A DNA stretch of 64,000 bases. Source: a virus. The notes under the pieces were generated by a model. The model searched no databases and was not told where the DNA came from. It saw only the letters and a list, made by a program, of their open reading frames with translations. Made by a program: the position numbers and the translations under genes. The number at the start of each line of letters is the position of its first letter. Within the stretch, counting starts at the first letter, position 1. Below are positions 1-64,000 of the stretch, piece by piece. The stretch is taken from positions 1 to 64,000 of IMG/VR virus record IMGVR_UViG_3300030390_001877; one strand, given 5' to 3'.

Positions 1-22
1 AACGTAAGGAGAGTAGTAAATA

Positions 23-448
23 ATGGAGTTTAATGGAACAGTGTTAGTAAGTAACCGTAAGATAGAAAACGCCTTAAGTAATTACACCTCTTTAAAACGT
101 GAGTATGAAAAGGAAATAAAACGTTGTGAAGATAAGTTAGCATCTCAGATAGGTGATCTATCTTGGTGGGATAATTTTATGTGTAAAGATGGAGATGATG
201 ATTGGTTTAAAGTTTACAAACGTAAATATAAAGGTTGGGTAAGTACCTATCATAAAGCTTGGTTATACCACTTCAAAGAGATAGGATTGGTTACAGAAAG
301 CTTTCATTCTAAATATGAAGATATAGATCTTAATCATTACTACTATGAGAAGGAAGTATACACTTTAAGGGTTTTATCTAGGGCAGGGGAACCTGTATAT
401 TTGAACCCAGCACAAGCAAGTTTTGTTAATGGGTTTTTCGTGGGGTAA
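23..448 (+). CDS. Hypothetical protein, 141 aa
   Basis: No family recognised. The start is the ATG preceded by GGAGAG a few bases upstream. The protein is soluble and rich in Trp, Tyr, Lys and Asp, with a Lys/Glu-rich helical stretch at about residues 20-45 and no membrane segment. It is the first complete gene in the window and ends just before a new promoter, so it closes the operon that enters from the left. Confidence 0.7.
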   Translation: MEFNGTVLVSNRKIENALSNYTSLKREYEKEIKRCEDKLASQIGDLSWWDNFMCKDGDDDWFKVYKRKYKGWVSTYHKAWLYHFKEIGLVTESFHSKYEDIDLNHYYYEKEVYTLRVLSRAGEPVYLNPAQASFVNGFFVG

Positions 449-455
449 ATAATAC

Positions 456-485
456 TTGACTTATAGAACACTCTCAGGATAATAT
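456..485 (+). promoter_or_regulatory. Sigma70-type promoter
   Basis: TTGACT at 456-461, an 18-base spacer and TAATAT at 480-485. It lies in the gap between two plus-strand genes and would start the transcript of the membrane-protein gene at 545 and the genes after it. Confidence 0.6.
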
Positions 486-544
486 CATCTAAAAGAGAAA
501 TATACTTTACTTTTAAGTAAAACATTTTTAAAGGAGAAACAACA

Positions 545-1072
545 ATGAAAGAGTTAGATTTAACAGAGGCAAAATTATTAAAACTTTGGTTACGAATGGG
601 GTATTGCGACTGGCAGATTACTGGTGAGAAGGATATCTGTTCTTTAACAAGGATGTGCTTGTGGAGTGGTGTTTTAGGGATAAGTAATCTATTGGCGATC
701 GTTTTTATGATTGTGCTTATGTTTGCGCTAGGGGTTGGATTGCTTTGGGTAGGATATTTAATGTTTTCTTTCCTAACATTATATCTACCAGAAGCATACT
801 GGGCTTCTCCAGAGGATATCGGGGTAGGGCTACTACTTACATTTTTTACGTCTATAGTACTCTTAATAAGTTTCACAGTAGAAGTATGCCAAGGAAAGAG
901 AGATTTCTCACCAGAGTATATGAAACGTCCTCTGAGAAAGCTCTTTAAGAAGAACAACAACCATTCAGAGGAAAATACCCGTGTGCAGAAGAAGCCCTCT
1001 CAAACATGGATTGCTTTGAAAGAGATGGGTAAAGCTTGGAAAGAGAAAACTTGTATTAAGGTGAAACTTTAA
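545..1072 (+). CDS. Membrane protein, 175 aa
   Basis: Function unknown. Long hydrophobic stretches at about residues 40-80 and 95-117 indicate two to three membrane-spanning segments; the C-terminal 55 residues are basic and probably cytoplasmic. The ATG follows AAGGAGAAACAACA, a good ribosome binding site. First gene after the promoter at 456, followed closely by the gene at 1084. Confidence 0.7.
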   Translation: MKELDLTEAKLLKLWLRMGYCDWQITGEKDICSLTRMCLWSGVLGISNLLAIVFMIVLMFALGVGLLWVGYLMFSFLTLYLPEAYWASPEDIGVGLLLTFFTSIVLLISFTVEVCQGKRDFSPEYMKRPLRKLFKKNNNHSEENTRVQKKPSQTWIALKEMGKAWKEKTCIKVKL

Positions 1073-1083
1073 GGAGAGGTGTT

Positions 1084-1317
1084 ATGGCAAACTATTACAA
1101 AGAAGTGAAACGGGAAGGAGAGGATATCTATTACAGAGTGTACCGTACCAAAGATGACAGTTTAGTGGTCGAAAGGAGGTATAATTATACAGCAGGAGGT
1201 TTCCTAAGGGCTATGTTCTTTTCTCGTGAGAATAGTATGAAGGTAACTTTTAAGATAGTTAACAAAGAGGCAGACTTAGCTATCAAAACTTTAGAAGAAT
1301 ATGAGGTGTCGAGATGA
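1084..1317 (+). CDS. Hypothetical protein, 77 aa
   Basis: Small basic soluble protein, unrecognised. The ATG sits behind AAGGAGAGGTGTT. Its stop codon overlaps the start of the next gene in the form ATGA, indicating translational coupling. Confidence 0.7.
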   Translation: MANYYKEVKREGEDIYYRVYRTKDDSLVVERRYNYTAGGFLRAMFFSRENSMKVTFKIVNKEADLAIKTLEEYEVSR

Positions 1318-1700
1318 ACAATATTAGATTAACAAGGAAACCATTTTTAAAAGATTTCACCTTCCACAAGGAAGAAAGTAAACTACACCTAATAGCTGAA
1401 GATATAAGAGGGAGTTTAGAGGGTAAGAAAAACTATTATGAGGAACTCCTCACACCTTTTGAGTACAAGATTATCCATAAGATATATAAATATCATCCTA
1501 ATAATCTACCTTTTAGGGCGGGCGTTTGGGAGGGAGAGAAATCGTATATAAGGGAGATGTTAAGCGTAGTTACCTATATCATAGAGACTTTCTCATTAGA
1601 GGAAGTTGAGTTTATTGATTTAGATAAAGAAACCTTTAAGAAGTGGAAAACCTTCCGAGAATGGTATGATATTGTAGAGGATAACAGTAATGTCCAATAA
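1314..1700 (+). CDS. Hypothetical protein, 128 aa
   Basis: Unrecognised soluble protein with many Lys, Glu and aromatic residues and no obvious motif. Starts inside the stop of the upstream gene (ATGA) and overlaps the next start by 11 bases, so it is part of a coupled cluster. Confidence 0.7.
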   Translation: MNNIRLTRKPFLKDFTFHKEESKLHLIAEDIRGSLEGKKNYYEELLTPFEYKIIHKIYKYHPNNLPFRAGVWEGEKSYIREMLSVVTYIIETFSLEEVEFIDLDKETFKKWKTFREWYDIVEDNSNVQ

Positions 1701-1890
1701 AATAACAGAAGAGTTTATCAACAAGAAGATAACTTTATCAAATAATATTACATATTTGAAAGAAGAGTTTGAAGGGAAACTTTGGGGTAGCTGTCCTGAT
1801 GGTGATGTAAAACTTTACCAGATGTTAGAGTTCGCCAGAGAATATGATTGGTTATTAGAAGATATAATTAAATTGAGTAAGGAGCTTTAG
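1690..1890 (+). CDS. Hypothetical protein, 66 aa
   Basis: Small protein with helical, Glu/Lys-rich ends; no recognised domain. The start overlaps the 3' end of the upstream gene. The 86 bases after its stop hold no clear gene. Confidence 0.65.
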   Translation: MSNKITEEFINKKITLSNNITYLKEEFEGKLWGSCPDGDVKLYQMLEFAREYDWLLEDIIKLSKEL

Positions 1891-1976
1891 GAGGTTATCC
1901 TGTTGTGGAGTACCTTATTTTAGGATGACTCTACTTGAAAGTATTCCAGAAGATTATTATCGTATAGGAGAGTGAG

Positions 1977-2225
1977 ATGAAATACATTACAGAATTAGAA
2001 GATGTTCACATAGTAGAACTTAATGGAAGAAATATTAAAATAGAAATATCTTCTTACCACAAGGACTCTTGGAAGGTGTACCTTACTGAGAAACAGAGTG
2101 TACTTTTGGAGAAAGAAACTTTGAAAATAAAAGATGTTTATGGAACATTACACCTTGACCAGATAGTTGTTTGTTATGAATTGTGTCGTTTCTTGAAGGG
2201 GGTTGTTGATGATGAACAACCCTAA
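1977..2225 (+). CDS. Hypothetical protein, 82 aa
   Basis: Unrecognised soluble protein with alternating charged and hydrophobic residues suggesting a beta-rich fold. ATG behind TAGGAGAGTG. Overlaps the start of the next gene. Confidence 0.7.
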   Translation: MKYITELEDVHIVELNGRNIKIEISSYHKDSWKVYLTEKQSVLLEKETLKIKDVYGTLHLDQIVVCYELCRFLKGVVDDEQP

Positions 2226-2463
2226 TATAAAAATAACATCCCTCTCATTCAAGTGCTCTTATAGAGAGTGGGGTTATTTTGTGAGAAATTACTACGATAA
2301 GCAAAGTGTGGAAATCTTAGGAGGAGAGTATTTTATCAGAAGTGTTGATGTTAAAAGAGAGCAACCTTCTTGCATAGAGAAAATCAATTTTCCAAAGTAT
2401 AACACTTATGAAGAGATTGTTTCTGTAGAGATGAGCCTGTTTAAGTGGGAGGAGAATTTATGA
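2209..2463 (+). CDS. Hypothetical protein, 84 aa
   Basis: Unrecognised. The reading frame opens at TTG 2203, but ATG 2209 (or 2212) lies at better distance from the AAGGGGG ribosome binding site inside the upstream gene, so 2209 is preferred. Ends overlapping the next gene's ATG in the form ATGA. Confidence 0.65.
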   Translation: MMNNPNIKITSLSFKCSYREWGYFVRNYYDKQSVEILGGEYFIRSVDVKREQPSCIEKINFPKYNTYEEIVSVEMSLFKWEENL

Positions 2464-2669
2464 GTAAGTGGATACCTGTTGAGGAAAGGTTGCCTTTGAG
2501 ACAAGCAGATAACTGTTCTTATGAGGTGGATGTTTGGATAGAGAATGAACGTTGGCCTGATGTTATCTATGCCTTCCTTGAGGAAGAATGGTATGATACA
2601 GATGTGTGGTGCTCTATTGAAGGAGTGACACATTGGATGGAGAAGCCTAAACCACCTGAGGAGAAATAA
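2460..2669 (+). CDS. DUF551-domain protein, 69 aa
   Basis: The N terminus WIPVEERLP and the C terminus VTHWMEKPKPP match the small DUF551 family, found widely in phages and prophages of Gram-negative bacteria; function unknown. Length fits the family. Start chosen at ATG 2460 behind GGGAGGAGAATTT rather than the GTG at 2445. Coupled to the upstream gene. Confidence 0.85.
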   Translation: MSKWIPVEERLPLRQADNCSYEVDVWIENERWPDVIYAFLEEEWYDTDVWCSIEGVTHWMEKPKPPEEK

Positions 2670-2731
2670 GTTGAGTCGAGAAGATTTGATTACTGTTAAG
2701 AAGATTGTTTTTGGGGAGGAGTGATCCTTTT

Positions 2732-2751
2732 AAGAGAGAAGCATTTTAAGA
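2732..2751 (+). repeat. 20-bp direct repeat, copy 1
   Basis: AAGAGAGAAGCATTTTAAGA. A copy with one change stands at 3013-3032; each follows a GAGTGAT sequence at a similar distance. Both lie between small genes ahead of the methyltransferase. Possibly a regulator or RNA-processing site; no function shown. Confidence 0.6.
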
Positions 2752-2805
2752 TGAAATACACGCTGAATCGAATGGTTTGGGATTTTAATATAGGAGTAGA
2801 GTGAT

Positions 2806-2991
2806 ATGAACGGTAAACAATATAATTCAATGGGTACTGATGTAGAGTTAGCAAACGCAATGCTTGATAATATTGAGGAGTTACTTTTTCAACTTGAAGA
2901 TAGTGATATGGATGAAGACAAGAAAGCAGATGCGATCAGTAAATTAAAGTTTACTAAAAGGTTTGTAACTGGCTTTGCTAATCAACTTTAA
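2806..2991 (+). CDS. Hypothetical protein, 61 aa
   Basis: Small acidic, helical protein with Glu/Asp/Leu runs at about residues 22-45. ATG behind TAGGAGTAGAGTGAT. Not recognised. Followed by the second copy of the 20-bp repeat and a terminator. Confidence 0.65.
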   Translation: MNGKQYNSMGTDVELANAMLDNIEELLFQLEDSDMDEDKKADAISKLKFTKRFVTGFANQL

Positions 2992-3012
2992 GAAGTAGAG
3001 TGATATTCTGAA

Positions 3013-3032
3013 AAGAGAGAAACATTTTAAGA
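3013..3032 (+). repeat. 20-bp direct repeat, copy 2
   Basis: AAGAGAGAAACATTTTAAGA, 19 of 20 bases identical to 2732-2751. It lies immediately before the terminator hairpin at 3038. Confidence 0.6.
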
Positions 3033-3037
3033 GAGTT

Positions 3038-3057
3038 GCCCCTTTATGGGGCTTTTT
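3038..3057 (+). terminator. Intrinsic terminator upstream of the methyltransferase
   Basis: Perfect stem GCCCC/GGGGC with loop TTTAT, followed by TTTTT. It closes the plus-strand small-gene operon 20 bases before the methyltransferase start. As no promoter is evident between them, partial read-through or attenuation may set methyltransferase expression (inference). Confidence 0.8.
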
Positions 3058-3076
3058 GTGTTGGAGGGAGAAGAGA

Positions 3077-3838
3077 ATGAAAGAGATTACAATTACAAAA
3101 GATAATAATACTACACATAGGTTGATTAATAGCAATTTCCTTGAGGTAGGAGGGTTACAGTGTGACATGGTTCTAACAGATTTACCTTACGGAACAACTA
3201 ATGCAAAATGGGATTCTGTTGTGGATTTAGAAGCTATGTGGGGATGGTTAAATATTATAAGAGAACCTCGAACACCAGTGTTATTATTTGCACAAAGTCC
3301 TTTTGATAAAGTGTTAGGCTGTTCTAATATAAAAGAGTTAAAGTATGAATGGATTTGGGAAAAAGGTAATGCTACTGGACACTTGAATGCCAAGAAGATG
3401 CCAATGAAGGCTCACGAGAATATCCTGACCTTTTACAACAAGCTGCCTGTATATAACCCCCAGAAAACTACAGGACATCCTTTGAAAACTTGTAGTAATT
3501 TTGGAGAGAGTGAATTATATGGCGCTTCCAAGAAACGTACATACTCTTCCACTGAGCGTTACCCAAGAGATGTGCTAAAGTTTGGTAATGATAAACAAAA
3601 ACTTAATATGCACTCTACACAAAAACCTTTAGAACTTTTAAGATACCTTATCAGAACATATACAAGCGAAGGAGATACTGTTCTCGACTTCACCTCTGGA
3701 AGTATGTCTCTTGCTGTAGCATGTTATCTGGAAGGAAGAAATTCTATCTGCATAGAGATGGACGAGGTTCAGTTTGAAAAGAGTGTTTCTTGGGTGAGGG
3801 GATGTTCTTTTGAGAATGTATATGGTTTAGGTGTGTAA
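3077..3838 (+). CDS. DNA adenine methyltransferase (N6-type)
   Basis: Transfers methyl groups from S-adenosylmethionine to DNA, probably to adenine. Catalytic motif IV appears as VLTDLPYGTTNAKWD (DLPY, a DPPY variant) near residue 35. The second half has TQKPLELLRYLIR followed by VLDFTSGSMSLAVAC, the SAM-binding FxGxG-like motif in the C-terminal position of the beta class. That motif is atypical: most relatives have GSG where this has GSM. Length (253 aa) fits solitary phage methyltransferases. Start chosen at ATG 3077 behind GGAGGGAGAAGAGA. No restriction partner is seen nearby, so protection of phage DNA from host restriction or a regulatory role is likely (inference). Confidence 0.9.
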   Translation: MKEITITKDNNTTHRLINSNFLEVGGLQCDMVLTDLPYGTTNAKWDSVVDLEAMWGWLNIIREPRTPVLLFAQSPFDKVLGCSNIKELKYEWIWEKGNATGHLNAKKMPMKAHENILTFYNKLPVYNPQKTTGHPLKTCSNFGESELYGASKKRTYSSTERYPRDVLKFGNDKQKLNMHSTQKPLELLRYLIRTYTSEGDTVLDFTSGSMSLAVACYLEGRNSICIEMDEVQFEKSVSWVRGCSFENVYGLGV

Positions 3839-3854
3839 ATCTTTACGGTAAATT

Positions 3855-3876
3855 GCCCTCAACTAAGAGGGCTTTT
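3855..3876. terminator. Terminator between convergent genes
   Basis: Stem GCCCTC/GAGGGC, loop AACTAA, followed by TTTTC on the plus strand. It separates the plus-strand methyltransferase from the converging minus-strand helicase-like gene and probably serves the methyltransferase. Confidence 0.8.
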
Positions 3877-3877
3877 C

Positions 3878-5224
3878 TCATTCTGCATATAACCACTCCT
3901 CTAATAATCTTTGCATCCTACTACTGAATATCAACACTTCCATACGTTGACCTTGCCTAATACATCCCCTAAAGATAAGCTGCAGGAGTTCAGAAATCGA
4001 GTACAAATCTGAGTTGAATATAACACCCCTCTCCTTCAAGTAATTAATCTCCACAGGACGTTTATAAACATTGACAGCATATAAACACAACGTATGATCT
4101 CTGTACTCATTAACAGCTTTCTTATTCCAAGGGATGTATGGTTCTAAACCATTTCTCGGGGTTTGTTTATACCCTTTCCCAGCTAATCTTCCTTTATAAG
4201 GCTTAAACGTTGTCCAAAACACTCTGTTACTTTTTGTATTGGTTCTATTGATAGTAGATTCCATAATACGTCTAATCGTCTTAGTGTATTCACTATCCTC
4301 ATCCTTGCTTCCATCACGAGTGACATTTCTCTCATACCAACCAGCAGAGAACATTGTTTCAATACTCTTATTACTTCCTTTCTTACGACAACTTTCCCTG
4401 AACGTATTCAAAGCTGTAGACTTTAATATAACCAGATTATTACGTATCTCTTCTTTGATATCTTCTTCTGGTCTGAGTCCTAAAACATTATGAGGGAGGT
4501 ATTTATAAAGAATATTATTCTTCTTCATCCAAGATGACATAATACTTCCTTCAAACAAATAAGACATAACATAAACATCATCTAATTCTTTCAACAACAG
4601 AGGAGGGTATTCCCACACAAGGATATTATCTTTGTATTTATACAAACTTTCTGTCTCACATAGTTTCATGATAGCATAATAAGGGTTCTTTGTAGTCACT
4701 TCATTACCAGACCAAACAAGCTTACCATCCTCTTCAACAGTCATCCACCCTCCTACAGATAACAACTCAACACTGTCAACATCTAATTGGTCATACTGTG
4801 AAATACAATCAAGTGCTTCATCAATAATAAGTGTGTACCCTCCATCTGTCATAAGTTGAATACATTCTTTATCAAAAGCCTTGAAAGATTCATGAGTTGT
4901 TGATATATTCTTACCTGCTCGTATTAAATCTTTAATATTCTCCTTCTTACCCTGACCAAGACTCTTTGGCATACAAAACTTCATCTCTGGTAGTTCTTTA
5001 TGGATACGTCCTTCTACTGGAGCTTCCCTTCCACTCTTACCATCACCCACTTCACTAAGAAATAATGATACATACAAGAAACGTTTATCTGGAGTATCAA
5101 TATGACTCTTCCTCATATGATTAAACATACCTGTAGTCTTACCACTCCCCATAATAGCATCAACTATCTTGACAGGGGTTTGAATAGCGGACTGCTCCTT
5201 AATAGTCTGTTCTTCTGTGCTCAA
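3878..5224 (-). CDS. P-loop helicase-like ATPase
   Basis: 448 aa. Walker A DAIMGSGKTTGMFNHM at about residues 22-38 and Walker B YTLIIDEALD near 130 (a DEA box) place it with DEAD-like superfamily 2 helicases or origin-binding helicase-like phage proteins. Between them STTHESFKAFD resembles motif Ia/Ib-type sequence. The C-terminal RGCIRQGQRMEVLIFSSRM resembles the arginine-rich motif VI. It lies next to a 1.8-kb gene-free repeat region, which suits an origin-associated enzyme, but that is inference. The sole ribosome binding sequence is GGAGGGAATAATATTG before the ATG. Confidence 0.75.
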   Translation of the reverse strand: MSTEEQTIKEQSAIQTPVKIVDAIMGSGKTTGMFNHMRKSHIDTPDKRFLYVSLFLSEVGDGKSGREAPVEGRIHKELPEMKFCMPKSLGQGKKENIKDLIRAGKNISTTHESFKAFDKECIQLMTDGGYTLIIDEALDCISQYDQLDVDSVELLSVGGWMTVEEDGKLVWSGNEVTTKNPYYAIMKLCETESLYKYKDNILVWEYPPLLLKELDDVYVMSYLFEGSIMSSWMKKNNILYKYLPHNVLGLRPEEDIKEEIRNNLVILKSTALNTFRESCRKKGSNKSIETMFSAGWYERNVTRDGSKDEDSEYTKTIRRIMESTINRTNTKSNRVFWTTFKPYKGRLAGKGYKQTPRNGLEPYIPWNKKAVNEYRDHTLCLYAVNVYKRPVEINYLKERGVIFNSDLYSISELLQLIFRGCIRQGQRMEVLIFSSRMQRLLEEWLYAE

Positions 5225-6280
5225 TATTATTCCCTCCTTTATTAATTAAAATATCAGCTAGTCTACATTATAACAGAAGAATTAGAAATTAACAACAAAC
5301 TATTTCTAATAACACCCTACTTCTTAGAAGCTGATTTCTAACTTTACTCTTAAAATATCTTTATATTGAAAGACTAAACCAATGTGATTAGAAATACCAA
5401 ATCAAGACGACTTTGCTAACGTGAGTTGTCTTGTCAGACGGACAACGTCCAGAAGAGGATACCTTTTAGAAGAGTATAAATAACCATAGTAATCTTTACT
5501 TAAACAACCCTACTCTAGAGAGTGCTAAATATAAGGGTATTAGAAACTAGATAGAAGAAGTTAGAGAAATCCTTCTATTATATTTCTATCTTATAAAATA
5601 TCCCCCTCTCCAAAAGGATAACATTTACAACCTTGTTGTAGAAATATCAATAGGTTATAGAATATAACAAAATATCATAGGGAGATAGAAATATCCTAGA
5701 AACATATCTATTTTATAGAAGCCTATTTTATAGAAAGTAAATATCTGAAAATAAAATTTTCTGGGAGGTGTTATTTTGGGAAGAGTGTTATCTATTTGGG
5801 GATGAAAATATCTGGGAGAGGGTTCCTTTAGAGAAAGGTGTATTGTTTGAGTAAGGTATTGTTGATAAAGGTGTTTTCTTATTAAGGAAGAAATTTTAGT
5901 GAGAGGTGTTAAGCACTGTTATAGTATAACATATCACTAACTTTTAAATATTAAAATATCTACCAATATCAAGCACTTTCTTAGAATAAATCCCCCAAGC
6001 ATATAACATTCTAGTATATGTTACCTTATCACAAAGAGTCTCCTTCTGTAACTACGTTACAATATAACATCTCTATTCAAAAGGGTTGCATATACAAATA
6101 AGATACATTCTCAATTATATTGAACATAACATAGTTTATAGGATGTCATCTATAAGAGGTTATTACTCTGTGAATACATATTCACAAATAGAATACTTAT
6201 GCAAAGAGGGTATTCCTTCTTATAGAAAGTCATTTGTTGATAATAGTTATCATATGAGAACAGTTATTGTTTATGAAAGG

Positions 6281-6365
6281 GTGTTATATTATCACGTACG
6301 TGATAGAAGTGTTATGTTATAGCATAGCTATAGAAAGTGTTATGTTATAACGTTCCGTTATGAGA
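6281..6365 (+). repeat. Tandem hairpin units
   Basis: Three adjoining units of about 27 bp: dyads ATCACGTACGTGAT, TATAGCATAGCTATA and ATAACGTTCCGTTAT, the first two each followed by AGAA(A)GTGTTATGTTAT. The linker is conserved whereas the dyads differ in sequence and keep base-pairing. Confidence 0.75.
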
Positions 6366-6723
6366 TAGGTTTTTCCTATTAAATGTTCCATTTAGAAAGT
6401 TATTACCTTTTATAGTAAGTGTTTGTGTTCTTAGTGTGTTTAACAACCCACATAAGAAGCACCTCCACTCACAAAGGATATACCTCCCCAAAATTACCCT
6501 TCCTAAATAGAGTACTTTTGTTACTACGTAACAGAATAATCACCCTTTGTAACGTAGTTACACAAGACACCTCTTTATACTTCGTATAGCCTATCACAGC
6601 TGCATTTCATGCAAACATAACAATCTATTAAAGCTACACTCTCATAAGCTCCTTACACTAGCTTATAGGTAGCTAATTTTTTATAAATAAACACCTCCTA
6701 AAAGCAGATAACACTACCTAAAA

Positions 6724-6738
6724 ATGTTACATTATCAC
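6724..6738 (+). repeat. ATGTTAYATTATCAC motif
   Basis: ATGTTACATTATCAC here; close copies at 6018-6032 (with one substitution), 6281-6295 (GTGTTATATTATCAC) and 16013-16027 (ATGTTATATTATCAC). The motif occurs in both gene-free patches that bracket the small-gene array. Confidence 0.65.
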
Positions 6739-7014
6739 ACTAATCCTATGTTAGTAAGAATAATACTTCTGTGACGTTGTCACAAAGAGGGTTAACTATT
6801 TGAAAACATTATATTTCTTTACTCTGTAAAGGGGGTTTACACTTAGTAAAGTAGTCTATTTGGTCAGCGTGATTTATCCAAGGGTAACACTGCGTTTAGG
6901 ATAATGTTATATTGTAACGTTGTTACAAAGAAGGGTAGGTTTAAGAGGGGTTTTACAGGTGAAGAAAAACCCCAGTTAAGGGGCTTTTATAGGTTTGGTG
7001 GTAATAATTCCTAT

Positions 7015-7224
7015 TTAAAGTGTCGCTCTATAGTAATTAGGATCATTAGGAAAAGGATATACACGGAGATCATGCCCTTTGTATTTTATCCATAATTGCT
7101 GGTCTATTTTCCAGATTGTTCGTTCAACTGTTGTGAACACCTCACCCTTGCGGATGCTTTTATTTGATAGTTGTTTGACTTCCCGCACTTCCACATACCC
7201 TTTACCTAAGTTTACTTTGTTCAT
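7015..7224 (-). CDS. Hypothetical protein, 69 aa
   Basis: Small basic protein, beta-rich in appearance, unrecognised. Last gene of a three-gene minus-strand cluster; its ATG is preceded by AATAGGAATTATTCCC. This TAGGAATTATTA-type leader recurs before the two upstream genes. Confidence 0.65.
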   Translation of the reverse strand: MNKVNLGKGYVEVREVKQLSNKSIRKGEVFTTVERTIWKIDQQLWIKYKGHDLRVYPFPNDPNYYRATL

Positions 7225-7239
7225 GGGAATAATTCCTAT

Positions 7240-7437
7240 TTAACATGTCCAACTATTACAAAAGTAATTATACTCTTTTTCTGTACCATCTGAATAAATA
7301 ACATATATAACACTATAATCAGATCCATAACTCCAGCCTTTGAACTGAGGATGTTCCCCAAAATCATCAGGGTGTGGGAGTTCACTAGGTACGTTAAAAC
7401 TTGTTTCATTATACCAATCATTTATATTTATGTTCAT
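7240..7437 (-). CDS. Hypothetical protein, 65 aa
   Basis: Acidic, Tyr-rich small protein, unrecognised. Start behind TAGGAATTATTATC. An overlapping frame (7236-7421) is open as well, but this frame has the regular leader and spacing to its neighbours. Confidence 0.65.
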   Translation of the reverse strand: MNININDWYNETSFNVPSELPHPDDFGEHPQFKGWSYGSDYSVIYVIYSDGTEKEYNYFCNSWTC

Positions 7438-7452
7438 GATAATAATTCCTAT

Positions 7453-7698
7453 TTAGAATGATAGTTGTTCGAAATAAGCTTTCATTTCGTTAGCATACTC
7501 GACACACTCTTTTTTAGTCTTTGCGCGGTGTTGGTGATCTGCTTCGAAGTCACCTTCTAGACTTAACACCCACTTGTTGCCGTCTATGTCTTGATCCTCT
7601 ACACCTGAATACTGTCCGTAAGATTGTAAGCTAAGCTCAAGACCATTGTCTAAAGTTGTGAAGTAAGAGCCTTGAAAACGTCTAGTAAATTTTAACAT
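7453..7698 (-). CDS. Hypothetical protein, 81 aa
   Basis: Unrecognised; probably a small beta-sheet protein with a helical C terminus (KKECVEYANEMKAYFEQL). First gene after the promoter at 7746-7773, with leader TAGGAATTATCAC before the ATG. Confidence 0.7.
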   Translation of the reverse strand: MLKFTRRFQGSYFTTLDNGLELSLQSYGQYSGVEDQDIDGNKWVLSLEGDFEADHQHRAKTKKECVEYANEMKAYFEQLSF

Positions 7699-7745
7699 TG
7701 TGATAATTCCTATTTATTTAATTTGTCCCGTTTGGGTATGTCTAT

Positions 7746-7773
7746 ATAATAACAAACCCTCACCAAACGTCAA
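7746..7773 (-). promoter_or_regulatory. Sigma70-type promoter
   Basis: Read on the minus strand: TTGACG at 7773-7768, a 16-base spacer, TATTAT at 7751-7746. It drives 7698-7015. Confidence 0.7.
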
Positions 7774-8345
7774 CCCTTTCAACAAATAAATTCAATTATT
7801 TTATATATGATAACTGTTCTCAACAAAACCACCTATGCACAAACAATTAACTATGTCAACACTATTTATTTTTGTTACATTGTAACACACCACCTTTAAT
7901 CCGAGCTGTACGCCTCGCTGTGGCATTTTAAGATTTAGCTAACAAAGTGTATTACTACCCTGTTAAAAGTGGCATACAGTGCAATACAGGAATTTTACCT
8001 ATTTTAGGGTATTTTTGCCATTCACCAACGTTATAATGGTAGATACCCTTATTAATACAGTGTCAACAATAATAATTATAATAAATAATACTAACCTTAT
8101 AACAAAACGTTATTTATAAAAGAGTTATTTTTCTGGTAAGGTGTTGTTCTTCTATCAAGTGTATACATTTATGTATATTGTCTTTATAAGGACAAGGATA
8201 CACTATTAAAAGGTTTTAATAAAAAGTAAAACGCTCTCAGATTAAAACCTTAATAACATTAAAACCTTAACAAGATTAATATTCTCTCAGGTACTTAATT
8301 ATTTGTTAAATCAAAAACCTGTTAGTATCAGATCCTCTATTAGCT
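7774..8345. other. Gene-free regulatory stretch
   Basis: About 570 bases between minus-strand genes. Seen in it: dyad GTTACATTGTAAC near 7875, the same type as in 5225-7014; ATACAT/ATGTAT at 8163-8176; near-perfect palindrome TTGTCTTTATAAGGACAA at 8178-8195; palindrome ATTAAAAGGTTTTAAT at 8205-8220; and ATTAAAACCTTAA twice at 8241-8253 and 8258-8270. No gene could be supported. Confidence 0.6.
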
Positions 8346-8648
8346 TTAAAACTCATTCAAATAAAGATCAACCACCTCAAAAGTATTTATATCCTTCAAA
8401 GAGTGTTCTTCGAAAATAGTTGGTACATCATCAAACCATTGCAGATCATAACAATGACCTATAACAAAAGTATGATGAGCAAATAACCTTCCAATGTAAG
8501 CACTATCTAATCCACGTAAACCACCTTCGAAAAACTCCCCTGCCTTAACAGTTAAATCTGGATTAATTGTAATCATTCTCGTTAATGTAACAGTGCTGCC
8601 AACTTTGTTTTTAAGTAATATGTTTTGTGTAAATGTTTTAGTTTTCAT
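8346..8648 (-). CDS. Hypothetical protein, 100 aa
   Basis: Unrecognised. Start chosen at the ATG giving MKTKTF, because MKT- plus a leader of the form AGAGAATTTATTATG recurs before many genes of this array; the frame is open further upstream without such a leader. Soluble and acidic at the C terminus. Confidence 0.65.
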   Translation of the reverse strand: MKTKTFTQNILLKNKVGSTVTLTRMITINPDLTVKAGEFFEGGLRGLDSAYIGRLFAHHTFVIGHCYDLQWFDDVPTIFEEHSLKDINTFEVVDLYLNEF

Positions 8649-8735
8649 AATAAATTCTCTTAATGTGTTTCGTTTCAATACAATAATCATCTCATAACTT
8701 TGTTATAAAAACAACCCTTTTCAACAAATAAATCA

Positions 8736-8867
8736 CTATTCATCAATAAACATCTCTTTACAACGTTTACTATCTTTAACAATAGCTATTCCGAATAAAG
8801 TGTACACTGTTATGAAAGCAACAACCCACGGTAAGACGCTTATAAAACTATTAATATAATCTGACAT
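8736..8867 (-). CDS. Small membrane protein, 43 aa
   Basis: Residues about 8-31 (FISVLPWVVAFITVYTLFGI) form one transmembrane helix, followed by a charged tail. Start at the ATG behind AGAGGGTTTATC. Unknown role. Confidence 0.6.
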   Translation of the reverse strand: MSDYINSFISVLPWVVAFITVYTLFGIAIVKDSKRCKEMFIDE

Positions 8868-8913
8868 GATAAACCCTCTTTTAAAATTAAAACCTTTGTT
8901 AAAGCACCTTTTA

Positions 8914-9081
8914 CTAAAAAACATTACTCAAACGAAACACTCTTAACCAATCTAAAATTATCAAAACAACCACACTAACAGGGATACACAGTAATAAAAA
9001 GGATGTTATAAAAGATTGTATTTTCTTACGTTTATTAACCTTTGCTAAATAGTCTTGTGTTCTTTGTGAATGGTATTTCAT
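8914..9081 (-). CDS. Small membrane protein, 55 aa
   Basis: A basic N terminus (about 20 residues) is followed by one hydrophobic segment (FLLLCIPVSVVVLIILDWL). Start at the ATG giving MKYHSQ, behind AGAGAACACCAAC. Immediately downstream of the tRNA-like sequence. Confidence 0.6.
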   Translation of the reverse strand: MKYHSQRTQDYLAKVNKRKKIQSFITSFLLLCIPVSVVVLIILDWLRVFRLSNVF

Positions 9082-9104
9082 GTTGGTGTTCTCTTTTAAA
9101 TTGA

Positions 9105-9204
9105 TGGACAATGACAGAATCGAACTGTCACCAGCACTAAACGTTAACCAAGTCGAGGGAACATATATTATATGCCGTAAAGTACCAGACTCCCGAAGAT
9201 GCCC
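9105..9204 (-). tRNA. tRNA-like sequence, possibly degenerate class II tRNA
   Basis: Read on the minus strand, GACAG-TTCGATT-CTGTC is a textbook T arm with perfect T-loop consensus. It is followed by ATTGTCC, which pairs at its outer five positions with GGGCA at the 5' end. A D-loop-like AGTCTGGTA and a possible anticodon arm GGCAT-ATAATAT-ATGTT follow; if real the anticodon would be AAT. About 30 nt between anticodon and T arms would be an unusually long variable arm. D stem and inner acceptor pairs are weak and no CCA is encoded, so it may be a decayed tRNA or tRNA mimic. Confidence 0.4.
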
Positions 9205-9279
9205 TTTTATTTAATTAAACTATTTTATTAAGATGCAAACATTGTTACATATTCACATCAATAAAACAACTATTATTCA

Positions 9280-9507
9280 TTACCCTCTATCTAATCTCTT
9301 CTTAAAGTTCAAAGAAAAACCACCACCTTTGCAGATAACCAAAACTAAAGGTTCAAGATTGTTTGACGTGTTCACAGTCTTATTATATTCAGCAACCAAT
9401 AATTTTAAAGTTTCTAGCCTACAAAGTGTTAAAAATTCGTTGTTAGTGTCAGTTGCTAACATGTAATCATTTGCAGCGATTAGTACTTGGTTATATTTGA
9501 TAGTCAT
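9280..9507 (-). CDS. Hypothetical protein, 75 aa
   Basis: Unrecognised, helical in its first 45 residues. Own promoter at 9564-9592 and a 5'-terminal leader hairpin at 9535-9554 shared with the gene at 12343. ATG behind the AGAGAATAATATT leader. Confidence 0.65.
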   Translation of the reverse strand: MTIKYNQVLIAANDYMLATDTNNEFLTLCRLETLKLLVAEYNKTVNTSNNLEPLVLVICKGGGFSLNFKKRLDRG

Positions 9508-9534
9508 AATATTATTCTCTCAATTTGTTTAAAA

Positions 9535-9554
9535 GGCTAACACCCTTGCCAGCC
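9535..9554 (-). promoter_or_regulatory. 5'-leader hairpin, copy 1
   Basis: On the minus strand GGCTGG/TTAGCC arms (two G.U pairs) with loop CAAGGGTG, starting about at the predicted transcript start. The 20-bp sequence differs by one base from 12764-12783 in the leader of another gene of the array. Confidence 0.6.
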
Positions 9555-9563
9555 AACAAATAC

Positions 9564-9592
9564 ATATTATCAAAACGTTTTACTTTGTGCAA
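9564..9592 (-). promoter_or_regulatory. Sigma70-type promoter
   Basis: Minus strand: TTGCAC at 9592-9587, 17-base spacer, TAATAT at 9569-9564. Drives 9507-9280. Confidence 0.65.
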
Positions 9593-9621
9593 CCTTTATT
9601 TACAAAATAATCTAACTTTTA

Positions 9622-9930
9622 TCAGAACACACCTTTATCAAGGCACACCATCCCCACACATACACCTTTATCAAAGGTCACCTTTATAGTGTGATCATAC
9701 ATCATAAGAGTGTGTTCACCGTCCTGTAAGCCGCCTTTACTCAACAACAACCCCAGTGCATTAATAGCGTTCTTAAAGTGCTTAGAATCACGCTCCGAAT
9801 GGTTAATTTGTGCTAAACTGTCTTGCACTTGTCCAAAAAGAGACTCTTTTTCAATGTTAGCTATATTACTAGCATGTTCCGCTTTAAAAGCTTGTTCTTG
9901 AGAATGTTTATTGTTGAAAAATAGTCCCAT
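9622..9930 (-). CDS. Hypothetical protein, 102 aa
   Basis: Unrecognised. The N-terminal 60 residues are helical and charged, possibly a coiled coil; the C-terminal part looks like beta strands. Begins one base after the stop of the small gene 9932-10087. Confidence 0.65.
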   Translation of the reverse strand: MGLFFNNKHSQEQAFKAEHASNIANIEKESLFGQVQDSLAQINHSERDSKHFKNAINALGLLLSKGGLQDGEHTLMMYDHTIKVTFDKGVCVGMVCLDKGVF

Positions 9931-9931
9931 C

Positions 9932-10087
9932 TTAAAGACTCCCTTCTATTGGAAAGTGTTTTACTTTTCGTGCTTGTTTACGTTCTAATCGAATACTCTT
10001 TTTACATTTACGTGTAGCAGTGTTGTCATTTTCAAAGCGTGACTGTTTGGTACGTGTGATTTTTTGAGTAGTGTTGTTTGTTTGCAT
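9932..10087 (-). CDS. Highly basic 51-aa protein
   Basis: A short frame starting MQTNNTTQKITRTK and ending KHFPIEGSL. About one residue in three is Lys or Arg, so nucleic-acid binding is possible. It fills the gap exactly between its neighbours on the same strand. The ribosome binding site is weak (AAGGCTCTATC). No family recognised. Confidence 0.55.
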   Translation of the reverse strand: MQTNNTTQKITRTKQSRFENDNTATRKCKKSIRLERKQARKVKHFPIEGSL

Positions 10088-10146
10088 GATAGAGCCTTAT
10101 TTAAAGTAGTTGTGAGGGCTTGCGCCCTTTTAAAAGGTTTTCTATA

Positions 10147-10734
10147 TTAATAATCTTCTAAAAGCTCTCTTAATTCTTCAAGCTGTTTTTGTGTGAACAA
10201 ACTATTCAATTGTTTAGCGTTCTTTTGGCAAGCTCTGTAAATTTCTAAAGATTTGATACTATCTTGGTCATAGCCGCAGTTATTACAAAAATCTTCAAAT
10301 AATTCATGGCCGCAATCACTATCTAATAAAAGGGAATACAACACACTTGCAGCGGTAGGACTAACAGCGTAGCAAGAACCCCCAGTATAAAAAGTGTTTT
10401 TGTAACCATTACTTAGTTTAAAATCATTGTCAATTAAATGTAAACCTTTTTCTATATTAGCCTTTTTTAGCTCTTTGTTATACTTAGTTGATAAAGTTGA
10501 TAAACTAGTGTAAGTACCTTGTTTAGTTTTTAATACTCTGTGACCTAAACCTGTTTTAAATTCAGTGTTGATAAGGTTACTACCCTTGATAAAAGAGATA
10601 TTAAATAAATCGTGTTGCCATTCTGAGTCCTTAGAACAATCTAAAAGATATACACTTTTATAAACTACGTTATTGTCTTCTAAAAACTTAGCTACTGCGA
10701 TATCTTGGTCATTGATTGAAATAGATGTTTTCAT
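10147..10734 (-). CDS. Conserved phage-type protein, 195 aa
   Basis: Function unknown. The C-terminal half, with FCNNCGYDQDSIKSLEIYRACQ and a Leu/Glu-rich tail ending in LLEDY, resembles a pattern I recall from hypothetical proteins of phages and plasmids (memory, not a search). The largest gene of the small-gene array; starts MKT behind the array's usual TATTATG leader, with a promoter-like pair at 10825-10854. Confidence 0.65.
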   Translation of the reverse strand: MKTSISINDQDIAVAKFLEDNNVVYKSVYLLDCSKDSEWQHDLFNISFIKGSNLINTEFKTGLGHRVLKTKQGTYTSLSTLSTKYNKELKKANIEKGLHLIDNDFKLSNGYKNTFYTGGSCYAVSPTAASVLYSLLLDSDCGHELFEDFCNNCGYDQDSIKSLEIYRACQKNAKQLNSLFTQKQLEELRELLEDY

Positions 10735-10824
10735 AATAGTACTCTTTTTAAATAGTGGCGTAATTGCCTGTTAATAATTCTGTTGTTAAACCGTTGTAAT
10801 CAGCGGCTTTGTTAAGATGTGCTT

Positions 10825-10854
10825 AGTATAATATTAAACACATCAACAAAGCAA
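10825..10854 (-). promoter_or_regulatory. Probable promoter
   Basis: Minus strand: TTGCTT at 10854-10849, 18-base spacer, TATACT at 10830-10825. Drives 10734-10147. Confidence 0.5.
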
Positions 10855-10858
10855 GCTT

Positions 10859-11254
10859 TTATTTAATAAGTTTTTCAAGCTTATTTAAATCATTTTTCAT
10901 CAATGTAATTTCACGTACCAAAAATGAATTAATTTGTTGTTCAATATTAGCTACCACAAGATCAACATTTTCAGGTAAGCAATAAATAAAACCTTTTAAT
11001 TTATAGTTAAACTTAGGAACAAAGAATAAATCATTTATATCTAGATTTGAATTATTCTCATAAAAATTACTTGATGAGCAAGAACCTAGCTGACTTACAA
11101 AATCACAACCGTTTGCTGGTGATACTTGAGGTCTTACACTTACTTTTGTCTCTACTTTGTCAATCTTCAAACCATTTACATTATCAAAAGACCAAGACAG
11201 GTTTACAAATGTATTACCATCTACTTTAAAAGTTTTTAAATCAAAAGTTTTCAT
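10859..11254 (-). CDS. Hypothetical protein, 131 aa
   Basis: Unrecognised; beta-rich first half and a helical Leu/Asn/Lys C terminus. MKT start behind AGGAATATTATT. Own consensus promoter at 11312-11340. Confidence 0.7.
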   Translation of the reverse strand: MKTFDLKTFKVDGNTFVNLSWSFDNVNGLKIDKVETKVSVRPQVSPANGCDFVSQLGSCSSSNFYENNSNLDINDLFFVPKFNYKLKGFIYCLPENVDLVVANIEQQINSFLVREITLMKNDLNKLEKLIK

Positions 11255-11311
11255 AATAATATTCCTAAAAGTAATAATTTGCCGAAGGTGGCGCTTTGTT
11301 TCAATATGGTA

Positions 11312-11340
11312 ATTCTAGTCTAAGTGGTGTTTGTTGTCAA
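11312..11340 (-). promoter_or_regulatory. Sigma70-type promoter, near consensus
   Basis: Minus strand: TTGACA at 11340-11335, 17-base spacer, TAGAAT at 11317-11312. Drives 11254-10859. Confidence 0.75.
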
Positions 11341-11348
11341 CGTTTTAT

Positions 11349-11537
11349 TTAATAATTACAAAGATTTTTAATACCGTCCAATTTATCAGAACACATATAG
11401 CTAATTTCATATGCAAAACCATAATTAGATGCTTCAGCTATTGCCCACTCGTTAACTTGTTTTTCAGTGCCTACTACAAATTGCTCTGATATGTGGCCTA
11501 ATTTGTTTGTAAATACAACGCTGTAAAATTTAATCAT
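11349..11537 (-). CDS. Hypothetical protein, 62 aa
   Basis: Unrecognised small protein. ATG behind AGAGAGTAATATT. Own promoter at 11589-11616. Confidence 0.65.
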   Translation of the reverse strand: MIKFYSVVFTNKLGHISEQFVVGTEKQVNEWAIAEASNYGFAYEISYMCSDKLDGIKNLCNY

Positions 11538-11588
11538 AATATTACTCTCTTCTTTTTAAAAGTTAATGTTTTTGTTTAGATGCGTTCT

Positions 11589-11616
11589 ATTCTACACAAG
11601 ATAAAACAAAACGCAA
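11589..11616 (-). promoter_or_regulatory. Sigma70-type promoter
   Basis: Minus strand: TTGCGT at 11616-11611, 16-base spacer, TAGAAT at 11594-11589. Drives 11537-11349. Confidence 0.6.
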
Positions 11617-11640
11617 CAACTAAAACACTATTTTATAAAA

Positions 11641-11820
11641 TTAATCCCTGTTTAAAAATTCTTTTAACGTTCGCGGAATAGTACCCGCTGTTAACTCTTT
11701 TTCTGTGTCAATGTCAAACACTGCCCGAATATAACCATCATCCGCAAATTTTGCCGCACTTCTTAAACAGTTGAATGTTTTTAAAGGTTTCTTTTTACTT
11801 GGAACAAATACGCCGTACAT
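11641..11820 (-). CDS. Hypothetical protein, 59 aa
   Basis: Frame from ATG 11820 beginning MYGVFVPSKKKP and ending KEFLNRD. Basic start, acidic middle. Preceded by AAAAGGGTGTTATT. Fits the spacing of the array; unrecognised. Confidence 0.55.
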   Translation of the reverse strand: MYGVFVPSKKKPLKTFNCLRSAAKFADDGYIRAVFDIDTEKELTAGTIPRTLKEFLNRD

Positions 11821-11837
11821 AATAACACCCTTTTAAA

Positions 11838-11972
11838 TTAACAACGTTTACCAGAACGATCCACCACTGATAGGATATTACTATCTGAGAAACGTAAACT
11901 CTTGGCAGCGGCATAATCAGCACACCATTTATTTACAGAACGACCACTTTTAAAATTAATTGTTATGTTCAT
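11838..11972 (-). CDS. Hypothetical protein, 44 aa
   Basis: Frame from ATG 11972 beginning MNITINFKSGRSVNKW. Behind AAAAGGGGGCTTATCTA. It fits between its neighbours without overlap. Unrecognised. Confidence 0.5.
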   Translation of the reverse strand: MNITINFKSGRSVNKWCADYAAAKSLRFSDSNILSVVDRSGKRC

Positions 11973-11987
11973 TAGATAAGCCCCCTT

Positions 11988-12257
11988 TTAAGCAAAGCTA
12001 TTTAAAACAGTAATAACGTTTTTATTATGCAATTTTCTTGCTAATAGTTTACTTTTTAAATCTGAGTAATTAGCAACTTTTACAGCTTTACCACCTTTAA
12101 CAACAAAGCTTTGACGTTTACGTGTCACTGTGCAAGATACATTCCATTTGCCGCTAGAATCCTTTTGACGGGGAGCTGTTGCCGCAAGTCCTTGTGCTTT
12201 TAAGTAGGCTGTTAATTTGCGAGCGTTTGAACGTGTGTTTAAGTTTATTGTTTTCAT
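11988..12257 (-). CDS. Basic small protein, 89 aa
   Basis: Strongly basic (Lys/Arg throughout), no acidic clusters, a likely nucleic-acid binder. Starts MKT behind AGAGAATATATT. Own near-consensus promoter at 12300-12328. No family recognised with confidence. Confidence 0.65.
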   Translation of the reverse strand: MKTINLNTRSNARKLTAYLKAQGLAATAPRQKDSSGKWNVSCTVTRKRQSFVVKGGKAVKVANYSDLKSKLLARKLHNKNVITVLNSFA

Positions 12258-12299
12258 AATATATTCTCTTTGTTAATGTAATTGTTTAATTGAGTGTTG

Positions 12300-12328
12300 A
12301 TTGTAGCGGATAACGTTTTAGGTGTCAA
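12300..12328 (-). promoter_or_regulatory. Sigma70-type promoter, near consensus
   Basis: Minus strand: TTGACA at 12328-12323, 17-base spacer, TACAAT at 12305-12300. Drives 12257 and probably the genes down to 11641. Confidence 0.8.
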
Positions 12329-12342
12329 CCGCTTTTTGTGAT

Positions 12343-12741
12343 TTATTCGTCAATCATAGATTGAAGCATTTCATCAATGTTGTTTCTTTTTGCAAATTCA
12401 CTGCAAAAATCATCAATAAAAGCGTTCAGAAAATAACTGTCGTCAGTCTCATCACTTGCATAAAGTTCTGAAAATATTCCATCATTTTTTAAAATCTTTC
12501 CTAAATCATTATATACAGTATCTGCACCTGAATTGTCCCAATGGGCGCGACCTTTACCGTTGCCGTTCATATCACTGTCTTGATAGCAGATACAAAAACC
12601 ATCAAACCAGACCGCAATTTGGTTATATTCATACTGATGATCGATATTCCCTTGAAAAGCACTAAACATAATTTCTATTAGCTTGTCTTTGTTTTCTTTG
12701 TAAAAGATTTCAGCTTGTTCAAGGGTTATTGACGTTTTCAT
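12343..12741 (-). CDS. Hypothetical protein, 132 aa
   Basis: Acidic protein, unrecognised, with aromatic-rich centre (VWFDGFCICYQDSD) and helical acidic C terminus. MKT start behind GAGAATATT. Own promoter and the 5'-leader hairpin shared with the gene at 9280. Confidence 0.7.
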   Translation of the reverse strand: MKTSITLEQAEIFYKENKDKLIEIMFSAFQGNIDHQYEYNQIAVWFDGFCICYQDSDMNGNGKGRAHWDNSGADTVYNDLGKILKNDGIFSELYASDETDDSYFLNAFIDDFCSEFAKRNNIDEMLQSMIDE

Positions 12742-12763
12742 AATATTCTCACTTTCTTTAAGT

Positions 12764-12783
12764 GGCTAACACCCTTGCTAGCC
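12764..12783 (-). promoter_or_regulatory. 5'-leader hairpin, copy 2
   Basis: Minus strand GGCTAGCAAGGGTGTTAGCC, one base different from 9535-9554 and likewise at the predicted 5' end of the transcript. Confidence 0.6.
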
Positions 12784-12792
12784 AGTGATTTA

Positions 12793-12821
12793 ATAATAGT
12801 ATAGTTGATTATTGATTGCAA
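12793..12821 (-). promoter_or_regulatory. Sigma70-type promoter
   Basis: Minus strand: TTGCAA at 12821-12816, 17-base spacer, TATTAT at 12798-12793. Drives 12741-12343. Confidence 0.65.
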
Positions 12822-12829
12822 GGATTATT

Positions 12830-13174
12830 TTAAATTTTATTCATTATTTCATATTTACGGTTTAATATCTCTTTACCAGCCTTTATAAGTTTTAAGGCTT
12901 GTTTTTCTGTGAATTTGTGATCACCGCAAAACTTACCAATTGACAGATAATTATTAGCCCATTCTAAATATACATATACAGGATAAATAAAATCATTATA
13001 AACAGCTTGCACATAAGACGGTGCAACACATTCACTAAGGTGAGCCATACAGTTACGTTTATCTAAAAACAAGGCTGTATGCATAGTGTTGTTTCTATCA
13101 GCGTTTAAACTTGCGTACAATGCTGATTCTACGCTGTGGAAGTGTTCACAAGTGTTTTGATTTAGTTCTAACAT
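12830..13174 (-). CDS. Hypothetical protein, 114 aa
   Basis: Unrecognised. Start at the ATG giving MLELNQ behind AGGAAATATT; the frame is open upstream without a good site. Moderately Cys/His-containing N-terminal half. Own promoter at 13214-13241. Confidence 0.65.
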   Translation of the reverse strand: MLELNQNTCEHFHSVESALYASLNADRNNTMHTALFLDKRNCMAHLSECVAPSYVQAVYNDFIYPVYVYLEWANNYLSIGKFCGDHKFTEKQALKLIKAGKEILNRKYEIMNKI

Positions 13175-13213
13175 AATATTTCCTAAATGTTTATTTCTCA
13201 AGTTGATGATTTA

Positions 13214-13241
13214 AGTTTACACGATTATTTTAATACGTCAA
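13214..13241 (-). promoter_or_regulatory. Sigma70-type promoter
   Basis: Minus strand: TTGACG at 13241-13236, 16-base spacer, TAAACT at 13219-13214. It overlaps the 3' end of the upstream gene and drives 13174-12830. Confidence 0.65.
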
Positions 13242-13426
13242 CAAGTTATTTCGAAATTAATAAAAACTTTTCTATAACTCCCACACGGTGAAAAAATAAC
13301 CTGTAAAAATTTATCCTCGTTTTTAAAAATTTCATTACTTGAAAACGTATTAATTGTAGATAATTGCAACTTGTGATCATTTATTATCTGATCAAGCTCT
13401 TTGTTAGTCGGGTTTATTTGTTTCAT
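13238..13426 (-). CDS. Hypothetical protein, 62 aa
   Basis: Start MKQINPTNKE at 13426, overlapping the upstream stop as ATGA (13423-13426), hence coupled; ribosome binding site AAAGGTGG lies in the upstream gene. Unrecognised. Confidence 0.65.
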   Translation of the reverse strand: MKQINPTNKELDQIINDHKLQLSTINTFSSNEIFKNEDKFLQVIFSPCGSYRKVFINFEITC

Positions 13427-13944
13427 AATGCACCACCTTTTAACCACTCAGGATCACCACAGCAAAATGCAACTTTCAAAGGCTTATCACGGTTTAGCCA
13501 TTCTTCAAACTTGCTTTTTAAATATTCTTGATAGGCGTGTTCGGTAGTCTTGCCTAATACAACTAGCATTTTAAAAGAGTTGGGAGCGGCTACAGGTGGC
13601 ACTTTAAAAGGCTTATTTTCTATGTTAACAGGTGGTTGTAATAGTTGCACAAGTGTGTCATGAGTTTTATGTGTTTTACCTGTCGCAGCGGTGTACATAT
13701 TACAAAGTTCTAAAGCCATAGTTAACACATAATTATAATGTTCCACACTTTCACGTATCCATATCGCGCTAGGGTGGTTTTTATGTGTTAATTTGTAGAT
13801 ACCTGTAAGGGCTTGATCACCGTCTGAAACATGGTGAGCCGCTGATAAAATCTGTGCATACTCAATTATCATTTTGTTTCTGTGAATCGTGCAGTGTTCA
13901 CGTGCGCATTGTATTGGGTCTGAATTGGTGTAAAAAATATTCAT
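13423..13944 (-). CDS. Conserved phage protein of unknown function, 173 aa
   Basis: The N terminus DPIQCAREHCTIHRNKMIIE followed by YAQILSAAH matches my memory of a family common in tailed phages that carries DPxxCAxxxCDKHxxKMIxExAQxLSxAH. Conserved Cys and His there suggest metal binding. No function established to my knowledge. ATG behind AAGGTTTTATATT. First gene of a coupled pair. Confidence 0.75.
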   Translation of the reverse strand: MNIFYTNSDPIQCAREHCTIHRNKMIIEYAQILSAAHHVSDGDQALTGIYKLTHKNHPSAIWIRESVEHYNYVLTMALELCNMYTAATGKTHKTHDTLVQLLQPPVNIENKPFKVPPVAAPNSFKMLVVLGKTTEHAYQEYLKSKFEEWLNRDKPLKVAFCCGDPEWLKGGAL

Positions 13945-13955
13945 AATATAAAACC

Positions 13956-14258
13956 TTACTTATAGTAGCTTGCAGTGTTGAAACCTGTTTTAGTTTGTTT
14001 TATTTCAGTGTGTTCATAATAAACACCATCTTTAAGAATGTAAAGCATACCATGTAAGTAATTTGTTTTTATGACTCTATTACCTTTGTAGGTGTATTTC
14101 CTTTGAAGTTTTAGGATCATGTTAGGTTTATTTTTAAACTTTATAAGTAAAGAGTATTTATGAAACCCTTGTGATCTTTCTAATTCATCATAAAGGTCTG
14201 CTAATTGGACAAAATCTGGATTATAATCTATCTCTATTCTATGGTGAGCTAATAACAT
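13956..14258 (-). CDS. Hypothetical protein, 100 aa
   Basis: Basic, probably beta-rich protein, unrecognised. Start chosen at the ATG giving MLLAHHRIE behind AAGGCTTTATATT; the frame runs further upstream without a ribosome binding site. Confidence 0.65.
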   Translation of the reverse strand: MLLAHHRIEIDYNPDFVQLADLYDELERSQGFHKYSLLIKFKNKPNMILKLQRKYTYKGNRVIKTNYLHGMLYILKDGVYYEHTEIKQTKTGFNTASYYK

Positions 14259-14345
14259 AATATAAAGCCTTATTTGCTTATGTAATTTCAATACACATAA
14301 AGATACACTATTTACAGCACATAGCAACTTTTATTAAAAGAATTT

Positions 14346-14361
14346 ACGTGCAGAAAAGTGT
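14346..14361 (+). promoter_or_regulatory. 16-bp operator-like direct repeat, copy 1
   Basis: ACGTGCAGAAAAGTGT, repeated exactly at 14379-14394, 33 bp apart (about three helical turns). The second copy abuts and shares its last base with the -35 box of the small-RNA promoter. Confidence 0.7.
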
Positions 14362-14378
14362 ATCAATTTAGTAAAAAT

Positions 14379-14394
14379 ACGTGCAGAAAAGTGT
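14379..14394 (+). promoter_or_regulatory. 16-bp operator-like direct repeat, copy 2
   Basis: Exact second copy of the 16-mer, ending in the first T of TTGACG. The position suits binding of an activator or repressor. Confidence 0.7.
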
Positions 14395-14423
14395 TGACGT
14401 TTGAAAAGGTATTGTATTATAAT
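14394..14423 (+). promoter_or_regulatory. Sigma70-type promoter of candidate small RNA
   Basis: TTGACG at 14394-14399, 18-base spacer, TATAAT at 14418-14423. The predicted start is near 14430. Confidence 0.8.
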
Positions 14424-14429
14424 ATTGGT

Positions 14430-14549
14430 ATAGTAACTCGGAGCAGTGAAGGGAAACGCAGCAACCGATCCTGTCATTCTGGTAATGCGATTGAGAATAA
14501 TTATCAACTAGTAGATGTGAAAAAGCCGCAATTAAGCGGCTATATTTTA
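14430..14549 (+). ncRNA. Candidate small RNA, about 120 nt
   Basis: A strong promoter with upstream direct repeats is followed about 95 nt later by a perfect terminator (AGCCGC/GCGGCT, loop AATTAA, then TATATTTTA). No convincing reading frame lies between. Internal pairings are visible, for example CATT-CTGGT-AATG near 14478 and ATTCT/AGAAT. It is the only plus-strand unit within an 8-kb block of minus-strand genes. Possible roles are antisense control or host-mRNA regulation; targets unknown. Confidence 0.7.
14524..14549 (+). terminator. Terminator of candidate small RNA
   Basis: Stem AGCCGC (14524-14529)/GCGGCT (14536-14541), six-base loop, U-rich tail. Confidence 0.85.
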
Positions 14550-14559
14550 GAGAAACGTT

Positions 14560-14742
14560 TTAATTTGTGATTGGTGTGATTTTTAGGACTTCAAATCTTA
14601 AAAGACGGGGATCTTTTTCAAGATTCTCTATTATTGTTTTTTCTGCCTCAAAGATATGTTTAGCATATACTTTACAATCATTAGTAAATTTTATCTCGCC
14701 ATCTTTGTTTTTCGTGACTATATCATAACTATAACTATTCAT
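14560..14742 (-). CDS. Hypothetical protein, 60 aa
   Basis: Small protein, unrecognised, probably beta strands plus one helix (KHIFEAEKTIIENLEKD). Start at 14742 behind AGGTGATCATT; an alternative in-frame ATG lies at 14751. Overlaps the 3' end of the upstream gene. Confidence 0.65.
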   Translation of the reverse strand: MNSYSYDIVTKNKDGEIKFTNDCKVYAKHIFEAEKTIIENLEKDPRLLRFEVLKITPITN

Positions 14743-15142
14743 AATGATCACCTAATTGTAGTAAGGCACTACCCCCTAAGTAGTTGTCCCCACTTTTACC
14801 CCAAGCGTACCCCTTTAACTTTGTTCGCATAGGGTGTGTTTTTCTCTTTTCTTCAGCATAATTTATTTTCTCATCTAAATTAAACACCAACCCATAATGA
14901 TCCTGAATTAGGTTTAAAAAGTCGATATCAGCTGGCGGTAGTTTATCAAAAACTTTTCCTATACATCCTGAAAGTGTTATTATTTCAAGATGGCTTAAAC
15001 CTCTTTGATCAAGGCCGTATATGCAAGCTGGTTCAATATTCAGTTTATCCTTGCTAACTATGTTTAATAATCTTTTATTGTCTTTGTTTTTCCATTGACG
15101 ATCTGCAAAACTTTGTTTAACTTCTTTTAGTGAAATGGTCAT
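14735..15142 (-). CDS. Hypothetical protein, 135 aa
   Basis: Unrecognised soluble protein; Lys/Asp-rich N terminus, GYAWGKSGDNYLGGSALL at the C terminus. ATG behind AAGGTAATTTTAAA. Overlaps the next gene by eight bases. Confidence 0.65.
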   Translation of the reverse strand: MTISLKEVKQSFADRQWKNKDNKRLLNIVSKDKLNIEPACIYGLDQRGLSHLEIITLSGCIGKVFDKLPPADIDFLNLIQDHYGLVFNLDEKINYAEEKRKTHPMRTKLKGYAWGKSGDNYLGGSALLQLGDHYE

Positions 15143-15161
15143 TTTAAAATTACCTTATAGA

Positions 15162-15332
15162 TTATTTAATAAGTTTGAAAGTACAGTTTAAACGGTTTTT
15201 ATTAACGTTGCAATAGTCTTGTATACCTTTTAAAGCTGTTTGTTTATCCTTGGCTCTGTACTCTTCTGTACGTGATCTTTTTTCCATAGTATAAGGGCAA
15301 GTAAAATTTAACTCAAATAAAAACGTTTTCAT
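15162..15332 (-). CDS. Hypothetical protein, 56 aa
   Basis: Frame from ATG 15332 beginning MKTFLFELNFTCPYTMEKR and ending NCTFKLIK. Basic, with the array's MKT start and AAAGGTTCTATATT leader. First gene after the promoter at 15408-15435. Unrecognised. Confidence 0.6.
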   Translation of the reverse strand: MKTFLFELNFTCPYTMEKRSRTEEYRAKDKQTALKGIQDYCNVNKNRLNCTFKLIK

Positions 15333-15407
15333 AATATAGAACCTTTGTTAATTAGTGGTAGCGTTTAACTGCCTTTTAAAAATCCGTCCCCCGTTGGAAC
15401 AATGCCA

Positions 15408-15435
15408 TTATTACAAATAGTTGGTCACGTGTCAA
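15408..15435 (-). promoter_or_regulatory. Sigma70-type promoter
   Basis: Minus strand: TTGACA at 15435-15430, 16-base spacer, TAATAA at 15413-15408. Drives 15332 and the genes after it. Confidence 0.65.
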
Positions 15436-15544
15436 CAACCTTTTATAAAATAGTTTAACTTTTATAAAATAGTTTATTAAGTTTAGTAAAATAACACTAT
15501 TAGTATTAAGATCTGAAAAGTTTTAAACTATTTTAATTTATTTG

Positions 15545-15574
15545 TTGACAGGGTAAAACGTTTGCTTATATAAT
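15545..15574 (+). promoter_or_regulatory. Sigma70-type promoter, near consensus
   Basis: TTGACA at 15545-15550, 18-base spacer, TATAAT at 15569-15574. Divergent from 15408-15435; drives the gene at 15616. Confidence 0.85.
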
Positions 15575-15615
15575 GTAGGTATTCAAACAAGAGGTATTAT
15601 TTAAGGGGTTATGTT

Positions 15616-15837
15616 ATGAAAGAATTAAAGGTAGAAAGTATAGAGGATTTTTATCTAGAATCTAATCTAGGGCAAGATAAAGAATATTATGGCAAGAGAT
15701 TGTGGTTTGTATGTCCAAATTGTAAACATGAAACGTTTCAACTTGTAAAAGAGTGTGATCACCATCATGATTTCAATTTAAAGGGTTGCATTATTGGAAG
15801 TTGTTGCAAAACTGATTTTAAAATACTTTTAAATTGA
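15616..15837 (+). CDS. Small Cys/His-rich protein, probable zinc ribbon
   Basis: 73 aa. CPNCKHETF (CxxC) near residue 34 and a later CDHHH ... GSCC are probable metal ligands, so a small zinc-binding protein is likely. It is the only plus-strand protein gene in the region and has its own consensus promoter with ATG behind AAGGGGTT. Role unknown. Confidence 0.7.
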   Translation: MKELKVESIEDFYLESNLGQDKEYYGKRLWFVCPNCKHETFQLVKECDHHHDFNLKGCIIGSCCKTDFKILLN

Positions 15838-15845
15838 TTCACAAA

Positions 15846-15875
15846 AAGCCCTTGCAATTAACTTTGTGAGGGTTT
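15846..15875. terminator. Probable bidirectional terminator
   Basis: Arms AAGCCCT (15846-15852) and AGGGTTT (15869-15875) with one G.U pair. Read on the minus strand the hairpin is followed by TTTTTGTG; on the plus strand the tail is only partly T-rich. It lies right after the stop of 15616-15837. Confidence 0.6.
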
Positions 15876-16317
15876 ATACTTACTTTAACAACTTGAGAAA
15901 CAAAGCGTAACCTGTATTGAACGCAGACACTATAGTCTAAAATGGATTGCATACTCCAGCCCTGCCTGTAAGAAAATCCAACGTTATGTTATAACATATC
16001 CCCTCTTTTGAAATGTTATATTATCACAAAACAAATCCCCCTTAGAATGAATCTAATTCTCATAAAAATTTTTCCTGAATCTAATATCCGTGTGAATCAA
16101 AAACGTATCAAGACCTTTTCCTTTTCAAATCAAATACTTAGCAGGATTATTTTTGTAAACGGTTCTAAACAATTTCCCCTAATAATAACTTTTCCATCAG
16201 GTTCTCTCCTCAAAATAATCCCCCCACAGAATAACTTTTCTCGCAGAGATATACTCTCTCAGAAGCTCTCTCACGCCACGTAACACTCTTCTTATACAAT
16301 CACCCTACTTAAACTAG
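15876..16317. other. Gene-free AT-rich patch
   Basis: About 440 bases with no supportable gene. It contains the palindrome TATGTTATAACATA at 15985-15998 and ATGTTATATTATCAC at 16013-16027, both of the type seen in 5225-7014, followed by a C-rich, A-rich stretch on the plus strand. A frame at 16008-16283 is open but has no ribosome binding site. Confidence 0.6.
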
Positions 16318-16355
16318 AAAACCTCTCACAAGTAGCTTATGCTTGCAAGAGGTTT
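16318..16355 (-). terminator. Terminator of the minus-strand operon
   Basis: Arms AAACCTCT (16318-16325) and AGAGGTTT (16348-16355), T-rich on the minus strand after the stem. It lies 28 bases past the stop of the last gene, 16383-16832. Confidence 0.8.
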
Positions 16356-16382
16356 ATGTTTTGAATCAGATTTACGTCAGGT

Positions 16383-16832
16383 TTAGATTTTCTCGTATAC
16401 CGTAATCACTTTCTCAACAGGTTTCACTTCGTGAATAGTGTCTTCAATATAATCATATTCATGACCATTGAAACTATAATAAGCATATTCACAACAGTAA
16501 ATCTTACCTTTAAAAGAGAAGATCCCTGTACAGGCTTCTTGACCACCCTCACCACCGCCGTTTTGATCTAAATGTTTATAACCTATTGATTCCATATAAT
16601 CTTCTTCAAGTTTATTGTTGTAATCACGTACTTCTTGGTAAGCTGAATATTGCTTATTGTATAGTTCAGGGTCAGATTCTTTCAAAGAATACCGTGGATA
16701 AGCTGGGTACTCCTTAAAAGAATTCAATGTTACCCTAAAATCACCTTCACACATGTTAAATAACATATCAGAAATACCGCCATCATAAAATTCTAACACA
16801 TCTTCAAAAACACTCATATCAACTTTACTCAT
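16383..16832 (-). CDS. Hypothetical protein, 149 aa
   Basis: Acidic and aromatic-rich, unrecognised. A Gly-rich segment NGGGEGGQEACTG lies near residue 90. Last gene of the operon that runs from 20312; one base from its upstream neighbour. Confidence 0.7.
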   Translation of the reverse strand: MSKVDMSVFEDVLEFYDGGISDMLFNMCEGDFRVTLNSFKEYPAYPRYSLKESDPELYNKQYSAYQEVRDYNNKLEEDYMESIGYKHLDQNGGGEGGQEACTGIFSFKGKIYCCEYAYYSFNGHEYDYIEDTIHEVKPVEKVITVYEKI

Positions 16833-16833
16833 A

Positions 16834-17586
16834 TTACTCTCCTATAAAAGAATTTAATTTTCTAACAATTTCAATATTTGGACGATAGAATTTATCAATG
16901 TTTCTGATAAGATATTCTGTTGCCCAACCTTTCGTTAACGATGTAATAGTTTTCCGAACACTCCAAGGGTAAGCTTTCATCCAAGACGTTCCGTGAGGAA
17001 TAACCCACCTTTCGAATAGTATTACATGTATTTCTTCCTGAAACATCCTTATCTGTTCAGATTCTTCCATGCTGAAAAACTTCTCCTTGTCAATCAGAAC
17101 ACTTTCCCCTTCACGTAAACACTTTTCATAAACGGGACGTTCTGGAGATGATGCTACCTCATGCAGAAGGTCATGGTCATAAATGTAATCTACGTGGTCA
17201 GTGAAAAACTCTTCTTTCTCTTGCTTCAAGGATAGAAAACTCTTATCACCTAGTTCTTCTTTCCAATACTCAATCAATTTTGCAAACAGTTCTTCTTGGA
17301 TAACACATCCTTTCTTCTTCATAAACAATACATCTAAATAATGTTTATTCCACATAGGGTTATCCCATCCTAAATGAGAACACTTTATGGTGAATAAGCT
17401 ATCAGGAAGGGCATACCCTTCGGAATCAACCTCTACTAAATCAATTACGTACCGAGGTATAATTTTCAAATCAAGTCCTTTCCTCAAATGGATTTCCTCA
17501 TCACACCACATATCCAAGTCAGAAGGGGTTCTTCTGGAAAGGGAATACTTTTGTGCTGCAGTACTTCCGATGATTATTTGTTTCAC
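16834..17586 (-). CDS. Nucleotidyltransferase-fold protein (tentative)
   Basis: 250 aa. The N terminus GSTAAQKYSLSRRTPSDLDMW has the GS...DxD arrangement of minimal nucleotidyltransferases (G-S at about 7-8 and D-L-D near 23-25), with a further Asp at VIDLVEVD near 50. Such folds transfer nucleotides to proteins, RNA or small molecules. Phage members (DUF7275-like, from memory) are uncharacterised. The rest is helical. Not related to polymerases elsewhere in the window. Confidence 0.65.
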   Translation of the reverse strand: MKQIIIGSTAAQKYSLSRRTPSDLDMWCDEEIHLRKGLDLKIIPRYVIDLVEVDSEGYALPDSLFTIKCSHLGWDNPMWNKHYLDVLFMKKKGCVIQEELFAKLIEYWKEELGDKSFLSLKQEKEEFFTDHVDYIYDHDLLHEVASSPERPVYEKCLREGESVLIDKEKFFSMEESEQIRMFQEEIHVILFERWVIPHGTSWMKAYPWSVRKTITSLTKGWATEYLIRNIDKFYRPNIEIVRKLNSFIGE

Positions 17587-17661
17587 AGGGTGTCCTCCTA
17601 ATAACCTATATCCTCTGTTAATAGAATAATTTTCTACCTTATAATTATTCTCCTTATTTAA

Positions 17662-18165
17662 CTACCAAGCAAAATTACCCACATCTAAGTACACTTGGGA
17701 ATGTCTACGCAATACATTATCCCCGCTAGGGTTAGCTGGTAGAATGTCTTTATGTGTAGCACGAATAAAACCTCGCCATTGGAAACTCTCTGAACGCGTC
17801 CCTCTATGTTCATCTGCTTGTGTAAAACGTTTCCAAGTTTCGGGTTCAATAGTTGAGATAACACCATCCTTGCGGAATTCTGTCAAGGGTAATCCACTTA
17901 ACCACAAATACATAGGTAGATCTAATCTAACCAAACCCCAATCCTGAACATTGTTTACACGAGGTACATTATCATAATGCCAATTAGGTATACAGGGCCA
18001 TTGAGATGGCATTAACATATGCACCTTCACATCCCAAGTAAAATCTTCCATATTTTCTGGAAAGGATTCAAACACTAATTGATAAACATCTGGCATGTAC
18101 TTCTTCAAATCTTCATCAGATGCTCGGTGAACACCATTATGCTGTTTTGTCCAATCAATACTCAT
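17662..18165 (-). CDS. Conserved-looking protein, possible metal-dependent enzyme
   Basis: 167 aa. IPNWHYDNVPR holds an HxD pair near residue 62 and RRHSQVYLDV has a His near the C terminus. HxD...H is the metal triad of 2-oxoglutarate/iron oxygenases, and the length is compatible, but the surrounding sequence is not enough to assign it. It lies between two operon members of unknown function. Confidence 0.6.
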   Translation of the reverse strand: MSIDWTKQHNGVHRASDEDLKKYMPDVYQLVFESFPENMEDFTWDVKVHMLMPSQWPCIPNWHYDNVPRVNNVQDWGLVRLDLPMYLWLSGLPLTEFRKDGVISTIEPETWKRFTQADEHRGTRSESFQWRGFIRATHKDILPANPSGDNVLRRHSQVYLDVGNFAW

Positions 18166-18188
18166 GATTATTCTCCTATAATAATGAT

Positions 18189-18647
18189 TTAAAACAAACT
18201 CTCAACAGCAGACTTCTCTTTCTGGAAGCGTTCTTTCTCCTCAGAAATCTTATTCTCATATTGTTTTATACGGAAATCATAATGTCTTTTCAAAGACTCT
18301 CTTAAAACTCGGATAAACTCTTCGTAAGCTTCATCCCATTTACCCGATTCATAATTCCAAGAGTTAAAACCGTACTGAGATTCATTATACCAATAAGTTC
18401 TATCTGCAAACTTATAAAATTCCCCGTCAGGTAGTTTTATAAAGCTGTTAACACTCACTCCAGTATCATGACAATTTATGCTGAAAAGGAACCTATCATT
18501 CTCAATATTACCTCCTTTAGAGTGGTATTTTGTATTAGCATAGTAATGTTCTTTCAAAAGGAAACCTAACCTTAAGGAAGCCACTTTATCTTTTAAGCGT
18601 TGACATCTTTCAATGTCTTCTTCTAAACGTTTTATCACTGTATTCAT
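18189..18647 (-). CDS. Hypothetical protein with coiled-coil ends, 152 aa
   Basis: Heptad-like charged helices at residues 1-35 and 120-150 flank a compact centre rich in Tyr, Trp and Phe. Unrecognised. Its start overlaps the upstream stop (ATG at 18647, upstream gene ends at 18644). Confidence 0.7.
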   Translation of the reverse strand: MNTVIKRLEEDIERCQRLKDKVASLRLGFLLKEHYYANTKYHSKGGNIENDRFLFSINCHDTGVSVNSFIKLPDGEFYKFADRTYWYNESQYGFNSWNYESGKWDEAYEEFIRVLRESLKRHYDFRIKQYENKISEEKERFQKEKSAVESLF

Positions 18648-19255
18648 AATTTGTACTCTCCAACATCTAATTCTGTTTCAGTTGCCCAATGAATGATAAT
18701 AAACTGTTCCAAGAAATCTTCATCTGTATAATCAGATAATACTCCTGCAATATCTTCTTTCCTTTCAGGATGTTCTTCTAAGTATCGTTCCGCAGAGTTC
18801 TTACTATACCGAATAGCAGCCTTCTCAGAGACAACCACTTCATAATCACCATCCTCTCTGTGTTCAACGTAACTATAATTTTTCATAAAAACTTCTCCCT
18901 CAAACATCCACTTATGCACAACACAACCTTTATCATAAACAAACCCCCCAGTACCAACCCTTTCACGATTATCCACCTTCGGACAAGAACAATCTTTGAA
19001 ACCAAACCTATACGTCTGATAATTCTTATCGTAAGAGAATCCCCACAAGAGTTGTAACGTTGTTTCTAAAGATTCTACGCATTCTACCGCATCTTTATAC
19101 GTTTCACAATAGTAAAGAGGACGGCTATGAATAATATGAATCTTGTCCATAATAGTTTGTATTGCTGTAATTGTACTCTCTGATAAATCTCTCTGTCTTG
19201 CAAGAGAAAGGTTTATCTGTGGAGATGAGTTTTCTTTCAGGGTGTATTCTTTCAT
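18644..19255 (-). CDS. Cys/His-containing protein, 203 aa
   Basis: The middle has FGFKDCSCPKVDNRERVG and YDKGCVVH (Cys near residues 98, 100 and 119, His near 122), a probable metal-binding site. N- and C-terminal parts are helical and acidic. Not assigned to a family. Coupled to the gene at 18189. Confidence 0.7.
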   Translation of the reverse strand: MKEYTLKENSSPQINLSLARQRDLSESTITAIQTIMDKIHIIHSRPLYYCETYKDAVECVESLETTLQLLWGFSYDKNYQTYRFGFKDCSCPKVDNRERVGTGGFVYDKGCVVHKWMFEGEVFMKNYSYVEHREDGDYEVVVSEKAAIRYSKNSAERYLEEHPERKEDIAGVLSDYTDEDFLEQFIIIHWATETELDVGEYKL

Positions 19256-19258
19256 CCA

Positions 19259-19510
19259 TCACTCTCCTTGAGGAGGGATTGATAGATAAACAAAGCTCCC
19301 TTGATAATCAGAATATGTTTTCACAAGGAATCCTCTTACTTTCAAAAGTTCCTCTGTTTCAGAAAGACTTACACCTTCTGGGATAGAGAACCCTTGTTTG
19401 TTATGGGTAAACTTTGGGAAAACTTCCTTCTCCAACCAAGTATCAATGATAGTGTTTTTATCACTCTGTTTAAGTTTTAATAAGTTTTCCAAATCTTTAG
19501 CTGTTTTCAT
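19259..19510 (-). CDS. Hypothetical protein, 83 aa
   Basis: Starts MKTAKDLENLLKLKQ at 19510 behind AAGGGGAATAAT, directly after the stop of the upstream gene; the frame extends further upstream but without a suitable site. Helical first half, strand-like second half; unrecognised. Confidence 0.7.
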   Translation of the reverse strand: MKTAKDLENLLKLKQSDKNTIIDTWLEKEVFPKFTHNKQGFSIPEGVSLSETEELLKVRGFLVKTYSDYQGSFVYLSIPPQGE

Positions 19511-19511
19511 A

Positions 19512-20012
19512 TTATTCCCCTTTAAACTGACTACTATTTTCACAAAAGTCATACACTAACACAAAATCCTTATAATCACAATCATTGTGATCATAGTATA
19601 CATCCCCAAAAGATTCTAATGCAATAGCAACTTGATTCATAATAGAATGATTTTTACCCCAGTGTCCTATAGAGAAGATTATTTTATCTCCTTCAAAGGT
19701 ATCTTCGTAATCACAAGAACAGTTTGGGAGGATATTTAAAACACGTTTAGGATCATCACCACACCCAAAAATAATCTCTACGCAGTCCATATTATAAGCC
19801 TGTAATTTAACTCCGTTCGTGAATAATTCTGCTTGTGCTTTATAATCTTCTCCCCAAAGAAACTCTGCACGACTATTAGCCTCTGTGTTATTCTGCCAAT
19901 AACCGTCAAGTTCTTTTCTCACCCAAACATTTAGTTGTTTCACAACAGCATTAACAACATCTACAAATTTATCTTTCCCACATGTAACAAACATTTTCGA
20001 ATCTACTGACAT
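19512..20012 (-). CDS. Hypothetical protein, 166 aa
   Basis: Acidic, with several Cys (GCGDD, NCSCDYED) that may bind metal. Unrecognised. ATG behind AGGAGAATAAT. Confidence 0.7.
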   Translation of the reverse strand: MSVDSKMFVTCGKDKFVDVVNAVVKQLNVWVRKELDGYWQNNTEANSRAEFLWGEDYKAQAELFTNGVKLQAYNMDCVEIIFGCGDDPKRVLNILPNCSCDYEDTFEGDKIIFSIGHWGKNHSIMNQVAIALESFGDVYYDHNDCDYKDFVLVYDFCENSSQFKGE

Positions 20013-20021
20013 ATTATTCTC

Positions 20022-20312
20022 CTATTTGTAAAACGGACTTAAATACCTATCAACAACAATACTCTCTCTCAAAATAAAAATAATCTTCTTCAACTGACTA
20101 TGCTTTTTGACAATATTACCTTCTTCATCTAACCAAGTCAAACCTTCATAAGAAGACATGTGTTGTTTAAAGTTGTGTTTATTCAAATCTTCACATGTAA
20201 AACGAAAATCTCTTTTCCAATTGAATAACTTTGATAACAGGTTGTCTTCTAAAGTATAATTAACTTCGAAAACACCATTTTCATTTGATGTACAGTAACC
20301 GTAAGACTTCAT
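20022..20312 (-). CDS. Hypothetical protein, 96 aa
   Basis: Unrecognised. First gene of the operon 20312-16383, behind the promoter at 20390-20418, with ATG preceded by GAGGAGGTTATT. Confidence 0.7.
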   Translation of the reverse strand: MKSYGYCTSNENGVFEVNYTLEDNLLSKLFNWKRDFRFTCEDLNKHNFKQHMSSYEGLTWLDEEGNIVKKHSQLKKIIFILRESIVVDRYLSPFYK

Positions 20313-20351
20313 AATAACCTCCTCGTAAAATTAATACTCTTATAAACAGAA

Positions 20352-20418
20352 ACACCCTCCAAGAGATGTTCTCTGTTTCGATAGAGTTAATCTTACTGGA
20401 GGGTTGTTTGTTTGTCAA
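20352..20418 (-). promoter_or_regulatory. Promoter nested in a terminator hairpin
   Basis: Minus strand: TTGACA at 20418-20413, 17-base spacer, TAAGAT at 20395-20390, then seven bases and ATCGAAACAG at 20382-20373. The spacer holds ACCCTCC (20403-20397) and the leader holds its complement GGAGGGT (20361-20355), followed by GTTTCTGTTT. RNA coming from upstream contains both arms and can form a terminator; RNA started here lacks the 5' arm. Confidence 0.7.
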
Positions 20419-20460
20419 GAGGGAAAATTGAATAAATCAAGTTGTTTTGTGGGAAATTAA

Positions 20461-20649
20461 TTATTCTTTTACCCAATTAGATAATCTCTGGGTGAATTTT
20501 GTTAAAGTGTTGTTTAATTTACCCTCAATACTTTCTGAAAGCCATCTTACTACTGTAAAAGGTGTTACTAAAAGTACACTCACTATAGCAACTACTAACC
20601 AGATATAAAACTTCCAATTTAAAACAGGTTTAAGATTTAGATTTGGCAT
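20461..20649 (-). CDS. Small membrane protein, 62 aa
   Basis: One strong transmembrane segment at about residues 13-35 (FYIWLVVAIVSVLLVTPF) and an amphipathic C terminus. ATG behind GAGGGGAGAGTAG; overlaps the upstream gene by 20 bases. Unknown role. Confidence 0.7.
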   Translation of the reverse strand: MPNLNLKPVLNWKFYIWLVVAIVSVLLVTPFTVVRWLSESIEGKLNNTLTKFTQRLSNWVKE

Positions 20650-21013
20650 CTACTCTCCCCTCAAAGAATTTGAATTGACAAGGTGTTATTAAATTGTATA
20701 TTCCCTCTTTACAACTTAACCCTCCTTGTTTGTTTATATACCCTTCAAAGGTGTCTTCTTCAGTTAGACAACTATATAGCAGATGGCCTCCAGATTGGCA
20801 CGACTTAATGTAACCTTCTCTGTCTATGAGCTTAAACACTCTTAATAAAGGTCTTTTAAAACGTAACTCTTTTGGTCGAGGAGGTATCCCCTCTTTACGT
20901 AAATACTCCCCGATAGAATTATATCTTGGAGTAGATAGACAATTCCACAAGGCTGCGCTTATTAGGATTAAAGCTGTTAACCCAAGTGCTGTGTATAAGA
21001 TTATGTAACCCAT
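20630..21013 (-). CDS. Membrane-anchored protein, 127 aa
   Basis: An N-terminal transmembrane helix (ILYTALGLTALILISAALW, residues 4-23) is followed by a soluble domain with several Cys. Unrecognised. Overlaps genes on both sides. Confidence 0.7.
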   Translation of the reverse strand: MGYIILYTALGLTALILISAALWNCLSTPRYNSIGEYLRKEGIPPRPKELRFKRPLLRVFKLIDREGYIKSCQSGGHLLYSCLTEEDTFEGYINKQGGLSCKEGIYNLITPCQFKFFEGRVDAKSKS

Positions 21014-21273
21014 TATTCAAGCTCCGTTGAAAGATCCCACATTACTTGAATAAGGTCAGGTTCTTCATGATAATCTCTGAACCACTTCAAAACACAACCA
21101 GAAGAGTTAACTGTTTCTGATGCGCCTTTTATCAAAGATGTTATCTTATCCTCGGGAATATTTAAGTCACTCTCCAAATCTTTAATTTTATAAGATAACA
21201 ATTCTTCTTCTAAAGCTTCCACTTTACCTTGTAGTTTATCTATTAAGTAATCTCTGTAATCTTCTTTTATCAT
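21013..21273 (-). CDS. Coiled-coil protein, 86 aa
   Basis: Residues 10-45 form a Leu/Glu/Lys heptad-like helix (LQGKVEALEEELLSYKIKDL). Acidic, unrecognised. First gene behind the promoter at 21314-21342. Confidence 0.7.
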   Translation of the reverse strand: MIKEDYRDYLIDKLQGKVEALEEELLSYKIKDLESDLNIPEDKITSLIKGASETVNSSGCVLKWFRDYHEEPDLIQVMWDLSTELE

Positions 21274-21313
21274 TGTAGTATCTCCCGAAATAATACCCTA
21301 AATTGTTGAGTTG

Positions 21314-21342
21314 ATATTACTTTATTAAATATCTTCTGTCAA
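21314..21342 (-). promoter_or_regulatory. Sigma70-type promoter inside an inverted repeat
   Basis: Minus strand: TTGACA at 21342-21337, 17-base spacer, TAATAT at 21319-21314. Inverted repeats AGTTGA/TCAACT and GATATT/AATATC run across both boxes, so an operator is possible. Confidence 0.7.
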
Positions 21343-21345
21343 CTA

Positions 21346-21543
21346 TTATTTTAAAGTTTCGTATGTATATTCTCCTAAGTCAATACGCAATTTTAAGAAA
21401 GCTATATAATCTTCCAGAGAATACCTTTCTTGTACAGGGAGTTTATATTCTAAATAGGTGGTGTTACCTTTTACAAGTTGTTCTATTCCAAAATGTGTAT
21501 CGTTTACGAAAAGTGTAAACCCTTTGTATGTTTGTTTATACAT
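21346..21543 (-). CDS. Hypothetical protein, 65 aa
   Basis: Small protein with strands (YKGFTLFVNDTHFGIEQLV) and a helix; unrecognised. Starts one base after the stop of the polymerase-like gene, so probably co-translated with it. Confidence 0.65.
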   Translation of the reverse strand: MYKQTYKGFTLFVNDTHFGIEQLVKGNTTYLEYKLPVQERYSLEDYIAFLKLRIDLGEYTYETLK

Positions 21544-21544
21544 G

Positions 21545-22834
21545 TTAAGATTCCTTTACAATATGGCAGTTGTCACTAAAACCTAAAACATGTTCGTAAG
21601 CCTTGTGCATAGTGTCTTTTAATTCTTGTTCTTTCTCAATAGTACATCTGAAATCGTCGTGTACTTGTACTACAAGAGTTTTATGGTTCTGTATCATACT
21701 GTCTAAAACAAAGTCATTTATTTCAGCCCCAACGTTCTGTACACAATATCCTCTGTGGCTACTAAAGAACACTTCTCCAATCATATGGTGGTAGTCTAAC
21801 ATAATATCGATAACTTCTGCAGTTGGTATCATCTTAGAGGGGATTTTACCTTGTTTATGAAGTTTCTCAAGGTCCATATTTTCACTTATCCACATACTAA
21901 GTGCTCTTTTTGCCTGTGTTATATTATCACAGTTCAAGCATATAATAAAAATAGCTTTTGCTAGTTTCCTTGCTGTCTCAGGTTCATATCCATTCTCGTG
22001 TAGTACATCTAGTGTGTAAGGGTCTCCTTCCATGATTTCTTGTTTAATTGAATAGGCTATAGAAGGTTCAAAACCTTTATAATCATAGCAACAGGTAGAA
22101 TCACCACCTATGATCACCTCATCACGTTTCTCTCCACTTAATCTTTGATACTCACTCACCATTACTGATCTCCCACCATGATTGAAATCTTTGTTGAATA
22201 CTTTATATATCTGGGCATCCAACCGTGTATCTCTAAACAACACTTCTACTCCAAGACTAAACTTATTGTATCTTTTAGCATGAGCTATAGCTCTTTTGGC
22301 ATACTCATTTATTCTGTAAGTCTTTTCCTTTTTATTTTCATCCCTCAATTTAACTACATCATCTAATAAGTCAAAAGTTTCTGGTCTAACGACGTGCTTA
22401 TCGTACATTTCTTTTAGTTTATCATTAACCTTGAAATAACTTCTAGAGAATACTGTTGCAACCCATTCTTTACCAATGAATCCATAGTCCTCAACTTCTC
22501 CTCCTATAGTGAGGTCACCATAATCTTTCTGATGGAGGAATTGAAACAAAGACCTTGTGTAAGTATAACTTACTTTCCTTTTCGTGTCTCTCCCGTTAAC
22601 TATAATTTTCTTAGAATAGTTTGACTCATCCAACGTTATACCGAAAGTATCTTTTCTTGCTATAACACTTTTATTAAGATTCAGAACAAAACATCCGACT
22701 GCATTCTTTATTAACTTTCTTCTATTAACTGTTAAATTTACAAAATTACCCTTTAAATATTCTTCAAAATCTTCAATCAAAACCTCTCTTAGTTTGAATA
22801 AATATTTAGGTATTTTATGGTCTATTTTGTACAT
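21545..22834 (-). CDS. Family A polymerase-like protein lacking an exonuclease domain
   Basis: 429 aa. CCYDYKGFEPSIAYSIKQ (about residues 252-269) resembles family A motif A (DYSxxExR); a helix with GDPYTLDV then ARKLAKAIFIICLNCDN stands where motif B lies; LVVQVHDDFRC (about 396-406) is a clear motif C (VHDD/E). No DxE exonuclease motif is present and the N-terminal 200 residues are unfamiliar. Distinct from the complete DNA polymerase at 42325. Related palm proteins with D-[YF]-S-G-x-H-P in motif A are known to me only as hypothetical proteins. Template and product are unknown. Confidence 0.7.
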   Translation of the reverse strand: MYKIDHKIPKYLFKLREVLIEDFEEYLKGNFVNLTVNRRKLIKNAVGCFVLNLNKSVIARKDTFGITLDESNYSKKIIVNGRDTKRKVSYTYTRSLFQFLHQKDYGDLTIGGEVEDYGFIGKEWVATVFSRSYFKVNDKLKEMYDKHVVRPETFDLLDDVVKLRDENKKEKTYRINEYAKRAIAHAKRYNKFSLGVEVLFRDTRLDAQIYKVFNKDFNHGGRSVMVSEYQRLSGEKRDEVIIGGDSTCCYDYKGFEPSIAYSIKQEIMEGDPYTLDVLHENGYEPETARKLAKAIFIICLNCDNITQAKRALSMWISENMDLEKLHKQGKIPSKMIPTAEVIDIMLDYHHMIGEVFFSSHRGYCVQNVGAEINDFVLDSMIQNHKTLVVQVHDDFRCTIEKEQELKDTMHKAYEHVLGFSDNCHIVKES

Positions 22835-22966
22835 CTGAAATACCCCCTGAACACAAATACTTTACTATATATTATTTATTATTATCAAACACTTACTACT
22901 TTGTAACCCCTGTTTTGTCTTTTATAGTAGGAACTACTACCGCTATAACGCGGAATACAACCTTCT

Positions 22967-23140
22967 CTAACCCCTCTCAAAGAACATAACATCTTCTAAC
23001 AATCCTACCTTATCTTCTCCAGCATTCTTTGTAATAAATACCTCACCATTATAGTAAGCTACCCACTCTAAATCATTATCTAAATCTAAGTAAAGAGTAT
23101 CACCTCTCATATCAATCTTGTGTGTATAGTTAATTATCAT
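22967..23140 (-). CDS. Hypothetical protein, 57 aa
   Basis: Frame from ATG 23140 with an excellent GGAGGTGAT ribosome binding site; begins MIINYTHKIDMRGD and ends VMFFERG. Acidic, probably a small beta sheet. Unrecognised. It stands alone between the polymerase-like gene and the GIY-YIG gene. Confidence 0.65.
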   Translation of the reverse strand: MIINYTHKIDMRGDTLYLDLDNDLEWVAYYNGEVFITKNAGEDKVGLLEDVMFFERG

Positions 23141-23221
23141 ATCACCTCCAATAAAACTTTATTATAGCAGTTAAACTCTTGTACAGGAAGCCTTCTGAAC
23201 GGCTATAAATAAACCTGCTTG

Positions 23222-23515
23222 TCAACTCCTTATATTATACAAAGAATCCTTCCTAATAGTATTGCAAATAAGAATCCACTCCTTTTCAAGTTTTATAGCC
23301 TCCTCTTTAGAAAGGTTATCCTCCACAGCCCACACTTGAATATGTTTACCTTCGAAAAGGTCTCTATTAAGTTGCACACAAGAACTCTTCCCGCTTAAAG
23401 GGTGTTTATATCTAGCACCAACACCCCTCCCGATATAACGATTTACTCCATCAACTTTCACAGCATAGACGTAGTTACCTTCAAAAGAACCCCAGAAGTT
23501 TCTATTAAACAACAT
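23222..23515 (-). CDS. Small GIY-YIG nuclease
   Basis: 97 aa. YVYAVKVDGVNRYIGRGVGARYKH gives the GIY and YIG strands and the catalytic Arg (about residues 15-38, written in shorter pieces: YVYAV, RYIGRG, ARYKH). The later LSKEEAIKLEKEWI supplies the metal-binding Glu. The single-domain size matches stand-alone phage GIY-YIG endonucleases, which cut DNA in homing or host attack. Starts inside the 3' end of the upstream gene. Confidence 0.8.
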   Translation of the reverse strand: MLFNRNFWGSFEGNYVYAVKVDGVNRYIGRGVGARYKHPLSGKSSCVQLNRDLFEGKHIQVWAVEDNLSKEEAIKLEKEWILICNTIRKDSLYNIRS

Positions 23516-23969
23516 AACACCTCCTTACACCACCACCTCTCATCTCAACACTCCCATCCTCAAAGCAATCCAGATACATCTCTCCAAGAAGATTACCACA
23601 TCCACAGAATAACTCTTCTCCCATGTTATAGTTGCAGCAACCATGCCCCGTTTTAAAAAGAGGAATAACACCTTCTAGAAAGCTCCTCTCACCAACTACA
23701 AGACGTTTCTCAGAGGATTTTACTACTTGGAAGTAACCTTCTATCCCATGAACCTCAAAGTCTCTGTTATACGCTGGAGAAGCCTTCTTAATATAGAACA
23801 CTCCTTTCTTCATACGAAAATCACTTTGACTATAAGATATTCCGTGATCAGAGGTATGTATCTTAGAAAGACTTCCTTTTGTGAGATAGCCATGTTTATC
23901 GAAAGATACCTTTTGGTAATATAAATCCTGTGTTAAGAGGGTGCTACATTTTGAACATTTTAGTTTCAT
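23505..23969 (-). CDS. Zinc-ribbon protein, 154 aa
   Basis: N-terminal CSKCSTLL (CxxC, residues 4-7) and later GHGCCNYN and FCGCGNLLGE give four or more probable zinc ligands. The middle is basic. Unknown role; overlaps the GIY-YIG start. Confidence 0.7.
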   Translation of the reverse strand: MKLKCSKCSTLLTQDLYYQKVSFDKHGYLTKGSLSKIHTSDHGISYSQSDFRMKKGVFYIKKASPAYNRDFEVHGIEGYFQVVKSSEKRLVVGERSFLEGVIPLFKTGHGCCNYNMGEELFCGCGNLLGEMYLDCFEDGSVEMRGGGVRRCYVV

Positions 23970-24187
23970 AACCCAAACACTCTCATCAACTCAGAACCTA
24001 ACACATACCCGAAAGCTACAAGACTCCCTCCAAACCAAAAACCTTGCCACAGAACAAAGCAATCAAAGCCTCGAAAAGGTTTACCCTTAGAGTATAAATA
24101 TTTACCAACCCAAGGTGTGTCACTGAAGAGAAGTGTCAATCCTACAAAAGGACACCACATCAGTAAATGTTCTAATAATTTATTCAT
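23966..24187 (-). CDS. Small membrane protein, 73 aa
   Basis: Two hydrophobic segments (LLMWCPFVGLTLLFS and FWFGGSLVAFGYVLG) separated by a short basic loop. Overlaps neighbours on both sides. Unrecognised. Confidence 0.7.
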   Translation of the reverse strand: MNKLLEHLLMWCPFVGLTLLFSDTPWVGKYLYSKGKPFRGFDCFVLWQGFWFGGSLVAFGYVLGSELMRVFGL

Positions 24188-24914
24188 AATCTACCCAACC
24201 CTCACTCAATAACATACGTTCATACCAAGAAAACTTTCTTCCTTTAATAGCTTCGTACATATTACAATAAGGATTAACTTCTAACGGATTATTAATCACT
24301 TTCACAAAAGAATGATAATCTCCAATAGAAGCTTTCGTCATCAACTGTTTATTTTTATCAAGAGGTTTCCAATTAATAAGATGATAATCCCAACTCTTAA
24401 ATGCATAATTAATATTACCATCTTCATCTCTCTCCAAAACACCATTTACATACACAGGGTTACGATATGCACAAGAGAAAGGATTTGCAGAGAAGACCAT
24501 TTGTTTATAACGATCCACCCTGTCCATAATATAATATGCTGTACCACCCTCTTTATGAAGAGCGTCAACGTTATCAATAAACACCCTATCAACATTAGGC
24601 TTCATTTCTAATATGAAAGGAAGTTTTTCCCTGTAAACAAACAATACACTTGATAATCCATTACCCCAAGTGATCTTCTCTCCAGAAAAGTCCCTATTCA
24701 TAGTATATTCTATATCTAAGTCTTTTAATACCGCCCTAAACCTACTACTCATGTTAGAAGGAGAATCCAATCCTCCACAAAATAAGGAATGACCTCCTTC
24801 AGTGATAGCTTTTAAGTATAAACTTGTTGTAGCTCCTTTGGCACGACCTTCTGCAACAATAACCACTTTATCTTTAGCTTGTAATAATTGGTGTTGTGGT
24901 TTTAGTAAATTCAT
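24180..24914 (-). CDS. P-loop ATPase resembling a terminase ATPase domain
   Basis: 244 aa. KVVIVAEGRAKGATTSLYL (about residues 16-34) is a Walker A variant like those of large terminases, VDRVFIDNVDAL near 118 a Walker B, and QMVFSANP near 142 fits the terminase motif III position. There is no C-terminal nuclease domain, and the gene lies far from the tail genes, so it is probably not the packaging motor. Alternative: another P-loop ATPase. Confidence 0.6.
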   Translation of the reverse strand: MNLLKPQHQLLQAKDKVVIVAEGRAKGATTSLYLKAITEGGHSLFCGGLDSPSNMSSRFRAVLKDLDIEYTMNRDFSGEKITWGNGLSSVLFVYREKLPFILEMKPNVDRVFIDNVDALHKEGGTAYYIMDRVDRYKQMVFSANPFSCAYRNPVYVNGVLERDEDGNINYAFKSWDYHLINWKPLDKNKQLMTKASIGDYHSFVKVINNPLEVNPYCNMYEAIKGRKFSWYERMLLSEGWVDYE

Positions 24915-24917
24915 AAA

Positions 24918-25163
24918 CTACTCCCACAATCCCGAATGTTTCTCTTCCTCTAACCACTGTTCCATTAATACCTTCATCTTCCCTCCTGTAAAAGGTAACA
25001 CTAATATTACTCTACTTCTACACTCAGAAACTAAGTTTTGTCTTGTTCTGATATGGCTGCTCCAATTCCATTCAATAGGTTGTAATAACCTGTGAGCAAC
25101 TACCCAATGCGCAGGCCAATCTTTATTAGGGATTGATTCTTGAAATCTTTTAAGTTCATTCAT
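24918..25163 (-). CDS. Hypothetical protein, 81 aa
   Basis: Trp-rich (five or more Trp in 81 residues) small protein, unrecognised. Coupled to the gene upstream and four bases from the ATPase. Confidence 0.7.
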   Translation of the reverse strand: MNELKRFQESIPNKDWPAHWVVAHRLLQPIEWNWSSHIRTRQNLVSECRSRVILVLPFTGGKMKVLMEQWLEEEKHSGLWE

Positions 25164-25468
25164 AACCTTCCTCCATATAATTCCCCAAACACCTTCAAAT
25201 CCTCCACCATCTCCTTATAACCCTCATCCTGCAAACGTTTCACTTCCTCAGGGTTTGGTGTCAGGATAGTATTATTCGCTAAGTTTTTATTCTCTTGGAA
25301 TCTCATCCCTCCTAAAGAAAGAAATTTCTCACCAGCAATACTTACGAATCCAGAGTAATCCATCCTCATAAGCTTATTGAAAACATCTTCTGACACGTAG
25401 ATAGTCGTTTCGTAAGATGATTCCTCTTGAGGAGGTTGTCCTGTTAGTAGAGTATCACTTTTTGACAT
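25160..25468 (-). CDS. Hypothetical protein, 102 aa
   Basis: Start MSKSDTLL at 25468, overlapping the upstream gene's end; the frame stays open further upstream but inside that gene. Acidic, unrecognised. Confidence 0.65.
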   Translation of the reverse strand: MSKSDTLLTGQPPQEESSYETTIYVSEDVFNKLMRMDYSGFVSIAGEKFLSLGGMRFQENKNLANNTILTPNPEEVKRLQDEGYKEMVEDLKVFGELYGGRL

Positions 25469-26027
25469 AATAACTGAATCCTTCTTCACAAGTGTCGTCA
25501 TCTTCAAACCAAACCCAATCATGATTTAATTCCATAAACGCATCCCCTCCTATTTCCCAGTACTCATAATCTTCTAACTGAGTTACGGTTTTTACCACTG
25601 TCGTACCTTCCTTTTCATCTTTACAGATAATAGGTTGTCCTTTCTGCAACAACCCCTTCCAATTCTCCAGAGTAATACGCTCACCACACTCCTCTGCCTC
25701 TACAAACGAATTCTCAGAAGCTTTCTTCTCCTCAGAGGGTGATTGTGTACCTAGAAGGTTATCGTCTGTCAGAGAGCTTTTGTGAGAGGATTCCTCTTTC
25801 TCGGAAGTTCCTTTCTGTAAAAGGTTCTCATGCAGTTGAAAAGTGATTCCGTTTCTGATGCACGTATCCAAAAACTCTGCCATAGAAATTTCATCTGCTT
25901 TTAGAAGGATACTTCTAGCATCAGCTCCAACTTGTGTCAAAAGAGATTCTAGTTTAGAGATTTCTGTCTCCTCTAGGGAAGGTGTTTTCTTGTACATATT
26001 ATTAATTGTTTGCATTACTGTATTCAT
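25455..26027 (-). CDS. Acidic hypothetical protein, 190 aa
   Basis: Helical N-terminal part, a low-complexity Ser/Glu/Lys linker at about residues 70-115, and an acidic Trp-rich C terminus (HDWVWFEDDDTCEEGF). The linker suggests two domains. Unrecognised. Confidence 0.7.
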   Translation of the reverse strand: MNTVMQTINNMYKKTPSLEETEISKLESLLTQVGADARSILLKADEISMAEFLDTCIRNGITFQLHENLLQKGTSEKEESSHKSSLTDDNLLGTQSPSEEKKASENSFVEAEECGERITLENWKGLLQKGQPIICKDEKEGTTVVKTVTQLEDYEYWEIGGDAFMELNHDWVWFEDDDTCEEGFSYYVKK

Positions 26028-26040
26028 TTAAAGTCTCCTC

Positions 26041-26592
26041 CTAAACATTATACTTCTTGTGGTGAAAATTCTTAATAACAGAATCACCTTTTCGGTAATC
26101 CACCCAATGACGAAATTCTTCTCCATCATGGTCTATTAAGATAGAAGAATCTCTGTCCAAAAGATAATATTTCTTTCCACCCTTTTTATGCATACTAAAA
26201 AACTTCTTTAAACATTTACTTAAAAACTTAGATTTGTACAGAGGTTTACTTGATTCAAGAACACCTACTGAATAGTATCCATCACACTCTTTCCTCCGCA
26301 TCTTCTTAACCAAAGCTTTATTCTTATTAGATAGTAGACATTTATGAGGGTTGATACAATCCCAAACACCATCTTCAAGTGTTGACTCTAAGAAAGCTTC
26401 TTTGGTATGAAACAGGTAACCCCATTTAATATCGTCAATCTCTCCTGTAGAAACATCTTTAACAGTACAACGTTTATCAAAATCACAATCTAAGATAACC
26501 ACTTTTCGGGGAGTGTTCTCATCTCCAGCAGTGTATGTCCACACAACAGGATGTTTTCCCACAACACAGTAATCATACCAATGCTTCTTCAT
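26041..26592 (-). CDS. Hypothetical protein, 183 aa
   Basis: Basic protein with clusters of Lys and Cys, apparently two similar strand-rich halves. Unrecognised. Overlaps the upstream gene by four bases. Confidence 0.7.
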   Translation of the reverse strand: MKKHWYDYCVVGKHPVVWTYTAGDENTPRKVVILDCDFDKRCTVKDVSTGEIDDIKWGYLFHTKEAFLESTLEDGVWDCINPHKCLLSNKNKALVKKMRRKECDGYYSVGVLESSKPLYKSKFLSKCLKKFFSMHKKGGKKYYLLDRDSSILIDHDGEEFRHWVDYRKGDSVIKNFHHKKYNV

Positions 26593-27038
26593 AATAAATC
26601 CTCCATCAACTTACTCAAAATTTCATTACGATAAGAGTACTCTTTCAACAAAGAGATGTCAACCTCTAAAGAAGATAATTTCTCTAAAAGTTCCTCATTC
26701 AAACCAAGAAGGGTTTGTTCTAAAGAATACCTAACCTCGGAAGCTTCTTCTTTCTCAATATAATCCTTCCAAAACGAGATAACATCTCCCTCGGAGTATT
26801 CTTCTGTAAATAAAGTGTTTGGTAAAATAAACCTTTTTATGTCGGAGTCATCTTCAAAAGATTCTTGGTAAACTAAATCTACAACTAAACTTTCCTCTGT
26901 GTTTTGTACAAAGGTGATCTTATTATAATAGTAATCCCCATAAGAGAATACATCTTCTAGTACATTTAATATTTGATAAACTCTGTTGTACAAAGTACCT
27001 TTTGATGTAAAGTATTGCTCAATCATATCACTCTTCAT
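26589..27038 (-). CDS. Hypothetical protein, 149 aa
   Basis: Acidic and helical with a Leu/Glu-rich C terminus. Start taken at the ATG giving MKSDMIEQ behind GAGGGTTATGTT; an ATG six codons upstream is possible. Overlaps the upstream gene. Unrecognised. Confidence 0.65.
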   Translation of the reverse strand: MKSDMIEQYFTSKGTLYNRVYQILNVLEDVFSYGDYYYNKITFVQNTEESLVVDLVYQESFEDDSDIKRFILPNTLFTEEYSEGDVISFWKDYIEKEEASEVRYSLEQTLLGLNEELLEKLSSLEVDISLLKEYSYRNEILSKLMEDLL

Positions 27039-27768
27039 AACATAACCCTCTTTCAATCATAATCATCTTCTCTAAGTCACCCACTTTAACAACAGAATCC
27101 ACTTTGTAAGAAACCTCTTTGTAGTCTACAAGGAAATAGCTTTTAGAGGAACCCCCTTCGGCGGGGGAATCATCCTTTGGATGAAAGCTGTAGAACAACG
27201 TGTAACGCTCTGAGAGAGAGTGTAACCTTTCAGCTAGAGAACCACCTCCGTTAGTAGAGATCTCTTGTTCTACCTCTTCTGAGAGAGCTTCTGTGGTAGG
27301 TCTGTTAGCTTGTGAAAGGAACTCCTCCGATACAAACCCTTCTTTCTGGTAGATTGATTCTGGGAAAGGAACCCCTACTTCTGAATAGTACATCTTATTT
27401 GGAGTTAATTCTAAAAGCATCTCACCTTTCTCATTGAATACTATGTAAACAGGAACACCCTCTGGTGTCTTAGATATTAAATCTACGGAGTTTAATAAAT
27501 TGTGATGTGCAGAATAACCTCCGTTGACACCTAACTTCATCAAGAATAGAATATCAGTAGGACACTTCACACGAACGTATTTTCCTTGAAGGAATTCTTT
27601 TGTGCAGATAGTGTCGTCTTTTTGGATTGGTTCATCTTCTACATAAGCTTTGTTACTTATTGTAAGATTAGCCACTGAGGTAGGGGATTCGTATATACAA
27701 AAATTGCCTCCGTCATCTGCTACTTCTACAATAACAGGGTATTTAATTTCATTAATATTCTCGATCAT
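27028..27768 (-). CDS. Hypothetical protein, 246 aa
   Basis: Strand-rich N-terminal domain to about residue 140, an acidic/Gly linker (EVEQEISTNGGGSLAERL) and a C-terminal domain. No motif recognised. Overlaps neighbours on both sides. Confidence 0.7.
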   Translation of the reverse strand: MIENINEIKYPVIVEVADDGGNFCIYESPTSVANLTISNKAYVEDEPIQKDDTICTKEFLQGKYVRVKCPTDILFLMKLGVNGGYSAHHNLLNSVDLISKTPEGVPVYIVFNEKGEMLLELTPNKMYYSEVGVPFPESIYQKEGFVSEEFLSQANRPTTEALSEEVEQEISTNGGGSLAERLHSLSERYTLFYSFHPKDDSPAEGGSSKSYFLVDYKEVSYKVDSVVKVGDLEKMIMIERGLCYEE

Positions 27769-28037
27769 AATTGTTCTCCTATAAGTTTTGCTTTGTTCAG
27801 ATAAAGAGAAGTTTCGTTATAATCGTACCCATCCCAGTACTGAACTATTAATTCAATAGGGAGATTTCTGTTAGAACGTTCTTTACCGAAACGAAACCCG
27901 GTGACACCCTCTTCAAAAAGAAAACTTTGATCAGTAAGGAAATCTTCATCCATAAGTAAATCACCTACATCATCCAAACTTTTAATGACAAAATCTGTAA
28001 AACACTCTCGGTATAAACCAGTTGATACTATATACAT
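27765..28037 (-). CDS. Hypothetical protein, 90 aa
   Basis: Start at the ATG giving MYIVSTG behind TAGGAGGAGAGTT, an excellent site; the open frame extends upstream into the leader only. Acidic, unrecognised. First gene of the operon 28037-23222. Confidence 0.7.
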   Translation of the reverse strand: MYIVSTGLYRECFTDFVIKSLDDVGDLLMDEDFLTDQSFLFEEGVTGFRFGKERSNRNLPIELIVQYWDGYDYNETSLYLNKAKLIGEQL

Positions 28038-28091
28038 AACTCTCCTCCTAAAAAATAATATTCCAAATACAAAAACTCTTTTGTGAATACA

Positions 28092-28157
28092 AAAACACCT
28101 CGCAAAAGATGTCCTCTTCAATAGGATTACTTTAGCAAGGTGTTTTGTTTGTGTCAA
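28092..28157 (-). promoter_or_regulatory. Promoter nested in a terminator hairpin
   Basis: Minus strand: TTGACA at 28157-28152, 17-base spacer, TAAAGT at 28134-28129. The spacer segment AAAACACCTTGC is complementary (one G.U) to GCGAGGTGTTTTT in the leader near 28103-28091, which ends in a T run. The -10 box and start point lie in the loop. Same design as 20352-20418. Confidence 0.75.
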
Positions 28158-28176
28158 GGTTTTATTTTATAAAAGT

Positions 28177-28485
28177 TTAGGCTGTTTCAACAACGCGCCA
28201 TTCAAGTTGTGGATCTGATAAAAGTTTGATAGGTTTTAACATTACCTCACGACCTGTACGGTCAAGAATATCCTCGTTAACAACCTCTGCACGTACCTTT
28301 TCATTATGCTTGGTTAAAGCAGTCATAACCTCTCCAGATGCAATAACATTCATCTTAGTATCCTCTAGAGAGTTGCTTGTCTGGACACCTTTCTTCTGGA
28401 AGACGATTCGTTGATTGTCCTCTAAGTTGATGTTGTTGTCGATCAGTGTAAGGGTAACCTCTTTAAGTGTGTTATTTGTGTTCAT
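28177..28485 (-). CDS. Hypothetical protein, 102 aa
   Basis: Start taken at MNTNNTLK behind CAGGAGAAAAAT; an alternative ATG at 28560 inside the upstream gene (MAKLST) has a slightly distant GAGG. Strand-rich soluble protein, unrecognised. Last gene of its operon before the nested promoter. Confidence 0.65.
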   Translation of the reverse strand: MNTNNTLKEVTLTLIDNNINLEDNQRIVFQKKGVQTSNSLEDTKMNVIASGEVMTALTKHNEKVRAEVVNEDILDRTGREVMLKPIKLLSDPQLEWRVVETA

Positions 28486-28547
28486 ATTTTTCTCCTGTTT
28501 AATTGAATTTTCTACTCGTTCATTTGTGAATGTTTCTATTCGTGTAC

Positions 28548-29684
28548 TTAGTTTCGCCATTTATAACTTTCCTCTTTTAGTTTAAGTAAATCTTCTTTTA
28601 ACCAATCATTATCGTTATCTCCTTCCTGCTCTGTGCTTATAAGATTTTCCTGCCATAAGAATTCTAACACATTATCAACAGTTTCTGCAACCTTTTCTGA
28701 AGGTGTTTTCTTCTCAACAACTTCTAGGTTATCCAACATATCATTATAAGCAGACCCATTTTGGATAGATTCAACTAATGCTGTGTTTTCAATATACTTA
28801 CAAGGATTACCTAGTGCAACGTTAGTCTCATAATCAGAGAAATTATCTGTAACCAAACATACACCGTTCTCTTTTATAAATTCTTCGGATAAATCCTCTG
28901 TAGCTGAGTGACCCTTACCCGAATTATAAATATTTACAAGATAACAATCCTCTGTATCAGATTTTATAGCTTGTGTCATAAGATCTTTATCTTCTACAAG
29001 ATTCCATATCTTAGCAGTTAATTTTTTAAGTTCCCAGTTATCAACAGCATTACGTTCTGTAGACAGTTTTAGGATGCTAGGTTTCATGTTGTAGCTGTAC
29101 TTAAAACCATTACTTTGACAGACAAACAACCCTCCGCAGAATACTTCACCACCTTCATCATCTTCTGGGTTAGCTATGATGTCGCCTAGTTTAGTTGAAT
29201 ATAATACTTCTCTTTGTTGAAAGAGTAAAGCTCTTTGTTTTATTTCGTCTAAATCTTCTTCAGATAAACCCCTGATACAAACAGAGAAATCTGAATTAGG
29301 TTCTGCTGCTAAGTATTCTTTAAAAACTAATATATCGTGATCAAATACCTCATCAAACACGAACTCAGGTTTCCATACTATATCATTATTCTGGATAGTT
29401 ACATCTATACCACGATCTGTAAGAATAGCCATTGCTTGGCTGCTCCCTATACCATGAACACCAAGTTTAGTAGGGTCTTCTCTCTTGTCTGATAAACCCA
29501 TAAGCAACATTTTATGAGATACTTTTATATTCTTGTTGGTTAGGATTATACCATCTTCTAACCAAGAGTAAACTCCTTCTCCGTCAGAATCAATAAAGTT
29601 TTGTACGAATTCCATCACACTTTTGCTGTTTGTCCACTGATGGAAGACACCTCTTACAAGACTTGTTTTATAAACTTTACTCAT
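28548..29684 (-). CDS. GHKL-fold ATPase (Hsp90/MutL/gyrase B-type)
   Basis: 378 aa. VMEFVQNFIDSDGEG (residues 23-37) is the ATP-binding N box (E..QNxxD), DGIILTN is the G1 box region and KLGVHGIGSSQAMAIL (about 93-108) the G2 box. The family couples ATP binding to dimer closure in topoisomerases, MutL, Hsp90 and histidine kinases. No kinase, topoisomerase or nuclease domain follows; the C-terminal 150 residues are acidic and unfamiliar. Partner and role are unknown; a host-directed or chaperone-like function is possible. Confidence 0.75.
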   Translation of the reverse strand: MSKVYKTSLVRGVFHQWTNSKSVMEFVQNFIDSDGEGVYSWLEDGIILTNKNIKVSHKMLLMGLSDKREDPTKLGVHGIGSSQAMAILTDRGIDVTIQNNDIVWKPEFVFDEVFDHDILVFKEYLAAEPNSDFSVCIRGLSEEDLDEIKQRALLFQQREVLYSTKLGDIIANPEDDEGGEVFCGGLFVCQSNGFKYSYNMKPSILKLSTERNAVDNWELKKLTAKIWNLVEDKDLMTQAIKSDTEDCYLVNIYNSGKGHSATEDLSEEFIKENGVCLVTDNFSDYETNVALGNPCKYIENTALVESIQNGSAYNDMLDNLEVVEKKTPSEKVAETVDNVLEFLWQENLISTEQEGDNDNDWLKEDLLKLKEESYKWRN

Positions 29685-29687
29685 AAA

Positions 29688-29972
29688 TCACCACCCCACC
29701 ACATAAGATTTATCTTTACTCAAAGCATTTCCTCCCTGAGAAACAACACTCCACCCCTCAGATTCTATATGAGAAATGAAACCTTCTGCAAGGATGTCAT
29801 TTCCATTAAATTGTTCCTTCAACGTGTTGTGATAGATCACTACCTCAGAGAGTCCTTTTGCACGAGCTTTCACAGCCTCTTCAGCAAAGTCATTCTCCAA
29901 ATAAGATTCATACATAGAAAGGTTATCCTCTTCTAAAGAAACCACCTTCTCAAGCCATTGTTGTTTGTTCAT
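29688..29972 (-). CDS. Hypothetical protein, 94 aa
   Basis: Acidic helical protein, three bases upstream of the GHKL gene in the same direction. Unrecognised. Confidence 0.7.
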   Translation of the reverse strand: MNKQQWLEKVVSLEEDNLSMYESYLENDFAEEAVKARAKGLSEVVIYHNTLKEQFNGNDILAEGFISHIESEGWSVVSQGGNALSKDKSYVVGW

Positions 29973-29977
29973 AATTA

Positions 29978-30415
29978 CTACTCCTTTCCAGACTTATCAG
30001 TTTTTGTTAAAGGTATATCTACACTATTAAGTAGACTTTTAATATCAGCATCATCTTCTGACCAAGTTTGTAGCTGTTTAATAACAGCCTTCTGAGAGAG
30101 TGTAATACTTTCCTGAACAAACTCTGACTCAAAGGTTGTCTGAATTAAATAAGCTGCCCCTATATACTTCATTGTTTGTTGTGAAGGAATTAACCACACA
30201 ATGAACAATGCAGTTAGAAGTGTTTTAACAGGGTAATACTTTTTAAGAAAATCCCACATCTGTTTAATCGTATAACAGTCCTCTATAATACTCACCAGAA
30301 AACCTACCACCAAACCCCCCGCGGTTAATACTAGAAAACCTCCCAATGTTTTTGTTAGGAAAGAATCTAACCCCGTGATCAAATCTACTATGTAAACTAA
30401 TAATGCTAATTCCAT
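29978..30415 (-). CDS. Membrane protein, possible holin
   Basis: 145 aa with hydrophobic segments at about residues 2-12, 22-45 and 64-80 and a charged C-terminal half (SEDDADIKSLLNS). Small size, several membrane helices and closeness to the endolysin gene (30681) make a holin or holin-like lysis protein plausible; sequence alone does not prove it. Confidence 0.55.
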   Translation of the reverse strand: MELALLVYIVDLITGLDSFLTKTLGGFLVLTAGGLVVGFLVSIIEDCYTIKQMWDFLKKYYPVKTLLTALFIVWLIPSQQTMKYIGAAYLIQTTFESEFVQESITLSQKAVIKQLQTWSEDDADIKSLLNSVDIPLTKTDKSGKE

Positions 30416-30417
30416 AA

Positions 30418-30495
30418 TTATTCCTCCTCAGAAATAGTCTTTTGTTCAGATTGTTGTTTGTAATAAAGGTTCCATGCTTGGGATAAATTACTCAT
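30418..30495 (-). CDS. Possible 25-aa peptide
   Basis: ATG at 30495 behind AGGAACGTT, frame MSNLSQAWNLYYKQQ... ending in SEEE. It overlaps the upstream gene's stop and its own end carries the GAGGAGG ribosome binding site of the holin candidate, so its translation could control the next gene. Very short, so uncertain. Confidence 0.4.
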   Translation of the reverse strand: MSNLSQAWNLYYKQQSEQKTISEEE

Positions 30496-30670
30496 AACGT
30501 TCCTCATATTCGGTTGCAGTTATTTCCTCTGCCTCAGAATTATACCAAACGTGATCAAACTCCTGATCACATTCCATCCCTGAGAGTTCCTCTGCTTCTT
30601 TCGGAGAACTTGCTTCAACAGACACTTCCTCTTCATACTGCATAGTTTTGATAACTTTATAAAACGGCAT
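30488..30670 (-). CDS. Acidic hypothetical protein, 60 aa
   Basis: Nearly one third Glu or Asp. YKVIKTMQYEEEVSVEASS with a following helix looks like a small alpha/beta fold. Between endolysin and holin candidates. Unrecognised. Confidence 0.65.
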   Translation of the reverse strand: MPFYKVIKTMQYEEEVSVEASSPKEAEELSGMECDQEFDHVWYNSEAEEITATEYEERYE

Positions 30671-30680
30671 AACATTTCTC

Positions 30681-31193
30681 CTAGTTAAAATTTGAACAAC
30701 GTTTCAAGATGTTTAGATAATAGCTTACCTTTTTGTAATAAGCAACCCCTTTCTTCAAATTTTTCTCATCTTTTTGATTACCAATATTATATGACATAAT
30801 CATCTTCTTCCAATCGTTTTTGTGAACACGCTGAAAGTGTTCTAAGACATCTAAAGATAAAGTAACATTCAACTCGTCATCATAAATAAGTCTTTGGTGT
30901 AGTTCTGCCTTCTTGAAATAGTTTGTTACCCCAAGGATATTTTCTGAGGTCTTATAGTTAATCTGCATAATACCTAAGTCGCCACTTCTAATATTCAAGC
31001 GATACCTGCCGAGGGTACTTTCTGTCCACGAAATCGCTGGCAATGTCAGTTGTAGGTTATGAGGCTCACCTCGATCATATAACCATTCAGCAATCTTACG
31101 TTGGTTGTCCGACAGGCTCTCCCACTCAGAGCAATCTTTTGCAAACAATCCTTGTGAGAAGAGTAGTGTTAGTAAGAGGGTGATTATTTTCAT
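30681..31193 (-). CDS. Exported lysozyme-fold endolysin (SLT-like)
   Basis: 170 aa. Residues 1-18 (MKIITLLLTLLFSQGLFA) form a signal peptide. AISWTESTLGRYRLN (Glu near residue 58) and SGDLGIMQIN are the catalytic and Q-x-N-type motifs of lytic transglycosylases, and MSYNIGN near 146 the usual AYN motif. It should cleave peptidoglycan in the periplasm, i.e. act as endolysin, probably with the neighbouring membrane protein. Sec export suggests a Gram-negative host. Confidence 0.85.
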   Translation of the reverse strand: MKIITLLLTLLFSQGLFAKDCSEWESLSDNQRKIAEWLYDRGEPHNLQLTLPAISWTESTLGRYRLNIRSGDLGIMQINYKTSENILGVTNYFKKAELHQRLIYDDELNVTLSLDVLEHFQRVHKNDWKKMIMSYNIGNQKDEKNLKKGVAYYKKVSYYLNILKRCSNFN

Positions 31194-31429
31194 AAAACTT
31201 CTACTCCTACATAAGGATATTTAAGGTTGTGGTCAAGTTTAATCTTATTTATCTTATCAAGGTAAAACATTGTTCTTACCATCCTTTGAGTGCAATCTAA
31301 TTCCCAAACAGAGATTCTATTTCTTCCATTAAGGTTTTTCAAAATCCATTTGTGTAAAGAATTCCCTTTCAAATGTTTAGGGTATTCATCTAATGGTTTG
31401 TAAAAATCTGAAAAAGATGTGATTATCAT
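31190..31429 (-). CDS. Hypothetical protein, 79 aa
   Basis: Start MIITSFSDF at 31429 behind GAGGTGGATTT; overlaps both neighbours. Basic, unrecognised. Confidence 0.65.
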   Translation of the reverse strand: MIITSFSDFYKPLDEYPKHLKGNSLHKWILKNLNGRNRISVWELDCTQRMVRTMFYLDKINKIKLDHNLKYPYVGVEVL

Positions 31430-31638
31430 AAATCCACCTCTACAACCTTCACCTGCCAACGAGGACTTAGTTTAACAGCGTCCATATCTAAAAGGTAGGC
31501 TTCTCCTTTATCATCTACTACCCTACCGCACATTCCGTAATGTTCTGTAACAGGATACCATTTCATATTAGTGAAAGGTTTACTAGAGATATAATCTTCT
31601 GATAAAGCTAACCTTACATAAGTTTGATAAGTTTTCAT
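31426..31638 (-). CDS. Hypothetical protein, 70 aa
   Basis: Probably a small beta-barrel-like protein (MKWYPVTEHYGMCGRVVDDK, then strands). Unrecognised; stop overlaps the next start. Confidence 0.65.
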   Translation of the reverse strand: MKTYQTYVRLALSEDYISSKPFTNMKWYPVTEHYGMCGRVVDDKGEAYLLDMDAVKLSPRWQVKVVEVDL

Positions 31639-31829
31639 TACTTCTCCTCAACTATTTCAAATTCATAAGAGCAGATACCTAATAAATCACACAAGGTATC
31701 AACTACCCCTTGTAAATATACCCACTCTTTTGAGTACAACGCTCTTGTGGGGTGGTCTTTCCAAATAATACTTCCACAAGAATAACCTGAATAATATCTT
31801 CCATCTTCTTTACTTTTAATATAAAACAT
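31638..31829 (-). CDS. Hypothetical protein, 63 aa
   Basis: Small Tyr/Cys-containing protein; unrecognised. Touches both neighbours (31638 and 31829 are shared bases). Confidence 0.65.
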   Translation of the reverse strand: MFYIKSKEDGRYYSGYSCGSIIWKDHPTRALYSKEWVYLQGVVDTLCDLLGICSYEFEIVEEK

Positions 31830-32284
31830 TAACTATTCTCCAACAACTTCACATAATGAGATTGAGCTTTTACGAAAGGAGCTTTCTTAAGTTTCTGAAG
31901 TTTAACCTCATGAACAAGTCGTGCATCACAAGCTTCTTTATAAATACTCCAAGGAATATGAAACTTGTACTTGAAGGCCATGATATCCACAAACCCTTTA
32001 GCATCTGATGTCTCTCGGAAATGAACTTCTCGTAAAGGTGCTCCGTTATGTAAACGAACAGCGTCTTGGAAACTAATATGCTTAGGGTAATATTTATATA
32101 AATCAACTAACCCTTTAGGTGCGTAGAAACCTCCTAAACCTTTTACTTTGTTGGGAGAGAATAAGTAACCTAAGTGTGCCATAAACAACACTAAACTATC
32201 TAGTTGAAGATTAATAGTGTGAATAGGGATCTCTCTCGCAGTAACTTCTTCTTTAAAACTTTGTGTATAAAATTCTTTGTTCAT
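31829..32284 (-). CDS. Hypothetical protein, 151 aa
   Basis: Basic protein, mostly helical, unrecognised. Coupled upstream and downstream by 1-4 base overlaps. Confidence 0.7.
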   Translation of the reverse strand: MNKEFYTQSFKEEVTAREIPIHTINLQLDSLVLFMAHLGYLFSPNKVKGLGGFYAPKGLVDLYKYYPKHISFQDAVRLHNGAPLREVHFRETSDAKGFVDIMAFKYKFHIPWSIYKEACDARLVHEVKLQKLKKAPFVKAQSHYVKLLENS

Positions 32285-32514
32285 AATAATTCCTTATTTA
32301 ATAAGTGTAAGCTCATCATATCCCAGTTATAATCAAGAATCAACTTGTAAATCATATTTTCTGCAACAGAGTTATCTTCTTCATTCCAAAGTTCATGATA
32401 TTTAGAAGAGTCTTTCATAAAACAACATAAGAAAGCTTGCCCAAGACGATAGCTCGCAGAAGGATACTTCTTGTAATAAAGATGTTTGAAATCAAAGTAT
32501 GACATAGTTTTCAT
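32281..32514 (-). CDS. Hypothetical protein, 77 aa
   Basis: Aromatic-rich helical protein, unrecognised. MKT start; overlaps neighbours by four bases each. Confidence 0.65.
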   Translation of the reverse strand: MKTMSYFDFKHLYYKKYPSASYRLGQAFLCCFMKDSSKYHELWNEEDNSVAENMIYKLILDYNWDMMSLHLLNKELL

Positions 32515-32792
32515 AACCCTTTCTCCTCACATAATTTCTCATACCAATTGTACACATCATTTAAGCAAAGGTAAATATCTGTTTCAGAATAATCTTCTAA
32601 GAATTTAACTGTTACACGAAGTCTCCACCCTGACAAATGTACACGTTCTAGTTCATAGGGTTCTCTCGTCCAACCCCAATTACCTTGAATAATACTAGCC
32701 TTGAAAGATTCCTCTTCTTGGAAGATACATTCTATAAGAGTTTTAGCTGTTTGTTGCATTGCAACGAATTCTTCTGATGTAATTGTTTTCAT
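32511..32792 (-). CDS. Hypothetical protein, 93 aa
   Basis: Unrecognised. First gene of the operon behind the promoter at 32820-32848; only about 20 bases of leader, beginning ATCGAAACAGGAGAAC, so the conserved start sequence also supplies the ribosome binding site. Confidence 0.7.
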   Translation of the reverse strand: MKTITSEEFVAMQQTAKTLIECIFQEEESFKASIIQGNWGWTREPYELERVHLSGWRLRVTVKFLEDYSETDIYLCLNDVYNWYEKLCEEKGL

Positions 32793-32802
32793 AATCGTTC
32801 TC

Positions 32803-32848
32803 CTGTTTCGATAAATATAATACTACCCGTAAGGTTATTTGTTGTCAA
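32803..32848 (-). promoter_or_regulatory. Sigma70-type promoter with ATCGAAACAG start
   Basis: Minus strand: TTGACA at 32848-32843, 17-base spacer, TAGTAT at 32825-32820, seven bases, then ATCGAAACAG at 32812-32803. Same layout as 20373-20418 and 46085-46129. Confidence 0.8.
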
Positions 32849-33156
32849 CCAGTACTTGTAAAAGAATTCCAAAACCTTTTACAAAAATCTAAATCTTCCT
32901 TAGAATACCTTCTACTACTCCAGTCTAAAAACTCTTCACAAGATATTCTGTTTGTGAGGATCTGCTCTACAACATCCTCTACTGGACGGGAATGACACTT
33001 CTTACAAGGAACAAATCCTGTACCAGAGAAATACCCTCCGAAATGTTGTTCTCCTTTTAGAAAGGCTTCTACACAACAGTCTGGATACCCGTAATATTTA
33101 CCCCACATTCTCCATACGTGTAATGTTTCTTCTGGGATGTTATTTCTGCTTGGCAT
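32845..33156 (-). CDS. Small metal-binding-type protein, 103 aa
   Basis: GYPDCCVEAF (CC near residue 27) and GTGFVPCKKCHSR (CxxCH near 51) are typical of a small family I have seen in phages and bacteria without assigned function. Probably zinc-binding. ATG behind AGGAGAGTAAC. Confidence 0.7.
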   Translation of the reverse strand: MPSRNNIPEETLHVWRMWGKYYGYPDCCVEAFLKGEQHFGGYFSGTGFVPCKKCHSRPVEDVVEQILTNRISCEEFLDWSSRRYSKEDLDFCKRFWNSFTSTG

Positions 33157-33168
33157 GTTACTCTCCTC

Positions 33169-33477
33169 TTAGTAAGGTGGTCTATCTTTAGGTGGCAAAT
33201 GTTTAATATGTTTCCATTTACAATGATGCTCTTGGTTTTTAGTATGGTCGTAAGGTTTGAAATGATTACCCTTTACAGTATCGAAACATTCTTTCCATCT
33301 TATAGGTTGGTTACAAGTTGAACAATTACCAAACCCTTTAAAACCGCAATCATGTTTATAATGAGGAGGGAAACCTTCTTCATAGTTCCACAACTCCCAT
33401 TTAGGGTTCTCTTTTATAGTAGATACATCTACCCACTTAACGTTACAACTTCCACAATACTTACAGCACGTACCCAT
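33169..33477 (-). CDS. Zinc-finger protein, 102 aa
   Basis: CCKYCGSC at the N terminus, CGFKGFGNCSTCNQP in the middle and HHCKWKH near the end give several Cys/His pairs, probably two zinc sites. Start at MGTCCKYC behind GAGGAGAGTAACA. First gene after the promoter at 33509-33536. Confidence 0.7.
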   Translation of the reverse strand: MGTCCKYCGSCNVKWVDVSTIKENPKWELWNYEEGFPPHYKHDCGFKGFGNCSTCNQPIRWKECFDTVKGNHFKPYDHTKNQEHHCKWKHIKHLPPKDRPPY

Positions 33478-33508
33478 TGTTACTCTCCTCAAAAATGAAT
33501 CTCACACA

Positions 33509-33536
33509 ATAATAACACCATTCTTAAAACAGTCAA
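33509..33536 (-). promoter_or_regulatory. Sigma70-type promoter (leftward)
   Basis: Minus strand: TTGACT at 33536-33531, 16-base spacer, TATTAT at 33514-33509. Divergent from the promoter at 33572. Confidence 0.7.
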
Positions 33537-33571
33537 CCTTTAAATAAGATTATTTCTATGAAAAGTTTTAT

Positions 33572-33600
33572 TTGACAAGGGAGGATTCTTTGTGTAGGAT
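33572..33600 (+). promoter_or_regulatory. Sigma70-type promoter (rightward)
   Basis: TTGACA at 33572-33577, 17-base spacer, TAGGAT at 33595-33600. Start of the plus-strand block that leads to replication genes. Confidence 0.75.
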
Positions 33601-33629
33601 TGTTGGAAATTGATTAGAGGAGATACATT

Positions 33630-33883
33630 ATGGTAGAGTTTATTATTTGGTACGTGATGGGTTTGGTGGGCTGTTTGTTAACCGATTACGTAGAGTGTAA
33701 GATTGTGAATAGGGATTATGAAAAATATAAATACGATTCTAAAACAACTATAACTTATTTAGGAGGTGTACGCCCCCTGCTTACCTTGTATTAGTATTTT
33801 CTGTATTCGGAATAATAACTTTTGCAATCGGGTTGAATAGTATGTACAATTATTTGAAAGGTAACTATGGGGAATTTGAATGA
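33630..33883 (+). CDS. Small membrane protein split by a -1 frameshift
   Basis: ATG 33630 behind AGAGGAGATACATT opens a 54-aa frame ending at 33794. The -1 frame takes over at the CGCCCCCT stretch near 33770-33778 and continues with VLVFSVFGIITFAIG, a second membrane helix, to a TGA that overlaps the next ATG (33880) as ATGA. The usual coupled overlap supports a single two-helix protein of about 84 aa made by frameshifting, or a recent one-base change in the C run. Confidence 0.6.
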
Positions 33884-34122
33884 ACAAAGCACTTTTAATA
33901 GAACAAATAGCCCTTCAAGCGGGAATCTCTGTTGAAGAAGCAAACTTTGCTTTAGAAAAGTTTGAAGAAGCAATGAAATCTTTTGACGAAGGGAGATCTT
34001 CTTATGAACTATTAGTGGATAGTCTTTCAGAATACACTACACCAAAAGATGATCTACTTTACCAAGAGCCTTTGTGGGTGAGAGATCAACAGAATAAAAC
34101 TTTTAAGAGAGGTAAACAATAA
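33880..34122 (+). CDS. Hypothetical protein, 80 aa
   Basis: Helical acidic protein (EEANFALEKFEEAMKSFDEG). Unrecognised. Coupled to both neighbours. Confidence 0.7.
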   Translation: MNKALLIEQIALQAGISVEEANFALEKFEEAMKSFDEGRSSYELLVDSLSEYTTPKDDLLYQEPLWVRDQQNKTFKRGKQ

Positions 34123-34466
34123 TGACAGATTCAACTTTTACAGAAAACACACTTGAACGAATTGCATCTTTGGAAGAAGAGAACCGTCTCTTAAGGAAAG
34201 CCCTCTCTTTGGAAGAGTCTTATTGTTCTCGTGCAGAACAAGAAAACTACGAGATATGGAAACTTTCCCATACAATGGGATTCTATAAAGAATTAGTGTC
34301 TGTTTTGGAGAAGGGTAGCAGTGAGAAAGATGTGAACCTTTTTATAGAGTATATGGGATCTGAGGGGTATGTAGGAGAGGATGAATACGATAAGGAAGGT
34401 CGTCGTAGCTTAGAGGAACACAAAGAGCGTCAAGAGGCTTACAATTCGTTTGAGGAGGACATGTGA
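34122..34466 (+). CDS. Coiled-coil protein, 114 aa
   Basis: Residues 10-45 have heptad-type Leu and Glu (LERIASLEEENRLLRKAL). Acidic; unrecognised. Ends ATGTGATG, overlapping the next start. Confidence 0.7.
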   Translation: MTDSTFTENTLERIASLEEENRLLRKALSLEESYCSRAEQENYEIWKLSHTMGFYKELVSVLEKGSSEKDVNLFIEYMGSEGYVGEDEYDKEGRRSLEEHKERQEAYNSFEEDM

Positions 34467-34645
34467 TGGAAGAGTATACTGAGGAAAGTTTCAACTTGAC
34501 ATACCCAAAGTTTAAAATATTTTATAAAGTGTTACAAAACCAGCAACAGATGGAACATTTACATTTGTTTTCTGTGAAAACATGTTATATGTTAAAGAAG
34601 GATTTACTTAACCTAAAAGGAGGTTGTTATGTTTTTAGCCCATAA
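34466..34645 (+). CDS. Possible truncated gene, 59 aa
   Basis: Starts at ATG 34466, overlapping the upstream stop, as expected for this operon, but the last 40 residues look unlike the acidic proteins around it and the frame runs into the TnpB gene. It may be the remnant of a gene broken by insertion of the TnpB element. Its 3' end contains the ribosome binding site of tnpB. Confidence 0.4.
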   Translation: MEEYTEESFNLTYPKFKIFYKVLQNQQQMEHLHLFSVKTCYMLKKDLLNLKGGCYVFSP

Positions 34646-35735
34646 GGTCGAACTGAGGCCTTCTAAAGAACAACAAGAAAAATTACTACAATGGATTGGA
34701 ACAACCCGACATTGTTTTAATAATTTACTAAGTAACTTTTCTAAAGAAGGTGTTAAGTTTTCTAAGAAAACTGCTAGGGAATACCTTTATAACACGTTAC
34801 GTGTTGATAATGAATGGTATTCTGACATAAGTCAGGAAATCTTACGAGAAACTATCAATGATTTAGAAAACGCTTACAAACGTTTCTTTAAGAAACTTGG
34901 AGGTTATCCAAGATTCAAGAAACGTGGAAGTAAAGCTTCTTTCTCTGTAAGAGACAAGGCTAAGTTTAAAGTAGAAGGTAGAAATCTTTACTTAGAAAAG
35001 TTTAATAAAGGTAAAGAGGGTAAGCCTTTAAAGTTACGTGAGAAACTTCGTTTCGAAGGGACTCCTAAGCAGGTCACCATTTCTTTCCAGAATGGAAAGT
35101 GGTGGGCTTCTATCTTAGTGGAAGGTTGCTCCAATTATAAAGGTAGTTTTCCGCAAAGCGGGGAAGCAGGGATTGATTTAGGTATTAAAGATTTAGCTAC
35201 ATTGTCTGATGGAACTACGTTCCAAAAGAGTAATAAGCTAACATTAAGTTTAAAGAAGTTATCTAAACTTCAAAGAGTATTTTCTAAGAAGAAGAAAGGT
35301 TCTAATCGTAGAGCGAAAGCCAAGCTTTCGATTAGTAAGCTTCATTTTAGAATAAAGAAACAACGTGAAGCATTGCTTCACAACGTAAGCCATACTATTA
35401 CATCTAAATATAAAACAATCTGCTTAGAAGATTTGTCTATCTCGTCTATGACGAAAGGTAAGAATAAGTCATTAAACAGAATGATTTTAGATGTAGGTAT
35501 GTATGAGTTGCGTAGGCAACTAGAGTATAAATCTTTTCTGAGAGGTGTTGACATCCACTTCGTGGATAGGTATTATCCTTCAAGTAAACTACATTATGAG
35601 TGTGGCTTTAAGAATGACAACCTTAAATTAGGAGAATCTAATTGGAAGTGTGGTAACTGTGGTCAACAAGTTGACCGAGATTTAAATGCTTCCAAGAATA
35701 TCCTAAAAGAAGGGGTGAAACACTTACGTGTTTAA
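34629..35735 (+). CDS. tnpB: TnpB, RNA-guided nuclease of IS200/IS605 type
   Basis: 368 aa, the usual compact TnpB length. An N-terminal helical REC-like region is followed by the RuvC parts: GIDLGIKDLATLSDG (catalytic Asp near residue 186), ICLEDLSI (Glu near 272) and DRDLNASKNI (Asp near 352). The zinc finger CGFKN...CGNCG lies between the last two. All three acidic residues are present, so the enzyme looks active. Known TnpB proteins use an omega RNA from the 3' end of their gene to cut DNA next to a TAM. No tnpA transposase is nearby. ATG behind AAAAGGAGGTTGTT. Confidence 0.93.
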   Translation: MFLAHKVELRPSKEQQEKLLQWIGTTRHCFNNLLSNFSKEGVKFSKKTAREYLYNTLRVDNEWYSDISQEILRETINDLENAYKRFFKKLGGYPRFKKRGSKASFSVRDKAKFKVEGRNLYLEKFNKGKEGKPLKLREKLRFEGTPKQVTISFQNGKWWASILVEGCSNYKGSFPQSGEAGIDLGIKDLATLSDGTTFQKSNKLTLSLKKLSKLQRVFSKKKKGSNRRAKAKLSISKLHFRIKKQREALLHNVSHTITSKYKTICLEDLSISSMTKGKNKSLNRMILDVGMYELRRQLEYKSFLRGVDIHFVDRYYPSSKLHYECGFKNDNLKLGESNWKCGNCGQQVDRDLNASKNILKEGVKHLRV

Positions 35736-35857
35736 AGTATAAATTGTGGACGTAGTTCACGAGAGGAGACAGGTACAAGCTTCTCTATAATCCCTACGGA
35801 GTAGGAAATGTAATCCTTAATTTATTAAGTTGTTTCTGTTAATTACGTAGATAACCT
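35600..35857 (+). ncRNA. Candidate omega RNA of TnpB (approximate limits)
   Basis: The 3' end of tnpB and the bases after it are rich in hairpins on the sense strand: AAACAC/GTGTTT near 35717, GTG/CAC around 35746-35760, GAGA/TCTC between 35761 and 35785, and CCTAC/GTAGG at about 35793-35807. This is where omega RNAs of IS200/IS605 elements end, with the guide just beyond the right end. Limits and guide are not determined. Confidence 0.5.
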
Positions 35858-35885
35858 AACGAATGTTTCATTCGTTGCGGTTTTA
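35858..35885 (+). terminator. Hairpin after the TnpB element
   Basis: Perfect 8-bp stem AACGAATG/CATTCGTT with loop TTT, followed by GCGGTTTTA. Could end the tnpB/omega RNA transcript or be the element's right-end palindrome. Confidence 0.55.
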
Positions 35886-35928
35886 TGTATCGGAAAGATT
35901 GATTTTATTAAGATAAAGGAGGTTTGAG

Positions 35929-36537
35929 ATGAAGAGTTTTGAAGAAGATTTTTATACAGAGGATTATGATAAAGAGATGTTGGATTTTATCGAGGAGAAT
36001 TATTCTGTAGATAAGGTTAATGGTTGGGTTGTACAAGCCTCACTGATCCACCGTCACGGAGAGTTTTTCGTTTCAAGATACGATGGTAAAGATCGTGGTC
36101 TGGAACTCTTAACAAAAGAACAATTTAAGGAGAAGATTGGTATGACAGAAAATCTTACAAATAAGATTACTCCATCTGATGAGGGCGTGTTTACGAAAGA
36201 TATGCTTAAAGATGGTATGTTCGTTAAAATGAAGGGGAATATTTACATGGTGCTTGGGAAAGTATTATGTTCTTATGACCGTTATATTTTATTAGAAGAT
36301 TATGATGATGGTTTGAACGATAATGAAGAAGAAGTGTGGAATATCCAAGAAGTGTATATAGTAGAAGGAGAGGATAATATTGCGCCATTAAACTATTTCC
36401 TCAGCGGTAATGGTTTAAAATCTATCTGGAAACGTCCTCCAGAGAAAACCCTTGCACAAAAACACCTTGAGGAGAAGATTGCTATTACAAGAAAGCACCT
36501 TCTGGAATTAGAGAAACTTTTAGAGGAGAATTCTTAA
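35929..36537 (+). CDS. Hypothetical protein, 202 aa
   Basis: Acidic N-terminal domain, a strand-rich centre (MFVKMKGNIYMVLGKVL) and a C-terminal charged helix (residues 170-202) suggesting a coiled coil. Unrecognised. ATG behind AAAGGAGGTTTGAG. Stop overlaps the next ATG. Confidence 0.7.
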   Translation: MKSFEEDFYTEDYDKEMLDFIEENYSVDKVNGWVVQASLIHRHGEFFVSRYDGKDRGLELLTKEQFKEKIGMTENLTNKITPSDEGVFTKDMLKDGMFVKMKGNIYMVLGKVLCSYDRYILLEDYDDGLNDNEEEVWNIQEVYIVEGEDNIAPLNYFLSGNGLKSIWKRPPEKTLAQKHLEEKIAITRKHLLELEKLLEENS

Positions 36538-36746
36538 TGACACACGCACACGTACAAAAATGTATTGAATCTGGAAAGATCGATTCTGCAACAAAATTAC
36601 ATGTTACCCAAGAATGTAGGCGTGTGATGGATACCTATGCTGATGAGATGAGAAGGCTTAAACTAGAGATGCTTGAGGTGGAACAGGGTATTTCTGATGC
36701 AAAGGAAACTTTAGAGAAGGTAGCTGATTTGGAGGTGGTGTTGTGA
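36537..36746 (+). CDS. Coiled-coil protein, 69 aa
   Basis: Residues 35-69 form a Leu/Glu/Lys heptad helix. Begins on the last base of the upstream gene. Unrecognised. Confidence 0.65.
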   Translation: MTHAHVQKCIESGKIDSATKLHVTQECRRVMDTYADEMRRLKLEMLEVEQGISDAKETLEKVADLEVVL

Positions 36747-37096
36747 GTTTTGATTACGGATATACATGTTATTATATTGACAAAGATATAGACTCTTTCA
36801 AGGAAGCATCCTTCGAAACGTGTAAATGGTTTGTGGAAAGTATCTACTCTGATGAAGGGATTGATATTTCCAAGGAGGCTATTCTTGCGAAGAGTAAGGA
36901 GCTTTCTGGTGAGTTGTATTCTGACGCAGAAGATATCTTCGAGAACACACGTTCTCATAACGAGGATATGCGTGGGGCTGCTGACTCTCAGATAAGTGAT
37001 TTGAAAGGGGGTATAGAAGACTTGGAAGAGAGGTGTCATTTGTTGGAAGAGGAAGTGGCTGCTTTGGAGAAAGAACTTGAGAGGATGAGTGAATGA
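36743..37096 (+). CDS. Coiled-coil protein, 117 aa
   Basis: GTG start inside the upstream stop (GTGA). Tyr-rich N terminus, then a coiled coil at about residues 80-115 (IEDLEERCHLLEEEVAALEK). Unrecognised. Confidence 0.7.
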   Translation: MSFDYGYTCYYIDKDIDSFKEASFETCKWFVESIYSDEGIDISKEAILAKSKELSGELYSDAEDIFENTRSHNEDMRGAADSQISDLKGGIEDLEERCHLLEEEVAALEKELERMSE

Positions 37097-37353
37097 ATAA
37101 ATTAGATTATGAAAAACTAGGTAACCTTATTATGGAGAATGGTCTTGAGGGTGGAATGGGTTTATTCTTTTCTTACGAAGGAGAAGAACACTTTGCAGAA
37201 CAGGTGGAACTTTTAGAATTAGATTTATTTGCATCAACGGAATGCTTAGAACATGTGATCAAGCGGTTAATGTATAAGTATTTACAAGAATGGGGTAAAC
37301 AAGATAAAATAGAGGAAATCTTTCAACCTATGGTGGATATTTGTGATGAGTAA
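37093..37353 (+). CDS. Hypothetical protein, 86 aa
   Basis: Acidic helical protein, unrecognised. Overlaps both neighbours. Confidence 0.7.
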   Translation: MNKLDYEKLGNLIMENGLEGGMGLFFSYEGEEHFAEQVELLELDLFASTECLEHVIKRLMYKYLQEWGKQDKIEEIFQPMVDICDE

Positions 37354-38071
37354 GATTAAATACTACAACAACAATCCGTGTAAAATATTACGTGAGGTTG
37401 GAGAAGGTTTTTCTGAGGTGGTTGTATTTCCTCATGTACAAGATATAGAGTTACAAGGAAGTGAGTGGTGTACCGCTTGTCAAGTGGGTGGTATGGACGG
37501 AGCTTATCCTTCTCATGAATGTGAACCTTACCAAGAAGTGATTGACGTGGTTAATAGTTTGCGTGAAGAAGAGGGTGTAGTCATCATTGCTGATAATCGT
37601 CTTATCCAAGAGGAGATGGTTGAGTGGAAGGCTTGGAACTTGATTAAGAAACGTTGTGCAGAAATTACTGAATTACACAATGAAACTCGTAGGCAACGTA
37701 GTGACCTTCTTATAGAAACACACAGGTTACAAGAGAGTATTAAAACTTTACAAGAGGATGTCACTCTTTTAGAGGACACTAGAGAGAATATTCTTGTTAG
37801 GCTTAACGAGACTTTTGATAAATACGATACTATAAAAAGTGAACTTTCATCTGCACAAGATAAGCAAACTTCTGTGACGTTGGATTCTAATTTTAAAGTA
37901 GATTTATCTATAGATACGCTACGTAGTTTGATTGAATCAAGTATTAAATTGGAACAGCTTGAAAATGGTGGTGTGGATAATTGGGAATGGTACGGAGAGA
38001 GTGTTGATTGGGATAACCTTGATAATCTTGTAGATGAAGAATTGAAGAGTTATAAGGTGGAAATCTTATGA
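37346..38071 (+). CDS. Hypothetical protein with coiled coil, 241 aa
   Basis: N-terminal domain has WCTACQVGG and SHECEPY (CxxC and HxC, probable zinc site near residues 42-65). A long coiled coil runs from about 105 to 180 and the C terminus is very acidic. ATG 37346 overlaps the upstream stop; GTG 37343 is in frame just before. Unrecognised. Confidence 0.7.
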   Translation: MSKIKYYNNNPCKILREVGEGFSEVVVFPHVQDIELQGSEWCTACQVGGMDGAYPSHECEPYQEVIDVVNSLREEEGVVIIADNRLIQEEMVEWKAWNLIKKRCAEITELHNETRRQRSDLLIETHRLQESIKTLQEDVTLLEDTRENILVRLNETFDKYDTIKSELSSAQDKQTSVTLDSNFKVDLSIDTLRSLIESSIKLEQLENGGVDNWEWYGESVDWDNLDNLVDEELKSYKVEIL

Positions 38072-38298
38072 GTGAAGAAGATATTATAAAGTTAATTAAA
38101 TCTACTATAAAGGAAAACCTTGAAGTAGATATTTATACTGAGAGTGCTAATACCATAGGTTCGAATGTTGTAGTGGAGTTAGCTTTTAAAGGAGAGGAGG
38201 AACCTTTTTATAGAAACATCTCTTACTTAACTGCGGACTACTCTGAGGAAGAGTGGATGGGCGATGTTAGTAAAGATGTTATCATAGAGATTTGTTAA
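38068..38298 (+). CDS. Hypothetical protein, 76 aa
   Basis: Small alpha/beta acidic protein, unrecognised. Overlaps the upstream gene by four bases. Confidence 0.65.
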   Translation: MSEEDIIKLIKSTIKENLEVDIYTESANTIGSNVVVELAFKGEEEPFYRNISYLTADYSEEEWMGDVSKDVIIEIC

Positions 38299-38299
38299 T

Positions 38300-38614
38300 A
38301 TGAAAATAGCTTTAGATTACGATGAAACTTTTACAGCAGCACCTATCCTGTGGAAGATGTTTATTCAACTTGCAATACAATACGGGCACGATGTTAAGTT
38401 TGTAACATACAGAGATTCACGTTACAATAATGACGATATTTGTGCAGACGCTTATGATTGCAAGATAGATATTATTTTCACAAATGGTGTTCAGAAACAA
38501 CACGTTTACCAAGCGGATATCTGGATAGATGATTCTCCTGAGACAGTGGTATCTTATGAGAAGATGTTATCTATGTGTGAAGGGTGTGAATTGAGAGGAG
38601 ATACTGGTGAATAA
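38300..38614 (+). CDS. HAD-superfamily phosphatase-like protein
   Basis: 104 aa. IALDYDETFTA (residues 3-13) is the HAD motif I DxDxT with nucleophile Asp6 and acid Asp8. FVTYRD fits the motif II position and DIWIDDSPE (near 76) the motif III/IV acidic pair. A minimal cap-less HAD such as phage 5'-nucleotidase or polynucleotide-kinase-type phosphatase is likely; the substrate is not evident. Confidence 0.8.
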   Translation: MKIALDYDETFTAAPILWKMFIQLAIQYGHDVKFVTYRDSRYNNDDICADAYDCKIDIIFTNGVQKQHVYQADIWIDDSPETVVSYEKMLSMCEGCELRGDTGE

Positions 38615-38903
38615 AACAATATACCGTTACACAGATGACTCTTGGATAGATGGACATGAAGACTGTTCTTGCTGCAGTGGGCTTCTTTTCGAAACATATA
38701 ATGCGGACGGATGGCCTCAGAATGGAAGTGCTTCTGATAAATGGGGACTTTATGTTGATGTGCTAGTTGCCCATAAAGCAAAAGAATTTGAAGAAGATTA
38801 TGTGGAGATGGGTAATTGGGCATACGGTCTCTATGAGGGATTAACCTTGGAAGAGTTGGCATCTTTGTGTGAGAGGTTGGGTGTAGTTTTGGAGGAGGTG
38901 TAG
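38607..38903 (+). CDS. Hypothetical protein, 98 aa
   Basis: GTG start inside the 3' end of the HAD gene. HEDCSCCSG near residue 17 may bind metal. Trp- and Glu-rich; unrecognised. Confidence 0.65.
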   Translation: MNKTIYRYTDDSWIDGHEDCSCCSGLLFETYNADGWPQNGSASDKWGLYVDVLVAHKAKEFEEDYVEMGNWAYGLYEGLTLEELASLCERLGVVLEEV

Positions 38904-38904
38904 T

Positions 38905-39192
38905 TTGAGTGATGATTATAAAGTTGGCAGTTGTGTATGTTCTACTACAAATTTAACAGGATGTGGCATAGTTATTGCTATTAAAGAGAACTCTGAGGAT
39001 AAGAAAAATATTTTAGGAGAGTATCAATATCAAATTTTAACAGATTTTGGTAATATCATAAAACTTACTTATGAAGAGATTAATAATAACTATGAAGTAG
39101 TACGAGAAGATAATATCCGTGAAAGGTTTATTCGCCAAAAGGAATTACTTTTAGAGGCGGAAAATTACTTACATAAGTTGGATTTAATTTGA
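38905..39192 (+). CDS. Hypothetical protein, 95 aa
   Basis: TTG start within TTGAGTGATGAT, preceded by GGAGGAGGTGTAG; the primase gene downstream starts with the same TTGAGTGATGA. Strand-rich, unrecognised. Confidence 0.7.
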   Translation: MSDDYKVGSCVCSTTNLTGCGIVIAIKENSEDKKNILGEYQYQILTDFGNIIKLTYEEINNNYEVVREDNIRERFIRQKELLLEAENYLHKLDLI

Positions 39193-39202
39193 GGAGATTG
39201 AT

Positions 39203-42200
39203 TTGAGTGATGACGGTTTATTTATTGGAGAACACCAGTATTGTTTAGCTAAAGAGTTTCCTGTTAAATCAGATGGAACGCAGCGTAGGTCTTGCGGTTC
39301 AAGTGACGCATTAGCTATTTATGAACATACAACTGTAGATGGTGTTACTTGGTATGATGGTACGTGTTTCTCTTGTAAACAAAAGTTTGATAGAGAAGAA
39401 GTACACTCTAGTAGTTTGTCAGGTTTTTTAGGGGTAGGAGAAGGTACTCTAGATGTAGTAGATAAAAAGGAGTTTGAAAATAAAGCTACTAAGAAGAAAA
39501 AGATTACTCGTGAAGAAGTGCAAGATCTTTGGTTGCGTACTGGAGGCAGGGAAGGTAATTCTGGTAAAGGTTATCGTGGTTTAAGTGATTGGGTGCTTAA
39601 ATTTTATGGACACAGAGTTGAGTATGATAAGCAAGGGAAGGTAAGTTCAATATATTACCCAGAGACTTCATCAGAAGATGGTAAGCTTAATGGTTATAAA
39701 TCTAGACACTTACCTAAGAAATTTGGTATAGGTAATCTAGGTAAGACAGGGGTAGTAAATCAGCTATCAGGGCAGCATAAGTTCCCTAATGGTGGGAGGT
39801 ATGCGTTAATTGCCGCTGGAGAAGAAGATAAGTGTGCTGCACAAGATATGCTACGTGAATACCAAAAGATGAAAGGACAAGAAGATTATGATCCTTATGC
39901 TGTAGTATCCCCTACAACAGGAGAACCCTCCGCAGCTAAACAATGTAGGCAACAGTATGATTGGTTTGATAAGTTTGAAGTTATAATTATTGGTATGGAT
40001 TCTGATGAAGTAGGGGAAGAAGCAGCCTTAGAGATTGCAAAAGTCTTACCAAGAGATAAAGTTAGAATAGCTAGATGGTCAGGTAAAGATCCAAACCAAA
40101 TGTTACTTGATGGTAAAAAGAAACAATTCTGGAGTGATTTCTTTGGTGCTAAGGAAGTCGTAGATAGTGGGGTATATAACGCTAATGATGACATGGTACA
40201 AGATGTAATTGATGTACTGACTACTCCTAGGATACCTTTACCTCATTTTGCTAGTAAATTAGAAGCTATGACAAAAGGATCAGGTTTGTTTACTAGGTCT
40301 ATATACTCATTAATAGGGGATACATCTGTAGGGAAGTGTCACGGAAAAGGTACAACTATTTTGATGCATGACCTTACTACTAAGAAAGTAGAAGACGTGG
40401 AGATAGGTGATCTGTTAATGGGGGATGACGGAACTAAAAGGGAAGTCAAGAAAGTACATAAAGGTTTTGATACTTTATACAATATAGAGCAATGTGATGG
40501 GGTTAATTATACTGTAAACAGTAAACATACACTATCCCTTAGAACAGGTTTTGATACTGTAATTAAAGGGTCTGACAGAAATAAAAGTAGAAGGTGTGCT
40601 GTTGATTATAAAAAAGGGCAAATTGTTAATATAGATGTACAAGATTATATTAAACTTCCTGCTTTAGCTAAAAGGTCTTTGAAAGGGTATAAAGGTTCTA
40701 TCCAAGAAGGCATAACTAGTAATATTAAACACCCTTGGTTATTAGGTATGTGGTTAGGTGATGGGCACACTAACCAAGCGAGAATAACTTTAGCTAAAAG
40801 TAATGTTGAGATCATAGATAAAATTGAAGATATAGTAAGAGAAGAGGATTATTACATAACTGTACCTCCTTCTTGTGATAGAGATACTACTTACACTTAT
40901 AGTATTGGTGGAGGTTTTAGAACTTATCTTACAAAACACTCTTTGATAGGGTTTAAGCATATCCCTAAAGATTTACTTTTAGGTAGCAGAGAAGAAAGAT
41001 TGCAACTTTTAGCAGGTATTATAGACTCAGATGGGTATCTAAATAGTAATGGTTGTTCTTATGAAGTTACTCAAAAAAGTAAAAAGTTAGCAGAAGATAT
41101 ACAAACTTTATGCAGGACTTTAGGTTATCGTTGTAGTATTAATTTGAGCAAAAAGTCTTCACAAAATGGTACAGTAGGTGAGTACCACAGAATGTGTATT
41201 ACAGGTGCTATTCACGAGATACCAGTAATCTTGTCTTATAAAAAGGCAAAAACTCAATCTGATTTACGTAAAGACAACAACACAGCTATAAAAGTGTCTT
41301 GTTTAGGTGGAGGAGATTATTATGGTTTTGAGGTAGACGGTAATCATCTATATTGTTTAGAAGATTTTACAGTGACACATAATAGTACGCACATAGATGC
41401 ATGGATATTCCATTGGATGTTTAATGTACCAGACCATAAAGTAGGTATTGTGAGTGTAGAAGCCACTAAAGGCGAGTGGGTTGCTGGTATGTTGTCTACT
41501 TATCTAGAAAATAACCTTTGGTGGATTCCTGTAGATGAGATAGAAAGTTATATGAATACTCCAGAAGTAAAAGCTAGAATTAATAACTTCTTTTACAATG
41601 AATATGGAGAAAGTAGGTTCGCTATTGTTGATGATAGGGAAGGAACAGTAGAGTCTTTGCAGAAATGTATAGACAAACTTGAGAGGCAGTACGGTTGTAC
41701 TATTATAGTGAATGATGTACTTACAGATATACTTCGTGTTGTAGATAATGAAGCTCAAGCAAGACATTTCAACTGGCAAAGTAATTTCGTTAAGAATGGT
41801 GCTACTATTTTCAATATATTACACACTCGTAAGTCAGGTGATAATCGAGGAGGAAAACCTACTTTCCCTAATGAGTTTGATGCCTACGGTAATTCTATCT
41901 TCGTCCAGAAAGCAGCAGGTAACTTTGTAATAGCCCGTAATAAAGAAGCACCTAACGATGATACTATTGAACAAAACACTACCTACTTGAGAGTACCTAA
42001 ACTTAGAAAAGGTGTTACTGGTAGTGGTGGTGCTTGGTATTATGACGGGGAAACTAGGAAGGTTTATGATCGAGATACCTACTTTAAGGATAATCCTGAA
42101 AAACTACCAACAGGTTATGACTTATCTATAAGCAGTTTTGATAGAGCCTATTGGGAAGAAGGTGGGCGTGGTTGGGATGGTGTTTCTGATAATAAAGGAG

Positions 42201-42280
42201 GTTTCACTAAAAAAGCGGTTAAAGTTGAAAAGGTAGAAAAAGATTGGGAAATAGATGTTGGAGATGGTACTAAATTCTAG
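39203..42280 (+). CDS. T7-type primase-helicase interrupted by an intein
   Basis: 1025 aa precursor, 676 aa after splicing. Zinc-type N terminus with Cys14, Cys31 and CFSC at 55-58; TOPRIM primase with AAGEEDKCAAQ and IIGMDSDEVGEEAA; RecA-like DnaB-family helicase whose Walker A GDTSVGK-S is divided by the intein, with later TIIVNDVLTD as Walker B. It should unwind DNA at the fork and lay primers for the polymerase encoded next. TTG start behind GAGGAGATTGAT. Helicase activity depends on correct intein removal since the P-loop is interrupted. Confidence 0.95.
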   Translation: MSDDGLFIGEHQYCLAKEFPVKSDGTQRRSCGSSDALAIYEHTTVDGVTWYDGTCFSCKQKFDREEVHSSSLSGFLGVGEGTLDVVDKKEFENKATKKKKITREEVQDLWLRTGGREGNSGKGYRGLSDWVLKFYGHRVEYDKQGKVSSIYYPETSSEDGKLNGYKSRHLPKKFGIGNLGKTGVVNQLSGQHKFPNGGRYALIAAGEEDKCAAQDMLREYQKMKGQEDYDPYAVVSPTTGEPSAAKQCRQQYDWFDKFEVIIIGMDSDEVGEEAALEIAKVLPRDKVRIARWSGKDPNQMLLDGKKKQFWSDFFGAKEVVDSGVYNANDDMVQDVIDVLTTPRIPLPHFASKLEAMTKGSGLFTRSIYSLIGDTSVGKCHGKGTTILMHDLTTKKVEDVEIGDLLMGDDGTKREVKKVHKGFDTLYNIEQCDGVNYTVNSKHTLSLRTGFDTVIKGSDRNKSRRCAVDYKKGQIVNIDVQDYIKLPALAKRSLKGYKGSIQEGITSNIKHPWLLGMWLGDGHTNQARITLAKSNVEIIDKIEDIVREEDYYITVPPSCDRDTTYTYSIGGGFRTYLTKHSLIGFKHIPKDLLLGSREERLQLLAGIIDSDGYLNSNGCSYEVTQKSKKLAEDIQTLCRTLGYRCSINLSKKSSQNGTVGEYHRMCITGAIHEIPVILSYKKAKTQSDLRKDNNTAIKVSCLGGGDYYGFEVDGNHLYCLEDFTVTHNSTHIDAWIFHWMFNVPDHKVGIVSVEATKGEWVAGMLSTYLENNLWWIPVDEIESYMNTPEVKARINNFFYNEYGESRFAIVDDREGTVESLQKCIDKLERQYGCTIIVNDVLTDILRVVDNEAQARHFNWQSNFVKNGATIFNILHTRKSGDNRGGKPTFPNEFDAYGNSIFVQKAAGNFVIARNKEAPNDDTIEQNTTYLRVPKLRKGVTGSGGAWYYDGETRKVYDRDTYFKDNPEKLPTGYDLSISSFDRAYWEEGGRGWDGVSDNKGGFTKKAVKVEKVEKDWEIDVGDGTKF
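40337..41383 (+). mobile_element. LAGLIDADG intein in the helicase P-loop
   Basis: 349 residues, from Cys1 (CHGKGTTILMHD, block A) to the terminal VTHN before Ser+1. Block B appears as NSKHTLSL. Two LAGLIDADG motifs, LLGMWLGDG and LLAGIIDSDG, mark a homing endonuclease. The C-terminal block has HLYCLEDFTVTHN. All splice residues (Cys1, His-Asn, Ser+1) are present, so it looks active. Confidence 0.93.
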
Positions 42281-42324
42281 TACCTCTCTTTTAAGTTAAC
42301 TCTAATGAATTTATAGGAGAAATA

Positions 42325-45165
42325 ATGCAAGCAGAGTTTTTAAAAGATAAGAGTAAATTTACAAATAGGTTGCTGCATAGTGACGTGGAAGCTAGAGGCT
42401 TTATAGATATAGTTAATAAACCTGAAGATGTGTGGTGTTTGGTTTCAAGAGATGATGAAACTGATGAGGTATTTATATTCCACGACTACCCTGAGTACGA
42501 TAACGCAGAAGTATTCGACCAAGGAGAGAAACATATTATTCCTCCTAGAACAGGAACTCTCTTAGACGGAGTTAGGTTTTGGTATCTAGCAGGTAAGAAT
42601 GGTAGTAAGCTATCTGTGCATAACTGCTTCACCTATGATAAACCTTTAATAGAAAAGATCTGGCCTAAGTGTATTATTGATGATGATGTTTGGGTAGATA
42701 CTTTTATACAAAGTAAGATTCAATATTTTGACAGACCACAACGGAAAGGAGCTAAATCTCCTCACGGTTTGTTGAATTACTCTTTGATGGAAGGTAATAA
42801 GAAACCTGAAGTAGAAGACTTTAGTATTATGAATGCTTTTATGCTACATCGTTGTATAGTAGATACTAAGACTCAGAAGTTTGCACATAACTATCTTAAA
42901 AAAGAAAGAGATATGCTTTTGAGTAAGCTTGGTATTGACATGCAAGATGCTTATAAGATGGAGGTAGAGTATACAAAAACATGTTACGAGCAAGAACAGT
43001 ACGGAGCTAAGGTAGATGTACCACATATTAAAAAATGTATTGAATATCTTGATAAAACTACCGCAGATCTAGCAAAAGATATAACACCTAAACTCCCTCC
43101 TACTATTAAGGTAAGTGGTGGCAAAGTATCTCGTGTTGAGATGGCAGGTTTGTTTGGTTATGATACATCTGGTATGAAAGATGAGATGGAAATGGTTAAG
43201 AAAGATGGTGAAATGGTTTCCCAACCAGTTAAACCTTATTATAAACCTACCACTAATTTCCATACTATTAAAAAAGTTAATCAATATTCAGGTTTTAATA
43301 TTTCCTACGGGTACAGCCCTAAGTTTACTAAAAAGAATGACCTGACTAAATGGATTAAATCTCAACACCCCAAAGGTGACACTGCAAAAGTAAAAGAGTT
43401 ATCAGACTTCGTAAAAGAATGGGAGATTGATAAAAACATTGAAGAAACTAAACTTTTAAATAAAAACACTTGTGATTATTTTGAAGTAGAACCAGAAGAT
43501 ATAGATGTTATTGCTGGTGCTCACACTAAAATTAAGTTTGTTGAAAGCTCTTTGACCCAACATGAAGTGGTAAAAGGTTATCTGATAAAAGAAGGTATAA
43601 AATTCGCAGAAGAATGGAATCTTAAGAAGGATGGTGAAGGTCAGATCATAAAAGCTGAATTTGATACTGAAGTTAGGTATCCACCTAAAGCCAGAAGAGA
43701 TCAACAAATGGTGTTGAAGATTAAAAAGGGTGATGCATTAGTAACTTCCCCTAAGTTCGGGGAAAAAGAATATGCTCAATTAGAATCAGAAGATGGTAAG
43801 AATGTAGGTATGTACAACACTTTGGTACACCGTAGGCGTTACCTTGAGAACTACAAAGACCCAGAAAATAAAGGCTTACTTTCTTACGTAAGAGAAGATG
43901 GTAGGGTTGGTGCTGGTGTTAATAACTTCAACACTGCAACTGGGCGCGCATCACACAGAAAAATTGTAAATTTGCCTGCTGATGGTGCTGTATTTGGTAA
44001 AGAAATGCGACAATGTATTGTTGCTGATGAAGGAAAAGAGTTAGTCGGTATTGACCAAAAATCTAGCCAACTTTCTATATGCGCTTTTGTAACTAACAAT
44101 ACAGATTATTATGAGGCGGTTGCGACAGGGGTAGAATTCGAAAATGATGAAAATGGAAATCCTATTTTCCATGGTTCTAGTGCTCATTGTGTGAATTCAA
44201 GATATTTTAATTTGGTAACCAAAGAAGAATGGGCAGATGCAGTAAGAACACAAAACCCAGATTTGATACATGATATTGTACTCAGACGTAAAAAATCCAA
44301 AGGATTAAGTTTCGCTTCGTTATTTGGTTGTGGTCCTGCTAAGTTAGCTTTAATGGGTGGTTTTGAAGTATCAGAAGCTAAAACAAAACTGCAAGCCTTC
44401 TTAGATAATATGGGTTTATCTGAGGTAATAAAATTTCTAGAAGTATGTAGGGAGAAATACAAAAGAGGTAAAGGTTTTTATATACCAACAGGGTTTGGGT
44501 ATTGGGTTTATTGCGGAGGTGTACATAAATCAACCAACTACCTGATCCAGTCGCTAGAAGGAGTGGTGCAAAAGAAAGCAGTTGAAATAATGAAACAGAG
44601 GTTTATAGAAAAAGGTTATTGGGGAAAAAGCGTTAATAAAATACTTGATATGCATAAATATTGTGCCTTCTAACCGTGAGGTTAGTCGAATAACTCCGTT
44701 AATTACTGGAAACCTTAACTAGATTTGTTAATATTATCGTGAGATAAATTTAACATGTTTGTAGAAGGTGATCAGAAGCCACACTGTTCTTACAGTAGGT
44801 TCAGAGACTATCGAAAGCGTATGTATCAATGGAAGATACTATATACAGCAAGTAGAGTAGGGTTCAAGCGAATTCGAAAATGGAGCATCTTAGTTAAGAT
44901 GATTATATAGTCCGACTCTGTTAGAAATAACAGGAGATTTAGCGAGTCTCATAAGTAGGTGGATGAAGTATTATTAGAAGTAGATAAAGGTATGGGTGTT
45001 GAGGTAGGCAAAATCGCTTGTGAAGCTTACACTCAAGCTGGAGTGGAATTAAATAAATGGTATAAAGAAAATTTACATTTATATCCTGCAGGCGGTACAC
45101 CTAAGATTACCTGTGATTTTGCAGGAGGTTATGCTGTTGGGGTAGACTACGCAAGTTGCCATTGA
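42325..45165 (+). CDS. Family A DNA polymerase with 3'-5' exonuclease, split by a group I intron
   Basis: Coding parts 42325-44655 and 44962-45165 join in frame to 844 aa. Exonuclease: DVEARGF (DxE at 20-22), VHNCFTYDKPL (Exo II), LHRCIVDT (Exo III). Polymerase: TGRASHRKIVNLP, motif A VGIDQKSSQLSIC (Gln where most have Glu), motif B RRKKSKGLSFASLFG, motif C ILDMH-DEVLLEV. The last residues ASCH correspond to the AICH end of T7 gp5. It is the replicative polymerase, next to the primase-helicase. ATG behind ATAGGAGAAATA. Confidence 0.93.
44656..44961 (+). mobile_element. Group I intron in polymerase motif C
   Basis: 306 nt. The 5' exon ends GCAT, which pairs with GTGC at 44663-44666 to form P1 with the U.G at the splice site. 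The core has TTCAGAGACTA (44800-44810) and TATATAGTCC (44904-44913), the P7 strands. The intron ends with G before GATGAA. Removal joins CAT to GAT, restoring the MHDEV motif. It carries no reading frame. Confidence 0.92.
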
Positions 45166-45185
45166 TTTTTAATAAGGAGTATACT

Positions 45186-45992
45186 ATGAGAAAAAGAAAG
45201 TACGGAGAAGGTTACACAGCAATAGGTAATTATGGAGAATTTACAGTAATATCTTATTTGAATAAAAATGAAGTATTGATACGTTTCAATGAAACGGGTT
45301 ATGAAGTTTGGTGTGCATCTAATAATGTAGCTAAAGGTACAGTAAGAGATCCTTACTTTAAGTCTGTCTATGGGGTAGGTTATATAGGAGACACTGCAAC
45401 ATCTAATAGGGTAGGGGATAAAAATATACTTAAAACTTCTTACAATACTTGGCACGATATGCTAAGACGTTGTTACGCAAACAACGAAGGTAAAATGAAA
45501 ACATATGAGAATTGTGATGTGTGTGACGATTGGTTGTGTTATGCTACATATGAAAGGTGGTTTGATGATAACTATATTGAAGGTTTTCAGGTAGATAAAG
45601 ATTTCTTAAAATTAGGTAACAGAACATATTCTCCTGAAAATTGTGTTTTTCTTCCTAGAGAGATAAATGCTACTATAGGCTTTAAGACTAATAATACCAC
45701 CCGACAAGAGGATTACAAGGACTTACCAGTTGGAGTATCTTTTCATAAAAGAGATGAAGTATATACCGCTAGATGTTGGTGCGATGGAAAACTAAAATCT
45801 TTAGGTTACCACAAAACACCTGATTTAGCTTTTAGCTCTTATAAAAAATTCAAAGAAGATAAATTGAAAAGCTTAGCTGAGTTTTACTTTTCTGAAGGTA
45901 AGATTTGTCAAGAAGTTTACAATAATTTAAAAAATTATGTTGTATATCCAGAAGGTCATGCTTATTACCTGAAAAACTACAACATACAATAA
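45186..45992 (+). CDS. AP2/HNH-type homing endonuclease or DNA-binding protein
   Basis: 268 aa. The centre TWHDMLRRCYANN, later GFQVDKDFLKLGN and YSPENCVFLPREIN is the layout of HNH-family phage proteins in which W..ML.RCY precedes the nuclease fold. The C-terminal VGVSFHKRDEVYTARCWCDG and LGYHKTPDLAFSSYKKF form an AP2 DNA-binding domain. It stands free just after the intron-split polymerase and may mobilise that intron (inference). Start at ATG 45186 behind AAGGAGTATACT. Confidence 0.75.
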   Translation: MRKRKYGEGYTAIGNYGEFTVISYLNKNEVLIRFNETGYEVWCASNNVAKGTVRDPYFKSVYGVGYIGDTATSNRVGDKNILKTSYNTWHDMLRRCYANNEGKMKTYENCDVCDDWLCYATYERWFDDNYIEGFQVDKDFLKLGNRTYSPENCVFLPREINATIGFKTNNTTRQEDYKDLPVGVSFHKRDEVYTARCWCDGKLKSLGYHKTPDLAFSSYKKFKEDKLKSLAEFYFSEGKICQEVYNNLKNYVVYPEGHAYYLKNYNIQ

Positions 45993-45996
45993 ACCC

Positions 45997-46013
45997 GCCC
46001 TCCCTACGAGGGC
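45997..46013. terminator. Hairpin after the HNH gene, probable terminator
   Basis: Perfect stem GCCCTC/GAGGGC, loop CCTAC, five bases past the stop codon. There is no T run on the plus strand, so strength is uncertain. Confidence 0.5.
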
Positions 46014-46084
46014 AACCCTCCCCAAAAAGAATACCTCTCCTAAAAGTATCCCCCCAAATAATCCCCTTTATTACAAAATTCCCC

Positions 46085-46129
46085 TTGACAAATAATACCC
46101 TCTCCCCTAATATCTCCTTATCGAAACAG
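46085..46129 (+). promoter_or_regulatory. Sigma70-type promoter with ATCGAAACAG start
   Basis: TTGACA at 46085-46090, 17-base spacer, TAATAT at 46108-46113, six bases, then ATCGAAACAG at 46120-46129, part of a hairpin GAAAC/GTTTC. Confidence 0.8.
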
Positions 46130-46165
46130 AATGTTTCAAATTAAAAACTTTAGGAGAACTACCTT

Positions 46166-46465
46166 ATGAATAAATATTACGATAACCAAACTAACAACTT
46201 TCCAGAAGTATCTGACCCTCTTGAAGCAGTACATCTTATTCAAAAGGTGCTACCTTCCTTACAAAGAATTTCTTCTGCAATGTATACTCTAGGGTTGCCC
46301 GTTTCTGATGATCTAGATTCTATTTGTGCAGAGATAGAACATTTATCTAAACAAGCTGCAGATGGTATTTGCAGAGAGTCTACTGAAAGATTAAATGATA
46401 TTCAGGAAACTAACAGTAAGTTGATAGGTGCTTTGTTTCAAAATATCCTTGAGGAGGGTAAATAA
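46166..46465 (+). CDS. Hypothetical protein, 99 aa
   Basis: Helical protein, possibly coiled coil throughout residues 25-95. Unrecognised. ATG behind TAGGAGAACTACCTT. Confidence 0.7.
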   Translation: MNKYYDNQTNNFPEVSDPLEAVHLIQKVLPSLQRISSAMYTLGLPVSDDLDSICAEIEHLSKQAADGICRESTERLNDIQETNSKLIGALFQNILEEGK

Positions 46466-46466
46466 T

Positions 46467-46784
46467 ATGAATTGCATTGTAATACCTATACAAACTTATC
46501 AATCCGAAGAGTATCAGGAACTCCTTCGTTCTATCGAACCTGAGAATTTATACGACCTGCGCGATAAACTGTCTGCAAAAGGATACGAAATACCTATACA
46601 CCAACCTACTGGATCAATCAGGAACACTCCTCCTATAAACTGGGAGCTTGCTAAACGTTCAGATTTAATACCTGTATACGATTACCAGACTGAGAAATAC
46701 CTTATTGTAAAGGATCGTTATGTAGGTAAATGTTGTTGGATGAATAAATCTGATTTTATTTTACTTTCTCAGAAAGGATCATAA
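46467..46784 (+). CDS. Hypothetical protein, 105 aa
   Basis: Start MNCIVIPIQT at 46467 behind GAGGAGGGTAAATAAT. Mixed alpha/beta; unrecognised. Confidence 0.7.
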   Translation: MNCIVIPIQTYQSEEYQELLRSIEPENLYDLRDKLSAKGYEIPIHQPTGSIRNTPPINWELAKRSDLIPVYDYQTEKYLIVKDRYVGKCCWMNKSDFILLSQKGS

Positions 46785-46787
46785 ATC

Positions 46788-46991
46788 ATGAAAGTACTAT
46801 TCCTTCTAAAAGGAAACACACCTCTTTACGAAAAGGTGCAATCTTACCACAAATGGAAATACTCTGGTAAAAGATACCTTGCTTGTATAAGTGTTATGTC
46901 AAATGGTAATTTGAAGGGGTTGTCTGTTGGAGAAGATAATGATTACTTCTTTGAATGGTTTTCTCCTAAGATGATTAATAATTTAAAATAA
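46788..46991 (+). CDS. Hypothetical protein, 67 aa
   Basis: Basic small protein, unrecognised. Three bases after the previous stop; ATG behind AGAAAGGATCATAAATC. Confidence 0.65.
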   Translation: MKVLFLLKGNTPLYEKVQSYHKWKYSGKRYLACISVMSNGNLKGLSVGEDNDYFFEWFSPKMINNLK

Positions 46992-47003
46992 ATTAAAAAC
47001 CCC

Positions 47004-47031
47004 TTGACAACAACCACCCTTATGATAAGAT
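47004..47031 (+). promoter_or_regulatory. Sigma70-type promoter, duplicated cassette copy 1
   Basis: TTGACA at 47004-47009, 16-base spacer, TAAGAT at 47026-47031. The sequence from TTGACA to ACCTT is identical in the copy at 47988, and the downstream AATACTATTTGGAGAATATT before the ATG is shared as well. Confidence 0.8.
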
Positions 47032-47077
47032 TACCTTATATTAAAAGCTTAAAGAATACTATTTGGAGAATATTATT

Positions 47078-47344
47078 ATGATTAAAACTAGAACATACGA
47101 CCAAACATCACAACGCTGTGCAATACTAGAATCTTTCGGGTTGAAAATACTCCACGAAGATAGTAGAGTTATTCACGAAAGTTTTCCTGAGATAGAGTTT
47201 GACTTTTCAAGTATTGACCTGACATCTGAGAAGGCTGCTCGTAATATAATGTGGTATATCATTCAAGTAACCAGTAGTGTAAGTCATTCCAAAGGAGAAG
47301 ATAATCTTCGTAAACAGTTTAATAATTTGTTGAAAGGAGAATAA
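47078..47344 (+). CDS. Hypothetical protein, 88 aa
   Basis: Start MIKTRTYDQ at 47078 behind TTTGGAGAATATTATT. Unrecognised; first gene of the first duplicated promoter cassette. Confidence 0.7.
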   Translation: MIKTRTYDQTSQRCAILESFGLKILHEDSRVIHESFPEIEFDFSSIDLTSEKAARNIMWYIIQVTSSVSHSKGEDNLRKQFNNLLKGE

Positions 47345-47346
47345 TT

Positions 47347-47553
47347 ATGTCAAAAGAATCTTTCGAAGTTTACACAATGCAATACCTAAAAGATCAAAAC
47401 TATAATGGATGTTGGAATCATATTGGGAATGGTAACACTCAAACCACGTTATATATTGAAAAGGATGGTGTAAATTTAGAATTAAATGATAAAGAGATTA
47501 ATAAAGTTTTAAAGAGTTTATCGGCTTTCAATCCTACTATTAGAGTATCTTAG
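47347..47553 (+). CDS. Hypothetical protein, 68 aa
   Basis: Small protein, unrecognised; C-terminal acidic helix and strand. ATG behind AAAGGAGAATAATT. Confidence 0.65.
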   Translation: MSKESFEVYTMQYLKDQNYNGCWNHIGNGNTQTTLYIEKDGVNLELNDKEINKVLKSLSAFNPTIRVS

Positions 47554-47562
47554 GAGACTACC

Positions 47563-47964
47563 ATGCCAACATATATTATTAAATTCCCAGATCAGACACA
47601 CCTTACCAAGCCAGAACCTTGCTTATACGGTAACTATCTTTCTGATCATAAGTATAGTCAGTTTGATAGATCTATAGCTCAACAATTTACTTCCTTGGAA
47701 GATGCAACTATTGTAGCAGATATTGTTGGTGGTAAGGTTACTACGCTAGAGACATATGAAAAGTTCGAAGAAGGTAAAACTTACCTAACTATAGGTGGAG
47801 ATGAGTTCTTTGTAGAAGCTATTGTAGGTAACTGTGTACGTAATGAGAAAGGTAGCCATCGTTACAATAGACAAGACTCTATAGGTTGGTGTAATGGGCG
47901 TACTACAGGAAGTAAGTGGACTGAAAAATGTTTACGATACCCTCCAGAAGCGGTTGTAAAATAA
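47563..47964 (+). CDS. Hypothetical protein, 133 aa
   Basis: Strand-rich protein with a helical QQFTSLEDATIVADIV segment; unrecognised. ATG behind TAGGAGACTACC. Confidence 0.7.
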   Translation: MPTYIIKFPDQTHLTKPEPCLYGNYLSDHKYSQFDRSIAQQFTSLEDATIVADIVGGKVTTLETYEKFEEGKTYLTIGGDEFFVEAIVGNCVRNEKGSHRYNRQDSIGWCNGRTTGSKWTEKCLRYPPEAVVK

Positions 47965-47987
47965 CTTAATTTATTTAAGTTTACCTA

Positions 47988-48015
47988 TTGACAACAACCA
48001 CCCTTATGATAAGAT
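47988..48015 (+). promoter_or_regulatory. Sigma70-type promoter, duplicated cassette copy 2
   Basis: TTGACA at 47988-47993, 16-base spacer, TAAGAT at 48010-48015; same boxes, spacer and early leader as 47004-47031. Confidence 0.8.
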
Positions 48016-48053
48016 TACCTTGTCTTAAACAATACTATTTGGAGAATATTATT

Positions 48054-48458
48054 ATGAAACAATATATTATGATGAATAAAGAAAACAACAGAGTACTTCT
48101 AGAGTCTGATTCACTTTATAAACTCTTAAGTGGAGAGCTTGGTAATAAAGGTGTAGATAATTTTAAACCTCTCTTAGTCAAGAAAAGTTTTATAAACGTG
48201 ATCACTTCTTGGTGGAATAAATTGACTCTTACTCCTGTAAACTATTCCCTATTAGATTACGATTGGGTGGATGGTATGGTTACAGAATATGAATGGCTTT
48301 ATAGAAAGAGTACAGGGATTGTTTATAAAGTTTACAGTCCTACTTCAAAAGAGATAGTTCATAACCCTTTCATTAATATGTTTAGTCATGACGGAGAAGT
48401 TTGTATTAAGGGTATCGGTTTGTTACCTTACGAAGATTTTCTAGTTTTTAATTTTTAA
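48054..48458 (+). CDS. Hypothetical protein, 134 aa
   Basis: Start MKQYIMMNKEN at 48054 behind TTTGGAGAATATTATT. Mixed fold with a Trp-rich centre; unrecognised. Confidence 0.7.
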   Translation: MKQYIMMNKENNRVLLESDSLYKLLSGELGNKGVDNFKPLLVKKSFINVITSWWNKLTLTPVNYSLLDYDWVDGMVTEYEWLYRKSTGIVYKVYSPTSKEIVHNPFINMFSHDGEVCIKGIGLLPYEDFLVFNF

Positions 48459-48470
48459 AGAGGAAGAGTC

Positions 48471-48749
48471 ATGTTTCAGCAATTACAAAGTAAGTACATC
48501 AAAGAGAATGGTAAATTTAAAGTAGTGTACTCTGTAAAAATTACCGACCCTTTTAAGAAGTTCTCCACAGATGAAATTGATTGGTATGAAGCAATAGGGT
48601 GCGGTTTTGAAAGAAGTATACCTCCTCTTGAAATAACTTCTGATGGGAAGGTAGCCTCTTGGGTAGAAGAATTAATATTACCTTCCAGTAAGGCTATACG
48701 TTACACTGAGTCACAATTAAATTTTATACTTCGTAATACAGTTTACTAG
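48471..48749 (+). CDS. Hypothetical protein, 92 aa
   Basis: Unrecognised strand-rich protein. ATG behind GAGGAAGAGTC. Confidence 0.7.
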   Translation: MFQQLQSKYIKENGKFKVVYSVKITDPFKKFSTDEIDWYEAIGCGFERSIPPLEITSDGKVASWVEELILPSSKAIRYTESQLNFILRNTVY

Positions 48750-48758
48750 GAGAACAAC

Positions 48759-49043
48759 ATGAAAACACTTTTGGAATATATTAAACTTTACCCAGAATCA
48801 TTTATTGCAACAGCAACTAGACGTTCGCAAACAACACCTTCTCAGCAGAACCGTACTAATCATTTATTTTTGGCTGAGAGTATTTCTAGTAAAAAATGGG
48901 ATTATGTTGAGAGTATTATCACTATGCCAGAATATCAATCACCGTTAGACGGAGTAGTTGTTTGTTTAAATGATTTTAGTAATCTTCCTCACGATGTTTG
49001 TGTGGGTATATATGAGTCTTGGGTAGAGGGGTATATATTATGA
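48759..49043 (+). CDS. Hypothetical protein, 94 aa
   Basis: Unrecognised. MKT start behind TAGGAGAACAAC; stop overlaps the next start as ATGA. Confidence 0.7.
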   Translation: MKTLLEYIKLYPESFIATATRRSQTTPSQQNRTNHLFLAESISSKKWDYVESIITMPEYQSPLDGVVVCLNDFSNLPHDVCVGIYESWVEGYIL

Positions 49044-49213
49044 AAATAGTAAACAGCTTTGATTGGGTTTTTGCTACACTAACAATCCTAATTGGAAGTT
49101 TTGTAATTATAGTAGGATCACTTCCTGCTGAATACCTATTTATACAATTAATGGTTGTACTTTTACAAACTTTTCGTGTAGGGTATACTTTCGCTAAAGA
49201 GGGTTTATTATGA
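49040..49213 (+). CDS. Small membrane protein, 57 aa
   Basis: Start MKIVNSFDW at 49040 in the upstream stop. Two hydrophobic stretches (VFATLTILIGSFVIIVGSL and YLFIQLMVVLLQTF). Unrecognised. Confidence 0.65.
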   Translation: MKIVNSFDWVFATLTILIGSFVIIVGSLPAEYLFIQLMVVLLQTFRVGYTFAKEGLL

Positions 49214-49506
49214 AAAACTATATTACAGAAGGTGAGGTTGATTCTTTAATATTAAGAAACATTTGGAAACAGGATAACTTTGCAATAAATTATAGCAATA
49301 ACGAAAACAAAACTTTAAATATGGTTGTTCCAAAAGAGAGACCTTCTTTTGTAAGTGGAACCTTTCATGTACATTACGGAGGAGAAAAGATCACTCTTCT
49401 GACAAAAGTAAAGAAAGGTTGTGGGAAAGGAAAGCCTCGTAAAGTTGTATTCTTTAAACAAAGGAACCTTTTTGAAAATTTAACTTGGAGGGAGAAATTA
49501 TTATGA
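49210..49506 (+). CDS. Hypothetical protein, 98 aa
   Basis: Basic, unrecognised. Overlaps neighbours by four bases on each side. Confidence 0.7.
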   Translation: MKNYITEGEVDSLILRNIWKQDNFAINYSNNENKTLNMVVPKERPSFVSGTFHVHYGGEKITLLTKVKKGCGKGKPRKVVFFKQRNLFENLTWREKLL

Positions 49507-50054
49507 AAATATTTAAACTTTTAACAACAGGTTGCTTAGTAGTAATGTTATCTGCTTGCAGGAACACTGTCTTGGATGAGAGTCTTGTTAATCAGAAGGA
49601 ATTAGCTATATTATCTTCTATCAATAAAAACATTTATAACTCTTGCAAGGCCTACCCTGTAAAAGTTGTGAAAGCTATTAACAAACGTATGTCAGCCCCT
49701 GTGGTGGAAGATTCTTTTAAAGATGTGGAATATCTTATTAAAGCTTTTGACGACTCCTTGTCTTGTATTAAAACTAAAACAACTCTGCAGGAACTATATT
49801 ACAAACTTTATAACGAGAAGTTATTCTCAGGTAAGGGTGTTGTTTTAGAAAGAGGCTCAACTCCGCAAGAACTTCTTACTGCAAAAGAGATAAGAGAGCT
49901 TACAGATACAGTTAAATCGTGTAATGTTGCTAAGGTAAAGGTAATTTCTTTACTTGACCAAAATAACCTTCTTACTGTAGAAGATAAAAATTCTATAGAA
50001 AAGCTTGTACTTCGTTGTGAAAGTGATAAACTTATACAAGAGTTAAATAATTAG
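49503..50054 (+). CDS. Outer-membrane-type lipoprotein, 183 aa
   Basis: MKIFKLLTTGCLVVMLSAC is a signal sequence ending in the lipobox LSA-C (Cys19), followed by a helical mature part with four Cys. Start at ATG 49503 behind GGAGGGAGAAATTATT. Could act in lysis (outer spanin-like) or superinfection exclusion; not recognised further. Confidence 0.75.
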   Translation: MKIFKLLTTGCLVVMLSACRNTVLDESLVNQKELAILSSINKNIYNSCKAYPVKVVKAINKRMSAPVVEDSFKDVEYLIKAFDDSLSCIKTKTTLQELYYKLYNEKLFSGKGVVLERGSTPQELLTAKEIRELTDTVKSCNVAKVKVISLLDQNNLLTVEDKNSIEKLVLRCESDKLIQELNN

Positions 50055-50064
50055 GAGAACTCTC

Positions 50065-50226
50065 ATGAAAACAGAACACGATTACAACAAAGCCTCTCAG
50101 GTAATAAAACTCCTCAACAAGAATAATCTGTTGAAAGAAAGATTTTCTGGGCAAGTTTTTGTTGACGATTATGAAAAGTTGTGGGATACTGTTTTCCAGA
50201 TAATTGATATTATAGAGGAGAAATGA
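50065..50226 (+). CDS. Hypothetical protein, 53 aa
   Basis: ATG behind TAGGAGAACTCTC; frame begins MKTEHDYNKASQVIKLL and ends in DIIEEK. Helical, charged. Its stop overlaps an ATG of the next frame. Unrecognised. Confidence 0.65.
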   Translation: MKTEHDYNKASQVIKLLNKNNLLKERFSGQVFVDDYEKLWDTVFQIIDIIEEK

Positions 50227-50228
50227 TT

Positions 50229-50420
50229 ATGAATTGGAAACAACTTCAAAAGAAAGAAGACCTTCTCAGAGAGTTACACTGTCTCACAGAACAATCCATT
50301 CTCGCTGAAAAGGAAAACAACTTCTCAGAACAAGAACGTCTTGCAAATGAGATATCTATTCTGTTAAAGTATATCGATAAGCAAGAATGGACTTACACTT
50401 TAGAGGAGTTAGGTTTGTGA
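50229..50420 (+). CDS. Hypothetical protein, 63 aa
   Basis: Start MNWKQLQKK at 50229, well spaced from GAGGAG; ATG 50223 is an alternative. Helical charged protein, possible coiled coil. Stop overlaps a GTG start. Confidence 0.65.
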   Translation: MNWKQLQKKEDLLRELHCLTEQSILAEKENNFSEQERLANEISILLKYIDKQEWTYTLEELGL

Positions 50421-50605
50421 AAATAGGATTCTTATTAAAATGGTTATTGATATTCCTAGGAGTGATAATCTTGTTGACATTCGTCAAAGGGATTTTTATT
50501 ATAGGAATCATCACACTTCTGGTAATATTGTTCTTTTCTTTAAGGGATAATATTCGAAAAGGTGTCGATTATGTGAAGCGTAGTATTGGAAATATATTTA
50601 ATTAG
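50417..50605 (+). CDS. Small membrane protein, 62 aa
   Basis: GTG start within the upstream stop (GTGA). Hydrophobic from residue 5 to 42 (LLKWLLIFLGVIILLTF, then IIGIITLLVILFF), basic C terminus. Unrecognised; several small membrane genes are clustered here. Confidence 0.65.
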   Translation: MKIGFLLKWLLIFLGVIILLTFVKGIFIIGIITLLVILFFSLRDNIRKGVDYVKRSIGNIFN

Positions 50606-50616
50606 GGGAGAGATTT

Positions 50617-51057
50617 ATGTTGGAACAAGTTAATATTGTGGAAGTAGTTTTAGTGGTTTGGGGATTGAATTTATTATTACCTTTTATTCTGGGAGCTACC
50701 ACTGGATTAGTTTTCTTCTGGAGTCGAGGAAAAGTTAACCTAGAGTTAGCCAGTGGTTATCAAGCTTTTAAATGGAGAAATGGTAAACACGACTGGGTAA
50801 ATGGAGAACCTCATTGTTGGATACCTAGATTTTTAATAGTAGAAGGTTTTCTTGGGTTATGTGCAGCCATCCTTCTTCTTTGCGCTGGTGTAGAAATTGC
50901 AATATTTGTAGGGGTAGTATCTTTGACCTTACTAGTCCCACGTTTCATCCTAGACTTATGCAAAGGATTAAAGATGAATCATAAAACAGGCAACTTAGAG
51001 GAAATCAATTCCCTAAAGAAACGTCTTGAAGACTTAGAATCTAAAGGAGATAAATAA
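50617..51057 (+). CDS. Membrane protein, 146 aa
   Basis: Hydrophobic segments at about residues 7-30 and 70-112; the C terminus is a charged helix (EEINSLKKRLEDLESK) likely to form a coiled coil. ATG behind AGGGGAGAGATTT. Unrecognised. Confidence 0.7.
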   Translation: MLEQVNIVEVVLVVWGLNLLLPFILGATTGLVFFWSRGKVNLELASGYQAFKWRNGKHDWVNGEPHCWIPRFLIVEGFLGLCAAILLLCAGVEIAIFVGVVSLTLLVPRFILDLCKGLKMNHKTGNLEEINSLKKRLEDLESKGDK

Positions 51058-51058
51058 T

Positions 51059-51121
51059 ATGTTACAACAAGTTTTATTCTGGGTAAGTTATGGACTTTTA
51101 ACAACAATTTGGTGGGGATGA
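51059..51121 (+). CDS. Possible 20-aa membrane peptide
   Basis: ATG 51059 right after the upstream stop; MLQQVLFWVSYGLLTTIWWG, then TGA overlapping the next ATG (51118). Either a coupled micro-gene or the N terminus of the next protein in another frame. No strong ribosome binding site beyond AAAGGAG in the upstream gene. Confidence 0.4.
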   Translation: MLQQVLFWVSYGLLTTIWWG

Positions 51122-51591
51122 TTGTTTATTGGATGTTCCCTCTTATTGATAAATGGCTTGAGAGTGTAACAGATGGTGACCTGAAAAGTTTCCTCTGTGA
51201 AAAGTATCGTAACCCTTTCTTAAATAAGTTTGGTTTGATGGAGAAGACTGATCGTTGGGGTAATGTGGATTCTAGGGGTAAATGGAATTATATGTACGAA
51301 GAAGATTATTATCGTTGGAAGGCTGTTATTGTTTGGTGGGTAGCTTTGCTAGGGTTGTTTGTTAACCTTATATACTTTGTAGTTCGAAGTGTGAGTGTAT
51401 TTTTCGATAAAAAGAAAGTGTACACCTTACACGAGCTGACTACCAACATAGCAGAGTTTATCTCAACAGAACTAGCTTTCCCAATGATTATAGTTTTAGG
51501 AGCGATTCTTCTGAATACAACTCTTAAGAAGCTATACAAGTTTGGGAAGAAAGTGAAACCTTTAGTAGATAATATTAATAATCAGAAGTAA
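51118..51591 (+). CDS. Membrane protein, 157 aa
   Basis: Membrane segments at about residues 1-12, 68-92 and 115-140; soluble loops rich in Trp and Tyr. Start at ATG 51118 in the upstream TGA (ATGA). Unrecognised. Confidence 0.65.
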   Translation: MIVYWMFPLIDKWLESVTDGDLKSFLCEKYRNPFLNKFGLMEKTDRWGNVDSRGKWNYMYEEDYYRWKAVIVWWVALLGLFVNLIYFVVRSVSVFFDKKKVYTLHELTTNIAEFISTELAFPMIIVLGAILLNTTLKKLYKFGKKVKPLVDNINNQK

Positions 51592-51594
51592 CTA

Positions 51595-51622
51595 TTGACA
51601 AAAGTTTATATTCTGGTAAAAT
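51595..51622 (+). promoter_or_regulatory. Sigma70-type promoter of the SSB gene
   Basis: TTGACA at 51595-51600, 16-base spacer, TAAAAT at 51617-51622. It leaves an untranslated leader of about 155 nt. Confidence 0.8.
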
Positions 51623-51685
51623 AGATTTCACGAACATTAACGCTTCTGAAAGGAAGTTACTTTTGGCAGAGATGTCATTTCATCA

Positions 51686-51710
51686 GGGGATTGTTATTAG
51701 GACAGTCCTC
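51686..51710 (+). promoter_or_regulatory. Leader hairpin before the SSB gene
   Basis: GGGGATTGT (51686-51694) pairs with ACAGTCCTC (51702-51710), nine pairs including two G.U, loop TATTAGG. Within the long SSB leader; a possible target for autoregulation. Confidence 0.55.
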
Positions 51711-51785
51711 TATTTTAAAGATAATAATATTAGAGATAATATAATTTGAAGATAACTATGCAAATATTCTTAAAGAGGAGAGCAT

Positions 51786-52985
51786 ATGACATTTAGTAAA
51801 AAAGCAGGCGCAGCACAACAGGGTAATAATCCAGTGACCAAAGAAGAACTTGACGCTAAGAGTGAATGGAATCAATATCAATTCAATACTTTCAAAGCTA
51901 AAGCAAAAGAACTTCCAAACGGCAAGACTCGCAAAGAAAAGAGTTTAATTGGTAGGGTTAATCTGGTTATGGATTTGGGTTTCCCTCCTTCTGCACCTAG
52001 CGAATGGGATACGAAGTGTGCGTTACCTTCTGGGGACGAGGAATACTCTCAGGAAGAGATTACCTACATGGAAAAGAATCCTACTCACGACTTTATCTGG
52101 ACAAAAGAGTATGATGAGAGTGTTAAGAAAAGTGTTACTGTACGTAAACAGACTTCACCTTCTTACCCAGCACAAGAGTACGGCGTGGCAGTAGACTTCC
52201 CTCAGATTATGTTGGACTACAGTAAGCACCCAGAAAGTACTTCTGGTAAAGAGGATTTACGTCCACTACGTATCAGCTTGAACGGTTCGTTCCATCAGAA
52301 GTTCTTCAAGACAATAGTGTTTGATGGTAGTTTTAAACCTGTTAGTAATAACAATCTTATCTACAAGATTTGTGCTGCAGCAGACCGCGAGAAAGAGTTG
52401 GTGGATAGTCAGTTTGATATCGCCACTGTAGCGGGTGCAACTTGTAACTTCACTGTACGTGCTGATCTTAACACTTCTGATGAAGGTATTACTTACGTCA
52501 ATTGGAACGCTTCAAAACCTGCTTCTGTAGAAGATATTGAAACTCCAGATGGTGAGTGGTCAGCAGAGGATCAGATTGAGAAAGCGTTCGAGGGTAAGAA
52601 TGTATCTGAGTTTGTAGGTATCCTATTGGACGGTCAGGACTACACAGACGAGATGTTATCTATGTTGGGTAATGACACCTTTGGTTACGTTAAGCACGCC
52701 TCAGAGAGTGCTACGTTTAAACTAGAAGGTATTTCTAAGAAGACAGGTAATGAATACTCGTTTGAGAAAGGTTTGGATTATGATACCACTGACTTCGCGA
52801 AAGCATGGAAAGCATTCCGTGAAAAGAATGGAGATTCTGTAGCAGATAAACCTTCTGTCCCTAAGAGCAACACACCTAACAGTGATAAAGTGGTAGAAAA
52901 GGCCGTTCCTGTTGAGAAGAAACCTACCCAAGAAGAGTTTGTTCCAGAGGAAGATTTCGACTTTAATGATGATGTGCCTTTCTGA
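51786..52985 (+). CDS. Single-stranded DNA-binding protein
   Basis: 399 aa. A large central domain lacking an evident known signature is followed by a Pro/Ser/Lys-rich linker (about 345-380) and the acidic tail EEDFDFNDDVPF. Bacterial SSBs end in DDDIPF, which recruits repair and replication partners; the same tip here plus strong expression signals and position after the polymerase point to an SSB. ATG behind AAAGAGGAGAGCAT. Could also be a recombination mediator with an SSB-like tip. Confidence 0.75.
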   Translation: MTFSKKAGAAQQGNNPVTKEELDAKSEWNQYQFNTFKAKAKELPNGKTRKEKSLIGRVNLVMDLGFPPSAPSEWDTKCALPSGDEEYSQEEITYMEKNPTHDFIWTKEYDESVKKSVTVRKQTSPSYPAQEYGVAVDFPQIMLDYSKHPESTSGKEDLRPLRISLNGSFHQKFFKTIVFDGSFKPVSNNNLIYKICAAADREKELVDSQFDIATVAGATCNFTVRADLNTSDEGITYVNWNASKPASVEDIETPDGEWSAEDQIEKAFEGKNVSEFVGILLDGQDYTDEMLSMLGNDTFGYVKHASESATFKLEGISKKTGNEYSFEKGLDYDTTDFAKAWKAFREKNGDSVADKPSVPKSNTPNSDKVVEKAVPVEKKPTQEEFVPEEDFDFNDDVPF

Positions 52986-53018
52986 TAAGTGATTGTTTTA
53001 TAAGAAGTTTTATAGATT

Positions 53019-53040
53019 ACCTCCTTAATTGGAGGTTTTC
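53019..53040 (+). terminator. Terminator after the SSB gene
   Basis: Stem ACCTCC/GGAGGT, loop TTAATT, then TTTC and further T. Confidence 0.85.
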
Positions 53041-53062
53041 TTATTTCAGAAGGAGATGTACT

Positions 53063-54238
53063 TTGGGTGTAGTAACAATACACGAACACTTAGGTAAGAC
53101 TTACTTAAACAAACAAGGAAATACTCTCACTGTTGTTGGTTACGTTAAGAATGATACAGGTAGAGGTTATAAGTTAACAGTTACTTGTAGTAAATGTAGC
53201 GAAGATAAAGAATTGTTCCCTGACCCCTTCCCTATACTTTATAGTAAATTAAAAGCAGGAAGAAGTCCTTGCGGTTGTACTAGAATTATATACACAGAAG
53301 ATCAAATAAAAATATTAGCGAAAAGGAAAGCGAAGGAATTAGGGCACACCTTTTTAGGCTTCACCGATGAATTCGTAAGTAACAGAGTTACTGACCTTAT
53401 TATAAAATGCCCTCATGAAATTAAAGAAATTAATTGCCACCTCTACCTTAACTATAGTAAACACGGATGTAATAGTTGTGCTTCTGAGAGGGTATCTGAA
53501 AGCTATATCTCTAAGTATGAATACCCTTCGTGCGTGGAAGAAGTTAGATCTACTGAAGTAAAAGATTATGGAAGCAGGTATCATGAGTACAAGTGTTCAG
53601 TATGCTCTTATGATTGGTATGTTGTTAACGGTTTTTGTGATGGTTGGTTTAGTTTCAAGCCATGTAGGCTTAGTAAGGGAATCTTTACTTGTCGTTGTAA
53701 CTTAAATTATTTCCCAAAAGACTCTGATAGATATAATTTAGGAAGGGCAATCAAAAGTCGTCTGCCACATAAAAATATAAAAGTTTTAGACTTTAAGGGT
53801 GATAGGATACTTTTTGAATGTTCTTATCACGGAAAAGGTGATCAAAACTCCTCTAGTTGTTTTGAAGGGAGACTTCCTAAATGTTGTGTTAAGAATTCAT
53901 GGGGATATTACGAAGATAGAAAATATGATACAGATTACCTTTACTTCGTAAGTATGGAAGACATGGAGAACAATAAATACATAAAGATAGGAAGGTCTTT
54001 TAACCTTATGACCAGAATACAAGATTTAGAAGACGGTTATTTTGTTGACTTGCTTTATCTACTAGAATCTCCCCACAAGGATATATATAAGTATGAAAAA
54101 TTCTTCCATAAAGTTTTTCGCAAGTACCGAGAACAACCTCCTACTTATTTTAAAGGGGAAACTGAAGTTTTTAATTATACTGTATTAGGAGATAAGGATT
54201 TCAAATTACTTGTGTCAGATTTTATAGAAGGTTACTAA
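53063..54238 (+). CDS. Zinc-rich T5orf172/GIY-YIG-type nuclease
   Basis: 391 aa. Several CxxC or CxC pairs in residues 36-230 (CSKC, CGC, CNSC, CSVC, CRC) suggest repeated zinc-finger DNA-binding units. The C-terminal YLYFVSMEDM with KYIKIGRSFNLMTRIQDLE matches the T5orf172 domain, a branch of GIY-YIG nucleases. It sits alone between the SSB terminator and the block-ending terminator, like a free-standing homing endonuclease. TTG start behind AAGGAGATGTAC. Confidence 0.75.
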   Translation: MGVVTIHEHLGKTYLNKQGNTLTVVGYVKNDTGRGYKLTVTCSKCSEDKELFPDPFPILYSKLKAGRSPCGCTRIIYTEDQIKILAKRKAKELGHTFLGFTDEFVSNRVTDLIIKCPHEIKEINCHLYLNYSKHGCNSCASERVSESYISKYEYPSCVEEVRSTEVKDYGSRYHEYKCSVCSYDWYVVNGFCDGWFSFKPCRLSKGIFTCRCNLNYFPKDSDRYNLGRAIKSRLPHKNIKVLDFKGDRILFECSYHGKGDQNSSSCFEGRLPKCCVKNSWGYYEDRKYDTDYLYFVSMEDMENNKYIKIGRSFNLMTRIQDLEDGYFVDLLYLLESPHKDIYKYEKFFHKVFRKYREQPPTYFKGETEVFNYTVLGDKDFKLLVSDFIEGY

Positions 54239-54251
54239 ATAATTAGATAAC

Positions 54252-54289
54252 AAAAAGCCCGAACTTCAATTAAGAGGTTCGGGCTTTTT
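54252..54289. terminator. Bidirectional terminator between blocks
   Basis: AAAAAGCCCGAAC pairs with GTTCGGGCTTTTT across a 12-base loop. It ends both the rightward replication block and the leftward tail operon. Confidence 0.95.
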
Positions 54290-54315
54290 CACATTTATGC
54301 TTTATTAAAATACTT

Positions 54316-55167
54316 TTACGACCTATCCGTTAGAATATTAGCACATCTTCCTTGTCTGAATCCTTCCTTCTGAGTATATTCCCTCTCAAGAGTGTCCATC
54401 TCTACTCCAACAACACCCATCTCAATACCAGTATTTCCCATCTCATTTTCTGTAAGAGGAGTTATATCATAAGCATCAGTTAATTCAGGAAGAATACTAT
54501 TACCTAAAAGAGTATCTTCTGCAACATCTTCGAAATAATACTCTGAGGAAAAGTTACCTGCCATCTCTACAACAGACTCTCCCATCTCAGCGATACTATC
54601 CCCCATTTGATATTCTGTTGAAGGAGGATTACCAACAAAAACTCTATTAGCAAACGCCTCTGAAAGTCTACAAGGTCTCAAACAAACGTCATCTTCTACA
54701 ACAATAATACCGCCTGTACGAACACCTGCTGGGGTAACGTTATCCATTGTAGCAGGGATAGCTTTAGGAATATTAGTTCCGTTGGTTTCTAACACTGTAC
54801 AAGCAGGATAATGTTCCCAGTAGCGTACTTTTGTAGCTTTAGTTATTGTTTGAAGGAAACCGATTACATCCTCAGGAGTACCACTACCTGTATTACGAGA
54901 TATACCAAACCTGATAGCATCCCTGAACTCTTCATCATCTAACCCTAAACGAGACACCCCTAGCAAAGCACCTATGATATCAAGTTGATACCCGAAAGCA
55001 GTATTTAGTTCAGTAGAGAATTCTCCTAAGGCTTGTTGAGCTAAGTTTAGTTCTTCTACTTGATCAAGATATATTGATAAAAGTTTTATTAAGTTTTCAG
55101 AGTCACTAAACTGTACTGGAAGAAGATCTGTATAAGAAGAGAAGTCTCTTATCTGTAGTTCTGACAT
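54316..55167 (-). CDS. Baseplate/tail protein, DUF2612-like
   Basis: 283 aa. The N-terminal third (LLPVQFSDSENLIKLLS, then TAFGYQLDIIGALLGVSR and GTPEDVIGFL) has the pattern of DUF2612 proteins, which follow baseplate J in contractile tails and link baseplate to fibres. The C-terminal half is acidic and repeats MGxxxxEMG-type turns, probably a beta structure. Last gene of the tail operon. Confidence 0.75.
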   Translation of the reverse strand: MSELQIRDFSSYTDLLPVQFSDSENLIKLLSIYLDQVEELNLAQQALGEFSTELNTAFGYQLDIIGALLGVSRLGLDDEEFRDAIRFGISRNTGSGTPEDVIGFLQTITKATKVRYWEHYPACTVLETNGTNIPKAIPATMDNVTPAGVRTGGIIVVEDDVCLRPCRLSEAFANRVFVGNPPSTEYQMGDSIAEMGESVVEMAGNFSSEYYFEDVAEDTLLGNSILPELTDAYDITPLTENEMGNTGIEMGVVGVEMDTLEREYTQKEGFRQGRCANILTDRS

Positions 55168-55175
55168 ATCTTCTC

Positions 55176-56633
55176 CTAGGTTATTGTGGAAACTGTTACT
55201 CTATCTAAAGAGAAGTTTGCTTCTTGTAAGCCGCTTATTCTAATAGGAGGGGAAGTTTTCAGCAATGGAGTAGGATCTTCTGGATTAACAGTACTCCCTA
55301 TAGTAACCACCACTTCTTCTAATCCTGTTATATTCTGGTACAAAGAAGCTTCTATTCTTCCTTGAATAACATCAACACCTACATCTAAACTATCTCCGTA
55401 AGCAACTACTTGTTCTGCTATAGCTATCTCTATATCTTCAGGAGAAAGTTCCTCCCCGTATAAAGAATACTGAACATTAGCATGGATATAAACATTGTTA
55501 ACTCTTGAGAAGCGAACTTCTTGATCCTCCCCTTGAGAATCCTTTACGGTATAACTACTATCACCTGAGGTCTTTATTCCAGCAGGTTTATTATCCCAAA
55601 TAGTGTTAGCTATAAGCTGAGAATCTCCCCCTTTAACAATGCACTTCAAACCCTTCTCATCAATACCTTGTACATTATTATACACTAGGGTATCATTCTC
55701 TATAACAATCGCTGTAGTGACTCCAGAGACTCTTAGAATAGCCGTTTTAATAGAATCTAAGGTAGCTTTACCAGTACTTCTACCTAACTTAACTCTTTCT
55801 CTTAGAACACCATCTGTCTCAACACCACTACCCCCTGTAATAGGCTCTCTGTTAGTTGCAGATAAGATAGTTGCATAATTAGGAAAGTTAACAACAGTGT
55901 TCTCTTGGAAAGAGTTATCTCCTAGTTCAGAGTAACGAACTTCTCCATAAGAAGTCATCTCAACTATAGAGAAGGGTTGTGCTGCTACTGTGTAAGCTAG
56001 TTTATCAGCTTGATCATCAGACACTATCTCTAAGAAAACTGTATCATCAATAACTTCAACAGTAGCAGTTACACCTAATGCTATATTACTGGTTATATAG
56101 TCTGCTAACTCTTGAACACCTGCTGTACTTGGATTAGTAGCGGTTGCTGTGAAAGCGTCTCCTTCTACAAGAAGATATGGTTGTTCTAAAGAAGGGTTAT
56201 TTAAAGGAGTAGATAATTTTATTCTTGTAAGAGAAGATGGTTTTATTACGATGATACTATCATTTGTAAAAACATTACCGTTGTTATCCGAGAATTCCTC
56301 TCCCTCAAGTATTGACGTTACACTATCGACTGTTATATACTCAAACCCTCTAGAATAACTTCCTGCTGAGCGAGTTATACCAAAGAAAGAAGCTAGGTTG
56401 TCCAGCCAGATACCTTCAGCTTTATCTAAATCAAACATTGTTTGTAGAGTTTGAGTGTTACTCCAAGATTGAGCTATTGGGAGAGTGATCAGGTTTGTTA
56501 TCAATTTTTCTACGGTGTCAGGGTAACGATCAATATCAATACCCAAATCTGTTTCGAAACGTTGCTTTATTTCAGCAAATATTTCTTCGTATCGTTTGGC
56601 TTTAAAACCCGTTGGGGTAACTCCATATGCCAT
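55176..56633 (-). CDS. Baseplate J-like protein
   Basis: 485 aa. The start (MAYGVTPTGFKAKRYEEIFA, then WLDNLASFFGI) and GVLRERVKLGRSTGKATLDS with VSGVTTAIVIEN are typical of the baseplate J/gp47 family, which forms the wedge that ties tail fibres to the central hub. Length usual. Between gp46/25-like and DUF2612-like genes, the standard order. Confidence 0.9.
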   Translation of the reverse strand: MAYGVTPTGFKAKRYEEIFAEIKQRFETDLGIDIDRYPDTVEKLITNLITLPIAQSWSNTQTLQTMFDLDKAEGIWLDNLASFFGITRSAGSYSRGFEYITVDSVTSILEGEEFSDNNGNVFTNDSIIVIKPSSLTRIKLSTPLNNPSLEQPYLLVEGDAFTATATNPSTAGVQELADYITSNIALGVTATVEVIDDTVFLEIVSDDQADKLAYTVAAQPFSIVEMTSYGEVRYSELGDNSFQENTVVNFPNYATILSATNREPITGGSGVETDGVLRERVKLGRSTGKATLDSIKTAILRVSGVTTAIVIENDTLVYNNVQGIDEKGLKCIVKGGDSQLIANTIWDNKPAGIKTSGDSSYTVKDSQGEDQEVRFSRVNNVYIHANVQYSLYGEELSPEDIEIAIAEQVVAYGDSLDVGVDVIQGRIEASLYQNITGLEEVVVTIGSTVNPEDPTPLLKTSPPIRISGLQEANFSLDRVTVSTIT

Positions 56634-56634
56634 C

Positions 56635-56997
56635 TTAAATCTCCACTAAAATATTATTTATTATTTTTCCACTTTTCACTTTAACAGAGAATAAAACTTT
56701 CAACACTCTTTCTGGTGTAACAATACTTTCATAAGATAACAAACTTTGAACGTTCTCTGTTGCAAGTATTGTACTCTTTAAGTTGGCATCCGCAGCAGCT
56801 TTAGTATTTTTACCGAAGATTTCTTGAACATAAGGAACACCATAGTCAATATCTCGAAACCACTCTCCTTTAAAAACAAGGAGTCTTATTTTAATAAGTT
56901 GTACTGTTGCATCTTCTTCTGTTTCAAAAAGTGTTAATCCGTTATTTGAAATTTCTAAATCATGTGTTAAACTATTCAACACTATTCCTGTATCCAT
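56635..56997 (-). CDS. Baseplate wedge protein, gp46/gp25-like
   Basis: 120 aa. LIKIRLLVFKGEWFRDIDYGVPYVQ is the family hallmark (shorter: FKGEWFRDIDYGVPY). Members join the baseplate wedge to the sheath. One base before baseplate J; its ATG overlaps the upstream stop. Confidence 0.88.
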   Translation of the reverse strand: MDTGIVLNSLTHDLEISNNGLTLFETEEDATVQLIKIRLLVFKGEWFRDIDYGVPYVQEIFGKNTKAAADANLKSTILATENVQSLLSYESIVTPERVLKVLFSVKVKSGKIINNILVEI

Positions 56998-57176
56998 TAA
57001 GTTATCTCTCCTGTTGAAAGATTAACCTCTGCGGAAGTAGTGATATGTGTTATGATTGCTTCGGCAAAAGCAGTGTATGTGTCATCTGGGGATTTTTCCC
57101 CGTTCTGGTATGTGTCTCTAATAGCTTCCATATTAACTTTAATAATGTTGGCTAAGACTGTTGAGTCCATAGGCAT
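56997..57176 (-). CDS. Small tail-module protein, 59 aa
   Basis: Frame from ATG 57176 (MPMDSTVLANIIKVNMEAI) to a TAA overlapping the next ATG. Helical and acidic. Small proteins are common at this position between spike and gp46-like genes. ATG 57170 is an alternative start. Confidence 0.65.
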   Translation of the reverse strand: MPMDSTVLANIIKVNMEAIRDTYQNGEKSPDDTYTAFAEAIITHITTSAEVNLSTGEIT

Positions 57177-57183
57177 ATGAATA

Positions 57184-57897
57184 TTATCCTTTTAATGTAT
57201 CGAGTCTTGACTTAAGAGATGCTATCTGAGAGGCATCGTTAAGAGGTTGAGGCCCGATCATTGTATTAGTTGTTGTGGAAGACAATACCCCCATTAGGTC
57301 ACTAATTAAGGATATCAACTCTTCTGAGGAATTCTGTATCTTTATTGTAGAAGCTGTTATGACTTCAATTTTACCGTTCGACAGTTGTTTAATCTCACTC
57401 CCAGATTCACTCTTTATAGAGATGCTTTTATCTGATCCAAGAGTGATTGAATTAAGTTTACCAGAAGCATCCTCGAAACGTATCTGTACGTCTTCTGTAG
57501 AGGCTTCTAAGGAGTTTCCTTTACTTCTTAACCCAACTATACCAACAGCATCGTTGTAGTCGTGATAACGTACTGTAGAAGGTATTCCTGCCTTACCAGT
57601 ATCCCATACCTCGTCAGTATCATTTTGGAAAAACAACACTAACACTTCATCATCTGGTTTTATTGGGAAGGTGATACACCCACCTCCTGAAGCAGGAAAC
57701 ACTATAGGTACGTGGTCTATATCTGGAAGAGGTTGGTTTGCTCCATCTGAGTAAGCTCTATAGACCAGAGGTGTTACTGTTGCCGTCTGTGTTGATGAAT
57801 CAAATGTTTTAATCTTTGCAAAGACACATGTATTAAGCTGAGTCTCGAAATTATCAACATAAGATTTTATTATAGACGGAAGATCCATTACTGGCAT
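57184..57897 (-). CDS. Gp138-type baseplate spike protein
   Basis: 237 aa. The N-terminal OB-like part (FETQLNTCVFAKIKTFDS, PIVFPASGGGCITFPIKPGD-like PIKPDDEVLVLFF) matches the phage Gp138 N-terminal domain; the C-terminal part is strand-rich (SDKSISIKSESGSEIKQ) as in beta-helical spike tips. It would form the membrane-piercing central spike. Confidence 0.85.
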   Translation of the reverse strand: MPVMDLPSIIKSYVDNFETQLNTCVFAKIKTFDSSTQTATVTPLVYRAYSDGANQPLPDIDHVPIVFPASGGGCITFPIKPDDEVLVLFFQNDTDEVWDTGKAGIPSTVRYHDYNDAVGIVGLRSKGNSLEASTEDVQIRFEDASGKLNSITLGSDKSISIKSESGSEIKQLSNGKIEVITASTIKIQNSSEELISLISDLMGVLSSTTTNTMIGPQPLNDASQIASLKSRLDTLKG

Positions 57898-57978
57898 ATT
57901 ATACTCTCCTCCTGTTCATTATTCTTATTTGGTATGTTATATTATAGCCTGAAAACACATTTTAGTCAAAGTAGACAG

Positions 57979-58974
57979 TTAGCTAGAAACTTCTTTGCAC
58001 TCAATAACTGTTGTCCAACCACCATTCCTATAATCCAGCGTGTGAGATTTAGAAATAATCTTGTAGTTTCCTTGGTAAGTTCCATCCAAGATTTCAATAC
58101 GCTTATCTGTATCAAGCCTTCCATCTAAGAAGGTTGTTATCTTGACGCCTCTGTCACCTTTCCCAGTAGAAGTATTTCCTACTTGAGAACCTGTTCTTCT
58201 AATAGATTTAATCTGATCAGTAGTGAATTGATAAGATTCTATTGTACGGGTAAAACCTTTTGGATGAACAAACAATCTTCCGTTAGTGATGTAATTCACA
58301 TAACCTAAACTTTCACAAACATTATCCATTATTTGACGAAGAAACCCTACTGCTGAAAATCCTTTCTTTAATACTGTTTCTCTTGGTGTACGTAATTGAA
58401 CATATGTTTGTCTGAACTCAATAATACTTTCTAATTCAAGTTGTGCTGTTGGAATACCATTCCTTGCATACTCATTTGCTAAGTCAATAAGGACATCTGC
58501 GTAAGTAAGTCCTGCTGCAAACTTCTTAGCTATCCTAACAGCGTTTGTTGGAGTGTAACCCTCCTTGCATTTAAGAGTGGTTACTAAGTTTTCACCTTCT
58601 TTGTCAGTGGCGTATTCAAAAACTTGCCCAGAGAATATCATTGCAAGTTCATCATCTTGGGCATAGCCTGCTGATAATATAATGTAGTTATTCTCTTGAG
58701 ATATAATAGAAAGAGTTTCTTCTGAAAGGTTTAATATTTTAACAACACACCCTGCTTGACTACTACTTGAAGCACTCCCTGTGACAGTAGCCATCATCTG
58801 TAAATCAGTTATTTCAATAGCACTGCCATCTTCTAAACGATAATCTGTTACATATTCAGCTCTTTCTGTAACATTAATAGTGTCTAGATTAATAGTGGTA
58901 TCTTGTCCAGTGTAGATGATTGTTTTAGGTTTACCTATGATCAGGGAATATTTTCTATCGTAAAGTAAACTCAT
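57979..58974 (-). CDS. Baseplate hub protein (gp27/gpD-like)
   Basis: 331 aa. Position between plug and spike genes, an N-terminal half rich in strands with NLSEETLSIISQENNYI and SAGYAQDD, and FSAVGFLRQIMDNVCESLGY are as in hub proteins that form the central ring on which the spike sits. Confidence 0.8.
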   Translation of the reverse strand: MSLLYDRKYSLIIGKPKTIIYTGQDTTINLDTINVTERAEYVTDYRLEDGSAIEITDLQMMATVTGSASSSSQAGCVVKILNLSEETLSIISQENNYIILSAGYAQDDELAMIFSGQVFEYATDKEGENLVTTLKCKEGYTPTNAVRIAKKFAAGLTYADVLIDLANEYARNGIPTAQLELESIIEFRQTYVQLRTPRETVLKKGFSAVGFLRQIMDNVCESLGYVNYITNGRLFVHPKGFTRTIESYQFTTDQIKSIRRTGSQVGNTSTGKGDRGVKITTFLDGRLDTDKRIEILDGTYQGNYKIISKSHTLDYRNGGWTTVIECKEVSS

Positions 58975-58975
58975 A

Positions 58976-59344
58976 TTATTTTAATCCTTCTGAAACCATC
59001 TCTTCATTGGAGAAATACCACAGTTGAAACTGTTTCCCTGTCCCAAAGTTGTCTCTTTTTATAGCGGCTGTTGTATCCTTAACATTGATACACCAGATAT
59101 CCCCTCCTAAGAGTGTGTTTAAACTAAGGTAACGAGAGGTAAGATTCTGAATAGGAACCACTTTCACACCAGAAATAATATCGTTGAATTGGCGATCCTG
59201 TATATCAAGATACCAAGCCCCTTCTCCGTCCCTATTAACATCATCAGAAGAGTTATAAGCTATTGTAAGATTCAACACTGTACCGTTAAGTACAATTTCT
59301 TTTCCTTGATAAGCATTCTCATCTATTTTAATTTGTATTGCCAT
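58976..59344 (-). CDS. Baseplate plug protein (DUF6983/Pam3 plug-like)
   Basis: 122 aa from ATG 59344 (MAIQIKIDE) behind AGGAGAGAGTGAAG. GAWYLDIQDRQFNDIISGVK and LTSRYLSL are the pattern of the small beta-barrel protein found between Dit-like and hub genes. The frame is open upstream within the neighbouring gene, but the ATG with its site is preferred. Confidence 0.78.
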   Translation of the reverse strand: MAIQIKIDENAYQGKEIVLNGTVLNLTIAYNSSDDVNRDGEGAWYLDIQDRQFNDIISGVKVVPIQNLTSRYLSLNTLLGGDIWCINVKDTTAAIKRDNFGTGKQFQLWYFSNEEMVSEGLK

Positions 59345-59909
59345 CTTCACTCTCTCCTGTAAAGTAACCAAAAACATTAGAGATACTTCTAGTAAGTTCC
59401 TCTCCTTCCACAACTTTAGTAGTTTGGTTACCAGAGTTCTTCTTACCAGCTAAGTCATCTGAAACAGATTCTTTAGGTTGAGGTATCTCTACTATACGTG
59501 CTCTATCTGAAATAAGTATTTCTTGCATTCTAAAAGAACATCCCCATCCAGATAATCCGTGAGATTTATTCTTAGTTATATCAAAAGACACCATTAAACA
59601 ATTAGGAATAATATTCAAACTATCAACATGAACATTTAAAAGCTGTTTACTTACCCTGAGTTGTCTGATATCCTCTATCCATTGGTCAACATCTTTCCTA
59701 CGGGATTCATCTTGCCCAATAACTTTTATATTAGTGATAACTCCTGTGAAAGTTACAACCCTAGGTTCAATAACAAAATTATCTGTGATAGACTTACCAC
59801 TTTCTACAGGAGATGTTGTTGCTCTGGCTGGTTCTGAAACAGTTATATCTGTAGTGGAAGATAACTCGTAAAAGTTACCCTCCTGATCTGTAAAGTAGAA
59901 CACACTCAT
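59328..59909 (-). CDS. Dit-like tail protein
   Basis: 193 aa. ATTSPVESGKSITDNFVIEP then VVTFTGVITN is the hallmark of the Dit-like phage tail N-terminal domain. The C-terminal 40 residues look unstructured. Directly after the tape measure gene, overlapping the plug gene by 17 bases. Confidence 0.85.
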   Translation of the reverse strand: MSVFYFTDQEGNFYELSSTTDITVSEPARATTSPVESGKSITDNFVIEPRVVTFTGVITNIKVIGQDESRRKDVDQWIEDIRQLRVSKQLLNVHVDSLNIIPNCLMVSFDITKNKSHGLSGWGCSFRMQEILISDRARIVEIPQPKESVSDDLAGKKNSGNQTTKVVEGEELTRSISNVFGYFTGESEDGNTN

Positions 59910-59923
59910 TAAAAGTATCCTTA

Positions 59924-62900
59924 TTATTTAGTTGTGGATAATCCAGAGGTAGCCCCTACATATCCTATCAGTTGTTTCATCTCGTCTGCGGAAGAGTTGT
60001 TGAAAATATAGGTGTTTCCCCCTTGTTGTTGATTACTTGTAGAAGGATTACCATCAGAGAACATATAGTTATAAGCTCCTTTCAGAGTAGGATATGCTGT
60101 CAAGTTTAATAATGAAGCTGAGTCTCTTTGTGATGAGAGGATATTCCCTAAGAAAGAGTTTTCATCTAAACCAAATAATTGACTTGTTTTACCTGCTCTA
60201 AGCTTTCCTTCTTTATCCTGAGTAAACCCTGATGTGGTCATTTCCCTGAGGTTAACCTGCATACCTGCACTTTCTTCTATATTACCCACAATCTTATCCG
60301 AGAAAAGAGATACTAATTCTTCTGCTGCTGCTAAGGCTAGTGTGATTGGAAGGAATGCTTTTGCTAAAGCTGCGTTAGTGGATAAAGCTACTATACCCAT
60401 AGTCTTACCAAAGGCTAGAAGTTTACTTATCGCTAAAGCTCCGAACAATAGTTCAAAGTTATCAATAGCAACTTTAATCACAGGTTCTATAAGCTTTAAA
60501 GAATAAGCAATCCCATTAAATACTGCTCCGAATATTTTACCCATCTTCTCAAGTTGTGGTCCTGAGGTTTTGAGTATTTGTGAAATTGTTTTGTAAAGAT
60601 TAGATAATCCTTCTGAGAAACCTGATTTGAAGATAGTATCTCCTGCACGCTGGGTTTCTGTGATCATCTGACCTTCTGTAACACGTAATCCTTGAAGAGC
60701 CTTATCGAAAGCGCCACCTTCTAGAGCTGCCTTTTTTAGTTCGGCGGCTACTTTAGGTAATACTTCTGAGGAAACAAGTTGACCCTGCTCCATCATCTTG
60801 AATAATTCTGCTTCTGAGACGTTTAGTGCTCTGCTGAACACCTGAACTGCACCTGGAAGGCTATCACCTAGCTGATTTTTGAGTTCCTCCAGTAAAGCTA
60901 ATAAAATCAATAACTTAGCTAAACACCTACACCTTCTCAGGGTAGCCTGATCATATCATAACCCTCGCCATTCTACGTTAGGGTTCCTGCCTTTTCTTCC
61001 TCTAAGAGGTTCTACTCTACTAACTTACCAAAGGTAGTCTACGCTACCTTATCCGCTTTCGATGATCGATGATCGTGAATCTACTTCTTACGTTTATTTA
61101 CTGTTATACTATATTGTTCCCATATGTGTTTCCAAGCATGTCCTGCACGTATCTTAGTGGCTTGCTGTCTACTGATTTCGTACTTTTCAACAGCTTCTTT
61201 AGGCATCATACCTTTCTCAAAATCTTTACAAACTTTGTGTACTAAATCTTCTGTTAAAACACTTCTACCATTCAAAGTACCTTTTAGTGCTGGTGTATTA
61301 CCGACTCTCCAAGACTCTTTAGTGTTGTGTTCGTGCGTACACCATTCCAGATTAGAGTAGTGGTTATTAGTCTTATCATGGTCAATATGATTAACACAAA
61401 CAACATAAGGGTAGTTTTCTGAACATAACTTTTTCAATTCTTCCGAAGGCTCTTCTAAAAAATACATTGCTACTAATCTGTGGACTTTTCTAGCAAATGT
61501 CTTACCATCTTTCTTAAATTGTACTTGGTAGTAACCCTGTTTATTTACAGGTACGTATTTCTTAGTTTTGGTTTTAATGTTCCTTATTAAACCTTCACAG
61601 TTTATTTCATACTTAGGAAATTCTTCTATAACTTTAAACATAAATATAACCCTTATTCTATTAAAAGGTTATTGTAGATCATTCGAGGCTGATTGTCAAT
61701 ATTTTCAGAATTTTTAGGGTTCGCTACTATGTCACCATGTAGTATCCTATCTGAAATCTAACTTGAGTTCCCAGCAGTTAAACAGGTTATTCGATAACAG
61801 TTTCCTGTTAAAGGGCCAAAGAACTTTTAGCCATTACCTTCCCTTTTGACATCCAATCTCTTCGAGTAAGTACGTTAACCCTTACTCCGCAAGTTCCTTA
61901 TTGCAGCTCTATATCACTATAGAAGTTGAGACTATATCTTCACCCTTACCGTTACGTATTAGGGGTTGTGCGCTTCCACTCACTTGAGTGTACAGGTTTC
62001 ATAATCCCAGAAGGATCGTTTACCTTAGTCGTTACACCTTGATAAGAATTACTTCCTACCCTTGGCTCGGTATTGTCTACTTGAGAGTTCCACCGAATTC
62101 ACACAATTTGTTCATGCTTATTACTAAGCAGCCAGACAATAATCGTCTATCTGGATCAAAGCTTTCTGACTTCGCTTCATGCTTTCGTCATCTACTTTCA
62201 ATGATGTACCAAACATACTCAATCCTGTGAATATATCTTCTTGCTGATCTTGAGAAATCTTACCTTTTGCAGCAAATTTGAACTTTACCCAAGCATCAGT
62301 TGTATCTTTTAAACTAAGTCCCATCTTATCAACAATACTATTGATAAAAAGCATATCTGTTGCTGCGGCATCAGCACTACCAGCAGCAGCTAGCATAGAT
62401 GCATCGATCCCTTGAAATGTCTGCCCAACACGTTTAATAGCAACAGTCCCTTCAAACAAAGCAAACAAACTTGCATAAGAACGGATCATATTACGAGTAG
62501 AGTCATTTAATCCTCCCTGAACAACATTCAATCCCATCATATTACGTTTTAAAGATTTAGTCTCTCTGTTAACAGATCTCATCTCAGAAGCTAGACGAGT
62601 CATTGCAGCAGTGTCACCTACTCTAACAGCATCTCCAAATCTTTTATCATAAGAAGACATATCCTTTCCAGAAGATTTCATGTTCTGATAATAAGCTGTA
62701 CTTTGGAAACGTGCTATCTTGTTTGCAAAAGCTTGTTGACGTTTAGTAGCAGCCTTGGCAAGCTTATCCTGCTGTGCGTAGAAGTCTTTCATCTTCTTGA
62801 GTTCTTCATCTTGGGCAGTCATCTTCTTGACGTGTTGCTTCATGAAAGCATTATTAACTTCTTCACTAGAAGATTTTATTTTAGCATTATTCCTAAGTTT

Positions 62901-63317
62901 TATTTTAAGAAGATCTTGCTCTCGTTTGTTTTCCTTTTTAAAACGTTCTTCTACATTAGCTTTTAAAGCAGCTTCCACCCTATTAAAGTCCGATACCTTA
63001 GCAGAAGCTACATCCCTCCCAGCTTGCTTACTTTGCTTGTAAACTTTTAACCTTTCTTGTAAAGATTTCCTGCCGTTAGAAATTTCCTTATCTCTCGCAG
63101 CTTTGTCTTCTTTAATACGTTTGTTGATGATGTACTTTTGGTAATTAGCCGTCCCTTTAAGATCTTTCCTTTTAGACCTCTCAATCTTACCAGACCTTTT
63201 TACAGCCCTCATCCCCATGGAATCCAGCATCTTATCGATTTCTTTAGCTTGTTTACCAACTCCTTTAGTATTCAAGTCTATATCAATAAAAAACTGTTCA
63301 ATCATATTATCTGCCAT
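59924..63317 (-). CDS. Tape measure protein, split into three exons by two group I introns
   Basis: Exons 63317-62149, 61853-61829 (25 nt) and 60889-59924 add up to 2160 nt, 719 aa. The joins give ALIQM-MSKGKVMA-EELKNQLGD, exactly the conserved tape-measure motif. The N terminus is helical and Lys-rich; hydrophobic segments (LLFGALAISKLLAFG) lie in the last third, as usual for proteins that fill the tail tube and act in DNA ejection. Start behind AAGAGGAACATTTT. The chaperone genes lie just upstream, as is standard. Confidence 0.92.
60890..61828 (-). mobile_element. Group I intron 2 of the tape measure gene, with HNH gene
   Basis: 939 nt. The micro-exon ends GGCT, which pairs with GGCC just inside the intron (U.G at the splice site). 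It ends ACTG before GAGGAA. GCTGGGAACTC resembles P4-type sequence and GATCA near 61063-61076 can pair with TGATC at 60953-60949 as P7; TCGAAAGCG next to it also occurs in the polymerase intron. The 61081-61641 gene lies inside. Confidence 0.85.
61081..61641 (-). CDS. HNH homing endonuclease (NUMOD4-HNH) in intron 2
   Basis: 186 aa. FPKYEINCEGLIRNIKTKTKK is the NUMOD4 DNA-binding motif; VCVNHIDHDKTNNHYSNLEWCTHEHNT, in short NHIDHDKTNN and NLEWCT, is the HNH catalytic core; the C-terminal part has a helix-turn-helix-like ISRQQATKIRAGHAW. It cuts intron-less tape measure alleles to spread the intron. Preceded by AAGGGTTATATTT. It has its own possible -35/-10 near 61690-61660. Confidence 0.92.
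   Translation of the reverse strand: MFKVIEEFPKYEINCEGLIRNIKTKTKKYVPVNKQGYYQVQFKKDGKTFARKVHRLVAMYFLEEPSEELKKLCSENYPYVVCVNHIDHDKTNNHYSNLEWCTHEHNTKESWRVGNTPALKGTLNGRSVLTEDLVHKVCKDFEKGMMPKEAVEKYEISRQQATKIRAGHAWKHIWEQYSITVNKRKK
61829..61853 (-). other. 25-nt micro-exon of the tape measure gene
   Basis: On the minus strand G ATG TCA AAA GGG AAG GTA ATG GCT. The first G completes an ATG codon with AT at the end of exon 1; the rest encodes MSKGKVMA. It is the only piece between two group I introns and is needed for the conserved sequence and the frame. Confidence 0.9.
61854..62148 (-). mobile_element. Group I intron 1 of the tape measure gene
   Basis: 295 nt. Exon 1 ends CCAGAT, which pairs with GTCTGG inside the intron, giving six P1 pairs with U.G at the junction. 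The core has GGTGGAACTC and GACAATACCGAGCCAAGG (62059-62100), GGTGTAACGACTAAGG (62023-62040) and AAGATATAGTC (61925-61941). The last base is G before GATGTC. No internal gene. Confidence 0.93.
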
Positions 63318-63359
63318 AAAATGTTCCTCTTATCAGATAATCTTTCTAAAAGAGCCTGA

Positions 63360-63650
63360 TTATTTAGGCTCATTATCTTTGTAACTTGCCATAGAATAAT
63401 CTACATCAAGATACATCTCTTCTTCAAAATATAAAAACTCCTCTACAGAATATTTCTCTAACAAAGTGTGATAAGGAATACCGTAATTCTTAAAAGTATA
63501 CTTACCAACAGCTCTCCATTTCAATTCTATAGGATTATCTTTGAGTGAGTAGCTTTCTTCCCTAGCTCTATCTACTCTTCTTCTATATCTGTCCTTCCCA
63601 TCATTTTGTGGAATCCATCCGTCACTGATTGGAAGATATCGCTTTCTGTA
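63360..63650 (-). CDS. Tail assembly chaperone frameshift extension (GT product)
   Basis: A frame without its own start that follows from the upstream chaperone by a -1 slip at T TTT TTT (63656-63650). It gives 96 more residues, beginning YRKRYLPISDGW and ending YKDNEPK, so the fusion has the typical G-GT arrangement of long-tailed phages. The fused protein helps assemble tail tube around the tape measure encoded next. Confidence 0.85.
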   Translation of the reverse strand, partial: YRKRYLPISDGWIPQNDGKDRYRRRVDRAREESYSLKDNPIELKWRAVGKYTFKNYGIPYHTLLEKYSVEEFLYFEEEMYLDVDYSMASYKDNEPK

Positions 63651-64000
63651 AAAAAACCTTTGAAGTTTACCTCCAATGCAAACATGATTAATGTCTGGTA
63701 AGAGTGAATACTTCCTGCAAAATCTCTCTCTACATCTAAAGGTTGTCCATCTACTTGAGCACCTACTAACATTTCATCAATAAGAGCCTCCATATCTGGT
63801 GTACGTAATTTGCTTGAAACAATCGTAAGTATTTCTCGGAAAGTATTTTGTTTCTCAAACATTATAGCTTCATCAACATTACGTGAATCAATAACTTCAC
63901 CAAAGATAGGACCAACCATTTCTAAAAGAAGTGTCCATCCTCTCCAACCAGCTTTTACACCTAGAGGTTTTATTGTGAAGGTTTTATTGTTGATGATTTT
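63572..64000 (-). CDS. Tail assembly chaperone (G product), 5' end outside the window
   Basis: The frame is open to the right edge: residues before the internal ATG 63919 (TIKPLGVKAGWRGWTLLLEM) fit a real protein, so the start lies beyond 64000. Ends FHKMMGRTDIEEE. Position just upstream of the tape measure and the slippery T7 run identify it as the tail assembly chaperone. Confidence 0.85.
   Translation of the reverse strand, partial: KIINNKTFTIKPLGVKAGWRGWTLLLEMVGPIFGEVIDSRNVDEAIMFEKQNTFREILTIVSSKLRTPDMEALIDEMLVGAQVDGQPLDVERDFAGSIHSYQTLIMFALEVNFKGFFTESDIFQSVTDGFHKMMGRTDIEEE

Follow-up and report, generated by a model that had tools for sequence, protein, structure and literature searches.

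How can a promoter and a transcription terminator share the same bases, and what would such an arrangement do for the genes on either side of it? The question is raised by a 66-base element in the window, that is, in the 64,000 nucleotides at the start of a virus record of 132,129 bp (IMG/VR IMGVR_UViG_3300030390_001877). A sequence-only reading had placed a promoter inside a terminator hairpin at this locus, and we found the element on the minus strand spanning exactly positions 28157 to 28092, with the signals of promoter and terminator interleaved. It lies in a 139-bp gap between two genes of the same direction, both without an assigned function: an upstream gene of 127 aa (28560-28177, minus strand), which belongs to the H101 gp060 family and whose stop codon is 19 nt from the -35 hexamer, and a downstream gene of 90 aa (28037-27765, minus strand), with relatives in HM1, H101, and IMG/VR contig 3300037962_000518.

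For the region of the element, the nearest annotated relatives by DNA are Pseudoalteromonas phages HM1 and H101 and Shewanella phage 1/40. Genes for a tail sheath, a family A DNA polymerase (PF00476), and a primase/helicase (phrog_239) identify this marine phage as a myovirus outside the T4 group; its relatives are classed outside Straboviridae. The primase/helicase gene (39203-42280, plus strand) carries an intein/homing endonuclease (Hom_end_hint, LAGLIDADG), and the terminase-named PHROG hits across the same positions are probably this intein. The window also encodes a TnpB-like protein (OrfB_IS605, Cas12f1-like TNB domain; 34629-35735, plus strand) and a protein with CapR and T5orf172 domains (53063-54238, plus strand).

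The element opens with the consensus -35 hexamer TTGACA (28157-28152), followed by a 17-nt spacer, CAAACAAAACACCTTGC (28151-28135), the -10 hexamer TAAAGT (28134-28129), and then AATCCTATTGAAGAGGACATCTTTTGCGAGGTGTTTTTG. The two hexamers match the consensus at 10 of 12 positions, and the last bases of the spacer are the TGC of an extended -10 (TG ahead of the hexamer); these are the features that define a sigma-70 promoter (TTGACA, 16 to 18 nt, and a TATAAT-like hexamer). The spacer also contains the left arm of the terminator stem, AAAACACCTTGC, whose 12-nt core (28146-28135) reaches 28130 with one mismatch when extended. The right arm, GCGAGGTGTTTT (28103-28092, extending to 28108), lies within the leader. 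The core arms form 11 Watson-Crick pairs and one G-U pair, and the T run TTTTT (28095-28091) comes directly after the stem, just as the sequence-only reading had described it. The element has the makeup of an intrinsic (rho-independent) terminator, in which a stem containing G+C leads straight into a T run. A direct repeat, TTTTTGTATT, is present in the leader right behind the terminator (28095-28060, minus strand), and the ribosome binding site of the downstream gene, AGGAGGAGAG, is at 28049-28040.

With inner pairs included, the stem covers 17 positions, one of them mismatched, and this extended fold pairs part of the -10 (AAAG). The proposed location of the -10 in the loop therefore holds for the 12-bp core stem only. 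Because of its loop, the element is missed by a simple terminator scan (loops of 3 to 8). Termination may be partial, given the short T run (5 T) and the long core loop (31 nt, or 7 nt with the inner helices). The minus-strand RNA folds at -24.6 kcal/mol; shuffled sequences average -10.9 (z = -5.06), and none of the 200 folded as well. An Rfam search of the element returned no family at threshold, with sub-threshold chance matches only.

The predicted transcription start is an A at 28122 (minus strand), 7 nt past the -10, in the sequence ATTGAAG. The prediction derives from the motif ATYRAAAC, to which this sequence is related but not identical. At 7 to 9 nt past the -10, the motif occurs four times in the genome of the phage (0.14 expected), four times in HM1 (0.12 expected), and five times in RB49 (0.19 expected); none was found at this distance in phage 1/40. 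ATYRAAAC is common to promoters of the phage itself, HM1 (L006/L008/L009), H101 (L010-L012), and the T4-type phage RB49 (L016/L045/L046), with 3 to 5 occurrences in each versus 0.1 to 0.2 expected.

The nesting exceeds chance across the genome. In a first genome-wide scan, the site at 28157-28092 ranked first in the 132-kb genome (score 16.2; runner-up 13.5), and no site in six shuffled genomes reached 13. A second, strict scan had tighter criteria (exact TTGACA, 16 to 18 nt, a -10 with at least 3 matches, a left arm in the spacer region, a T-rich tail; 20 shuffles per genome as background). At a stem score of at least 20, it recovered four strong sites in the phage, five in HM1, four in H101, and four in phage 1/40 (shuffle means of 0.1, 0.3, 0.2, and 0.3, respectively); at a stem score of at least 25, the phage has three sites against 0.00 expected. 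In H101, nested elements lie at 39243, 71861, 87184, and 113168. The class of nested promoter-terminators is real and not a product of chance, in line with the earlier argument from recurrence with unrelated arms.

Within the window, a further nested promoter-terminator (TTGACA ... ACCCTCCAG / TTGGAGGGT + TGTTTCTGTTT) occupies 20418-20354 on the minus strand; the element at 28157-28092 had been announced as a second case, and this site is probably the first. The strict scan places two more outside the window, at genome positions 88274 (minus strand) and 127859 (plus strand). Arm sequences are unrelated between sites within the genome. A pattern search for the arm sequence elsewhere in the genome found none, with a pattern (three free bases after TTGACA) that leaves the spacing of the site itself uncovered. 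The loop/start region at 20418-20354 (TATCGAAACAGAGAAC) resembles that at HM1 9728, with different arms, and in layout 88274 is similar to HM1 75105, and 127859 to HM1 113592 and H101 71861. Two other overlaps of promoter and hairpin were observed. At genome position 108222 (plus strand; L003), a promoter has CCTCTCTG / CAGAGAGG arms around the -10 and no T run, as in RB49. At record position 55114 of Shewanella phage 1/40 (L014:5114, plus strand), a hairpin directly 3′ of the -10 includes the GGAG of the ribosome binding site and has a T run behind it, which is a different kind of promoter/hairpin overlap.

The position of the -35 hexamer relative to hairpins points the same way. Among 91 strong terminator hairpins, 15 have an exact TTGACA in a 21-bp slot at the start of the left arm (3 of 9 in the phage, 5 of 29 in HM1, 4 of 20 in H101, and 3 of 33 in phage 1/40). 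By comparison, the 41 bp further upstream contain an exact TTGACA in 4 cases and the 57 bp downstream in 5. Nested placement is therefore preferred over side-by-side placement. The phage has 26 strong intergenic TTGACA promoters, of which about one-fifth have such a hairpin and the rest are plain.

To follow the element among relatives, we tracked the junction behind the upstream gene (J1) through homology of that gene, disregarding hairpins. A single-sequence search of viral contigs with the upstream protein found no relatives; an alignment search found seven loci. Vibrio phages encode distant homologs of the gene, and two of them (Grimontviridae) were rejected as junction comparators, the homologous stretch being the end of a larger protein. 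The nested element is present at J1 in the phage itself, HM1 (TTGACACCAAAGCCTGCATGGATTATTATTCTTGCAGGCTTTTT), contigs L018/L019 and L022, and H101 (TTGACAAAACCTCACAACGGAGATTACTCCTGTTGTGAGGTTTTCG, with a weak -10). At this junction, a T run follows the right arm in every case. The arms differ between phages yet remain self-complementary, and, except within the nearly identical pair HM1/L018, left arms pair much worse with the right arms of another phage than with their own. This arm swap is partly circular over all elements, most of which were picked by their hairpins, and only J1 is free of that. Because the more distant phage 1/40 (L023) and L024 keep a plain terminator without a promoter at J1, the constant feature is the terminator, with the internal promoter found on the Pseudoalteromonas-phage side. 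The groups of 20418/HM1 9728, 88274, and 127859 look like the situation at J1, their orthology being only partly backed by flanking genes.

The gene that follows the element is exchanged among these phages. It is one of a set of related 82- to 90-aa genes in the phage and HM1, and gp061 in H101, where the relative of the downstream gene of our phage is gp070, 5 kb off and behind a separate terminator and a separate promoter. In L018 the gene after the element is the one that comes second in HM1, and in L022 it is a gene located 1.3 kb further on in HM1. The alignment of HM1 with L018 reaches HM1 position 16252 and restarts at 16017, and that with L022 reaches 16261 and restarts at 14947; in each comparison genes are present on one side and absent from the other, and the break lies at the ribosome binding site/ATG immediately behind the element. 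The element therefore stays with the upstream gene while the genes behind it change. An IMG/VR contig behind L005 was rejected as a nested case: a TTGACA promoter without a hairpin stands there ahead of a homolog of the downstream gene.

We propose, with a probability of about 0.82, that 28157-28092 is a nested promoter-terminator, at which transcription from upstream is stopped and the downstream gene restarted, resetting and insulating exchangeable genes. Host-type sigma-70 RNA polymerase that arrives from the upstream gene would copy both arms, the hairpin would form ahead of the U run, and upstream transcription would end near 28091. Polymerase recruited at TTGACA/TAAAGT would start at about 28122, inside the hairpin loop, and the resulting RNA, which could not form the terminator because only the right arm is present in it, would continue into the downstream gene. 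Transcription would be reset at the junction, giving exchangeable downstream genes a start that does not depend on read-through from upstream. Predicted folding is consistent with this scheme: across 21 elements (20 marine and one from RB49), read-through RNA has a mean fold energy of -21.3 kcal/mol and RNA from the predicted start one of -2.2 kcal/mol, and the read-through RNA of the present copy folds at about -24 kcal/mol.

Such a stop-and-restart boundary is the most economical reading, but other origins of the nesting can be envisaged. Genome compaction could have packed promoter and terminator together, leaving a nesting with no regulatory meaning of its own. As coincidental crowding would have it, the genome has little intergenic DNA (12.5 of 132 kb, about 9%), and promoters and plain terminators also occur separately. 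We nevertheless consider crowding unlikely, since the -35 falls preferentially in a single slot with respect to the left arm, the spacer is 17 nt long in 18 of the 20 marine elements (fold-energy list), and one junction retains nested copies whose arms have changed.

Two explanations that reassign the hairpin are far less probable still. Dyad symmetry around the -10 and the start is a usual position for an operator, and the inverted repeat could accordingly serve a dimeric repressor or activator instead of a terminator. We give this very little weight, because arms unrelated between sites and phages offer no common protein site, the T run always follows the right arm at J1, and two relatives keep the terminator only. 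The hairpin could also act on transcripts from its own promoter, as in an attenuator or riboswitch-type leader. The leader of the 28157-28092 copy can indeed form a weaker, G-U rich, 11-pair alternative hairpin (-8.8 kcal/mol), which might attenuate the element's own transcript. As an account of the element, however, attenuation is equally improbable: the predicted start is downstream of the left arm, the leaders of most other copies fold weakly, as the mean above indicates, and no Rfam family reached threshold.

How does the nested promoter-terminator relate to known systems? Every part of it is standard among ordinary intrinsic terminators and sigma-70 promoters; what sets it apart is that the left arm lies inside the -35/-10 spacer and the start inside the loop or the right arm. 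Composites of this general type reportedly go back to Arbiol et al. 2010 and Comeau et al. 2014, who are said to have described the PeSL (promoter-early stem-loop) of T4-type phages. According to two citing papers (PMC4503421, PMC3950731), PeSLs are composite promoter/stem-loop elements of T4-type phages that mediate gene shuffling. The resemblance lies in the combination of an early promoter, strong and sigma-70-like, with a stem-loop terminator in intergenic positions at which related phages differ in gene content: our element has the former (TTGACA-17-TAAAGT with an extended -10) and the sequence features of the latter, and HM1, L018, L022, and H101 carry different genes behind it. It departs from PeSLs in its carrier, which is not T4-type, and in lacking shared sequence for recombination, as arms are unrelated and breakpoints fall behind the element. 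For these two reasons, we do not class it as a PeSL, although it would function like one.

RB49 served as a T4-type yardstick, with 115 kb examined. One of its elements (L016:3201, minus strand) has exactly the nested layout, T run included. Mostly, however, its terminators stand beside promoters, or the -10 of a promoter lies, as in many cases, in a short hairpin that lacks a T run and has repeated GGGAGTA/TACTCCC-like arms, whereas our phage nests the promoter with a T-tailed terminator and has different arms at each site. The haloarchaeal virus HGTV-1, as presented in PMC3950731, has a promoter motif that recurs together with an inverted repeat ahead of many of its genes, a combination which its describers compare to PeSLs. 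Its TATA-box-like archaeal promoter and single conserved motif set it apart, by description and not by sequence. The novelty of our element is its arrangement and not its parts, PeSL-type composites being already known.

These observations extend promoter-terminator composites beyond T4-type phages, and the element could be used in the laboratory as a small building block for insulated gene expression. We tentatively conjecture, at slightly less than even odds, that large marine myoviruses outside the T4 group possess a general nested stop-and-restart element, whose freely changing arms are kept complementary by selection, which forms a regular boundary for single-gene swaps, and which arose independently of the PeSLs of T4. 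Its logic would be compact: a terminator invisible to transcripts that start within it would explain how single genes can be gained or swapped without disturbing their neighbors.
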